From Tomocerus qinae (taxonomy: Eukaryota > Arthropoda > Collembola > Entomobryomorpha > Tomoceridae), in NCBI GenBank assembly GCA_020055645.1, contig CM034547.1, positions 34,354,909-34,418,908 of the forward strand: DNA of 64,000 nt, read 5' to 3'. This document shows positions 1-64,000 of this stretch, in pieces. Position numbers and translations under genes: made by a program. The notes under the pieces are model-generated. The model was not told the DNA's origin, searched no databases, and saw only the letters and a program-made list of their open reading frames with translations. Numbering within the stretch: the first letter of the stretch is position 1; every line of letters starts with the position of its first letter.

Positions 1-738
1 TGGGGTAGTGAAGTTTTACAACCAGCCACTGCAGTTTTACAACCATGCACTGAAGTTTTACAACCAGCCACTGCAGTTTTACAACCACAAACGGTAGTTT
101 TACAACCTTTCAAATGTAATGAACTCAAACTTTGGTAAAACCTAAATAAATGTATAATAATTATATTAAGATGAATTTTGGTTAATAACCGAAGGAATGG
201 TGCATTATGGTAAATGCTCCATTCAAATGCAAAGGGTAGGTAGAGATTATGATTGTATTTACATACAATGAAAGTAAACTTGTAGACGAGAAATCGGAAC
301 TGAACTACATGAGGCAAGCGGTAGCAGTTTTGTAATAGCAGCATGGTTAGTTTTGTAAAATCCTTGATTTCTAGCATGACATGGCTAGTTCCTTGATTTT
401 TTCTATTCCACCTCCTTGCGAATAATTGATTTTTCCCTTACAATTAGGTCTGATGGTAAGGGAAAAGTGATTGTATGTAAATACAATCGCAATCTCTACC
501 TACCCTTTGCATTTGAATGGAGCATTTAACATAATGCACCATTCCTTCGGTTATTAACCAAACTTCATCTTAATATAATTATTATACATTTATTTAGGTT
601 TTACCAAAGTTTGAGTTCATTACATTTGAAAGGTTGTAAAACTACCGTTTGTGGTTGTAAAACTGCAGTGGCTGGTTGTAAAACTTCAGTGCATGGTTGT
701 AAAACTGCAGTGGCTGGTTGTAAAACTTCACTACCCCA
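1..738. repeat. Foldback (inverted-repeat) transposable element
   Basis: Bases 1-269 are nearly the exact reverse complement of 470-738; by eye only about four mismatches separate the arms. They flank a loop of roughly 200 bases. The outer part of each arm is a tandem array of 21-bp units sharing GGTTGTAAAACT (starts at 632, 653, 674, 695 and 716 in the right arm). A further diverged copy at 739 (GGATGTAAAACT) suggests the element runs past the palindrome, and the window edge may cut the left end. The loop holds a smaller hairpin (ttttccctta near 431 and taagggaaaa near 457). No coding frame is present. Long arms with internal tandem subrepeats are typical of foldback elements; I do not recognise the family. 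Confidence 0.85.
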
Positions 739-750
739 GGATGTAAAACT
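632..750. repeat. 21-bp tandem subrepeats in the foldback right arm
   Basis: Five units with a period of exactly 21 bases start with GGTTGTAAAACT at 632, 653, 674, 695 and 716. A sixth, diverged unit follows at 739. The variable 9 bases alternate between forms such as GCAGTGGCT and TCAGTGCAT. The mirror-image array occupies the first 110 bases of the window. Such subterminal arrays are a plausible transposase-binding region, which is inference. Confidence 0.85.
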
Positions 751-3700
751 TTAGATGTGAAAATTCCCAATACCTGTGCCGATATGGGTTGACGTACGTA
801 CATACGTAGTAGACATAACTACACTTTCTTCCGTTATCCTACCTATTACAGATGGGTTGGGAGTAATAATTAATTATTAGATACCAATTTTATCGGCAAC
901 TATCTACTTAATGAAACGGAACTTCCAGATTTTCCGTTTTTGTTCGCTTCACTTGAGTTCTCTGTAATAAATGCACTGATGGCACGTACACATAAATGCT
1001 TAAGGATTTTACAGTCTTTATGGCTCGGTGTGGTAGACATGCACGTTATCCACTGAGAAAATGAAGGATACTATCATTAATTTATTGCTAATAAAATCCG
1101 GGTAGAAACAATATTAATTAGCAATAGCATTCTTTATTAAATTAAATCTGTTTTAAAGAATTGCAGAAGTCTATACCGTGAATAATATATTTTGGGTATC
1201 TACAATAATATTGTATGCTATTGCAGCTGATTGATTACAGATTTTAATATATATATATAGTACATTACTTATGATACATTTCCGCCTTCAACAACTTTTG
1301 TTCATATGCCACCTTTTTACACACAATGTTTTGGGTATATAGATTTAATTGGTATTTTATAGACATTATACTCCACAGATAAACAGGTAACACTAATTGC
1401 ATACAAGATTAAGATAACAAAAAACTCCCACGTATTCTTGTTGTTAGGTATTTTGTATCATATTGTGTGTATAGTATGAATAGGTGGATAAAGATATGCA
1501 TACGCAGATCTACCTTATGGGTGTTATAAAATATAACTGCGTATGATGGCAACATAATATCAGCTATAATAGCATAGGTATGTACATAATAGGACGTATA
1601 ATATGTAGTATGTATAGGTTGTCGTCCCTGGTTTGCTGTTTGGAAAGGAAACCAAAGCAAAGCGGAGAGGAATTGGTGAAAGCAGAGAGGACTAGGAATT
1701 GAGCCAACTCTTTCTTTCTCTCTCTTGTTGTAACTCATCGTAGAGCTATAACAGTAACTGTAACTCAAAAGCATCTACTCTGCTGTCATTATGATTGCTT
1801 GCGTAAGTTCAGATGATGAATAATATGGGGTCCTATATCAGTTCCGACTGTACTAGACTGTGATGCTGCTGATATAGCCACCTATTGTATTGCTAATACG
1901 ATATGGACAAAGAGTAAGTATTCTTTTCTCCCCTCCTACGACGATTTCCTTCGTTCTCATTTCCAGACCTTATTGATGGGCGCTTTTTACGGAATGCTAT
2001 GTGTATAAAGTAAGGAAGCTGCTCTATGGATTATTGAGATCTTGGAATAGAGTGTTTTTCGTTACTGATATTCGTTGTTACTGTCAGGCTATTGTCGACT
2101 TTTGTTCATAATATTGTTAGAAGTAGATGCAGACATGTAGGCAGGTATTAGGTAAATATCCTGTAGGCTCCATTCATAAGCCTTTTGTGTATGCTATTAA
2201 CCATAGCCAAGGCTTTTTTAGTTGGCTTTTCTGTCGAGATGATGGAGGCCAAGGGTGAATATAAATTTTAGAATAATTTCATTCTGGAACAGATTTTTTG
2301 TATTACATTGCTATTGTATTGTTAAAAATTTGTAGGAGGAAGAAAGCAATTTAACTGTCAGCTTTTTGATTTCTTATCGTATGAAAAAGACGATTGTCTA
2401 ACAATGTTTATATTATTTTTTAATAAATGACTGAATTTGGAGTAATGGTTGTACTTGGAATTAGATGATAAATGAGATCGTTATTCTTGTCAGTCGCTGA
2501 ATTGTATAACTAGTATATATCGGCAACTATCTCTATTAATATGACATATAAAAAGTTTAGGGAAGCACCCATCCAGACCCATCCAATCATTGCAGATAAT
2601 TTTTTACGTCAACCAGAATATTGGTTTATAAGTATTGTAAGTTAGAAACAACAATTGTTTAACGAGTTTTCTTTATGTTGTAGTATAATGTACATCTCAA
2701 CTAACACAACATGTATCACTTGCTATTACACTGCAATGTAGACACACTAATGTAATTAATAAATACTATCTCTGCTATCTATGGACAGATTGGAATGAGT
2801 GCGTTAATGTAAGATTAATTTGTGTCTATTGAAAGTAGTGAATGTAGTAGTACTGAAACTTATGGTCTCGATTTAAGTGCCACTGGCATGGTAGGTCTAG
2901 TTGAGTGAGTGAATAAATGGAATCCTTGGGATCAGAAATCGAGTTGAATTTAGAATGCATTCGTTTACTGTGTATTATACGAATAAGTGTAAGTAATGTT
3001 GAAGTATAGTATTATATGTAAGATGTTCTAAGATTATATGAAATTGCGAGAGAGAATAACTTGTAAGAGTTTTCTATTGGGAGTAAAATGAAGTCAAGTC
3101 AGGCCAAACTCTCGACTTAACAAAAAAGAAGAGTAGATCGTTGGTCGAAGACTTTGATACTATATCTCTGCTGTTAGAGTTGGTTTAAGTATTGTCGTAC
3201 GTAGGAACTGCGTGGGTTTTGTTATGTATAGAGGTATATGGGTTAAGTATGTATATGAATGTATGGAGGTGGATATTACTCTTTATGAGCCAATGTAATG
3301 TAATGGTGAGCTATGTACAGTGCATATACATAATATGAAGTATACCAAAGAGTGTATAACAGGAAATTCGAAGTAGCTCGTCTGTGCATCTCTCTGTCTA
3401 ATGGAGAAATGTTTTCTTTAGCTTTTTTCACTTTACTCCTCGTTTTCCTCTTGTCTTAAATAAGAGTTGTGTTTGAGTCAGCCGAATAGTGGGGTGCTTT
3501 CACTACTGTTCCTGTGAAATGTTCTGTGTGTATGTTAGATATGTACATGAGTACACATTGGACTCTAACAATAGAATATGAGGCAAAGACGAAATAAAAT
3601 AAGTTTTCTTTTTGTATCGCCTCCTTCACATACATAGTTGTCTATCCGTACTTTAGGGAAATCCACAATTCTTTTCTGTTTTGTTGCTCTAAGTAACTCG

Positions 3701-6700
3701 GAGCTTTGCAGATGCATATATAAGATTGGCTAGGAAGTGCAACGTCAATCACAGTTGAGACTCTCCGATGGGACGCATCTATTTGGGGCAGGCCAGCTGT
3801 AAACTATAAAGTATACAAGTGTAGGCAGCCTCCTACTAACAGTATAGCTAGCAGTCACTACCAGTCAGTCTGACTAGTTAGACAAAGTAAAACTGCTTTG
3901 CTGTAGTTTTCTTGGGCCAAGGCGGACGCTCAATGCTTTTCCCTCTCGACTTGATTTTGGTAAGTTGTGTGTGAGAGAGAGAATAAGGGCTCGGAAAGGT
4001 TTAGTTCAGCTTCCTCATCTGATGATCACTTTGTAGGAGCAGAGTAGTACAGATAACACTTATGTATATATGCAGCCTCTATGTTACAATTCAGATCCAA
4101 GTTTCTCTTTCTCCAATAAGTAAGTACCTAGTGCCTACTTTGTTAGATTTAGACGAAGAGAGCTTTTCCTCGGACGAGACGAAAGGAAGAGATTCTGGAT
4201 GGTCTGGTGATGCTGTGCTGATGTTGATACTAAAATAGAAGATGGTTGTGAGTCGAATGTATTGCTCCGCATCGATTGTATTATCCTGGGATTTACTAGT
4301 TTTTTTAGACGAGCTCTACTGCTTTAGTTCACCTAATCACTTGGATTTTCATGCGATTCTGTCCGAGCTGAGCTGTGTCTTCACGTAAGTTAACTAGAGT
4401 TAAAGTTGAATTTAGTTCCATTTCGAGTATTTGCAGAATGTACATAAGAATAGGTAAGTAAGAAGACTAAGGCTCACTCACAATCACTCGACGGTTGGTT
4501 TTCATCTAGTCAGTCATTCGTTTTATTGGCTCTTCTCCTTATCCCTGATGTTTTTCTAGAGCAGTCCTTAAATGAAAAGGAATCGACGCTGATGGATAAA
4601 AAGTCAAAGGCGCTTGAGCTGAATGACGTTAGGGGAGGACAGAAGAAAAAATTCATTGAATTCAATGTCTGTTTTACTGCTTCGCCTTAATATGTGTTTT
4701 CGTTTTCGGTTAACATCGCGGTTTATTTTCTCAACGAGACCTTCCTCCTTTTGTCGGTCTTTTTGCAAGCGAGATAGAGTGACTATACTCCACTTAACTT
4801 ATAGGTAAATGTATTTACACAGGAAAGATACTTGTATAATAGATATAGAGTGCATAGATAGACAAGACGAAGTTGTATTGAATGACCTGCCTGAGTGAGC
4901 ACGAGAAAAATTCCTCCAATGGAAGTAAGTAGGGAGTTGGAACGTACCTATATTGAATTGGAGATAATGTAACGTAAGATATTGCAACAAGAGTAGTTTG
5001 TTGCACCCATTTGTTACCTTAATTGCCTACCTACATTAACCAGGTTGTATTCTACACTCTACACATAACTCCAGTACACATTAATACTCACTTAGAAAAG
5101 GATGTTGCCTTTCTCCTTCGTTAATGCATTTACAAGTAGAGCTTGAGTTTTATGGAGTCAGTCAGATCAGGGCGGCTGCTATGTTTGCCATAACTTGGTT
5201 GGCCATCGTCGCGGAATCTATGGGTGGGCTAGTATTGCTCCATTCCTTAGGTATGTGCCAGTACCACTCTCTTTTATCTCCTCTCCTTTCAGTCAGAATT
5301 ATATTTATAAGACTGCATAAAAGTTAATATTAGTAGCTCTACATCTACACCTACAGATATGCAATGTGGCAATACATTAGCAATGTGAGATACAGTAGAG
5401 TTTTATCTGTACGTAGTTACATTACAACATTCGTAAGGAAGTATCCACACACTGAACTAGTTAGTATACATTTCAAAGCAGTAAAAGCCTTGTTTTGTAT
5501 CTACTAGCCTCATTTTGTCCAGAGCTTAGTTTATTTACTTTGTAAGTGTTGGCTGAGGATTTACTGGAATGTTTGTAGACTGAGGGCAAAGCAGAAAGAC
5601 ACTACAACGGCGCTCTGCCCTACTAGTGCTGAAAGAGTGTGGGATAGAAAAGTTCCATGTACACGAACAGAACTAGCACTACAGTAAAACGAGATGCTCA
5701 AAGATTTTCGATTTTTATGCTACACAACACAAGTCTCAGTAAATATGAATCTAGTGTTTAAGTTACTCCTTTGTCCCTCTCACCAGAACAGACAAGAGGT
5801 TTTTGACCGGCTTAAAATGTGTAGGGCGAGAGGATTTACTAGATTGTGGTCTTTCTCCTCTGGATAAAGTATTCTGCTCTTGCTTTCTTCTTGCCTCTAG
5901 TGGCAAAAGTGTTAAAATAATTAAAATGTCTCAGGATAGGTTTCTTTGCTGCGTCTGCTCTGTTTTTTCTTGTTTTGTGTATCACGAAGTCACTGGTGAA
6001 TTCGTTTAATCCATTGTTTACATTTTTTATTGTCGACTCTGCTATAAATATGTACTCTGGTGCATATTAAATGTAAGTGTATGTATACATAACTTGCTAT
6101 GCTGTTTTTCCACTCCACGTCTCATGCACATGCACTTTATTATGTACTGATGGGACTAGGCTTCGTTTTTATGTATAATATAATACTAGTTCATATGTAC
6201 ATGCACAAAATTTACATATACATACTAAACTTATTTGAGCAGCTGAGTTGAGTAGGTAGATGTACAAGCACAGTATCTGAATGTCTACATTTGTATTTTC
6301 TTGTACTCTTGTCGTGTCGTCGTCGTCTTTCTACCGAATCGACAGATGTAATTTTCACAAAGTTAAGGAAGTGAAAGTTAAATTCCTTGTGTAAGTAAAT
6401 ATGTACTAGCTGATGTTGCACAATCTTAAGCGAATAAGGGAACCCGTCGCTCGCTGTTAATGAAATTTAAATTTAGTTCTGGCAGAATGTTTCAGCATAG
6501 CGTATTAATCAACCTGCCTAGTAAAGAGACTTACTGATTGGTAGTGTAGCGAAATGAAAGTATCAGCATAAGTACCAACGTTTACGTTAGCTTTAGCATC
6601 ATTCTTCCTCTTCGCTTCCCTTTTACTGTGCTTGTTTCACTACTGCACAGTCAGCCAGAGTTTGACTGGACATTTCAGTACTGGCGTAACTCGATTGACT

Positions 6701-9700
6701 TAATTTAAGACTTTGTGAATACTGATGAGATGAGATGGAGATGAGGCGACTGAATCGTCAGCTTTGTGCTTTATATGTTTAAGGAGACTGCACGCCCCAA
6801 GTCTTCAGGGAATACATACGAAACGTACCTTGTGTGTATTTACCCCATAGTATTACCACTTGGGTGGTTTATTTTATAGTGTATCGTTAGTAAGTACCTA
6901 TACCTATTAACTTTGCAAGCATTTTATCCTGTTTAAGTGATTTCCTTTCCTCTGTAATCGGGCTTTCAAATTCGTACTAACGACAAGCAGGATTGAATTT
7001 ACGCCTATTCTCTGATTAGTTCGCAGAATAAATTGTAGAGCTCCTCGGAGAAGGAAAAATAAAAGCTATTTATTTGCGTAAATACCGTTCTAACTGTTGT
7101 GATGCTCTCGTTAATGGAATGTCGATACACAGGAAATGGAAGAGGCTGTAAATATAAATAAATACCTCGCTGTTCTTGTCTTGGTACTACTAAACGAGAT
7201 TAATCAGCCAGAAGCTGTAGATGTCGTTCTCATTGTTATCATAGTTCAGTCACCCCAGACCAAAGTTAAATGCTCTGCCTTGTAATTTAATTTCTGTAAG
7301 TGTATAGCAAAATATTATGATATATATAATCGATACCATTAAGGAACTATTATGTAATTCTTGCTAACAAGAATTTGAACTACAAAGGGTCCTAGGTACA
7401 TTATTTAGACAAAAAGTAGAAAATAAAAGGAAAATTACGTACACTATAAGAGGACAAGAATGGGGAGTGATGTTAATGTAAAGTACAAAGGAGTGAAGGT
7501 AAGGTTGCTACGTTGCATCCGTGCATCGTCGCCTTCATCATCATCATCATCATTTTTTAGAATGATTCATTTGTGCCGAGGAGCGGAATGGGAAAGCAAA
7601 AAAGAAAGTATACCGCATACAGTAAAGAGGAGCGGAAAGAACAATGGGAAGTGCCAGGAGAGAGTAGCCGTTTCTTTTGAGGTAGTTTTCCTATCTTCTT
7701 ATTTGCAATCCTTGTCTAGTAGAGCACTAACTACTACATACATGTGTAGGTATATTATAAGGTATATTTATGAACATTGTACTATGAAAACACTACGGTT
7801 ACTAAAGTCGGTTGGGGCAGTGTAAGATGAAAGTACGTACGATTGTAACCTATATATAGGTTACTATTTATACTTATACATCAGTAGAAGTAAAGAATGA
7901 ACATTAAATAAAGTGAAACATGGTGGTTGTATTTTGTAGTACTGGCTACTAAAGGAGTCCAATAAAGTAGCAGAGCAGTGTAGACAGTGGTGTAAAATTT
8001 AGAGAAGGAGAGTGAAGAGGCGTGTATAGTCTGAAGGAAAAGGAAATAATACATCGGGCGGGCGGTTTTCTTGGTGCTATATTGTGTGAATCTGAAACGT
8101 TTTGTCTTCCTAGTTCACGGTGGATGCTTTTGTGCTGCTGGAAAGCTTGAGACGAAATCCATTTCCTTTTGCCTATCATCACTATGTATATAGGTAGCAC
8201 ATGAAATTCAGAGCATTCTGTCCCTGCATTTAAGTATATAGACTTTGTTACTGCTTACCCACTCTGTTACACTGTTATTGTTGTTGGCTTTGCTATATTA
8301 TATGTGCTTTAAAGTGAGTATACCTCAAGCGGACATTTCATCCTACAAAATGAATATTGGGGTATAGAAGATTGACGTTAGGGTTTTATGTGCCTGCATA
8401 TAATATACATACTAGGAACACCTATATTGCGTAGGTGTTATGTCAATACGTACCTGCGTATGTTATTTTATCAGTGTAAGTATAAGTTTGTAAGAGTGTA
8501 CATACGTACATATGGATTAGTAGGGAAGGGAACGGAAGACATAGACGAAAAGAAAATAAAGTGCAGAAGATGCAATGAAGAAGAAGTAGGAAAAGGTCTC
8601 ATTTCGGTCACACTTAGATGGAGACCGTATATTTCCTGTTGGTGATCCTCATGTGTGTTATGTACTAGTGTTGATGTTGGCTGTTAGGGGATGGAATGAA
8701 AGTGGAATCTTCATCCTCAATCTCCTCTCATTTCCTATACAATGCTTAATGTAGTTCTGCCTTGGAAGAGTGCTAATACAGTATTATAATGTATAGATGT
8801 TGTAAGTTAGTATTATACGTGTAGATACCTAGTTATTTATATATACGTATGTCCCCTCGATGCACATATAGTGCACTTTGCACGTTTAGTCAAATTCATA
8901 TAGAGTGAGCGTCTATGTGTTGTGCTTCACACTTCACACTACTCACTATATAGATTTACGTAGTCAGCAGTGGTGTGAATGTTGTATGTAAAGCAATTTA
9001 GTAGTAATGTGGTTGGTTGAGTAAGTGCAGTATCCTTATATATCGTAATATTATATACATGTTAGATAATGTATAGATATACGCAAGGCATTATATAGGG
9101 AATGACTGAAGACAGTTGGCAATGGGATGCAACCGACTTTTCCCACACTTAGGCCAAAGACGTTTTGAGAGTTTAGCTAAAGCACTGCTATGCTTAATAG
9201 TGTTCTATATGTATCCTTTAACGTGACTAAGCCACGTCTACAATATTATGTAAGGATGAAGACCAAAAGGAGCATAGTATAGTATTGGTGACTGACTGAG
9301 GTCCTATGTAAACGTATTTGTTGCACCGAGTGAAGAGACGGGATGGGCTACTATAAGATAGTGAAAAGGCTATTAGAGCTGAAGTGCTTTATTCTTGGTG
9401 GTTATGGTGAAAATAAGAGGATCAAGTACTACGTGGTCTTTAAATGTAGAGTCGATTCTTAAGTATTGTCGTTGAAATGAATGACAATATTGAGCTGATT
9501 GTGAGTTGTGGTTGTGAGTGGAGTGAAAGTTAAATTAACTTATGGTTGGCTTCCCTTGGTTGTTGACCTGAAATGTCATGAGTTTCCTTTGGATAAAATT
9601 TTTCGAGTTTGTGTACTATGCATAGAAGATGTTATATTGCTACTAAGTAGTACTAAGGGGTGGTTTGCTATGCTACTTGTTCAAAAGCTTTTATTAGGAA

Positions 9701-12107
9701 GAGTCACACAGTTAGTACCCACTACTGGAGTTGTTGGCTGAGAGCTTTCGTGGTCGTGGTTTATATCTGCGGTGAAAGTTCGGGACACGCATCTACGAAA
9801 GGATCAGCTGGTGAAAGTGCTAACGTTTCCAAGTATGATGACGCGCTCTTACTTAGCAGCGATAATAACCTGTCGCCTAAAGATGAGAAGTTTATTTCGG
9901 TAGCAGGAAGTGACAGTTTCGGTGCAAAAGCTTCCTTAGATTATACAAACACTTTAAGATTATGGAAGAAAGCTAACACCGCTCTAAGTTAGTAACGTTA
10001 TGTTCGTTACACTGAGAATGTCTCGTCATGGAAAACCAGCACTAGAGTGGGATTGAGAAGAGCAGGTTACCTTTTGGCTTTTGAGGTTTCTCCCAGACAC
10101 AACCCAACCAACCTTTCCCGTGACAAGATTTATTTTCTTCCTTTGGTCAGGATTGCATGGGGTTGGATACACACGCACTTAAAGAGACGCAGCAAGGCAA
10201 ACGCATACTGCAACGAATTGTTTTGCGTGCTTAGGGATTTATGGCACTTGGACTTGGATTCTTGTCTGGCAATAGAGGACCATGAAGTTCTAGTGTCTAT
10301 GTGTATTGCTTACCATTGAGCGTCCGATGGGAAGAGACACAATGACAAGGAGCGAGAGTTCATATACTTAATAGTCAAAGTGCTGTAAATGTAATGTAAT
10401 GGAGAAGAATAAGTGGTGACCTTAAGTGTCAGGAGAGCAATCATATTATCGGTATATACGTAATTGTTTCCATACTGACCAAACATAAAATGAGGTACCT
10501 AACCTACTCGTTGGATCCTTTATACATCTATGTGGATTTGAAGAGAATAGGAAGTGTAAGCTCGTTTTGAAACTGGCACTTAAGGCGATACGTTGCGATG
10601 GTCGAACGAAGAACCTCAATTTCATTTGGGTGATGGCATCACACTCACGGGTCATTTGCCACCCCTGAAAGAAAATGATGTAGACTTGTCTGGAACTTGA
10701 TTTATTGTATTACACGTAGCGATTTCTTTCTGCCCTGACGAAATACTCTTCCAAGTTATAGTTATTGCCTGGCTCTATCTAATACCGTTCCTAATACTAG
10801 TACTACATGGGGTTACATACATCGGTAATGTATAGTATGTGTCTAGAATTTGCACTGCTTGTGTCTATGTAGAATGTGAAATGGAAGACTTAATATAAGC
10901 AAGAGAATTGCTCTCATAGTGCATCCCCGTCCTACATAATGTCTTTTATTATAGATGTGTTTGTAGTAATGCCAATATAAATTTATTGCAGCTTCCTCCA
11001 ATCTGTACGTAACAATTTTACTCATTTTTCTACAATGTTCGTACATAGCGTACGTGTGTCTGTTGTCGTAGAAGGTAACAAGATTAACTCGATCCTCTCT
11101 TTGCCAGAGGAAACTCCTTGATTTTTACGTTTTCTGCCAAATAAGAAATTAAAATTCTCACAGAACGCAACATTATTATTGCAAAAGACAGTTAGAATTT
11201 ATAGAACCGTGCCCTCCAGCCAAGAAGAAACTCTTAAGAGGTTTTAGATTGGAAATGTAATGCATTAGGAGCATAGACACAGACTACTAGATGTTTCTTA
11301 TACGTTACGTACTTAGTTTCTTTCCGCAGAAACACAAAATATTAGCAGCACGCTGCCCTATTTTTTCTTGGCGTATATGGTTTTCTGTGCTTGTGTGAGC
11401 AAGAAGAATTTATACACTGAAGCAGTAAGTAGTTTCCCTGTTAGCTAAGTTTGGTAATGTTATTTTTCTATTATTTCTGTATCGTTTTCTTTTCTGGAGG
11501 CAGGGAAATAGTATAAATACAAATATTGCTGCAATGTACATCTGCAAGTGTCAGACAGTCGAATTGAAGTTCGAGAGAGAAATTAATATAGAGCGAGGGA
11601 AGAGGAAGGGGCTTAAGTTGGAATCTAGGAATAGAAATCGATTAAATGAAGTATTGTAAGGAACTCGTTCGAGTGTGGCGAAGGCTTATGATTTCAAAAA
11701 GAAGAAATGTTTGGAACGAGGACAAATGTAATATAGTACTAGGATAGAAATGGAAGTGTAGTCATGTTGAATGCGATGTTATGTAGGAATGCAATAGACT
11801 GAGACAAGTTCAGGGCAATACTTACTAATAGTATTACTTAGCTCTATGTTCCTTGTTATAGTACATCCCTACTACTTACACTACTACCCAACTTTAGTTG
11901 CAGCACCATACGGTTCCTGTTCGGTTCTGTGCAGTGCAGTGGTTAGTAAAAGTACTATCTGCCAAGAAGTAATATAATGTGAAGAGAAATAGTAACAACA
12001 ATACGGAACGAAAGAGGAAGTGAAGCAGAGATGCAATATTAGATGTGTTTGCAACGTAATGCGGTCCTGGCTTGGTAGCAACGAAATATCTTTAGTATCT
12101 GTCTCTA
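739..12107. other. Intronic or 5' flanking DNA, no gene seen
   Basis: AT-rich DNA before the first visible furin exon, presumed to be furin intron because no prodomain or signal-peptide exon was found. I see no conserved reading frame, RNA gene or transposon end. It holds a TCA microsatellite near 7535 and the unusual but unassigned open stretch near 9740-9992. Short open frames here have no recognisable domains and look like chance. Confidence 0.6.
7535..7553. repeat. TCA trinucleotide microsatellite
   Basis: About six uninterrupted TCA units followed by a T run. No sign of function. Confidence 0.8.
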
Positions 12108-12130
12108 CCCTTACAAAAATATTCCACTAT
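12108..12130 (+). repeat. Left terminal inverted repeat of the EnSpm element
   Basis: 23 bases identical to the reverse complement of 17615-17637, preceded by target duplication TA. Confidence 0.9.
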
Positions 12131-12528
12131 ACATTCTAACTGGCAATAGTGGGAATTTTTGACCAAAATCTTGCCATAGGTAACCAAAACTTAACCACAT
12201 TCTTATCACTTCAAACTAAATTTCAATTCAAATTTGGTGAAACACAGCTCACAATTTTGATGGACACCAACTGAATATCTACTACTGAGCAATTAAATAT
12301 TAGTCATTTTCAATACAAAGACTTACTAATTATAGCTAAATGATAGTATGATAATAATGAGATTCAGTGTGCTTATTGGACAGTATCCACTGCAATACAA
12401 TTAAGAAAATGAATTTTAACTAACGTATGAAGATATATTGTGCCATTAAGCCATAACAAAACTAACAATTAGTATTTAATGTTCTTGGTGCATTAAAATA
12501 GATGAGTTGATTATAAACAACATAAACA

Positions 12529-12534
12529 TTTATT
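12529..12534 (-). terminator. Likely polyadenylation signal of the BEN-domain gene
   Basis: AATAAA on the - strand, 87 bases after the TAA stop of the BEN-domain gene. Position and motif fit cleavage and polyadenylation. Confidence 0.5.
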
Positions 12535-12620
12535 TTGCGCCTAAACACCATACACATTGATAAAGGGACTCAAAATACTAAATTTTATGCCAGCAGGTTC
12601 ATCTTAACAAATGGTCAAAG

Positions 12621-14101
12621 TTAATTCTTTGCACAGCTGTAGCATTTTTGCTTAACCGCAGCCTTAAGATGCGCCGTGTTAAGCATCTGCATTGATTTTG
12701 TTTTCTTGCAAAAAAAGGTCATATTTCCAGAGTTCAATGAGTTGTATTTCTGCATAACATGGCCTGCAACATAAATAAATTTTAGAATATGGCACCTTAG
12801 TATTGGCTTTCTGTTAAATGATTGACTTAGTTGTGACTTACTCATAATAGTCGCAAGAGGTCCACCGGGTAAAGCTGGTTTTGGTATTTGACCATCTACT
12901 TTAGTTGGGCATTTATTGCCAGAAAGGCTGTGGGTTGATAAAACTTCCCGACCAAAGAAGCACAGGGAAAGCTCCTTTACGGCAGATATCGGATCAGCAA
13001 AGTTTATTAAAGAATACTCCAGCTGCTTAACTTTTACATCATTGGAAAGAAACACCTGCAAATGTCACAATATATCGATGTAGAAAAGCTTAAAATACAC
13101 CTAATCATTAAATTACCATATCTTGTTCCCCATTATTCACGATGCGAAGAGCATTAGGATGGGCAGCTTTCAAAATGGACAATATTTCTTCGACTTTGCT
13201 TGCAACACCGTGATCACCTACAAATTATTTTTCATTTGTTAACATTAATATGTGAAAGTTAGTAAGATATAACATGACACAAAACACCTTTACCATTTTC
13301 AATAGTCTGATTATTTTGTTGCAAGCTTAGTTTGAGGCTTTCACCTCCCTTTCTTTATCCGCCAATTTTCTTTTCAAAGTGTTGAGTTCAGACCTCAGAC
13401 TAGACTCAGACTCTGGAAACATGTGCTTGTGTTAAATCTGGAGATAAATTGTCCAAGACGCGATTAGTGTTTTTAGTCCTGGTGGCCTGCAAATAAAATT
13501 TATATTATTATGTACGACAACATTTTAAATATAATTAGTATCACGTTCTGTACATTTACCTTTAATAACAACTTTCGACCAGATGTTCCCGCAACTTTCA
13601 ATGGATTTTTCTTAATAGTTTTTCTGCTCTTAGGTTTTTTAATGCCACTTGCCTGACTTTTCCCAGGCTGCAATTCAAAATGACAAAAAAATTACTTTCA
13701 GAGGATTATTTATTTAACTTTTGATATAAAACAGACTGCAATATTACGGTATTAATCTCAGATGTGTTTTCTATGTCATCGTCACTTTCAAGGAGTAAAA
13801 GTTCCTCTCTTCTAGCTTTCAGTTCTTTTAATGCACCTAAGAAATCATTATTTCTTTTAATGATCGTGGACATAAATAATGTTTATACTAAACAATACAG
13901 TAGAGTTAAATTAAAAAATGATCAACTATGTTTGTTTTGCTTACCGATATTTAGTATTTTTACGACGCAGTCGTCATCTCCAATGTCGACATAACTCCCA
14001 ACAGCAGGTGGTTTTTTAACATTAAAACTGTTTATATCCGCAACAGTAATAATTTTGTATTTATCACTGCCACTGACGCCTATTTCTTCCACCAAATACA
14101 T
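12621..14101 (-). pseudogene. BEN-domain protein gene carried by the transposon (seven exons, frame-damaged)
   Basis: Exons on the - strand: 14101-13945, 13836-13748, 13667-13560, 13486-13294, 13217-13117, 13055-12842 and 12763-12621. All have GT/AG junctions and matching phases. The N-terminus (MYLVEEIG, ending near KILNIG) resembles the small tudor/SH3-like module found before BEN domains in many arthropod proteins. Next come an acidic/basic linker (LESDDDIEN; KKPKSRKTIKK), a coiled coil (LNTLKRKLADKE), and a BEN domain from about ALRIVNNG through VKELSLCFFGREVLSTHSLS to LKAAVKQKC at the end. BEN domains bind DNA and act in chromatin regulation. Exon 4 is broken: a one-base shift near 13420 and a compensating shift near 13345 leave stops between them. 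I chose the ATG at 14101 because an upstream one at 14218 runs into a TGA at 14125-14123. BEN identity is strong; the N-terminal module is tentative. Confidence 0.8.
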
Positions 14102-14662
14102 ATTAACTGTTTCTGTAAATCCTCAAGCAGCGGAGAAATTACAAAAATTTTCAGGTTTGAGGTTGCAACGAGTGGAGAGACGAAAAGACATCAAATGTTT
14201 GAAATCAATCGTTTTCATGATTGTTTTACTATTTTTCAGTTGTCTTGGAATCATTGACATCTAAATATCATTGGCTGTCACGAAAGTGTGTATTTTAAAT
14301 ACTATTAAGTGGACCATTCTCCATAATTACCAAACTTTATAAATATGCTTCTTAATGATATCCGATACCCAACGTCTTATACAACACATAAACTAAATTA
14401 CACTTTAATCTCATTTGATATTGAATTGAAAATATCAATTAGACATCTTCAAGTCAATGCGTTTTTGATTGGAACAACTTTGAAGATTTTAAAGTAAAGA
14501 AAAAGTTTCTTAAATCCCAGGAACGAAAGCCTTAATATTACAAACTTACCACCAAAATTATCAGAAACCAAATCTTCCACTTTCCTTTGGCTTGCAATTC
14601 ACTTCATTTGCGAAAATAATTCTTTAATAAGCATATAAAATTTGAAACATAATTTAACAAAA
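14102..14662. promoter_or_regulatory. Divergent promoter region between the two transposon genes
   Basis: About 560 bases separate the start codons of the BEN-domain gene (-) and the transposase gene (+), so promoters for both must lie here or in unseen 5' exons. TATAAAG occurs on the - strand near 14341-14335. TATAAAA occurs on the + strand at 14634-14640, but only about 20 bases before the transposase ATG, which is too close for an ordinary TATA box with a leader. The role is inferred from layout. Confidence 0.4.
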
Positions 14663-17234
14663 ATGGGTAAATGTGTCAGAAGAAATGTCATTCGGAAGCT
14701 TATTCGAAGATTTCCTGAATTTAAATGTCGCAGAGTAAGTTTATTGCATTGATAAATATCGATTATTATGACATAGGTAATTAAGGGAGTTAGTATTAAA
14801 ATTCTGATGATTTATAAATAGGGCAATGGGCATATCGGTTATTTCCAGTATTTGTGTGGCAGTGAAACATTAGCGGTGAATGAAGTAGAAGAAAATGTCA
14901 CAATGGACGAAGGATTTAATCCTCTTCTACATGATGACACTCGGTCACCGGACAACTTAAATGATGAATTCGTAACTAAAAACTCTGAGAAAAATGTAAA
15001 AAACCAGTAAAATCTTGATAACTGTTATTGAATAACATACATAATATACGGTAAAGGTGACTAGATTTTATTTATGTAGGACTCTTTTTCACCCCTGTAT
15101 AATGGTTGTCCATTGGATGAAAAATCTGCTAAAGCTACAGTGCTAGCATTCATGCTTCGCTATAATTTACCGTTCAGCGCTATTGATAACCTAATTCTTC
15201 TAATCAATTCGTTTCTTCCAACTCCTGCCTTGAACCTGTCACAGTTTTTGTTTTTCAAAACTTTTAATGAAGCATTAAAGATCAGCAAGCATCACTTCTG
15301 TCACAACTGTAAAGGATATATAGGGGAAACTATAAAACTTCCATATCATTGCCGAGTAGAAGGATGTGGTTTTGTTAGGCAAACATCTGAAATGTACTTT
15401 GCAAGATTATCTTTAACCACCCAATTGGAGGGATTGTTTTCATCGAATTCTGAGCTCTTACAATGCTGTCTGTTATCCAAAACTCCGGGTTTCGAACATT
15501 GTACAGATATATATGGGGGCAGAAAATATCAGTCTTTGAATAATGTCTCCAATGATGAATTTATATCGCTAAACATATGTACGGATGGAGTCCAAGTTTT
15601 AAAGTCAGCAAAATATTCAATGTGGCCAGTTCAAATAACAATTAACGAATTTCCTCCTTCATTTCGGTTTAGAAACATTATACTGGCAGGAATCTGGTAT
15701 GGAGATGAAGGAATGCCCATCGACTCTTTGTTTTCGTTGTTGGTTGAAGAGCTAAATCATCTTTCAACGTTTGGTATCACTGTAACAGATGGAAATGAAG
15801 AACGAAATTTGAAGGTTTACTCCTTAGCATGCATTGCCGATTCGAAAGCAAAATGGGAAATACAAGGTCTCAAACAATACAACGGATACTTTGGATGCAC
15901 AACATGTTATGAAAACGGATACAGGTCCAAACTGAATAAAAGTACCAAAATGGTATTTCCATTTTCAAAACATCTACCTAAATTGAGAACAACCGATTCC
16001 TTTTTACAAGATCTGCTAACCTTTAGTACCAACGGACTAATAGAAGTTAAAGGATTGTGTTCAGTTTCTTCTCTAACTTTGCTAAAGAATTTCTGTACTG
16101 TTGAAAACTTCAGTATTGATTACATGCATAGCGTATTAATTGGAGTAGTGCAAAATATGATGACTATGTGGATGTCCCCAAAAAATCGTAGCCAGCCGTA
16201 CTCCCTTTAAGGAAAAGACAACGTTTTAACTGCTCGCATTCTATCGCTGACTCCACCATCTGTTATTACAAGGAGACCACAAAGTGTTTTCAAGAGGAAC
16301 TCTTGGAAAGCCCACCAGTGGCGAGACTGGTTGCTGTATTATGGTATTGTTGTACTTTCAGACACTTTGTCAGCACCCTACATGGAAAACTTTTTACGTT
16401 TAAGCCGCTCAATTTGGACACTTTTAAAAACAAAGATAGAAGCTGATGTCATCGACAGTACTGCTGAAGAATTAAAAATATTTGTTAAAGACTACCAAGA
16501 CCTTTATGGAATACATGAAATGAGTTACAACGTTCACCAGATTCTTCATTTAGCAGAAACTGTAAGAAAATTTGGACCTCTGTGGACTAACTCGTATGTT
16601 CCCATACGAAACGTATAACAAAGTCATTAAAGACTTTGTAAAAGGATATCGTCATTCCCAGACTCAAGTGTTAAAGAAATATGCCATGTTAAAATCTCTG
16701 CAATTTGATAATTTGGATTTACATACGAATGCCGTCGTTATAGACCGTATTTTAGATAAATATCCTGACTTAAAGAAAGTCTTAAGTGACGGATGCTCCA
16801 CTCTTAGATTAGGAAAATGCCAACCTTGTCAAATATGTATCAATGATAACGGCTTACTGGATCAAGTTGACAGAGAGTATAATTCTATTTTGCACAAAGG
16901 CATTCGACTTTGTACTGGAAATCATGATGAAAACAAACGATATACTAACAGTTATTGTGTCACCAAATGCAATTCCTTTGTAAAAATAATTGGCATATTT
17001 GAAAATTCTTTAAGTAGGATGTTTTATGTATTAGTTAATCTTTTGAGATCACACCCGTTTACATGTGGTAATATTATTATGGAACATGTTTTTGTTATTG
17101 AAGAAATAGAGTGTAGAAATGTTTGGTTACCGTTAAAAGATATTGACAATGTTGTTGTACGTATGAATGCAAACAATTATGCCAGCTACAAAGAAGTCGT
17201 TTGTGTTATTCCGAATAATGTTGAAATGGATTAA
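14663..17234 (+). pseudogene. EnSpm/CACTA-type transposase (three exons, one stop and one frameshift)
   Basis: Exons 14663-14734, 14822-14995 and 15080-17234, all phase 0, with donors GTAAGT and GTAAAA and tag/gtag acceptors. Exon 1 starts MGKCVRRN; exon 3 continues as DSFSPLYNGCPLDEKSAK, a conserved opening of animal EnSpm transposases. A zinc-ribbon-like Cys set follows (HFCHNC, then YHCRVEGCGF). Residue counts include all three exons: the first likely catalytic Asp is in NICTDGV (about residue 251) and the second in IADSKAKW (about 336), followed by the family signature LKQYNGYFGCTTC. FSIDYMHSVLIGV comes at about 428. After an in-frame TAA at 16208-16210 the same frame resumes with LTARILSL and WKAHQWRDWLLYY. 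A +1 shift near 16591-16600 separates FGPLW from FPYETYNKV. The C-terminus ends VIPNNVEMD. The protein would cut and join the element ends; this copy cannot make it in full unless the breaks are sequencing errors. Confidence 0.85.
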
Positions 17235-17614
17235 ATTAAGTTGATTCATATTGATTGCATTTAATTAATTTGCATTGACAGTTAATTCGGCCCTATTAGT
17301 TCTAGCATTGCATTTTAAGGTTTACTAACATGGGGGCAATCATATCATATCCATCAGAGTGACATCCACAAGGTGCAATGTTTCATCAATTTAATGTGAT
17401 ATTCAACCAAATCAGCTTACCAATTTTACTTGCTAATTCAGCTTAGTTTTCTACAACAATCTTGTAGCTGTTTCTCACCAAATTTACTTCCCACTAAATT
17501 CATGCTAGTATTTTGCTCTACTATTTATGCACGTTACTGTTGGCTACTAGAATGTAACTAAATATTTACTGGGCCAAAAATTTCTTACTGAATCCAGTTA
17601 AAAACTGAAAAGAA

Positions 17615-17637
17615 ATAGTGGAATATTTTTGTAAGGG
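17615..17637 (-). repeat. Right terminal inverted repeat of the EnSpm element
   Basis: 23 bases identical to the reverse complement of 12108-12130, followed by target duplication TA. Confidence 0.9.
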
Positions 17638-18392
17638 TACTTATGCATTCTCATACGCTAGCTACGGAAAATGCATATGAAAAGTCTAAACGCAAGCATT
17701 GCAGTATATTTTGTAATATAAATACCTTCGTATGTGACTAGGAGGAGAGTTAAATTTTGTATAAGATCTGCTGTGTATTTGTAAGTATAATAATGCGAGC
17801 AAGCAGTCATAATAGTTGGTTTCGTATCTCGGTATCTATTTTCTGTAGAAAGCGTAGTGAAAATGTGGTTGCTGTCGAGTTGTCGTCTTCATACGTTTTG
17901 TTAGCTGCTGCTGTTCTAAAGGACGTAGTGTACTTACGGCTGTTATTATTGTCGTAGCTAGCAAGAGCAAGGATGATGCCTTAAACAATGCATTCTGGGT
18001 TATATTACGTGTGTTAGCGTTAGTATTCTCCAAACTCTCATTTCCTTGGGTCTGGAGCAAAATAATCGGCAGTAGTTTAGTTGTAGAAGGCCCAATGTTC
18101 TGTATTGTGATGTAATGCGTCTCTACTCTCATAGTCTGCACTCCTGTTCCGTACATGTTACTACTTTACGTGCATAGTTGTGGGTTAGTTGTTTTTCGGC
18201 AGTTGTTATTATGTTGTCTAGTTAGTTTGACTAGAGTCTAGTCTGATCGTGAGCTCCCTGAGAATTTCCCCCAAACCTAACCAACTTTCTTTAACGGTAA
18301 GAAAGGAAAAGACGGGGCCTAGGAAAATTACACATTTATTCATACGGCCTATTAGGGAGTAGTGATACAAATGTCTTGCAAGATAGTTTGGT

Positions 18393-18418
18393 TAAGTTTA
18401 CATGCACATGTAAACTTA
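18393..18418. repeat. Short perfect inverted repeat
   Basis: TAAGTTTACATG, a 2-base centre (CA), then CATGTAAACTTA: 12-bp arms that match fully. It could be a hairpin or a dimeric protein-binding site, or chance. Confidence 0.7.
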
Positions 18419-18922
18419 TGGCGACATGACTATCTCTAGTTACTTTATTCACAACGTTCAGGAATAGGACAAGGATAAATACATGAAGTTATAGGGCTTC
18501 ATAGTGTATCTGTAATGTAATCGTTCGTAACATTCTGCACGATAGGCATATTATCATGTATTTGCAAACGATACTATACACATATCTATATGTTAAGTTT
18601 GGTGATTGTGAAGTGGTGAAGTACGTATACTTACTGTAACTACCTAAGTATGAAATCATAACAAGTATGGTATGGTATGTACAAGTGAGATGATAGTGGA
18701 ATAATACAATGTCGTTTGGTTAGTGAACATCTTGGAACAAGTTGAGAACGAAATCCTCAGCTCAAGTTTTAAGTGGAGCGAAAAAGATGAGAGCAGAGAT
18801 TGAGGAATCTCGATTCCAAAGTAGAGAGAGTTTTTTTGGAGAAATCTTAAGTTGAGCATGCGACACGATGGTTTCCATTGAAAGTTAAGGAAAGTCACGG
18901 ACGATGAGAGGAAAGGAGTACA

Positions 18923-18968
18923 TGATTATTATGATGATGACTTAAGATGAGGATAATGATGATGATGT
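18923..18968. repeat. GAT-rich imperfect microsatellite
   Basis: Interrupted runs of ATG/GAT triplets over about 45 bases. No coding context. Confidence 0.7.
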
Positions 18969-21900
18969 TACTGTATTCTAACTTTGTGCGTCTTTATTAT
19001 TCAGAGTACAGTATGGAATCTATGTACAGTAGTCTCTCCTCTCTCTTATTCTGCCTATTTGCCTTGTAATTCTTCAAGTGAAGAAGAAATGCATGATTAT
19101 GAACGAACTGATGAATCCTATGTTGTCTCCTCAATTAGTTTAACTATGTACATTGCACAACGACTTTTATATTTGCATGTTCTCAACTGGGTGTCATTTC
19201 CATCATAAAATAAATGGTTTACGCTCTAGCGGTCCGTGAGTAGATGAGTATAAATGTTAATGATTACATGGAGAGCCTCTGGAACTCTGCTTCTTCGTCT
19301 TCCACAGATCTATGCACATACACTACTTATTTGTATGTATCATGTAATGTATATGATCTTTAGGGCTTAGAGTATGTTTTGAAAAATAGTGTCCTCCTAC
19401 TATTAATATATGGAAAGAGAAGTCTTTGTGCCTCTTCTTATTCAATGTGCTATGCCTAAATAATAATGGCTTTCTTCCGTATCTATTTAATTTTTGTAGT
19501 AAGTAAGTCTTTTTGATGCTGAAGTGTGTAAATTATACGTTAGAGAAGAAATCATTTCCTTTCACTTTTGCCTTTAATATATTGTATCTGTAGGTACAGA
19601 AGCACTTCGTTTATCGTTGCACAACCAATTATTTTACATGTGCATTGTTCATTTAGTATTCAACTCATTTGTAACTGACTCTCTATTTAGTTTGGGAACT
19701 TTCCCATAAAACTGGAAAACTGCTTTTGAGTTTTAGATTTTATTGCACATTAAACAGCCCAGTTTGTTTGCATATTGTTGAAAATTGATAGGAGTAAATA
19801 GAATGGGTTTTCATGCGTCGTTTAGCTGGAGATGAATAAGTTTTGAATGGAGAGGTGAAAGTAAAGATGTTATTGGATTGATGACTAATAGTGTTGGTGA
19901 CTGAATGAATTTCACTTCCGTATTGCCTACATTATTATGGAAGGAATGGGTTAGTTGAGTGAGTTACGGAAAAGTTGAGGACGATGCGAAGTGGAGATGA
20001 GAGAAAGTGGAAGGCAATAACGTGAGCGAAGTAGGTAGTTCCATTGTGTTTTGATGGGAGATGAGTGAAGAATTCCCTCCTTTCTGATACAATTTATTGA
20101 TATTCATGGCCATGGCGGAAGTACACTTCGTAGCTACGTATCTATTCATCAAAGTCAAATACTACATTATGGACTATATCAGTTGTGTACTATATATAAA
20201 CTGCCCTTCCAACTTCAATACGTGGGAACACTTATCCTTCATACCAATATCTACTAGACTAGACTATATATAGGAAATTTTAAACTTACATGGTAGAACT
20301 GTTGTATTGTTGCGATTCAAATAGAGTTATAATACTAGTTTCGAGATTCGAGCATAAGCACTAAACAGCAGATGTAGGTGATCTACTTGTAGTAGTTGTA
20401 TAATATTATCTTATATGGGTAAATGGAGTATAGTGTTATGTATAGTAATAGTAGAATGATGTATTGATGTTTACTATACCGTGATATGCTTTGCATTCCT
20501 CCAACGAAATCAACTCGAGTGGAATGAAATTACTGGCTTGTGAGCGTAGTGGAAGTTAAAGAACACCTATGTGGATTTATGGCCTTCCTGAGTGTATTTG
20601 ATAGAGACAAGAACAATTTGCTCCCATGTACTTCAATTCTCTATTAGGTATGGTAAATGGTAACTACAGCCAGACCGCATTTAGCGAAAGCAATAATTTT
20701 CAAGTGTTTATGGCTTATCTGTTTATATCACTACTTGGTTAAGTGCTTATCTCTTCAACATAGATAGTCATTTGCCAAGTAGGAAAACCGAAAGAGAGCT
20801 ATTTTAGGATATTATGATCATGATCGTCAAAATCGTCATACTTGTCTCATAAAAAGATTAATCTAAAGAGCAAATAGAGTTGATATTCCTTCGGAATGTC
20901 TTGGTAGTATCATTATTGATTCTAACTAATGATTATGAACCGATGTTGGTTATTTTAACTGTAATACTACGTTCCATCTTTTGTAAAGTACAAAATACTA
21001 CACAATTGCATTCAACCGCCATACACCATCTCTACTTCTGTGCTATTGTTTTCTGCTGTTAAATGTCAAAAATACCATTTTTAAAACACATTGATATGCT
21101 CCCAACATGCGAAGCAAACCTGACTTACTGGTTGACAAGATTTAACCGATCTTTTAAAAGCTTTCGAATAGGTGCACAAAGATTCTTTACAAAACCAGCT
21201 GAAAATAAATGTTTATATAGCAGATAGTAATTGCAAGTGTAGGTATTACATACTCTATCGCTTTCTCTTTCACTTTCTCCCACCCAAATCAAGTAAGTTG
21301 CAGTTTCATTTTGTGACGTATCAGATTTCAATTACCGTTTATGCAGTGTACATTTCCCAGTTGTAGTACTTCAAAAACGTTTAGTGTTGGGCTCTAGCTG
21401 CTCAGTTTTCTTACATATCCATTGAAATCCGAGGTGCGCGATCTATCATGGCGGCTAGTTACATTATTTGACATCTTTGGAATTAATCATTTTACTTTAT
21501 TTAGCTGGACATATATTTAATTTCAAGTTAATGAGTCAAGGCAATTACAGAGTACGGTCGGAATGTTGGGTACAGTATAAAGGCATCTCTTGAAAATTGT
21601 GTGCACATTTTAACTATGATCTGATTATAAAAATCATATTTTGTAAGACTATAAAATTGTAAAGTGAAATCCTAAACATGTGCCAAGTGCTTGCTTGTAG
21701 AAAATACTAATAAATCTTTTTACAGAAATTCAATTATCAGAAATCTTAATTTTAAATAATTTAGTAAAATATTAAAAACTACTAAGGTATAAAGATATAC
21801 CTACATAAAATCATGTATAAAATTCGGAGTTTGCTTTGGCCACCGACTTCATAACCCGACCAGAGACCACCCCGAAAATATTTTTATGCCTAATTTTTTT

Positions 21901-23046
21901 AAAAGAAAGTAATTTATTTTCAAGTTAAAAATTGACTCGAAATCGCAGATTTGAAGTCAACAGTATTTTAGTGACCATTTTAAAAAATAAATCTTTGAAT
22001 GCCGATATATTCTATTTTTTATGAGTAAATGAGTTCCTTAGTACAATAGGGATTTTTGTATATTGAGAAGTGTATGCTACTGGCATCCGTTTCATTTTAT
22101 TCTTTCATGTGTTTTAGTCGTACTTTCTTGACGTGCGTTCGTGTGCTGATCGGTTGCATATCAGGTAGTGCAATTGAACTTAATGTAGTCACTTTTGGTT
22201 CGTTTTGTTTTAATAGTCGTGGTTCATGTCAAGACAAACGTTCAAAGACATATCGTCGTAAATACTTAATGAGTGATGCAGGCTGCAGTAGCAATGTCGA
22301 TAATGTCAAAGGCATAGATTGATAGAAAACAAATGGATGGACATTGTGATTATTTGACTGTTTTATCTTTTATGAGAAAAATAACTTTTTGGGTAATCAG
22401 AGTAACCACGTACATAACGAGATGACTACAGCAGCTAAACTAAAACTACTTTTAGAGATTTATAGTGCTACTATCGTGAAATTGGATGGTAACTAGTAGT
22501 ATTTGTAGTTGCGGAATAATGCATTATGAATCATAGCAAGTTAATTGGAAAGAGAGGAAAGAATTCGTTTGTACTTAGTGTATTGGAACAGAGTTAATAA
22601 CAGGTTACGTCTTCTACTGCCGCATTCTTTCTAGTTTTGTAGCTATGTAATTATAGAATAGTTATTAAGGTCCTTAGGAGGTAATGCTACTTTAGCTTAT
22701 CGGTCTACAATCGGAAGCGACGTAAATATGAAGTAGAGGCTATTAAACCTATTAAAGAATTTTGCGAGTGAGTTACATTTTGTTTAGCTAAATGCTGATT
22801 GATGTAACGATTCGGGCGAATGTTGATAATAGGTAGTAGCGAAGGGGAATTGCGGGTGGAGTAGGTATTTTATGTACAAATGTGCTCTGAGTGAGAAAAG
22901 AAGTTAGCAGCTCGCTCGCAGACAGAAAAGTTAAACAATTATTTTAATCTGGTGTGGACTAGAATGGCGTAGCTGTACAAATTATGGGTTCGCTGAATTC
23001 TGGAGGACATAAATATTTTAAGTGCAATTTTGTTTCTCTATTGTAG

Positions 23047-23175
23047 AATCGCGGTGCTGGCTTGGATATGAACGTGATAGAAGCGTGGAACGAAGGTATT
23101 ACTGGCAAAGGCATCGTAGTGACCATTCTAGATGATGGATTGGAGAAAGATCATCCGGATATTGTTCGCAACTAT
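23047..23175 (+). CDS. Fur1: Furin-like proprotein convertase, exon with catalytic Asp
   Basis: Internal exon of 43 codons, phase 0 at both ends, between acceptor ctattgtag and donor GTAAGT. The peptide runs from [10 protein letters not shown] to DIVRNY. It contains [12 protein letters not shown], the kexin/furin form of the subtilisin Asp motif; the first Asp of LDDG is the catalytic Asp (Asp153 in human furin). The Asp in GLDMN and the one in HPD match known calcium ligands of the family. Furins cleave secretory proproteins after Arg-X-Lys/Arg-Arg sites in the trans-Golgi and endosomes. The wording, such as [10 protein letters not shown] and later GPGELA, is closest to arthropod furin-like protease 1 as I remember it; assignment to Fur1 rather than Fur2 is inference. 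No prodomain exon was seen upstream in the window. Confidence 0.95.
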
Positions 23176-25860
23176 GTAAGTATAATATACTGTTTTAATT
23201 TTTTGATGTCCCATCCTCATAAATATTTCTAAATGGGTCGTTGAGAATGCTCCTGGTGAAGCAATATGTCATACTTGTCCTAAACCCACTCACCAGCTCC
23301 AATTTTCTTCCAACATTCTATTTGTTTAAGATACAAAGATACAAAGAAAACAAACTATACATTTTAACAGACGTAATATAATATCCAGTCAACTTGTAAT
23401 GTAAATAAATGTAGGCGTTGTTAGTCAATATTTGTGTCATTTTAAACGTATATTATAAAGGTGTAATATTTTTCCATCTGGAATCTCTGTACAAATAGGT
23501 AAGCCCAAGGTAGGCCATTTTATTATATATCCGAGTTATAGATAACTCCAGTTAATATGCAATATTCTATTATGCTTGTGTCTAGAACAAGGTACAATAC
23601 TAATGCAGATTTATGAACTTTGTCATCTGATATTCTATTACCATCTGCAAATAGTTGTTAAACCAGAAGGCATTTTTACGACATAGAGCATTGTGGCAAG
23701 CAACATATGAAGTACAATACTACTCGTTGGCAGAGTACTCTCATTTCCTCTATGTTAGTTCCGTTTAAAACTTTCACCGGTACACCCACCAGCATTTTAA
23801 TTTAGTCGAACTAAATTTTAATGGTGAAAGTCGGGAAATGTGCAGTTATAAAGGGTGAAAAAATGCAGTAGAAACTGCTTTCTGCAACGTAGTGCACGAT
23901 AAATTGATTCGAACGAAATTATAGTAATTAATACCCGAAGTGGCAAGGTGAGTGGATTTCATATCTGTTTCATGTGCAGCATGCATTTAGAAGTAATAAA
24001 AAACTTGGACAAAAGTCATTATCATTCCTTTTTAACTTTTTGTGATGCGTGATCAAAGAAATTTTTAAATCTTACGCATTTACTTTTACTTGACTTTGAC
24101 TTAACTCTGGCCGGCTTAAGTCAAGGATACTTTCTTCTCTCCTGATATTGTCTAACAAAGATTTTTCTGAAGGAACCTAACTTATTGCAAGAACGTGATT
24201 TTTCTTGTAGAACATGACTGTCTACATACGATGACTGGGAGTAAAACTGAGTTGGTTGAACGTGTATCCTCTTATTATTATGAGCTGGGTATTGTATACT
24301 TAGCATAGATATAGCTCTGGTACAGTATGCATATCTTGTCGCATCGGATGTATGTAGATCGACAAGTAGATGAAAAAAGAAAGAGAGGAAGACAGAATAT
24401 TATATGACTTCACCCTACTTAAATCCTTCAGCACACTTTCATAGACTTAACTTTGGATTTACACATATTGTAGTGGAAGTGCCCCAGGACACTTAGCAAG
24501 TGAGTGAGCCTTGGCACATTGTAAGCACGACTTGAATCTTGACTTTGGCTAGATGATAAGTTCATACAGTAAAAGTAAGAAGGACTCTAACATGTATTTT
24601 CAATACTCCTCAGCGGTTCCTGTATCGGCTTTGAAAGAAGCATTATCATGAGAAAGGTATCCTACATGTAAAATGTACTCGTAGGTACTTTTGTTACAGG
24701 GGTTATTATGTGTATGGTTACTGATAATTTACTACACCCAAACTAGACTCATATTATGATGGTTTGACATTTTGACAGTCAAAGTTCGTTTATATTGTGC
24801 ACACAATACAGACATGGTCAAAAGTCATCTCCTGCATTATAATATCATTTTATAATTTTTATTGTTGGCTAATAAAGTTACTTAAGACATGCTTCTTGTC
24901 TCATGTGAATGAACATTTAGGTATAATATTCACCAAGTACCATAATACTAGAGGTAAATTCAGTCTTAAATAAGATTTTCATTGTATGTATGATAGTTTT
25001 TCATTTGCTGGAATAGAGTGATACCTGTAACATGGCTATATGGAAAAGTAATGCATTTGGAAGATGAGCGCATCCTAAATCTGATAGTCTCTTTTGGTGT
25101 GCCCAGAATAGAGCTCTATTTCCGTATCTGCACCTATGTTTACGTAAAAGGAAAAGTAAACCGCATCTATTGCAATGAGCTACAGGGTTCTTTCGCCCGT
25201 TGATTCAAGTCGTAAAGTCCAAAGCACTTCGAACGGTTTTAGACTGTGGAAATAGAAATCCTCAAGACTCAGTTCCAGAAATCCACAAGATTTTCTGGTG
25301 AGGATGTAAAAGTCGACAAATCTCAAACCGTAAACGAGATGGAATGGAAAAGACAGTGACAACGTACACGGTTCGAATAGCCAACACACACCAACTGGCC
25401 CCATCATTTCAGATGCTGTAGAGCTGCATGGTGCATGAGTACATCTCGCAGCGTCCTGCAATATCTAAGTAAGTCTATTTCCACTGGAGATCAGGCGAGG
25501 AATAAATAAATACCATTTATAGAGGATTTTCAAAAATTTTATATTCAGATTTCATATGCCTTGCTTTTATGTATTCTGTCGAGGTGCGCATTGTGCACAG
25601 TTGTTTACTCGTTATAGTATAATCGTATTCTACACTGTTTTTGAAACAATTCTACTCACCTTAATGTGGATTTTAATGTGTTTTTGTTTAGCATGTTATG
25701 TTCAGGCTAAAATTCAATGTGTAAATAAATACTTCAACTGTATATAAATGCATATACACTACTATGTATACAAGTGGGCAACACGACAAGGATTTGTAAT
25801 TAATTCCATGCATGTGAGTGGTGTGTGAGCAAGCTAATTAACATATTCATGAGATTTGTT

Positions 25861-25964
25861 GATCTTTGTTTGTATCTATGTAAGAACTGATAAGTATAAC
25901 AAGGATTCAAACACATTGTTTGCAAATCAAGTAAGATCAAAGTAAAACCAAAGCTGATCAAAGG
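25861..25964. promoter_or_regulatory. Candidate TCF/LEF binding-site cluster
   Basis: Three matches to the TCF/LEF core within about 100 bases: GATCTTTG at 25861-25868 (reverse of CAAAGATC), GATCAAAG at 25935-25942 and GATCAAAGG at 25956-25964. TAATTA-type homeodomain motifs lie on both sides (near 25799 and 25835). Such clusters occur in intronic enhancers, but short motifs also arise by chance in AT-rich DNA. Confidence 0.25.
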
Positions 25965-28900
25965 ACTAAGATCTAATAATTACTAGGAAATCCCCAGCCT
26001 CAATAATTAGGTACTGCTATAATTGGAAATGTCCACGATTATATGAGTGATCGCTAGAGAAATTCGCATTTACAGTCAGCTAAATAATTTATATAATTCT
26101 AAATTAGAGTGACTTAGTAGTGATATGTCATTAAAATTTCCAATTCCAGGCTTATTATTACGGTCGGGTGTGAGAGTGAATACAGATATGACTTAATTCT
26201 TTGATTTTATATTGTGATAAAATTAATGTTAGGCGTTATTTATTTGTAAATATTGTCAACATGTAATGTTTTACTTGACATATCAGAAATGATAGGAGTT
26301 AAATTTTGGTATTGTCAGGAGCAGGAGGAAAGTGCCACAGTCGTAGAGCATTAGTAGCAGTAATTCTCTTGTTTGTGCACTAAGATGTACATAAGGACTG
26401 CTGTGTTGTCTTTCTCGACACGATTGATGGGCATTTGCAGTAAGCAGTTTAGAGTCGGCGAAGCTTAAGTGCTGTAGTTTTGTTTCACGGAAGTTGATGT
26501 TTAGTGTCACGTAAACTCAGGACACCACGAATATGTAAATGATGTTTTGCGGTTTTCATACAAAATACGTCCACAGGAGTTGAGGAAGTGAGTAGATCCC
26601 GGTCGCCAACTGACGATGTGTATTCTGTCACATGATGGCACACTCTACTTAAGAAAGCCGAGGAGAAACGTGAAAGTCTTTCTGAGTTGAGTACGTACTC
26701 ACGATTTTGACAGGAATCAAAGAAGTTCCTTTATGATCGTCTAAGCCTGCCAGCTTAGATTTACGTTTTCTTTGATTTGCCTACAGTTTGAAAGTGTTGC
26801 GTTGTGTGTGTGACAGAAGACGGCAGTATAGTAGACCGTAGACCTTATATGTATTTATTTAAATATGATGTCCTGTGTATAGGTACAGTAGTGAGAGAAG
26901 TTTTAAGTGAAGCACTTGCATCACGGTATGCGTCAACTGACATATAGAATCCTGTCTTTCTTCCATGTGCACTCCTTTAATGCGGAGCTGAATATGCCAC
27001 CTAAGCACATCTCTAGGTCTAGGTGCATTAGTTTAATGTACGCATAATGTGCGTTTGTAATACTTGTTGGTAGGTATAGTGGAAGTCTACCAGAGTGAAA
27101 TTATAAAAAATAGCATTTTGAATTTTGACTGCCAAGTGTGTATAGCTATATACTAATATTATCTTATCATAATATTACCCATATAGCGCAGATGCCTATT
27201 GATATTGCGGCAAAGCCAAGTCGAGTATGTACAAAAATGCACAGTAAAAGTAAAAAAAACGTTAATGTGAAGTAAGATCCGTCTAGATTTGCTTTCGAAA
27301 GAAGATATATTATAGTGAAGTCTGGGAATAGGAACCTGACTGGAATTTTTGATAGAAAGAAAATGAAGCTCGTGACGCTCCGGTGAATTTTGTCTGGTTC
27401 TCTGTGATAGTAGGAGCGAGTGCGACTGTGACTCTATCTTTTCTTTCCTTCGTTGTGTCAGAGAGACAGAAGAGAGCCAAAATTTAGAGATAGATAGACA
27501 GGCACGTGGGTAGGAATTAATGAGTTCTACCTTAAGGCATGTAGAACTCAGCTTAACATTTGTCCTCTTTCGTTCTCCCTTTGTTTACCTAATTAGTTTG
27601 ATTTCCATTGTTATCGTTGTTATTTGGAGCAAACAGTTAATTTGAAAAGCATAACGAGCTGTTGGTAGGAAACGTCATGTAGGGGATTTATTATAATTCT
27701 CTAATTGGGGTGCACTCATGCGCTAGCAGTCAAATCTATATTGAACCACTTTCAGTTTCGTCATTTCTCTCTTTTGAAAGTTATTATTTGTCTTACTAAG
27801 TACAACTGCGTTGAAAGTAGTCGAAATTATGAGCTTTGTATAACATGTACTAGTTAGCAAACTTTATGACACAAAATTCCTATGATTTTCAAACTTATAT
27901 GCATGAGGAGAAAAATTGTAAAGGATTTCGAATAGTTGTTAGTCCTAAATTAGATTATAATAAATAATGCAGGTATAACTAGAGGTACTGGTAGAAAAGG
28001 ATGATAAACTCGTTTCAAAGGGAAAATGGGCATTGAAGCATGGTATAGATCTGGTATTGAATAGATACTATGCATTAAAGAATGTAAAATTAACTGACGA
28101 ATATCTTGGGGTAACATTATATTCAAACAGAAGGGAATTCTTGTCATCTCATTCCAGTTGACAGAGTCAATCCATATATCAAAAGACGACAGACGGCTTT
28201 AGCAGCTTTTATTTTTGTGAGTGTATGTAATGGGTATATATAGGTTGACGTTATGGAACAGACGTTTTAATATATTCGATGAAAGTTACAAAGGTGAAAG
28301 TAATGGGTGTACAAATCCCTATGCAGGTACGTTTGTGTAGAAAGGTGTCAATGGAGTGGCAAAGAATTTCAATTAGATTCCGTCTCGGTTTCAAAAATTT
28401 ACACTGTAGACAGTGTGACTTTTAAATGTTTAACTTCTAGGAGTGTTGACTTCGGTCTTTCACTCGGATCTTTGAAAAGAAGCTTATAGCTTTCTTTCTT
28501 TCTCAACACTACGGATGTGTACGTAATGCAACATTGCTCTGTAAACCTTAACAGGCCTTTTAAATATGCGGCAATTTTGTTGTGAAAAGGTAGAGGAGGC
28601 CAGAGTAGAGAAGGACAAGTGTGAGAGTGTTCCGGATATTGTAGTGCTGATGCATCAGTAATGTCAGCAGAGCAGGCCACTTTTAAAAGGACAGACCAGC
28701 ACTTTTGATATGTTAAACTTCAGTTGAATTTAAGACACATAGTGAAAAAGAGAGAGAGGAGATGTAAAATTTATAGGGATAGAGAAAGAAGAAAGGTCTG
28801 CCATAGAAGAAAGTATTTGGGTGATTTCCTTTGATGTTGGATGTTTCGTCTTGTCGTTTATTCCGCTTCATGTCCACCGCTTCGTTTTACTGAGTGCCGT

Positions 28901-30769
28901 GTCAAAAAGAAAACCAAAGTACCAAGTCTCGTGTCTTCAACAATTCCTTCTGTCCTCTTTTTCTATAAGTCGGGCTGTTAGTTGGCTTAGTGAAAGTCCC
29001 AGTCTATAGCCACTGCTCTTAGCCATATCCATCACAATGCCCACTATATTGTGGCCTCTCCCTGACTTTTGACTGTACTCGACTTTCTCGTTTGTTGTGC
29101 TTTCACTTTGTCTGGACATTTCTACTCGTACTATCTGCTCTGTCTGCCCATACAGTGCATTCCAATATGCAGTGTAGTTATGTTATGGCTATTTGGGTTA
29201 TGCGTGTTATTATTTATTATATACCTATCTAGTAGTGGGTAGGTCAGTCAAGTCCCAATCGCATCGCAGTTCCAACCTTTCATGCATTTCAAGTTTGGAT
29301 GTGTTACAAATTATAAACATCAACTTGAAACTTGTATCCAACTTAGCATTAGCCATAAACTGTATAATGCACCTAACCTACAACCATATGGCTTGCTTAT
29401 TGCAGTTTCACTTATATGCGTTCGTTAAACTTTCTCCGTAGTAAGTCTAAACTAAGTTTTGCTAGTTACCTGTGACACGACATGTGGATGCATACCTAAC
29501 ATGCTGTTATACATGTATAAGTTGTGTGTGCCGAAACTCGATGGCAGGTACCTTGCAATTAAAATGACTACATATAGTACGGGTAGTTGATACAAGAGTT
29601 ATAATCATAATCATGACATACCTAAAATAAGTATGAATTACATTATTTATTTATATATCATTTATGCCATTATACACATGCACCACACATGTGTAGCATG
29701 GTATGAAGTAATTAGGTGAAGATATAGGTCATAATACTCAGTTTTTACTTACGAGCAAGGGAGAACTAAGGCCCATAATAATACCCGTTTATGTATTGTT
29801 TTATTTTCATAGTTTGGTATTTAGTAATCTGGATTAACCGATTATAATAGTTAACCTACTAGAGTACCACTTAAATCCACTTTTGCGTTAACGAAATTAA
29901 TAACGGCTAGAGGCCCGTCAGACCAGAATCCAGACAGAATTTTGACTTTTGACTTATTACCAATATGGCTTTTGATTTTTTAAATTTTACATATAGTTTA
30001 CTGGCGAACGCACACAAACTTTGCATCCAGCTCGTGGTGTATTTATTTGCTTACCTCCTGCTGATTTGTTAGATGTGCCTCTTATTGTCCATATATTGCA
30101 TACAATTACTTTGGGGCAAATTGTGTACGTAGGTACTTACGATGGTGTTGATCTATGTACGATGCCTAATCCCTACTGTGCACTACTCTATTTTTAAATT
30201 ATGGCTGATGATAAACTACGTGTCTCGTACAAGTTGAGTACCATTTCTCTGGTAAGATTAATCTGGCTCTAGTTTACTTACATGTTCTCTTTGTATGCAT
30301 GTGTAATAGTAATTTAACATCACATTGCATTAGTAGATTCTCGTTGGAGGAATTGTAAATGTGTATTTAGAACAGTCTCGGCACTCTTCGTGGCAAACTT
30401 TGAGTTTGTTTCGTAGAATCTAAGTGGGTATTATATGAATACGATCCATTCCGTCAGAACAAGAAAACGTGGTGGCCGTGTGTATGTGTATGAACGTAAG
30501 GACATGGTAAATGGTTTGCTGGTCTTCTCAGCACTCGCTATGGCTTAAGTTGGCTATTAGCAGATATGTAGTAAGTCGCAGTGATACTCGTGATAAGTAT
30601 TGTCGTGTAGTCTGTCTGTAGGTATGTGTGAGTAAGAAAGTAGTGTTGGTTGGTGTTGTTTTGTATTTCCGATCTGTATTCATGATGCGTTGCGGCAAGA
30701 AATTTGGTCGATTTCCCTTTGATTCGACTTGGCTTCTCTTCTCAGCTATTGTAAATAGATATAGAGAAC

Positions 30770-30965
30770 TGTGGAAGTTGGTGGTAGCCTTAGCCAAGTC
30801 AAAGCAGAGCAGAGCAAAGAAAGCCAAAAAGCCAAGTCAGAAACTCGTCTCGTTTCGTTTGGCTTGGCTTACGTTAGCTTACTTACTTAGCTTGCCTTTC
30901 TGGCTTGGTTTGCCGTTTGGTTTGGCATGGGTTGACTTAGTTTGGTATGGCATAGCATTCTGTGA
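30770..30965. repeat. Low-complexity TTGGC/GCCAA-rich stretch
   Basis: The first half is rich in GCCAA and AGCA, the second in GGCTTGGC, TTTGGCTTGG and TTGGTTTGG, so the halves are partly complementary. It looks like degenerate short-repeat expansion. No function can be given. Confidence 0.5.
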
Positions 30966-31902
30966 GTGAGCTAAGTATATGTACCTAAGCAGCACTATAA
31001 AAGTCAGTTTTCCTTGTGGTGTCCCTGTCGCTATTCCGTTGCTCTCCTCTTGTCTCCACGTCCATGTCTTCGTCGACTTCTCTTTACTCTAAGTGAACTC
31101 GGCTGAATTGCAAACTAACTGGGTCATCCGCTTTAAGGTTCTCAGCTCTGACTTAAGCTACGTAGCGTTACGTTACGTAGAATCTATATTTGGAATGATA
31201 GCAGTCAGTGCAATGCAGTGCAATAGTATGATAAGAATTTGTAGAAGAGGAAATAAAATAAAATCATGACTTTGGATTACGGAAATGGAAATGAGTGTGG
31301 ATTAGAATAGTGATAGAGTTTTTTGAACTTACGGATAAATTCTTTTTAAAATTGGGCTATTTGCTCCAACGTTAGTAAAGTAAAGTAGCTGAATGGAACT
31401 ATTGTTTACCGAGTAAGACATTTGGGAGGAGAATGAAACTACTACTCTGTTCCATTCACTATTCCATTATTCCATGAAAATGCACATTCACCGTGTACAG
31501 TTAAGAACGAGTTTCATGGGATTGCATTGTGCATATAAAGAAACTATTTTGGTCAATGTAGGTATACCTATATGTACTGTTTTGGGCTGTAACAAGGAAT
31601 TGGAAAGATATCAGTAATCTAATTATTCTTTTCTAATGTAAAGGCTGATGTTGTGTGAAAAGCTAAGTCTATGTCTTTGGCGAGCTTAGAAATAATTGAA
31701 ATGAATTGATGACTTCTAATTACTGAATACTGAATAGAATGATGACTATTAGCAATGCAAGTAAAAAGACTCAAAAGAAACAATACAAAATTTCGTGTCA
31801 GGTTCTCAGTTTATTTGGCGTAAAATGAGAGCGTGTTTCCTGACTGACTTGTTCAATCAAATACTTATCTAAGACTCACAATAATACATTGGTCGGAGGT
31901 TG

Positions 31903-31910
31903 TATTTATA
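31903..31910 (-). promoter_or_regulatory. TATA box of the solo LTR
   Basis: TATAAATA on the - strand, followed about 90 bases later by AATAAA, the spacing expected for an LTR promoter and its polyA signal. Confidence 0.55.
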
Positions 31911-32402
31911 GACTCCGGAAAATACATGACAAAGATACAAGAAATACAAAGGAATTCAGACGAACATGAATGCGTAATGAGGTTTCTTGGCGTCAGTCGA
32001 AAGTTCAACGTGCACAAATTGAGTTGGTTTCATATAACTTCTTATAACATAAAGGTCAAAACTATATAAAAAGTACATACAATAAAAGCGTACAACTTTT
32101 GACATCGGTGATTAAGATAACAATTTTCTTACATTAATTAACATAATGTCTGAACACGAAAGTACACGAATATGAAACACATCATAGAATACATTACATT
32201 ACATGGATAAAGTTCATTGTATCGTACCTTGAAAGGAATGAAGTTTCCTGCATACTAATTAGAGTCAACTGAATATTAACTTATGAATATATTAAAACAC
32301 AAATATTACAAGTCACAAACCGCCTACTGAAATACACTGCTAAAGTTGGACATGACCACGGCGGGTTTCGTCATCTCCTTGTCGTTACTACTCTTATGTA
32401 TG

Positions 32403-32525
32403 AGATGGTCTCCACATTTATGATGGTCTCCACGTTTATAAGATAATACATTGTAAGATGGTCTCCACATTTACGATAATACATTGTAAGATGGTCTCCA
32501 CATTTACGATAATACATTGTAAGAT
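32403..32525. repeat. 33-bp tandem repeats in the U3 part of the solo LTR
   Basis: Two exact 33-base units (32456-32488 and 32489-32521) start with AGATGGTCTCCACATTTACG. They are preceded by a diverged 34-base unit and a partial one. In LTR orientation they lie upstream of the TATA box, where LTRs often carry enhancer repeats; that role is inferred. Confidence 0.85.
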
Positions 32526-35500
32526 AGGAAGTGGCCATCTGCAGTAAAGTCAATTACAAATACATCTTACACTAAACTTATAGAATAAATACAGAAGTCA
32601 TATAAAATTAAAGATTCATGGAAAATTAACATATGACCGCCCTAACATGTACAGTATTTGTACACAAGAAAGTAGTTCAAAATTGATTTCGTTGTATTGC
32701 AATCCATTTGAGATAGTATTTATTTGGCAAAGAGATTGCAAAGTAAAGCGAAGAAAGGAAAAGTTATGCAAAGTAATGGTCGAGTTGGTTGAATTAGGAT
32801 GAACAGAGTTTGTTTTGTTGGTTGTATTTCATCTGCATGAGATTGCAATGTTCTTGTCCTAAGTTACAGATACGTATAGTAATTTCTCATGTATTTTTAC
32901 GTAGTATATTCGTCGAAAACAGAAGAGATGAGAATGTGACAAAAAAGCAAGTGAAAATCTTGTATTTGAGAGAGTTTCTACGAAGTCAGTTTGGTTGAGT
33001 GATGCTTTAGTTGTGCACTGTCCGTATGTAATATTTATGACTGTGGTTGGTTGGGGTAAAATAGATTTCACTTTGCCTTTGCTACCAACAACGGACGTAA
33101 GTAAGGGAAAGTGCCCTTGTGTTTGTTTCTGTAGTGAGTGTTGCCTTTGGTGCGGGTCGCTAATGTCAAGTCATGCAGAGATGGAAAGAACGACTTAAAA
33201 AGACTATTTTGTGTACTCTTGTTTAGTAAGTTTGATGTACTTGAATGGAGTTCCCTTTCATTCATGTGCCTACTATTTAACTACTATATAGGTATGTATC
33301 TACTTATTTCGTAACCCTATATACGATACACTTTTCAATAATACTTACATTACTAGCACAGTAGTAACACTCTCTCTGGACGTGGTCGGACTTTGTGTTC
33401 AGTTGACTTTCAGTTCAGTTGAGAGTGAAACCGAACTGATGAAAATATAACAACTTTGTGCTACGTAGTATGTAAGGAAGACGAGCGAGGGAAAGAAGAG
33501 GAAGCTAGAAGACAGACACTAACGGAAAAAGTAGGAAGCAGAGGAAGACGAAAAGGAGGAAAGCCCTGGCTTCGGTTCATCAGATTTCTTTTTGGCTCTA
33601 TCCGCTTTCCCCCCTGATAGGTTAGGTCGGTCATGTTGCTACGCTGTTACGACGGTCGGTAGGCCAATGTACTTCTACTCCTCCGTACACGAGAGACTAA
33701 AAAACTAACAACGATGGAAAAGAAAAAGAGGTAGAGCGTACAGTAGAGAGACAGGGGATCCCAAGCGAGGCTTCCTCTTATGTTTGTTTGTATATGCCAA
33801 CCCTTTCTGTACCTCAATACTGCATGCCGTGCTTCTTCTGATCCCACTGGACTCAACTTACCCATCAAAATGCCAATTTCATGAATCTTTAAATAGAGTG
33901 AAAAGCTAAAGCGGATCTCATCATTTCTCTGTTTCACTCTTTTCTCACTTTTTTTACTTCTTCGAAAAACTATCTATTTTTATCTGGCAATATTTGGTCG
34001 TCCCATGCAAGTAAGTGATTCAATTGCCTCGTCACGTCATTCTTGCTCTCTGTTTTGTTGTCACTTGTAACTTGACTTATGGATTAGCTATGTCATGTAC
34101 TCAGACGTTTTACGCATTTATTTCAAGGCGAGTTGCAGAGAGGTCGTTATAACGTTCAAAGTTTTCTTACTAGTATATTGACTCCCATGATATATTGAAC
34201 TGTCTTCGTGAGTTATACTTCAAGATTATGTTGACAAACAGAAATAGAACACTTGGAGTGTATTGTACCCTAACAATAAGTGACATATCGGCTACCTCAG
34301 TTGTCGAGTATTCCATTCCAAAGGGAATGTTGTGAAGTGTTACGGACGTAAGAAAGTGTCGCTAGATGTTATGAACATTCAGCACTAGTTAGAAATCATG
34401 AATTTATTATGGCGCATTTTTGTCTTCTGTCACTTTCTAGTAATGCTAAGATTATTTTGAAACAGTGACATGTCTTTCATGTCTATATAATGTTAGGTTA
34501 GTGCATAAATATATATATGTAAATACTATTACATATTGTATAAAGCAATATCCAACCAATCTGCAAGTAATTTAATGTTATAATGTATTCTCTCTTTTAC
34601 ACAATTGTGGGAATGCAAATATGTTGAAACATTCACGAGAATTGTCATCATTGTTTTACAATATGTCGAGCATAAAATTTCATAAATGTGATATTCGTAA
34701 ACGTGAACTCAAAGGACTTTTGTCTACATATTTGTTTGACAAACAGTATTTTTGATGTTTCGAAAGTTTGAAGTCCTTTTTATTGCCTCACACAACTAGA
34801 AATGTAAACTTTGAATTTAATTGGACTGGCATGACAGTAGTCTTTGACAATTCTTGCTCAATATGTTTGTTTTTTATTAAATGTTAGACGGAAGACGTAA
34901 ATCTATTTTACGTTTATGTTTACCGATGAAAGAAATCTAATGGTAGTATTTGTCAAGTAAAGTGTACTGGCTGTCTTGCCTAAAGACACTTGATGTAACA
35001 GATGCTTATAAATACTGGTTAGGTACTACTATGGTTCCTGTTCTCCCGTTAGTCACATTTTGTTTGAGCAATGACCTATAAATAATGTAGGTAGTAAAAT
35101 TAGAGACCTATGGGCAAAGTGTGAAAACTTTTGAAAATGATTATTATAATGGGAATCAGTTTATATTTTTATCAGTGCTGTCCCTTTAACATTGTCTAAA
35201 AGGTTTATAGGGATGTGATGATATGTTTTTGTGATTATAATATGGAATATATAGATAGTTTGTATATCAGCATCTATACAAGTAGTGCACGTGGAGACTT
35301 CTTCATTTTCTTGTCTTGTAAAATATAAAAATATGTACATTATTCTCGATAAAGGAGTAATAAATCGTCTGTGGCATAAATAAAGGAAGTGAAGGAGAGG
35401 AGTGATATAGAATTAAAGAGATAGGTTTTTGTGAAAGAAATGTCTGGGAGTGAAATAAAGGGAAAGGATATGAAGAATAGGTTGGTGAAAGTAAACTTTC

Positions 35501-36107
35501 ATTTCCTGAGGCATTCTCGTCAAGTGTGGGAGCCGGGATGTGAATGTGATGTGAGTGAATGGTTAAAGTGAGTGAGGACTTGTGTGTGCATCTTCCTTTT
35601 GCTTATTTCGTCCATGCTTTGTGGGTGGTAGTTTTGGGTACCCAGTAGGTAAGCAGATAGAAATTCTGCGAGAGAGAGTGACTGTGCGAAGCAGACTACT
35701 GTCGCATATATCAGATAGAGAGCTGCTAAGAACAAGTCTAGTGGAAAAGTCAACTTTTCTAACGTGAGTAGTGACGCTCGGCAGTTGTATAGTCTACTTG
35801 GGTACGTACGATTGCCTTCTGGAAGAATTCTAGACACAATTGAATGCAATGTAATAAATGCTCTATAGTACAGTTGGATGTGAGCTGAAAAGCCATCGTT
35901 GAGAAAAGTTTTCTAAGTTGAGTAAATATATGAGATTGGCATTTAAGTTTAAGGAGAAAACCAAACTAAAAATATCTTATGGGAAGAATGAAATGGTGTA
36001 AAGGTAGGTGGATGGGATTGGCTGGATTCATTGTGGCTAGATAGTGAAAATCCTTTGGAAAGATGCTACTCTACTACTTACCACTATTATTACTATGTAC
36101 TTGTACT

Positions 36108-36122
36108 TACTACTACTACTAC
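36108..36122. repeat. ACT trinucleotide microsatellite
   Basis: Five ACT/TAC units in a row within a wider TAC-rich stretch. Confidence 0.7.
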
Positions 36123-37227
36123 ATTACCCGTACACTTCTCTGCTAAACGTTCACTCTTCTTAGGTTTGTTCTATTCTGTTTTTTGTGGGGCTACAACTCG
36201 TACCTATACACACGTACAACTACGATAGGGAGATATGTAGGACAGTATAAAATAAAATGAATGTTTTCAGTTGTTGGGTGTGATGTTGTAATGTAACGTG
36301 GTTTTTGCCTTTCGATTTCCTTCAAATACATCCTTACTCGTCTTCATTTTGGCCAACGTTCGGTTATTCTGTTCGGTCTGTGTGGAATGGAATGCTCTAT
36401 TGGGAAATTGTTATTAGGTGATTCAGTTGAACTTTTCCAATGAAGTTGTAAAAGGCAGTTAGATATACTTATAGTAGTGCCGGGTTGAACGCGATGGGAG
36501 AGAGATGCTGGTAGGTATGGGGGAAAGAAATTTTAACAGGTTACTTTTGTAGATTTGTAGTAGGTATGAAAGAAACTATCAGAATATAAAATACCATTGG
36601 GTACTTTTATCATGGAAAGTGGGTTGGAGGTTTACAGATAGATTTTCCACAAGGTACCTTGGATATCGGATCAACCATCCCCAGCCATATTCATTGCCAT
36701 TAGTATTTTTATGAGTACTGTAGTAGGTACTACCTACATATGGTTGAATGGATTAAATGGATCCATTCGAATCAGATTATTGGACTACACTGAAGTTTAT
36801 CTGAAAGGAATCAGCTTAAAAAGAATCGGATACTTTATGCACTACTTACATCGTATGCACATTAAGACGTCGTAACAGCTCTATTTCCCAGACTTTGGAC
36901 TTGCAATCCCATCCTACTCTTTCCGATGGTAATATTGTTTCTCAAGCAATAACTATGAAATCGTCGTTGTTAAGTAAATGAAGTACAAAGTGTACACAAT
37001 TTCAGCCCGAAATAACGACTGCAATATGTCTGTCAGTTTGCAATTTCTGTCTGTCAGTACAAGTTGAAACGTAATGACTGTGACAATTAAACTATTCAAT
37101 GCAATTTAGCAACGCTTTTAATAGAGCAGGTAATATTAATTACGTGGGCTGTGTTATTAATTCATGCAATCAATAGTCATTTATGCTTACCTTTATGCGG
37201 GTCAATACAATTTCAGACTGTAATAAA

Positions 37228-37253
37228 CCACTATAGTGGCTAGTGCACTAGCC
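37228..37253. repeat. Two overlapping perfect palindromes
   Basis: CCACTATAGTGG (37228-37239) is a perfect palindrome that shares its last two bases with the perfect palindrome GGCTAGTGCACTAGCC (37238-37253). They could form adjacent hairpins or bind dimeric factors. No known element is recognised. Confidence 0.8.
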
Positions 37254-39050
37254 ATATTTAGTGCCTTATGACGTACACTGTTTTCAATTTAAGAATAAAA
37301 TGTACTTCATGAATAAGCAGGTGCAGTTTTTTATTAGGGAGCACGTTTGGTCATATTTAAAAAAGATAGTAAAAGCTGACAGAATTTGATGTAAATATCA
37401 GACAAAATTGATATTGGTCTGTAGTTGTGCATGTAGGATGTAATGGCTTTAATAGAGCTCGGGTTGCCGTTGAAAGAGTAAATGAGTAGAATGATGCATA
37501 ATTTCGTGTTTGAGAAAATAATTAAAGGAGTTTCATATCTCCCACTAATTGGAACATTATTTTTATAGTGGTTATACTTGATATTAATGGGGACTGTAAA
37601 TTATTCTTGCGGTGGTGGCCACAAAAGCATTGTCGGTTAGTAAAGGTTTCCGCCTAATATTCTTTTAGGAAAACTAATTACTTCTTTAGCTTTCCCTGTT
37701 CACTTAAGCGAAGAAAAGGCGAGGCAACACGTCTCTCTCTCGCACACAGCTTACCTTTCTCCCTCCGCTTTCTCTTTCCCTCTGTTCCCATTTCTATTGC
37801 CGTTTACTTTCACTGTAATTGGAAGTTGGGTACCTATCTGGCAGTAGTAGCAGCTAATGATAAGTCTACAGCGTAAGCGTACTGGTAGATGCGTTTACTT
37901 AGGTAGGTACATAGGCAGACCGCAGAACGGAGTAGACGGTCTGTCTATTTCACATGAATCTAACTAACTAAATCCAACCATATGTTTCCCGTCATTATTT
38001 GCTGGATGGAGAATTTCTGCTTGGCTGTCATGTCAGCTCCACTAAAAGGTCTACAATATCTATAAGTAAGTAAGAGGCATGCAGTCTACCTCACGTAAAA
38101 TTAGGTAGGCAGGTTTAGTCTATTCACTTGTACATTTTAGTTGTACCTATTCGGCTGGATTACATCACATCGGTGCTCTCTGCACGATTTACACTTCAAA
38201 ACCAAACTCAATTTCAATCCATGGCCTTTCCATCTCTCCTCATACATTTCTACGGGTTCGAAACTGTTTATTTATGCAGGGGAATGGGATAGACGCTATG
38301 CCGTGGTTTGGAGAGGCCTATGCCTAACCTCCTTTGACATTATTTATATTGTCTTTGTCAACGGATCTCACCATCTGTGAATATTCGGGGAATTCTGCAG
38401 ACTATCCATGTAGGAGCTAACGTAATCGTTTCGCTTCTATTAATAAGTAACATATTCTTAGTGAAGTGAGTATTTGAGTATTTACGATAGTCATACATAG
38501 CAGCTATTTATAGTAACTATATAATTCAGTATATTTCTTGTCAGCCTTGTTACTTCCTTGTTGTATTTACTGGTAATGTAGTTTGATGCCGGTCGGGTCG
38601 GTGTGGTGTCTCGGTTTCGCCGTTCTTATCTCGTTGTTCCTTTTGCTCTTCTCATTCACTTTGCAATGCAGAACGGGCGGACGACTTGTGTCAAGTGAAA
38701 GTAAAGTCTTTAGCCATCCATTTATTTAGTCATTCAGGCATCTCATAATTTAAGCTGAGACTTCAAGTTACATTCTGTACACTGTCATGTCAGCTGAACG
38801 GCACTTGACTTGTCTTGTCTTACCGTTTAGTTGAGCTACTACTACTAGACTACCTTTCTACCTTAGTAGCTACCATAAGGCTTACAAAGGAAAGTCGGAT
38901 GAAAGGATAAAAGGAGGAAGACGGCTAAAAGGCTACTGTCGTAGTGCTAAGCTCACAAGAGATAAGACAACTTTGACAACTACCTTGACTTAACACGGCG
39001 TTACGGGACCTTGTACTGTAGTGTGCATATAAATTGAAAGCTCAAGACGA

Positions 39051-39073
39051 TGTATATATATGTGTGTGTGTGT
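39051..39073. repeat. TA/TG dinucleotide microsatellite
   Basis: A short TA run followed by about seven TG units. Simple repeat without visible function. Confidence 0.8.
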
Positions 39074-42000
39074 TTTCACACTTGGTTGATTGTGAGTTTA
39101 TACTAGTATACAACCTCGGAGGAGTACATATACTAATATTGTATTTAAGATGCTATGGATGAGGTGCGTAGCTGCCGCACATCGTGAGTTTCCTGGCATT
39201 AAGCATTCTTTGAGTTAAGGATGTCAATTCTAATGAAGCTTTTCGTACTGTTGTGTTGACGCTCTATGCCGTCAATGACTTCCTCACGCTCATTTTCCTC
39301 ATTAGTTTTGGCTTGATTCTATGGTCGGCTTTTCAAAAGGATCAAAAATGGCTGTAGCTTCTAGGAAAGAGAACATTTGAAAAGACTTGTTAAAATAAGA
39401 AACTCTTCAATCTATGCACAATGAAAAGAAAAGAAAGAAGGGGAAAGTTCGGAGAGAGTAAACGTCAATCTTAATCTTTTGTATTTCTTAATTCGAATGA
39501 CTTATTGTATGAAATTCATTTGGGTTGTGTGAAGACTCTCTTGTGTTACTTTTTCATTTATAAAAATAGAAAGAAAGTGGCACTAAAGAACACGAACCTT
39601 GTTTCATTCAACTTCATTTTCTCCCACCGATGGGGAAAATAGACGTTCTTCATTTGCAATGCTACACTGGACTTATTATAAGCTGTGGTTATTATTTCGC
39701 TCTTTCACATTCTGTTTAGAATGTTTATACTAATTGATGACGTATTTCATTTTTGACTATATAGTAGGAGCTTAAAGTATCAAAAAGTTTCTCCGACATA
39801 GTATTAATAAAAATAATTGAGTTAGCAGCTGTAATACTTGTGTATACAAAGTATCATACATATTTAATAGAACATATTCAGAGATGTAATGAAGTTAATG
39901 CAGCTTCTAAAAATTGTTTGACGCTCTTAAGTTCTTTGGTACTTACAACTAGTTTACAAGTATTAAGTAGGTACAGTTATTGTGTGAAAGTTAGTTTCTG
40001 CTGAAAGTGTGTCGTAGTTTTTCTTTCGTGTGTCCATTAGCGATGAAAGAGTAAGTTAAAGATTTACACCATAATCTCATATGGAGACATGGAGAGGCTT
40101 TTATCCAAGAATGGAGGAAAGGGACTTGGATGGAAGATGAAGGGGAAGTGAAGTCGTGAAATTCCCTTTCATCTCTTGGTTTCTGATCGGCTCGGATGTA
40201 GCTGAATATTTGATGGCGAGGTCGAGCACTAAAACGAGATTTAGAGTCGCAGCCGACAATTTAATTTGGAAAAATGTCTTTTAAGCGGACAGGTAGATGG
40301 ATAAGGAGTGGAATTGGTTTATTCTATATGTGGTTCTAAAGATGTGTATAGTGACAGTGTAATTTAGCATAAGTAGATTAGGAAAGGTGTAGGAGTGAGA
40401 GAGTGCCTTAGTGGAGGAGAATAATGGTGAAAGCACTACACTAGTAGGTAGGTATATAGGTTAGGTAGTTGTGGAAGTGAGAGAGAGAGTATATTAAAAT
40501 GGGCTAAGGATGTGAACAAGGGCTATTGGATTTCAACAGAGAGTATGTGAGTCCTGGAATTAGAGCAGAAATGGAAACAAGAGCTGAACTGAGTAAGTGG
40601 GATGAGAGGGAGAGGATCGTGGATTCACGAATGGTATTAAGGAGCTTGAGTGATTTAAATGGAAATCGACGCCAGAACAAAAGCAAAGAAATCTTGCAAG
40701 TCCCTCATGATTTCTCAGTTTTTATCCAATTTGGAGTCCATAGAGGAAAACAGAGGATGCCGGAACAGTACAGTTGAATTCACAATCTGAAATTTTATCA
40801 AGGCAACCTTTTCTCATTTTGATTGTATTACCATTACCCTTTGCTCTTGAGGAGACTAGAGGAAATGGAAGGAACGAGTTTCATTTTCCTGCTTGCTATG
40901 CTTGTCTGCTGGGTGTCCCGTTCCTCTATATGCAGACACAGGCAGCATTGTATATGCGGTAGACGTTAGTGCAGTAGGCAGAGCATGGGTCGTAATAAAG
41001 ATTCGCATCAGAAATACATTGAGATGAGGATCCACTTGCTTTGGAGGCGATGAATATAATATTCTATCCAATTATAATTATCTCATCCCATAGTAATGCA
41101 GAGAGTGTTTTTCTCCTTCCACAAATAGGACAAAGACGTAGCAAACTTATTATAGCATTATTTCATTCATGGCTGTGCTATACCACACATAGGCACTACA
41201 ACGTAGTTAGTATTCCCCTTACATCCTCCGTATAAAAAGTCTCCTTTTCCATCTTCATTAGGAGTCAACTGGAAAAAACATTGCAATATTACTATTTCTC
41301 CTTCTTGGATAAATACAGCCATTCCGCGACTTTGTGACTTAAGATTATTCTCATATTACTGCTACTGTTGTACTTACGTAAGGCTAAACTACCCAATATA
41401 TAATAGATAGAGATTGAGGACCAAGACCGGACGAACACCCAAAGTAAAGAGATAAGGAAATTTTTCAGTTCGCAGTGAGATGCGTATCGTCTATCGTATA
41501 TGTGGTCTGTTGAGTTGTGACTGTGGATGAAACGCACTAGACGAGTTTTTTGTCGTTGCCACAAAATAAATGGCAACGGTTTTGTTCTCATGTAGTGTTC
41601 AGTGTTCGCTGTTTTACTATGGAGGCATTCTTTTTTAGCGAGTGTGTATTTAAGGGGATATATCGTGTGAGATGTTTACTTTGCTCTTGGTAAGGATGTA
41701 TCTAAGTATAGTTGGCGTTGGCGGCTCTTCAGAACGCAGGAGTATTTACGAGATGATTGCACAGTTTTTTCTTCATTACATAAAAGTCCGTAGGATAGAG
41801 AAAATAAAAGCTTTTCCTGCCAGCAATTTACTATAAGTAGTTTAGCAGACAGCATAGGACAAGTATTGTTAGAACGAGAAATCAATGTTTCATTGCAAGT
41901 TTAAGTACCAATGCTGCTTTATGTGTTGTATTTTTGAATGTCATTCCGTGCTCGGCACAGTCTAATATGATGACATTTTACTTTTACTAATACTACGTGC

Positions 42001-43640
42001 TCACTGCTTATCCTCGGTCCTGTGCAGTCGTCTTCAGCCTGTTCAGTCCACTTCACCAACCCAAAAGCTGTGCTAACGGCTAAGATTCTCTTTTATGAAG
42101 GTTCGTTAAACGAGAGGAAGCGAAATAAAGTGCGTAAAATTCAAGTTGGTGTAGATGGGCTGATATTATTAGAAGACTCTATCATACTGTCTGGGACACT
42201 CAAAAGCCTTTATAAAGTAGGTGTGCCTTTGAGTATATGTGCAATTACGTCTTTACTACAAATGCTTTAAGACGAGATGGTTAGACGGGCATTTCGTATG
42301 TTCAGTGTCGATGGGTAAATAGAGGCTGCCATGTTATGTTGCATTTCTTTATCTCTACTTTTTTCATCTCTGTCTGTGTAGAAGTGGATTGGAGACCAGA
42401 CGGTAGGAACGTCTTAAGTACGTAAGTAGTGGAAAGAATGAAAACTACACTTAGATCTCGAGTACTCTGATCTGAAGAGGTTAAAAGTGATGTTTGACTG
42501 TCTGTGGCTATGATTTCAAAAAATTCTAGATATTATATGCCACATTGTATTTATGTGAATTCCAGTAGTAAACCCTCGTAACTTATACTACTATTGTCGA
42601 GACTTATAAGTGCATAGTTCGTCTTGCAAAATGATGGAGAAGCTCCTCGGTTGTAAAACTATGTTGGTCGGTAGGTATTAATATTGTTCTGGTGAGCCAC
42701 ACAAGCACGTCTCAGTTGTATGAGTATCTTCTACACTAATAATAGATAATATGGTAACCTAGGTATAAACTTAGCTACATGGAAAGATGTAAACTTGAAA
42801 CCCAGCAGATACTGCAGTGCACTGTCGAATGAATGGGATATTGTGGAGGATTGAACATAAGCATATATAAAATATATAAGTAGCAGTAGAAGTTGCTGTA
42901 TGTGTTAAAGTTCAGAAGATCATGAAAATACTGTAAGTATAAGTAGTAGAACAGAAGTGCATGTCTGGCCACCTACAAAACTATATGGCTACTTTAGCTT
43001 TGCCAGAGCAAGTCTGTACAACAAAGAGAGGAAAGGGGAATTGGGCCTTTGTTAGAGAAAATTGTACTTTCACGACAACAATAAAGCACATATAATGTAA
43101 GTGAAGGAGCTTCGTTGCACTATTCTTCTTTTCCGAGAGAAATAAGACGGAGAGTCGATTTGAGGGCAGTTTCTCTCTCTTTAGGAGCCCATCATACATT
43201 ATGGAGATCTTTATAACATCTCAGTTGTGAATTCTAATAGCCTTATTTCTTAAATTATTGGAACTCTTACGTTGCGAATACATTGTACTTGGACCTAAAC
43301 CGTCGAAACTGATTGTAAGCTTGGCTTATTACTATTACTTACACTTATTAGATTTCATTGGAGCAAACGCTCATGATTATTATGAGTTTTATTATTTTCA
43401 AGTCAGTATACGTGTAAGGTCGGATCTTAGTAAAGCTAAATCTACTCCTTCCTCACGCTCGCCTTCTCTCAATTCGCAAATGCATTTCTATGTTCTCTGA
43501 ACCGGAATATATAAGACACAATCCAAGCACCCATTTCTTTGCAATCAAATCGTTTCTATGCTATGTGAATTGAAAAGTAGCTGTTTAGATGTGCTAAAAA
43601 TGCCATCGTGGCACGAATGGAAATGTTGGTTTATAGTTAA

Positions 43641-44012
43641 GGGACGATCCACATATGACGTCTGCGATTTTTGGCCCTTTTTAGACCCCCTCCCCCCGTA
43701 TAGTCTGCCAACGTCTGTTTTTGAGCAACCCCCCCTCCCCTAATGACGTCTGCAAATACAACATGTAATTACACAAAATAGCAACTTTATTCTTTTGCGT
43801 CGTATAAATTTATTCAATGGTGTCACTAACTAATATTGCCATCCTCAAATGGGGGACGCAACCAGTTTAAATTGAAATCTTTGACATAGTACAATGCAGA
43901 CTTGCAGACGTCCTTTTCCTCTGTACCCCCTCCCCCCCTCCCATCATATATCGTCTGTTTTTTCATGCCCCCTCCCTCCCCAAAATCGCAGACGTCATAT
44001 GTGGATCGTCCC
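43641..44012. mobile_element. Harbinger-like MITE with terminal inverted repeats
   Basis: About 372 bases. The left end GGGACGATCCACATATGACG continues to TCTGCGATTTT and matches the reverse complement of the right end over about 31 bases. TAA flanks both sides (43638-43640 and 44013-44015), a 3-base TWA-type duplication as in PIF/Harbinger elements. The interior has C-rich tracts (CCCCCTCCCC) near both ends, running in the same direction although the termini are inverted, and several copies of CGTCTG. There is no coding capacity, so it would depend on a transposase elsewhere. I recall similar GGGACGATCC-type, C-tract-bearing elements in other invertebrates but cannot verify the family. Confidence 0.8.
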
Positions 44013-47000
44013 TAACAGTAAAAATGCAATTTGTAGCTGTTAACTATTATTCATGTCCTACTTAATATAGTCAGACCTATCTTCAAATCCAGTTGTCAAT
44101 TTGTTGAATTTATAACTTTGGCTTGTGATTGAAACTCTGAAATTATATGCTTTAAATTAAATGTGAATTTGGATCGGTCTCCAAATTCTGTCTGAGTGAA
44201 TTATCAGTCCAATTCTACTGGACCGAGACGATTGTATCTAACTTAAATATCTGCGCATTCGTAGTACACGTTGCAGTATTAGGTACTGCAGAAAATGAGC
44301 AAGTTTTTTGTCTTCAGAAACATTATTTAACTACGAAATGTAGGTTTTCTTGTATACATTTGGTGGGTAGTAACATAAAGATGCCTTTTGACTGAGGCAT
44401 TTTGATTATTTACAGCAAAAAAGAACTAGGATACGTAAGTAGGTGTTTCTCAGCTTCACTGCGAAGTCGTGTTATGTATATGAGTACCTAAATTAGTAGT
44501 TGTGCTGAAAATTGCGACCATTAGACTGATTAAACTTCAGTTTCATTTGGTATTCTTGGTCTGCTATATTTGCCATTTCGAGTGAGTTCAACAATTTGTC
44601 ATTGAGCCTTTTTTGCTCATTTCGCTATCTCTTTTCAATTTTTCGTGCAGATTTATCTTCCTGTGTAATGTGCGTTGTGCCAGAGGTTTCGAATATTTGA
44701 AATCAATGCAGGATATATATAGGTAGTATATCTCTTGTGAATTTACTCACACCTAGCTACTTATGTGTCTACTCCTCCTTTATATTTATCTGTGCATGTG
44801 AATCGTACTAATGAGTATCGAATGGAAATTATAAGGAACTAGTCCTTGTCGGTATTAGTTTTTAGTTTGGCTTGAGTCAAAGTAGGTTTAAGTAGTTTAC
44901 TGTTCCAGAGTGTTCAGTTGAAAGGATTCTTTCTGTTTTAGTCATTTTGTCTTAGTGCCTGTCTGTCTGTCTTTCGATCGGTTGTGTCGTCGTAATATGT
45001 TCTCGCACGTGTTATTAGTTGGCGTGTGTAATCTATGGTGCTCGTGTGATTGGAATTTCTCCTTTGAGACGGATGCACTATATGGTAGAGGAAGTATCTG
45101 TACATATTATTTCGGACGAGCACTGCTGAGACTGAACTTAACATAAGGCATATTGCTTGCTGCTGCGTGGGGATAGATGAGATGAAGTGAATGTAAATGT
45201 AAAAGTCTCTTGTGAAGAGAATATTTGTTTGGTTTTGTTTTTCTCATGTAAAATGTAAGGACCGACAGATATACAGATATGCATGTACACTGTACTTGCA
45301 AGAAAGCAAAAGAGCGAGATGCTAAGAAAGTAGTAGTAGTGAACACTATACAAGTAAATGTAGATAGATGTCTCCTATTGGTATATGATATGGCTACAGA
45401 ATATGCATGTATATGTTTACAGTTTACATAGAGTCATACATGAAGGTGAATAGAAGTAGGAAAGCAATGGACCATCTGTAAGTAGGAAAAGAGCCAATGA
45501 TATATTTGTTCGACTGTACACGGCGATACAAGTTGGAAATTTGGTGAATATTTAAATTCCTAGGGAGGCCTTTCTTCGAAACTTGCAACTTGACATGAGT
45601 GAGCCATATTTTATTTTTTGTTTGCTCTCTTTCTCCCCTTCTGTCTTTTTTTGTGTACACTTTTCCTCTATTCATTCTGTAGCATTGCATTGCTTTACAT
45701 TACTCCTCTGCCTCTACTGGGGACTATCTACTCACTCATATGATGTTGGTTATTATGTTGAGAGGATTCATGTGTCTATCCTTAAAACAAGAAACGGATG
45801 AATAAGTCAGGTTAGTTCTATAGTTTTCTATTCTACTGCACATATTATGATTATAGTTAGTGTGTGTAATATAACTGGGTAATATTATATATTATGTAAT
45901 ACCATTCTATTGTACTGATATTGCCACAGTCAGCCGGAGGCATGGAGTGGAGTGTAGCATATTATACAACCTAATACAATACATGCTCTTCACAAAGAGA
46001 GATAGACTCCTTTATTGTTGTCAAGTCAATCCTTCCCTCTTATATACTCACAAAATGCTATGTATAACACTACGCAAGAACCAAGATATTTAGATGTACA
46101 CAGATATTGTACTGTCTAATAGGTACATACGACATAAATATAATATACATACATATATTGTAGTATATATCAAAATAACATATATGATTTTAGGTAGATA
46201 TATATGGTGTGGTATTTGTATGTACTTTTCTTTTCACTTGCACTGTATGAAGATGAAGTTTTGTATAGTGTAAAGTACAAACTGACAGTCAGTACAGCAC
46301 ACTGATGCAGCATAGATCTTGAACGGAAGGAAGACAACTCTTTGTTTTCTGTAAGGATTATGAGTCCCAATGGAGAAGTGAATTATTTTCACAAGACAAC
46401 AATCCGTACTTGAATCTATCTTAAGGCGTCTGGCAGTACGACTAGTGTATGTATTATACTTATGTACTTATGTGTGCATCTTTGTCTTAACATATTCTCT
46501 CCTGGTTTACTACTGCATCTAGATCATTCCCCCGTATTTCTTTTCCACCGTCTACTCTCAACTCCTACTTTCCAAATACGAGTTAGTTAAAATAGACAGT
46601 ATAAGGAGATCTAGATATACATGGGATATCCAGTTTAAGTATGTTCACTAGTATTCTACTAGTATAGTCTTATGAAGATAGGAAGGAAAATTCCGTTTTC
46701 TCCAAGGAAATGAGTGTTGCCTTGATTTCCTTTGACGTTCCGTTTCGTCATCATTCTTCTTTCTACCCTCGCTCTTTTCTTCGTTTCTACACTTCTTCCC
46801 GAGAAATTCATTGGCTTTTAGTTATTGTTTTATTTTCTCCGTAGAGTCGCGAAGAAATATATGTAATTATTGTATTCGGAAGTCATTTGTCACCGATAGT
46901 GCATCTCCACATCCGTTTCTGCCATCATTATATTCTATTGCTTGCCAGAAGCTGCAGAGAAATTGAGAATTTATTTTGCCATTTTAGATTAGACGATTGT

Positions 47001-48537
47001 GCTCCAGCTTTTAATAAATGCCTTTATGGTATTTATGGGAGCATTTAAAACTGTCTTTATCCACCCTTAGCATATAGTAAACTATCCATCCTATGTGACA
47101 CTAGGCATTTAGTTTAACTGTTCAAAGTCCTAATCTATTTAATTAAAGGTATCTCTTCTTCTATAACTCTTAATAAATACGTTCCATCTAAGACTTATAT
47201 GACTTTGGGGTAATACACTTTAGAGCAAACTGGATTTTGTAGTTAGTAGTCACGTCTCGTTGGTTTTATTTCGTCATTTGGGATGGTGCGTGAAGGATGT
47301 TTGCGTGTATGTAGAATTGGAAATAAAGATATAAATGGAATTGAGGGGTTATGTTATTCACGGAAAGCGTCTTTGGGATATATTTAATAGCACAAGAAAG
47401 CATCTGGGTTTAACCCTCTAAAGTTCGTAAATATAAGCTTTAGCCTATAACTATTATAGGAAAAGGAAATCTAAGTAAATAACCCATAAGTATCTTCTGT
47501 TTGCTTGTGTATAAATAACCGTCTTGGTTTATACTTGTCGTTTGTTGAAATAACTGAAATGTACTATATGATATATGATATCTCTGTAAAGATAGATAAT
47601 AAGAATAATGTGGCTCACTGACTCGGCTCTGTGCATATTGTCGGAGCTCTGAAGTGGAGATTGAGATGTATGGGCCAGTCGGGGTTGTAGTGTCAGATTT
47701 GTAGAGATGTTGTGACTAGTGCTCAAGTAATGGACATCAAGGAGAAAGGGTTAATGCTCGTTTGTGTGCAAAGCGAGTTGGTTGGGGCGGAAGAGCCCAT
47801 TTCGTTGCATTTACGATAGCCAGTAAAATTGTAGCGAAGGGCATAATTTGTCGGGTATCAAAGCTTTATAGTTTGTCTTTATGGAATATTTTGACAGGAC
47901 TAAGCAAGATGTAGACTGAGACAGAGATAGGTACACCGCCACCGGAAGCCTCGTCTCTCTTTCCTTTCCATCTCACTTTAAAAGCGACAATGAGAAACAA
48001 TCGGCGGAAAGATAGAGACGCTCATTCGTTATTCTATCTCACGTTTATTTTCAGGTCAACTTTCCGCTCCGACAATAATAATTTGGCCAAAATAGACACA
48101 GTATATATAAGCTACCCTATCTTTTATTTTAGTCTGTCTCCTTTGCAATTTAAATATATTTAGAGCGCTCCCCCAGCTGAAATTACGTGAGTATCCTACG
48201 ACGACGAACCTCTTTACTATTTATGTATAATGTGGAGAAATTGGCGGAGAAACCTATATTTATGTGATGACAAGGAACATGCAATATAACTTAACTTGGT
48301 ACTAAAGTTTAAGTCACGTCATTTTTTTGCTAGAATCGAGTCCGTCATGTAAGTGAATGTGGTATCCTTTGGTCTCGTAAATAGGCAAATTCCATTAGCT
48401 TAAATGGAGTAAAGGAGCAATAGGGTTTCCTTGAATAGCTACAGACATGATATGTCGACAAGCGTGCAATTCTAGATTATGTTATTGTTTTTTGAATGTT
48501 TCTTTGTATGATTTCATGTTTGTTTGTTGTCAAACAG
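44013..48537. other. Furin intron, last part before the His exon
   Basis: Intronic DNA with no supported gene, RNA or transposon end. Ends in acceptor gtcaaacag. Confidence 0.65.
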
Positions 48538-48703
48538 GATCCTATGGCTAGCTTTGATGTGAACAGTCTGGATATGGATCCAATGCCCACGTACGATCTG
48601 ACGGACAGCAATCGTCATGGAACGCGCTGTGCTGGAGAAGTGGCCGCCGAAGCAAATAACAGTATTTGTGCCGTGGGCATCGCTTACGAGGCCGGTGTCG
48701 GCG
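48538..48703 (+). CDS. Fur1: Furin-like proprotein convertase, exon with catalytic His
   Basis: Internal exon of 166 bases, phase 0 at the start and phase 1 at the end, between acceptor gtcaaacag and donor GTAAGT. It continues directly from the previous exon (RNY then DPMASFDVN). It holds DSNRHGTRCAGEVAA, the subtilisin/kexin His motif, whose His is the catalytic residue (His194 in human furin). The following ANNSICAVGIAY corresponds to a calcium-binding loop region in furin. GC content is visibly higher than in the surrounding intron, as expected for a conserved exon. The reading frame stays open about 50 bases past the donor, but conservation stops at the GT, so the extension is intronic. 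Confidence 0.95.
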
Positions 48704-51700
48704 GTAAGTTTTCCTTAACAATCATTTTAACTCACTCAACCAATCCTGTAGTAAAATAAAGTTGAGTTTTTTGTAAATAAATATGTACTTATGGGGTAAG
48801 TAGTTCTTGTTGGTAGAGCCTGTAGACAGTTATATTATACAGATAGTAGCTAGCGAGAGGTAGTGAATAAAAACTTCTCCCTTTACGCCAAATGAGTACA
48901 TGACAAGTTGTATGCACTGGTAATACATGTTACATAATACTCATAATAGTATGTGGTACGTATGCGTTGTTTGAAGGTATATTGTAGTCATAGTCTAGTT
49001 ATATAAGATAATAATATGGAAGAACATTTCCTAGAATTTTTCTATGCAGAGTATTTCAGGTGTTGAATTGTGCTGTTAGTTTCCGTTCTTGTAATATCAT
49101 TTTGAGTCGAGTTCTCTTGGCGAAATTCAATTTGGTTTTATATTGTTATTTACTTAGTGGGATCTGATAAAGTTAGATCGTGTAAAAAGAACCGGAGAGG
49201 AAGTCAGGCATGAAATGACTCCCTACCTACTTTCTCCCTTTTTACTATTATGATTATTGTTATTTGCTCTGTGACACACACTCTTGACTTTGTACAGCTC
49301 TCATACGTTTTGATCCGAAAATCCGGAATGAATGAACTTTTCTTTCTTTGAGAAACTCTCTCAACTTGTATTTATTAGGTTTCGTTGCTTTGCTTTTGCC
49401 ATAGTCCTCCTTGTCTTGCCTTGGTTGGGCTGACTGGTGGCATTTCAGCCTTTTCTCTTGCCCGACGAAATGCTGACGAAGACTTGGACTGCCTGCCGTA
49501 TTTGCGTCTTCTGTTATGTGCATTCATTCATAGTCTTTCTTTTCTCTTCTCGTCCTACAAGTACCTTGAATATAATATAGTTTCCACCATTGTGACGTAA
49601 CTACCTACATGTGTACTCCAAACTCCTTGCATACTATATACATACTGTGCTTCTGCTGTTGTGATGTCAGTCCATTGAATTGAGAATGAGAGGAAAATGA
49701 AATGAAATGCAATGGAGATGAGAAAGCGAGTTCATTTTGCCATTTGAAGACTTCTCACAGTTCTGTTAAAGTCAAGGTATTACACTGCATAGTCACAATA
49801 CGGCATTTTAGAGTTGGAGTAATAGAGAAGGAGCGTTTGCTTTGTACCAGTTTACTGAATGGCGACTTTAGCTGAATAGTAGATGTAGGTTGGGTTATAT
49901 TAAGGGTAGCTAGTAGCTTAGTCATGGAAGGTACTAACAAGGTACCTATATTTTTACTGCTAGCCTCTATCTGTCTGTTGATGAAATGGAATGAAATGAG
50001 AAAAGGAAGTTGAGATGACTTTGGTTTAGTTAAGTTTTCGTGAAGGAAGAGCTGACTTAGTTTGGTTGGGTTGTCTGCCTAAGTAGGAATATCTCTTGGA
50101 AGAAGGTATGTTAGGTAGGTAGTAGTAGGTGATAGGTACATGTAAGTATGTTCGTTGATCTCTATTGCAGATGAGTATTACAGTTTCGTTCGAGTAGTAG
50201 AGACGTAATAAGAGACTTCCAAAGAAGACTATCTATCTCCACGGTCTAAATGAAAAGAGAATTTTCGGAAATTGAAAGGATCCAAGTCGTACGTACATAG
50301 CTTACAGTACACATAGTACATACAGGTGATTATGGTGATTTATGCTGGAACTCGCAAACCTCATGAAAATGGGAATTTTTACGGCCCTGCTGATGGAGAT
50401 AAGAGACTTTTTATTAGTGCTCCATAGCCTTGACTTGCTTTGCACTACCTCCATCCTCTCTCTACCGGTAATAGCCGGGGTGGCATTCCCCATGCAGGAT
50501 AAGTAGTGATCGTCTCGTCAGTCAGTGCCTAAAAGGCTAAAAGCAACTAGCTAGGACTCTTACTTAAACTTATATTACAGAGAGGAGGTGGCGGATGACG
50601 AACTGAATGGGCTTTGCGAGACATCTTCTCTATAATTTACAAATGTTGACTATACTCTATAGTATAGCCAGCTATGTAAAGTAATACTCCACAATATTTC
50701 TTATTTCATAGGGAAATTTGTAAATGCATGAAAATATCAAACTACAATAGGGCTTAAGCATTTTGTTAAAGTACGTACCTCTGTCTGCTTCGTTCTCTGT
50801 GTCATCTTCATCAAAATGATGTAGTTTTTCCCCATCATATTTGATTACGGCTTTTAAAGTTCTGTTTTCGTGAACACATAAATGACCTGTTGAGACCTGG
50901 TGTTTTATTTCTTAACTTTTTAGTCGCAGTCACCACTTTGCTTGCTACTTATACATAGTAGTAGTATGCAAAGGTATGCTGAAAGTTAGCCAGTCGAGTC
51001 TAATGAATGAATTCGTTACATTTATTGCTCAGATATAATTCATTGTTTCAGTGCTTCTTGAGTCTTCCTCCTCACCATAATGTGCTTTATCTACCAGTTG
51101 CATTTGCATTGCTCTACAGGATTTTACTTATCGTTAATTGCATCCTACGTTGTTCTATTCACTGGACAGGAAAATGTACTAGTGAGTATTCAGGTCAACG
51201 CAAAGATTTGTCTAAAGATTAGTTTAACGTATGCAAAGCAAATCTTCTTTTACTCTCTTGCTTAAGTGCATGGCTGTTAGTTTTCATAAATTATTCGAAT
51301 GTTTCAGTACTCCAGTTCCTTTTTTAGCGCTCTATATTATGTACACAAGGTACCTCATAAACTGACATGGAGTGTGCTTGAAAATATTTTAACGTTACCT
51401 CCGAGCCAATATATTTACTACTTACTTATTGTAATTGGGTATAGCCAAAGCTAAAGGGTTTATTATTCAGTCAGTTTGTGTCAGTAAGAGTTTTCTTTTT
51501 AATCGAGGACGCTTGTAAGGTATTTAACTCTTGGCAAATTTCTGCTTCGGTGAAGTGTAGTCCGTTATAGTAGTTGAGTTGGTTGAGAGGAGAAAGCTAA
51601 ACTGACAAGAGCTGAGTGAATGAGTGAGCTCTCGATGAGCAGCCTGTTAGGAATTATTAATATCTGGAAAAGATTAGTGTTTTAATACTTCTGGACGTGG

Positions 51701-54700
51701 AGATGCGTATTACAAGTATCCCTTGTGTTTCGTAGTCGTCATCCATTGGGCGGATGGCTGTAAAGACTAAGAGGGACTGGGAATTCCTCCATTCTTCTTT
51801 CCCTCCATTTGGCTGGCTGGATAGATCCTTATCGTTTTGGATGCATATAAATACTCTTTACTATGACTGCTGCTGGCAACAATTTTACTGTGTATTTAGC
51901 TCCGTGATGCTTATATTTAGTTGATGATCATGATCATGCAAAGTTTTTGATGGAAATAGTATCTGATGAATACTGAATGCTTTGGATGATAAGCTGTGCA
52001 CGTAAATCTTCTCGCAAAAGGGAGAAGGTATATGCACTACAGGGGAAACTAACGACCCGAAGTGGATAAAGTGAAGTAGCAAGAAATTGAGTTTAGCTAT
52101 AACATTATAATGTGCTTCTAGTCGTTCCGCTTAGTTGAGGTGGCTCTTCTTTCACCAACAGATATTACGTAAATTGTGTACCTATATAGATAGATTAGAT
52201 TGCTATGCATACTGTGCAGCTTGCTCATTGCCGCTGTGATGTAACGTGCGTCAAGACAAGGCACGTCAACTAAGCTTATTTAACTAATGCAATAGTGAAA
52301 TTCCACTTTAGTTACTTCACTGACTGACTGAGAACAAATGCTGGGGATACGGCTGGATGACGTTCGTACAATGCAGTACAATACAAATATTATTTTGTCT
52401 CTCCATGTATCTGTATACGGTGATCATACATGATTATATGCTTCACATCATCAGTGGAGTTGAGTTCATTTCCAGTGCACTGCACTGCAGTCTCGAAACC
52501 TGGAAAATAAATGCTTATTTAGGGAGCTAACACAAAGAGCCAAGACCGATTAGAGGAAGACCGCTTGGCACTTGGGGAGAAAATAGCTAATTTTCATAAG
52601 TGAGTCTCGGTTTGGATCGGAACAATGAGTTTGTGCATGCTTGAGATGATTTCCGGTAAAAAGGAAGTATTAGCTAAAGATTAGATACTATCTATTGGCC
52701 TATTGGAGAGTTTATGTTGTTTTGCTCTAGTTAAAATAGCGGAGAATCTGTGTAATGGCATAGTATTGCTAGTAAACTGTATAGTAAATTGCTCTTGTAA
52801 ATTATGGATTTTGAAGTATATTCATTTGGCGATTTATGTTAACTATAAGTGAGCAATCATTCTATGGAATCTTCTGTTGAGTACATGCAGACCGTTCTAA
52901 ACCTGAAGTTATTAGTGGCAGTTCAGCGGAACATTCATAAATTGTTGTTTTATTATGTTGGCTGGTTGGTTGGTGAGTATTTAAATCAGGGCGAAAGTAA
53001 ATAGTAGAACGAGAGCAGTTGTAGTATATGTTTATAGTGATGGTGTAGTGAGTGCATTTATTTCGCGTCGAAATTCTCTGCACTAGTGGTCTATGTCTTT
53101 AGTTTCCTAATAGTTTTGAATGTAATTTATGTTCCCTCCTGGAGAGTCGGATTTTCAACAGGAAGCTTCTAGATTAGTATTATTAATGCTTGCAAATATT
53201 GGATTAGCGTTTGGTTGGGTAGGGAGAAGGGAGGAATGAAGTCGCAATGAAATGAGGTTCTTCTTGTGTATCCGTGTGTGTAGCCAAATACCTGATGCTA
53301 ATTACTCATCTCAAGTGACTGTGCTATGCGGCTTGGGATATTATAATGGGGAAAGGGAAGGAATGGGAGATTCTCAGAGATTTGATTTCGACTGTCTTTG
53401 TCATGTCATCTCTTCATGTGTAGAGAGAATTAGTATTTTCTGGTGCAATATCTGGTTTACTTGCTACACGTTATGTCACGTCCCATTTTGTTTGTACCCG
53501 ACAAACAATATAATCGTGTTATATATTTCCCTAGTCACTACCCCTGCTCATCTATATCTCTACATGATTTATATGAATGGATGGGTATTATTAGCCCGAG
53601 TTTGTAATTGTTGTTGTACTTGTAATTACTGGTTCTCTAATATCCGTGAGCAGGTTTCCAGAGATTTGCAATGTAATTAGTAATTACTAGCGAGTGAGTT
53701 GGTTACTGTCGCCACGTCCGTAATGACTGATTGGAAGGAAAGATAATTCTTGTGTAAATACATGAAATGAATTGAGATAACAACTAGCAATTACTGGCTG
53801 TGTTGATATTAGAGTGGATGTGATGTGATGCATCGGGCGGGATGCTGCGGATGTTCACTGTGTGGCCGTCTCAATTTAGAAAGCTCGCTAATGAAGAAAA
53901 TGTCAGTGTTGGTCAAGTGTGATTCATCATGTCACAGGAGACTGTCTTCTCTGACCAATAGACTTTTCTCAAAAGATAGTAGAGTGAGAGGCAATGATCG
54001 AATTTAGCTCATTTGGAGCAGAACGAGTCAAGCAAAGCCATTTAGATACTCTCTGGCTACAATGTCTCTAGATCTGCCTGCTTGGTTGGATTAGTTTCTC
54101 CAAGTTTGGGTTTTTCCTTCTTGTTTGGGTTAGTAGTACCTAGATCATATGAGTCGAATGCAACTTGGATTTGGATAGTCTTTGTAGTACGTACGGTTCG
54201 GGGATCCACGGTTCAGTGGCATAGCTCAGCACTGCTTGATTAGATTGTAGTTTTTGTATATGACATTTTCTCTGTAGTTTACTACTGGAAATTCCTTATC
54301 TATGTATACTACTTAGAATGTTCTATGTATTATCAAACATTTGTAGTGATGTGATGTATGTATAGGTGAGGAAGGTATTATTGTTTGGGATGAAAGATTC
54401 TCCTCTCCTGGCAAATCTTCATATAGTATACACATGATGAAAATGTATAAATCCAGTATAGTGTCAGTATCTACTATCTGCGGTTGATTTGTGGAGTGGA
54501 AGTAAGGAGGAATTGATTGCATTTGCTTGTCTAGAACAAAGCTTTGAGTTTAGAGTATTGACCTTTTTAGAGGAAAACAGGAATTACATAACTTGGTATC
54601 TAGAAATAGAATAGCATAAGAGTAGACGGAAATTGAAGACAGTAGTATATAGTGCAAGGAGGTATATGCTAAATCTCAAAGACAAAGATAGATCAAGTTG

Positions 54701-57700
54701 AGTGTTAAGGTGAATTATTTGGATTTGTGTAATGTGGTATAACCGCTAGTCATGGGTTGCCATATTACTATGTGTGTAGATTTGTATTCCTCTTCGAACC
54801 CAGTACAGTAGTGAGTAAAGTGTGTTGTAGACTTCTAGCATTAGTTTGTACATCATAAACAAGTATAGAAATGGTGTAAGGGACGTGCATGGTTGCTTAA
54901 TCGAACGTATAAATGATTTATTGAATAGGAAAGGAACGGAGAGTTTGTATCAGTTTTGTGAAGATGGGAGAGAAAAACTTGATTTATTTTTGTTTTGAGT
55001 TGAGCTGTGATATGATTATGACTTGTATTCTGTTGTAAGTTGTGACTGTGTAAGTTAAGGTTAGTCTACTCGTCAAGTCGTGGTGGAAGTAGACAGGAGT
55101 AGTATTATCAGCAGGAAAGTAGTAAATCGTATTGAGTTACATGATGAGACTGAAAATAGAAAAGATATGTAATGCAATGCGCTCTACCTACTTATATAGA
55201 TCTCAGTCAGTCAGTCTCTAATAAGTATCTGTTACTATTTTCTACGTAAGTAAGTGGGATACAAGGAGCATCTCAAAATGTAGTGTAGTAAGTGTAGTAA
55301 AGATGAGGGAGAGAAAACGAAGCCAAGTTCAATTCGGTTCACAATTGAACCTTGCCAAGCTGAAAATGTAGGATGCTCAGAATGCTCACTGAGCTTGTTA
55401 TCTTATTATTCCAGAACACCTCTCTTCGTCTCGTTTAGTTTTGTCTCCTCTCTCATGCTTTTGCTTTACTCAACTTTACTCTGCCTCTCTTCTGCTTTTT
55501 TGTAGCTGTGACGAAAGTCAGTGGAAAGAAACTAGAAGTGACAACACTAATGACGGAAATCGAATGAGAGGAAGGTTTTCCGTCTTGTTGACTGTGTCTG
55601 TCTTTATGTCTCACAGACTTGAGATTTCTCTTCATCTCTTCTTCCCTCTAGTTCCTTTACTAACACACTCATTATGTCTCTCCTTCATTCATTCTACTAT
55701 TTATCCTTTGCTACTCTACTCCTATTCACCTATACTATACTGCTGCACTTAAGTACGTGCACATTTTGTATATATTATGTCCTTGTTAAAAAATTATCCA
55801 CAACCTTCCATCCCTTCTTCCTTCATAAACTGAAAAAAATGAACTTGTGAGTTTAGTGGATTGTAGGTGGGTACGAAAATATCTCAACTCTAGACAGTCT
55901 TCAACTCAGTCAGTTGAAATACAACTTTGCTTGACGTTGTATATTATAGTTAGTATGAAGTAAGTATCTGTATACAGATAAATATAACTTGGCTCCTATT
56001 TTATTTGTTGTTGTACCTGTCAATTTGACTCAATTGGTTATCTAAGCAGAATAAACCTACTGTGTTTCTTTGAATGCATTTATTGCTGTTGTGACGGCAT
56101 TTTTGGGTTTATTGTAGACTCTAGCCGAAAATGAATTTTGTAGCTTTAACACTTGGGTAGGAGTGGACGAATCGTAAATAGCAAAAAGTCTCTGACATAA
56201 GCCTTGCTATATTTTATTTTGCCTTAACTAACTGGTTACAATATTGTTGTTTTGTTACGCTAATGCTCTTGAGCATCAGAGTAATTCTAAAGTTCCCTTG
56301 CAAAATTACTTCAATAAATAGTCACGATGGATAACGTGAGACAGAAATTGTGTCTCTAGTGCAATAAGGTAGCCATTAAAATTAATGAGTGTTCATACTG
56401 TAAATCCCCATTGTTTACCATAGATTAGTAAGCGAATATGTGTGCAATTAGTGCTCAAGCACTACAACAAACGAAACTGGAACATGTAACTTTGTAGTTA
56501 TAAATGGTATATTGCTATATATGTAATGCTATAGGTATAGTTAATAGAATACTAGTTACAAATACGGTGTTCGGCGAATGCTCAACTGAGAAAACAACAG
56601 TGAACATGAATGAATGTAATAATATTGGATTTTATAGCTTGTGCTAGTGTGAAATTTATTACTGACTTTGGAAATTCATGTCGAGACTAAGCTTTATTAG
56701 CAATTTTTTGAAGATTTATACCACCTACGTAAGTGGATACAAACGCATGTTAATGCATTTTTGGATGTAATATGTTGTTACTTAGCAAATATTATCAATT
56801 AGCAGAGATGCTGTACCTTTTTTATCTTTAGCTCACTGCAATGTTCTTCCCCTTGCTCATCTTCTTTTCGTTGATTTAATAGAAACAGCTTAGTTGAGTG
56901 CGTAGAGAATCCATAGAGAGAAGGGATATTCACCTTATTACTTGCATAGGAGGATATAAGTCAGTTTGTTACACAATATAGGATTTTCAATTTCAACGTG
57001 AGGTACTAATGAGAAAGGAGTTGTCGACACAATGCAAAGTACGTGTAAGTGTTGGTAGCTAATGCTGCAATTAGATAGGAGAAAGTAATAATACGTAGAA
57101 GGGTGACCTGCCGTTCCAAGTTAGTCTTGTGGTTGTGTCTATGTTACCGGGAAATGGTGATATTATGCATTTCATTTATCATTATATTATTGGTGTTTGA
57201 TATTTTGCGAGGGTGAATGATGTGTTATTACTATATGTGTGCGGGGATGGTATATTATGGTGTTCTGGCACTGAAATTGTTGAATGCTATCGATGGTTCC
57301 TAGCTGCTAGATCAAAATTTAGGTTCTACTAAATGCAATTGAAAACTAGCTAATTCTGTAGATGTGCTGCGTCTCAAAACTGATGCAAACGTACTTCAAA
57401 TAAATAAAATGCAATCAGTAATCACAAAAATGTACAACTAATTAATTTACTAACGGCTAAAATTAACGGTACAAAATAGCTCCGCACGCACACCTTCTCA
57501 GTCAGAATCTCAGGAACTCAATGCGGCTTTTCCTTCTACCACATTCCACAATCACTTCATACAACATTCACATTACACGCATGTGCGGAACCAATATTCA
57601 ATTAAATTCAATGGTTTTACAAGATTCACTCTATGACAATTTCACAAAACATAAATACATATTTCATGTAAAGCTAAAATAGTCGATAACACTAGACAAT

Positions 57701-60700
57701 ATGTGTATGTGCTATATTTCTTTGGTGAGATTTATTTTTTTAGTGATACACATTAAGTTGCATAGTTTTTAGTCAAACGGTAGTATAGAGTTGCGTTTGA
57801 TTATTCGTGTTTCAAATTGCAATTAGATGCAGACTCATTGATTTCAAAATTCAAAAATTGTTTAGACAAACTTCAATCCCCTAATATTCTTTGCTGAAAT
57901 GATAGCAGCATACGGTTATCTGAAAAAACAGATTCTGTTTTGATTTAGGGCAAATGTAGTTTTCCCTGTAACCATTGACTGTGAAGTCGAATATTGAGCA
58001 TTAGTTCTTTGAGTAGGAGTCTTTAGTTCCAGTTAGGTATATAGTACACTAGAAGTGTAAGTTATATTTATAATGAAGATCACAACAAGAGAACTTGGGA
58101 TTTAGGGGGATGGAGAAGTCCGTAAGTAAAGTCTATCCAATATTGGTGAATACATAGTTAGCTTTTAGCAGGATAATACCCCAACATAGAAGAAGGGCTT
58201 GTGAAAAATAGCCCCAAGAGCCCTTGGCATTGGGACGTTGATCCAACTTGGGAGTGATTTGGTTTCATGGTCTCATTTTGTTCTGTTTTGTCCAGTGCGA
58301 AGTAAAGTAATGCAGTAGAATTGGTTGGTAGTTATCAAGAGCCGAGTGGAATGTTTTACGAGTGACTGAAATCCCTTTCTAACAACCTTCTCCATGAACG
58401 AGTCATAAACGAGGACTTCCCATACGATGAACCGGATTTTTCGATCTATACTTATATTACAAATACAGAGCAGAGGAGATAGTCCTTCTTCATCGTCCTA
58501 ATACTATCTCTGTCTCTCTTTTCACTGAGATAGCCAGTTTCTTTCTCTTTCCCTACAGGATATGAAATCACTACTACTGCAATATTTGCTCTGTACCCAA
58601 CCAATGCTTATATATCTAACAATAAGCTTTTGTCTCAAAACTGGTATTTCTGCAGAGTCTATTAGCCTCATATTCTCGCTCTTCCCGTCCTATCTATAGC
58701 TCACATCTCTCCGTATAGATATCTGTCTCTGTGGTTAGCGTAGAAAGTTGGGACAGATTGTTAGCTGTTTGTTGCTTTGGGATGCCACGTGCTTGACTGT
58801 TATGATGCCCTTGCTCGTATTATTGTTGGTTATGCTGCATTTTGTGTGATAAGTACTTCAGAGTTTGCAATGTTGATAGAACATTAGTAAGACTTTACTT
58901 CAGACGATCATTTCATCATTGTTATTACATATTACTCTGTTTAAAGGAGAGATGAGTTGTAAACGTCTGAAGGACTTGGACTGTTTTGTAAATAAAGTTC
59001 GAAATGGTTTGACTTGGCATTGTCACGTTTTTTGAGTTTATAGAGCCTGGGTTGTAGGTAACGACGTTGTTTGGATTTGTATTCTGTGCGTTGCGGGTGA
59101 AATTGGCTTATTTGGTAACAACATGCCTGCTTTTATTAATTGTCAACAATCCCTCATGGGGATTTTCTTTGTTCTTAACATGGATCTTCTCTTGCCAACA
59201 CAGTTCAGTATTTGGAAAGTCTATAGAATGAATAACCAAACTAAATCTCAGTTTTCTTTTCATGGAATGAGAAAACTGTCGTATTTGATGTCAGCAAAAT
59301 AATATCTATACAGACGTTTATAAAACATCAGTAGGAGTGAGGAGTGTGTCGTAGTATTAAATTATGGGCTTAGTCAAAGCTTACTTTTAGTTTGGTGCCT
59401 TAGTTGGTTATGTTAGGTTCTTAAGATTAGAGTTAGTGAGTGACAAGGCAAAGATCAAACCTCAAAATGACAATAGCCTTCGTTATTACTCTTGTATGTC
59501 ACATGAGCATTGTACTATATATCTCATATTACACTTTAGTCTACCTGCAGGGCTTGTGTCAGGGTCCATAACAATTTGTAGTAAGAGTAGTGGCGAAAGT
59601 TAAGTAAAATGTTCATGGCACGTGTGTGTGTAAAAATTCTGTGACGATCCATGCATTGGAAAGAATAGCCCGAAAGGCTTTAGCTTACATTAGTAATATT
59701 ATAGTTGCAGTTATAGAAAAGTTTGTGTTGGCCTGAGGAAATTGTAGGTTAGTCCGTCAGCTTTAGTGTACTTTACTTCGTTGAGCCAGTCTGGCCTCTT
59801 ACATTGCATCCAGGGTACAGCGTTTCTGCAGAAAAAGATTTCTTGTTGCTGATGACAAGCATGAGACAAGTCTTTGTCTTGGGAATGAAAAGATAAGATT
59901 AGAATAGAATGGTAAGGTAATACTAGCCTAGGACTAGAAAGGATGAAATTGTGTGTTATGGGCTCTACTCCTATTGTTGTTCATTCTTTTCGCTTCTACA
60001 AGTTTATGTATAGGATTTGGTAATTCTATAGCCTAGTTTACAGATACGTATTGGTGTGTCAGTTCAGCTAGTTAGCTATTGTTATCTGTATATGATAGCT
60101 AGAGTTACCTAGTTCTTTTCTTTACCTACAGCAGACGATGAATTTTGAGGAAAAATCTTAAAGTCTCATCTTAAGTCTCTGTTAGACTATAGAACAAAGA
60201 GTAAACGAGAGTAACTGCTTGCTGAAAGCAATCCTAGAGAAAGTTAAGCTGCGAGGAACTGTTGCCTAAGTAGGAAAGGCGACGACTTTACAATACAAAG
60301 AGTTCAGTTCAAGATAGAGGAACTCTATTTCCCTGTCTTAGTTTAGTCTTAGGCAGGGCAAGTTACTGCTGTGACTATCTATCTGGGTGTCTTCTACATG
60401 TAATAGAAGGATCCGTGTGTACAGAACTACATAATAGGTATCTTAACTCCAAAACTGCAGCACACATTCACTGTAGCTAACTTTACATCTAGCAATTCTC
60501 AAACAAAGCCAGCTCCGTCTTCTGGAGTGGAGATCTAAGAATACTCATGGGGGCTGTCATGTGTGATTAAGTTAGTGTTGCGCGTGTTGGGTTACTAGCA
60601 GAAGGACTTTTCCTTTTGTTCTTCTTCAACTATGTTTTATACTTTAGACTACTCCATGTAGTATTATAATTGTCGGTTGGAGTAGGCCGTTGTGTTCTGC

Positions 60701-63336
60701 TATTGCAAAATAACTTATAGGATAATGTGCAACATAAAAATTATAGGTTTATGTTATCCCTCTCTATGTATTGATATGTTTTCTATTAGTGCTTTTGTTT
60801 ATGTGATAAATGTTATTTATGGAGTCATGCAACTGGCTTATGTATCCTTTACTATATCATTCCTATTCTTACATGATAACATTATAGGTAAATACTTGAC
60901 TTCCTGTATAATCCACAATGTAGAGGATTGTAGGGGGTATTGTTTAGTTATTATTATTATGACATTTATATTGGTAGTATAGTATTGAATGAATTGAAAC
61001 TGTTAACAATACACAGGAACATTTGAGAATTGAAATACATAAGACAATATTTTACAGTGAGAAGAATGAGAATGCTATGCCAGCACCAATTCTGAAATCC
61101 TTTTTCTTTGTTGCTCCAGTTGAGTATGGAGACAGTTGTGCGAGAAAAAATTGAATCACATGGGAATAGCTCAACTCAAGTCAATTCGCTTTAAATTAAT
61201 GGAGAAAGGAGTTTTCCAACTGCCTTAGGGTCTGAGTTAGTAAATTTTTCCTGAGCTGTGCACGCTGTCTGGAAACTACATTATATTACTCTTCTACTAT
61301 ATATCAGTATAAATGTGCAAGTCTTTATTTAATATTTATTCTCGTCTAGGGCTAAAAGTCTATGATACGTGAACATGTAGGAGGGTGTGCCTATATGTTT
61401 GATATTTACGGTATAAGTACTATTATGTCTGTTGTGTTGTGCTGTTTTGTGTTGAGTCAACTCAAGTGTGTGAGTGTGTGTGTGGGCTCCGATGGGGGAA
61501 ATAATTCCGGAGTGAAATAAAAACTCATGACTGATGGATCGCCGATAGAGCGTGTGTACTATAAGACGTAATAAATTTTTGTGAAAGAATTCATATTTAT
61601 CATAATATCACACACGATATCAGTGCAGTGTAAGTAAGGGGCAAGGAAGTGTTTAGAAAGGGTTTGTCTCCGTCAATGAAGAGTGAGAGACGGAATAAAT
61701 AATGCAGGAAAGTGCTCTCCCAAGTCAGAACAGAAGTAGATGGAACAAAACAGGATGTACACACATTCGTCGTTTCTATACATTAATATATGGCATAATA
61801 ATATATAGGAGAGAACAAAGTAAGTATTATTAGTTGAGGAGACGAGAGTAAGTATAGAGACAGTAGTTGGTTGGCTAGAGTTGGCCAGTTTTTGCCCACA
61901 CCACACTCACCCACACTACACTACTACTACTGCACTGCACCGTGTCATGTCACTACTCACTATAAAGGCTTTTTGCTATTAGTCCTTTTGTTTGTTCTCT
62001 GTCAGTGTCTACTTGCCATTACTTATGCTCTTATGGCTTCATGCATTTTCCGTTGTACTTTTATTAGTAGTTTTGTCTGACTGTTGCTTAACTTCTTTTC
62101 TGTTTTTGTTTTGAAGGGGAAAGTGTTTTTGCTGCGTTAGGAAGTTAGGATCTTGTACTTTGTCCTACTATACTATTGCGTTGTATTTTATGGCATGGCA
62201 AGCCTGACGGATTGTTTGATGTATTTCGGTATATATAATAGTATGCAGTGCAGAGTGCACAAGTATTTCTTTCGCTGGATAAATAGGTAGTAAAAGTACA
62301 GTAGAGTGAATTTGTTATTTCATAGAAATGAAAAGGTTGTCATTTTCTTTCGATCTGTTTCCCATGTTTACTTTTAAGATTTTGTTCCTTCTTTCTGGCA
62401 TTTGGATCCTCAAACTAGAAGTGCATTTGTTTTTGCAATGCGATGGTTTTAGTCTTCAGTCTATATCAGGTCGTTACACAACATGTCTTTTTGTATTATG
62501 GATGACGTGATGCTTTCTGTCGTGTTTGATTTAGATAGTTTTCTCTGTTTGACCTACAAAGAAAATACTCATAAGAGATAGACGCTTCAGTAGATGAAGT
62601 AAGACGAGACGCGTTTTTCCCCGAATACGACTTCACTAAACTTGACTTCAGCCGTATGCTTTTACTATCTCTAGATACGTCCCTATCTACACTTTCGTAG
62701 TTGTAGTGTATCGTTGCTTCGTGTTTGGTCCGTACCATATCATATCGGATGTGATGTGAGTAAAGTTATTTTCTTTGGCTCTCGGCTAACGTTGGTTTAT
62801 TGGCAGAGAAGTGAAGGCGTTTAGCGAAAGCTAGCAGAATTGGATTGGTTCAGAGATTGTATTGTCTTACTTAGATTGCTCTTGTCTCGTATCAGATTGA
62901 GTGTTTTGTGATATCGTCATTTTATTTGACTTACTACCTCTAGGTGAGGATTTTTTGTATCACTACTATACGTGTTTTCCTATGGTCTAGATAGATGTTG
63001 GGTGTTATATGTACTATGGATATCTATATTTATGAAGAACGAGAAAAGCTAAAAACACCGACTAGAGAAAAAGTAAATCTTACGTGTATAACTTGAACTG
63101 ATGAACCCATCTCTGTGTTGCTTTAATCTGCTAAAGCTACAAGATGTCCGTCACATACTACTAAGTGTGTCTGTTCATGTTTGCCAATGGAGTATACTAT
63201 GATTAGATAGAGAAAGGATATTCATAGCGACTAGACACTATAGATATACTACAGAAATGGTGTGAGTTGTTTTCGTCTCATGTCTCAAGATGATGGGATC
63301 ATTTATTTAATGATATTTTTTTGGGATACATTGCAG
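48704..63336. other. Furin intron between the His exon and substrate-pocket exon
   Basis: A 14,633-base intron from donor GTAAGT to acceptor acattgcag. No nested gene is recognised. The longest open frame (53252-53680) is rich in Cys, Tyr and Ile with no domain and looks like chance. A stretch at about 57390-57670 is A/C-rich on the + strand, unlike its T/G-rich surroundings, and may be an inserted repeat. A 14-base palindrome ATGATCATGATCAT lies at 51924-51937. Confidence 0.65.
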
Positions 63337-63509
63337 GGGTGAGAATGTTAGATGGGGATGTGACGGATGCAGTGGAAGCTCGCTCACTTTCTCATAATCC
63401 TCAACACATAGACATCTATTCGGCATCTTGGGGGCCAGACGATGATGGGAAGACAGTTGATGGGCCTGGAGAACTTGCTACCCGGGCTTTCCTCGAAGGT
63501 GTCACCAAG
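63337..63509 (+). CDS. Fur1: Furin-like proprotein convertase, exon with substrate-pocket segment
   Basis: Internal exon of 173 bases, phase 1 at the start and phase 0 at the end, between acceptor acattgcag and donor GTTTGT. The split glycine codon joins it to the previous exon to give VGGVRMLDG. It encodes [10 protein letters not shown], then [18 protein letters not shown], a hallmark of furin/kexin proteases that builds the acidic substrate cleft (human SWGPEDDGK region) and contributes calcium ligands. It ends at EGVTK, just before the expected GRGGxGSIF and WASGNGG segment with the oxyanion Asn, which must lie downstream of the window. The donor GTTTGT is weaker than the GTAAGT used by the other two exons. 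Confidence 0.95.
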
Positions 63510-64000
63510 GTTTGTTCCCATAATATATTATGTTTATTTTTACATTAACATACTTATGATTAATGACCCATCCATACATGCGTTATTCATGGATGCATAA
63601 TATATTGTACATAATGATAACATTGTATTATACTCCATTCTATAAATAGGTAGATAGATATCTTACGTCTTACGTGTATTATTTACTTATGTCAGTACTA
63701 ATAGGGAGTATCATTCGATCTCAACTGTTTTCAATATTTAACATTGTAGCCAACTGTGTGCAGATAATGTGATACTAGTACGTAGTTTCTAGGTAATGAA
63801 ATAGATACAAAAGGAACGAAGTGCATCTGTTCGTTGAAAGACAATTCTTATCATGTACGTTGAACTGTTTGAAAGTTTTATTGCTTTGTGTCTCATCTCG
63901 AATAACGTAGTATGCACTTAAATCCTTGTGTATTTATTCAAGCAGCATTGCTAAAGAGATACATACATCTAATTTTGCTAAAAGTACTAATCTCCTGCTG
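63510..64000. other. Start of the next furin intron
   Basis: Begins with donor GTTTGT. AT-rich, with no exon seen before the window ends. Confidence 0.7.

Follow-up and report, generated by a model that had tools for sequence, protein, structure and literature searches.

Plant En/Spm transposons have ends with a CACTA core and produce a 3-bp target-site duplication, and we know of no BEN domain in their TnpA protein. According to the accessible text of PMC1636069, the products of both tnpA and tnpD are essential for transposition, TnpA and TnpD being derived from one alternatively spliced unit. The same text portrays animal CACTA elements (TRC), among them SmTRC1 from Schistosoma mansoni, with a CCC core, a 2-bp duplication, a Transposase_21 domain and proteins besides the transposase, which in SmTRC1 arise from alternative splicing and are described there as lacking detectable conservation. 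A precedent for a BEN protein at element ends is offered by the bacterial Tn3 transposase, whose DBD1 has a BEN fold and reads the inverted repeat (accessible part of PMC9579193), although this domain lies inside the transposase itself and the likeness is one of fold.

The window, the whole 64,000-nucleotide stretch of the Tomocerus qinae genome analysed here, contains at 12108-17637 a CACTA/EnSpm transposon with a Transposase_21 gene and a divergently oriented BEN gene (Table 1). The initial annotation had reported an EnSpm-type transposon at this position, and its coordinates and 23-bp ends were exact, as was its description of a seven-exon BEN gene head-to-head with the transposase inside shared ends (starts 14101 and 14663). 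The inverted ends (CCCTTACAAAAATATTCCACTAT and its perfect inverse) have a CCC core, their first bases being CCC, and the flanks read TA on each side in the window family (family 1) as against TC in family 2. The element thus has the features of the animal (TRC) branch, namely Transposase_21, CCC-core ends and a 2-bp duplication; a plant-type En/Spm identity was ruled out by the CCC core and the 2-bp duplication. Besides, the 10-bp end published for an Aedes element (CCCAGTCAAC) is the same as the first 10 bases of the L043/L056 family of this genome. As in plant En/Spm, two proteins are encoded by the T. qinae elements, a transposase and a second protein, but the second gene is separate and not part of one spliced unit. 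The separate gene also distinguishes them from SmTRC1 as described in the accessible text, as does the recognised BEN or DUF4806 domain in most lineages.

Table 1. Features of the CACTA/EnSpm element in the window of T. qinae
Feature	Position	Strand	Remark
Target-site duplication, left (TA)	12106..12107	.	TA flanking in four copies compared
Left terminal inverted repeat, 23 bp, CCC core	12108..12130	+	Perfect inverse of 17615-17637
BEN exon 7 (last BEN-domain helix, tail, stop)	12621..12763	-	L002 splice model mapped
BEN exon 6 (bulk of BEN domain)	12842..13055	-	Pfam BEN on exon and spliced protein
BEN exon 5	13117..13217	-	GT-AG junctions
BEN exon 4 (likely coiled coil, by eye)	13294..13486	-	Private 1-nt indel pair in window copy
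BEN exon 3	13560..13667	-	L002 splice model mapped
BEN exon 2	13748..13836	-	L002 splice model, shifted by 2 for window indels
BEN exon 1 (N-terminal domain; phase-1 intron at end)	13945..14101	-	L002 splice model, shifted by 2 for window indels
Intergenic stretch, BEN gene to transposase; presumed two-way promoter	14102..14662	.	Position only; promoter function inferred
Transposase exon 1	14663..14734	+	Open frame, GT donor
Transposase exon 2	14822..14995	+	GT-AG junctions
Transposase exon 3 (Transposase_21)	15080..17234	+	Broken in window copy
Right terminal inverted repeat	17615..17637	-	Perfect inverse of left end
Target-site duplication, right (TA)	17638..17639	.	TA on flanks

Neither gene is intact in the window copy. 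Its transposase, which matches Pfam Transposase_21 at E=7.1e-14 (52 bits; cut-off 28.6), has two lesions private to this copy, an in-frame stop at 16208 and a 1-nt insertion at 16594. In L002 and L003, exon 3 is open across 717 codons. Exon 4 of the window BEN gene has two private 1-nt indels with stops in between. The gene lies on the minus strand and its seven exons, joined across GT-AG introns, encode 334 aa in copy L002, whose splice model was mapped to the window for the exon coordinates. The Pfam BEN match was weak on a single window exon (E=0.036) and reached E=8.5e-4 and 19.9 bits with the spliced L002 protein, against a Pfam (PF10523) cut-off of 23.2 bits; the window-family protein alone matched Insensitive at E=0.012. 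A four-row profile of the L002 protein, the family-2 protein and the BEN loci L035 and L036 matched the solved BEN domains of BEND6 (3.3e-10), Insensitive (2.7e-8) and Bsg25A (2e-7). Those three are host genes, whereas the T. qinae BEN gene is transposon-borne. Two AlphaFold models had mean pLDDT of 38 (BEN-fold test) and 35, too low for use.

The genome holds 12 exact matches to 22 bp of the window-family ends, forming six pairs, and all seven BEN exons are present in each of these paired-end copies, at six separate places. Copies without the BEN gene, and a host-gene match with capture in this copy only, had been named in the initial annotation as grounds against its reading. Neither was found: the gene lies between the ends in 6/6 paired-end copies, and the BEN protein matched only copies of its own family among the 25 candidates scored. 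BEN-less derivatives were sought through the end pattern, and the copy counts rest on exact ends; allowing three mismatches yielded 6 more matches against 3 in the reversed control. As all six copies hold it, the BEN gene is a constant component of the window family and not a one-off capture, and capture in a single copy is ruled out. That a host BEN gene came to lie by chance between the ends of the window copy alone has next to no probability, as the presence of BEN in six copies at six places refutes it, family 2 has BEN too and no supporting point was found. The BEN frame is open in three of the six copies (L002, L003 and L004), and in L002 and L003 transposase exon 3 is open as well.

The same divergent layout recurs in family 2, which comprises two copies (L033 and L034) with CCC ends and the TC duplication; around L033 the flanking sequence reads, by eye, as a polyketide synthase-like gene in which TC is doubled. 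Its ends gave 4 exact matches, or 2 pairs, and with three mismatches 14 matches against 25 in the control. The family-2 transposase is 35-36% identical to that of the window family and matches Transposase_21 at E=8.7e-9, while the BEN protein matches Pfam BEN at E=5.3e-8 with 33.4 bits (cut-off 23.2). Both the BEN frame and a 724-codon transposase frame are open in the two copies. In the whole-genome Pfam search both PF10523 matches (2/2) fell in family 2; L035 and L036, which are BEN loci outside transposons, were missed by that search.

Purifying selection on the BEN gene, which the initial annotation had proposed to check, is strong in family 2 (dN/dS 0.096, Fisher p=2e-7; transposase 0.24) and gives a weak signal in the window family, where the comparison with L005 has 5 synonymous and 4 nonsynonymous changes (p=0.026). 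The BEN values of 0.27, 0.41, 0.68 and 0.81 for the window, L003, L004 and L006 are based on 5-8 changes each, too few to use, and the same applies to the transposase values for L001 (1.6, 14 changes), L003 (0.33, 9) and L004 (0.40, 10). Transposase values for L007, L008 and L009 against L002 (1.03, 0.76 and 0.66) were dropped, because the loci are partial and unrelated DNA entered the global alignment. The BEN gene is fixed in the element, and in family 2 it keeps the same layout under strong purifying selection.

We consider it likely that the window locus is an inactivated copy of a young animal-type CACTA/EnSpm (TRC) element whose BEN protein is the animal counterpart of TnpA. Such a protein, with a putative layout of an N-terminal domain, a likely coiled coil and a C-terminal BEN domain, would bind sites near the element ends as an oligomer; once bound, it could help to unite the ends for the transposase, control the two-way promoter and the chromatin of the element itself, or do both. 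The putative TnpA-like role is based on the analogy and on the subterminal repeats of family 2, whose ends have 13 repeated 10-mers where shuffled sequence gives 0.9, a count reached in 0 of 300 shuffles; part of this excess comes from a single direct repeat some 30 bp long. The commonest 9-mer of these ends, TCAACAGAA, occurs 3 times, a signal weaker than the overall excess, as its P is 0.03 with 300-bp ends and 0.09 with 450-bp ends. Subterminal repeats of the window family showed no excess over shuffled sequence. The initial annotation's interpretation is partly supported: the BEN gene is constant in the family, and the proposed binding to subterminal repeats draws on family 2. The null result in the window family would also fit a BEN gene that acts on host chromatin or silencing only and is kept as a shield, with no part in end binding or transposition, and BEN proteins are described as chromatin-related, some selecting unmethylated CpG DNA (accessible part of PMC11472053). 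We regard such a shield as quite unlikely, given the significant repeats at the family-2 ends; the pairing of second gene and transposase also persists among strongly diverged elements, which is expected of a partner, though it would be expected of a shield as well. By analogy, the BEN-class partner probably does what TnpA does in plants, and the evidence suggests that element-borne BEN-type proteins help the elements to move or control themselves.

Judged by gene content, other EnSpm lineages in T. qinae carry a DUF4806 or BEN-like second gene. Of the EnSpm lineages inspected, 14/14 (two on weak evidence) had a second gene belonging to the BEN, DUF4806 or BEN-like type, and therefore a BEN-class protein appears to be what EnSpm elements in this genome usually have as their partner. 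In the whole-genome Pfam search, 7/7 PF16064 hits among the matches listed lay 676-729 bp upstream of an EnSpm transposase, each below the family cut-off. The DUF4806-type genes of L042 and L049 are without premature stop and have a dN/dS of 0.37 (11 synonymous and 14 nonsynonymous changes, p=0.015). A third type of second gene matched the BEN profile at P=0.0011 with a probability of only 20% and did not match the DUF4806 profile significantly; Pfam BEN was found on 1/4 of its members, with E=0.07 against 0.075 for an unrelated family, and a PDB profile search had a best E of 0.34 with no BEN protein among the matches.

In a rival reading, CACTA elements would tend to capture DNA-binding genes, and families 1 and 2 might each have taken a host BEN gene, the DUF4806 genes of the other clade having arisen separately. 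The window BEN protein is 21-22% identical to family-2 BEN, L035 and L036 alike, and family-2 BEN is nearer to L035 (47-53%), whose 8 kb contain no transposase, than to window BEN (21%), so separate gains are possible. Moreover, profile comparison was not significant for BEN against DUF4806 (P=0.15) or for the N-terminal domains (P=0.14). Independent captures nevertheless appear somewhat unlikely to us, as families 1 and 2 have the same divergent layout, both BEN families and the DUF4806 genes have phase-1 introns at matching places, one following the N-terminal exon and one preceding the last helix, and DUF4806 is reported to be a subtype of BEN (Pan et al. 2023, cited by the accessible text of PMC11075544). 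A phase-1 intron near the domain end is common to the BEN, DUF4806 and third-type genes, but the intron before the last helix alone does not decide the origin, as L035 has it too. We hold only tentatively, at somewhat less than an even chance, that the second gene of animal CACTA/EnSpm elements is, ancestrally and generally, one for a BEN-superfamily protein (BEN, DUF4806 or the third, further diverged type) equivalent to TnpA; host BEN and DUF4806 families would then be, partly or to a greater extent, domesticated transposon genes.

We found no description of a BEN gene paired with an EnSpm transposase in the openly available papers searched; the pairing is absent from the accessible text of PMC5704228, PMC11075544, PMC7642931, PMC13270666, PMC4574769 and PMC9579193. 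The T. qinae elements stand in contrast to the animal CACTA proteins besides the transposase that are given in the accessible text of PMC1636069 as being without detectable conservation. Should the partner prove to be a DNA-binding protein of the BEN class, the BEN fold would have been used more than once to read transposon ends, the Tn3 transposase being the other case (PMC9579193, accessible part). The two-protein logic known from plant En/Spm would then become testable in animals, and the origin of the BEN/DUF4806 chromatin regulators would gain a concrete hypothesis.

The window element (family 1) is bounded at 12108-17637 by a perfect 23-bp inverted repeat that starts with CCC and is flanked by TA on either side. 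It carries on the plus strand a Transposase_21 gene (Pfam, E=7.1e-14), modelled in three exons with proper junctions, and on the minus strand a second gene of seven exons with GT-AG introns that encodes a 334-aa protein in the reference copy L002. The two genes are divergent with starts 562 bp apart, in agreement with the head-to-head pair described in the initial annotation. The spliced L002 protein scored 19.9 bits against Pfam BEN (E=8.5e-4; cut-off 23.2), and as a single sequence it reached E=0.012 to Drosophila Insensitive. When it was combined with the protein of a second EnSpm family (family 2) and those of two further BEN loci in a four-row profile, solved BEN domains were matched firmly (3.3e-10, 2.7e-8 and 2e-7). 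Two lesions private to the window copy, a stop at 16208 and a 1-nt insertion at 16594, break its transposase, and BEN exon 4 of this copy contains a pair of 1-nt indels.

By its ends, duplication and transposase, the window element is identified as an animal CACTA (TRC) element (compare PMC1636069). The BEN, THAP and alpha-2-macroglobulin-like genes of this genome, recognised partly by eye, point to an animal host. The ends of a DUF4806-bearing family in the same genome (L043/L056) start with CCCAGTCAAC, which is identical to the 10-bp end published there for an Aedes aegypti TRC element. As to the identity of the second gene, we found no description of BEN with an EnSpm transposase in the literature searched, Repbase and Dfam lying outside that search.

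Family 1 was located by DNA search at seven places, of which five align over most of their length, one is split by extra DNA and one is a remnant. Its exact end pattern occurred 12 times in the 334 Mb searched, forming six pairs, and with 3 mismatches six further matches were obtained against three in a reversed control. Whether the BEN gene always lies between the ends had been posed as a check in the initial annotation, and all seven exons were present in 6/6 paired copies. The BEN frame is open in L002, L003 and L004, interrupted by a stop in exon 2 in L005 and without its stop codon in L006. Copies L002 and L003 also keep an uninterrupted frame of 717 codons in transposase exon 3. Capture of a host BEN gene by a single copy was also looked for; the family-1 BEN protein matched only its own family's copies and the remnant (E<=1; 25 candidates scored). 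Copy L005 looks mosaic, its BEN half being ~99% and its transposase half ~96% identical to L002, a pattern that recombination or gene conversion among copies could leave. The extra length of two copies (Table) probably stems from nested insertions.

Coordinates and boundaries of features in the T. qinae genome
Feature	Location	Ends or content	Duplication
Longer family-1 copy (L004)	G000:C2:29630700-29639277	net 3.0 kb longer than window copy	
Split family-1 copy (L006, L007)	G000:C4:8116972-8127327	extra DNA inside (DNA search); net 4.8 kb longer than window copy	
Family-1 remnant	C1:34666088	DNA search	
Synthase-like gene around family-2 copy	L033 3-1004 and 6136-7755	coding part interrupted	TC
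Family-2 right end	L033 5840-6141	~30-bp direct repeat (copies share AATTGGCCCCTTTAMCRGTTGATA, inverse strand) plus TCAACAGAA motif	
BEN exon pair	L035 3741-6999, minus strand	47-53% identical to family-2 BEN protein	
BEN locus	L036 3910-4212, minus strand	34-39% identical to family-2 BEN	
Third-type elements	L037 and L038	CCC ends around both genes	TA
Same-strand element	L053	CCC ends around both genes	GT
Same-strand element	L050/L054	CCC ends around both genes	AT
DUF4806-bearing family	L043 1360 to L056 660	CCC ends around both genes	TC
DUF4806-bearing family	L042/L055	CCC ends around both genes, 13/16 end bases matching	AT

The transposases otherwise closest to family 1 (35-36% identical) lie at C1:53.39 Mb (L033) and C3:26.60 Mb (L034), and both Pfam BEN matches of a genome-wide search, which missed the window family, L035 and L036, adjoin them. 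This family 2 is a 5.2-kb element with CCCGTATAGAAATTACC ends and TC duplications; its exact ends occur four times in the genome, as two pairs. Its BEN and transposase genes are divergent as in family 1; neither copy has a break in the BEN frame or in the transposase frame of 724 codons, and the family's BEN protein matches Pfam BEN at 33.4 bits (E=5.3e-8). The L033 copy was seen by eye to be inserted in a polyketide/fatty-acid synthase-like gene. Purifying selection on BEN, raised as a test in the initial annotation, was seen in family 2 (L033 vs L034: dN/dS 0.096, 16 synonymous and 6 nonsynonymous changes, Fisher p=2e-7) and was weak in family 1 (L002 vs L005: 0.22 on only 9 changes, p=0.026). 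For the transposases the same pairs gave dN/dS 0.24 (17 synonymous, 16 nonsynonymous, p=7e-5) and 0.21 (45 + 37 changes, p=7e-12), respectively. Two BEN loci recovered by protein search, L035 and L036, have no transposase within their 8 kb. In L035 a THAP domain (Pfam 4.8e-8) and, by eye, a BED-like finger lie upstream of the BEN exon pair; the pair may represent either a host gene or an element gene that was domesticated.

Two transposase searches returned 69 and 67 matches, among which 14 lineages, grouped by eye, were surveyed for second genes in this one genome. BEN is the second gene of families 1 and 2. A divergently oriented second gene of a third, BEN-like type is carried by L037, L038 (+ L047), L039 (+ L044, L045) and L046; its core is alike across these four lineages and matches the BEN profile weakly (P=0.0011, probability 20%). 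The second gene lies on the transposase strand in L040, L042 (+ L049), L043, L048, L051, L052, L053 (+ L041) and L050/L054, upstream in the first six. None was found upstream in L041 and L050, after which inspection placed it downstream in L054 and in L053, which belongs to the family of L041 (95% identity across 2.4 kb). DUF4806 exceeded the Pfam cut-off in L042 (1.1e-9), L051 (9.9e-8), L054 (5.2e-10) and L043 (2.3e-5; 25.1 bits vs cut-off 25), fell under it in L040 (1.5e-4) and had tblastn support in L048. The weak cases are L052, where the match is limited to the N-terminal and middle parts, and L053, assigned by eye with no Pfam match. A second gene of BEN, DUF4806 or BEN-like kind was present in 14/14 lineages inspected, with sequence support in 12/14 if the third type is counted. 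The DUF4806-type gene of L042 and L049 lacks premature stops (dN/dS 0.37, 11 synonymous and 14 nonsynonymous changes, p=0.015). Each of the 7 DUF4806 matches listed genome-wide, all under the cut-off (19.6-19.9 vs 25 bits; E 0.23-0.30), is followed on its own strand, at a distance of 676-729 bp, by an EnSpm transposase, although several are probably near copies and represent fewer than 7 independent events.

In families 1 and 2 and in further lineages (Table), the two genes lie between CCC ends with matching 2-bp duplications; no enclosing end pair was found for L039 or between the left side of L041 and the right side of L053. In 2000 mononucleotide shuffles, run for L053 and L050/L054, a 15/16 end pair arose at 0.0005 and 0.001 per trial, respectively, and never with a duplication.

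Towards the C-terminus of the BEN/DUF4806 domain lies an intron that is in phase 1 in L002, L033, L035, L038, L039, L042, L043, L046 and L047, by donor in L040 and L048, and with a shift in L051. As it also occurs in L035, it marks the gene family rather than transposons alone. The first exon closes with a phase-1 donor in L002, L033, L040, L042, L043 and L052; in L048 such a donor may lie four codons further on. All of these junctions were placed by eye. Sequence profiles joined neither BEN with DUF4806 (P=0.15) nor their N-terminal domains (P=0.14); DUF4806 is a BEN subtype according to Pan et al. 2023, as cited in PMC11075544. In a transposase tree of eleven rows from ten lineages (L046, L048, L051 and L052 left out), DUF4806 lineages and divergent BEN/third-type lineages are separated by a split supported at 100/100, so gene layout follows the transposase.

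The linkage is conserved, the second gene is under constraint and its BEN identity holds in two families; the BEN protein may bind DNA at the element ends or promoter. The 300-bp ends of family 2 have an excess of repeated 10-mers (13 vs 0.9 in shuffles, 0/300), owed in part to one direct repeat of ~30 bp, and TCAACAGAA, the 9-mer most frequent there, is at no better than P=0.03. Subterminal repeats of family 1 did not differ significantly from shuffles (P 0.05 to 0.31 for 300-bp and 0.45 to 0.70 for 450-bp ends). A bacterial precedent for use of the BEN fold on a transposon inverted repeat is the Tn3 transposase, whose domain reading that repeat has this fold (PMC9579193). In its oligomeric state, the BEN domain of BANP is selective for unmethylated CpG (PMC11472053), and TnpA of plant En/Spm is self-regulating (PMC1636069). 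By analogy, a BANP-like choice of unmethylated CpG would suit a self-regulating role of the BEN protein like that of TnpA.
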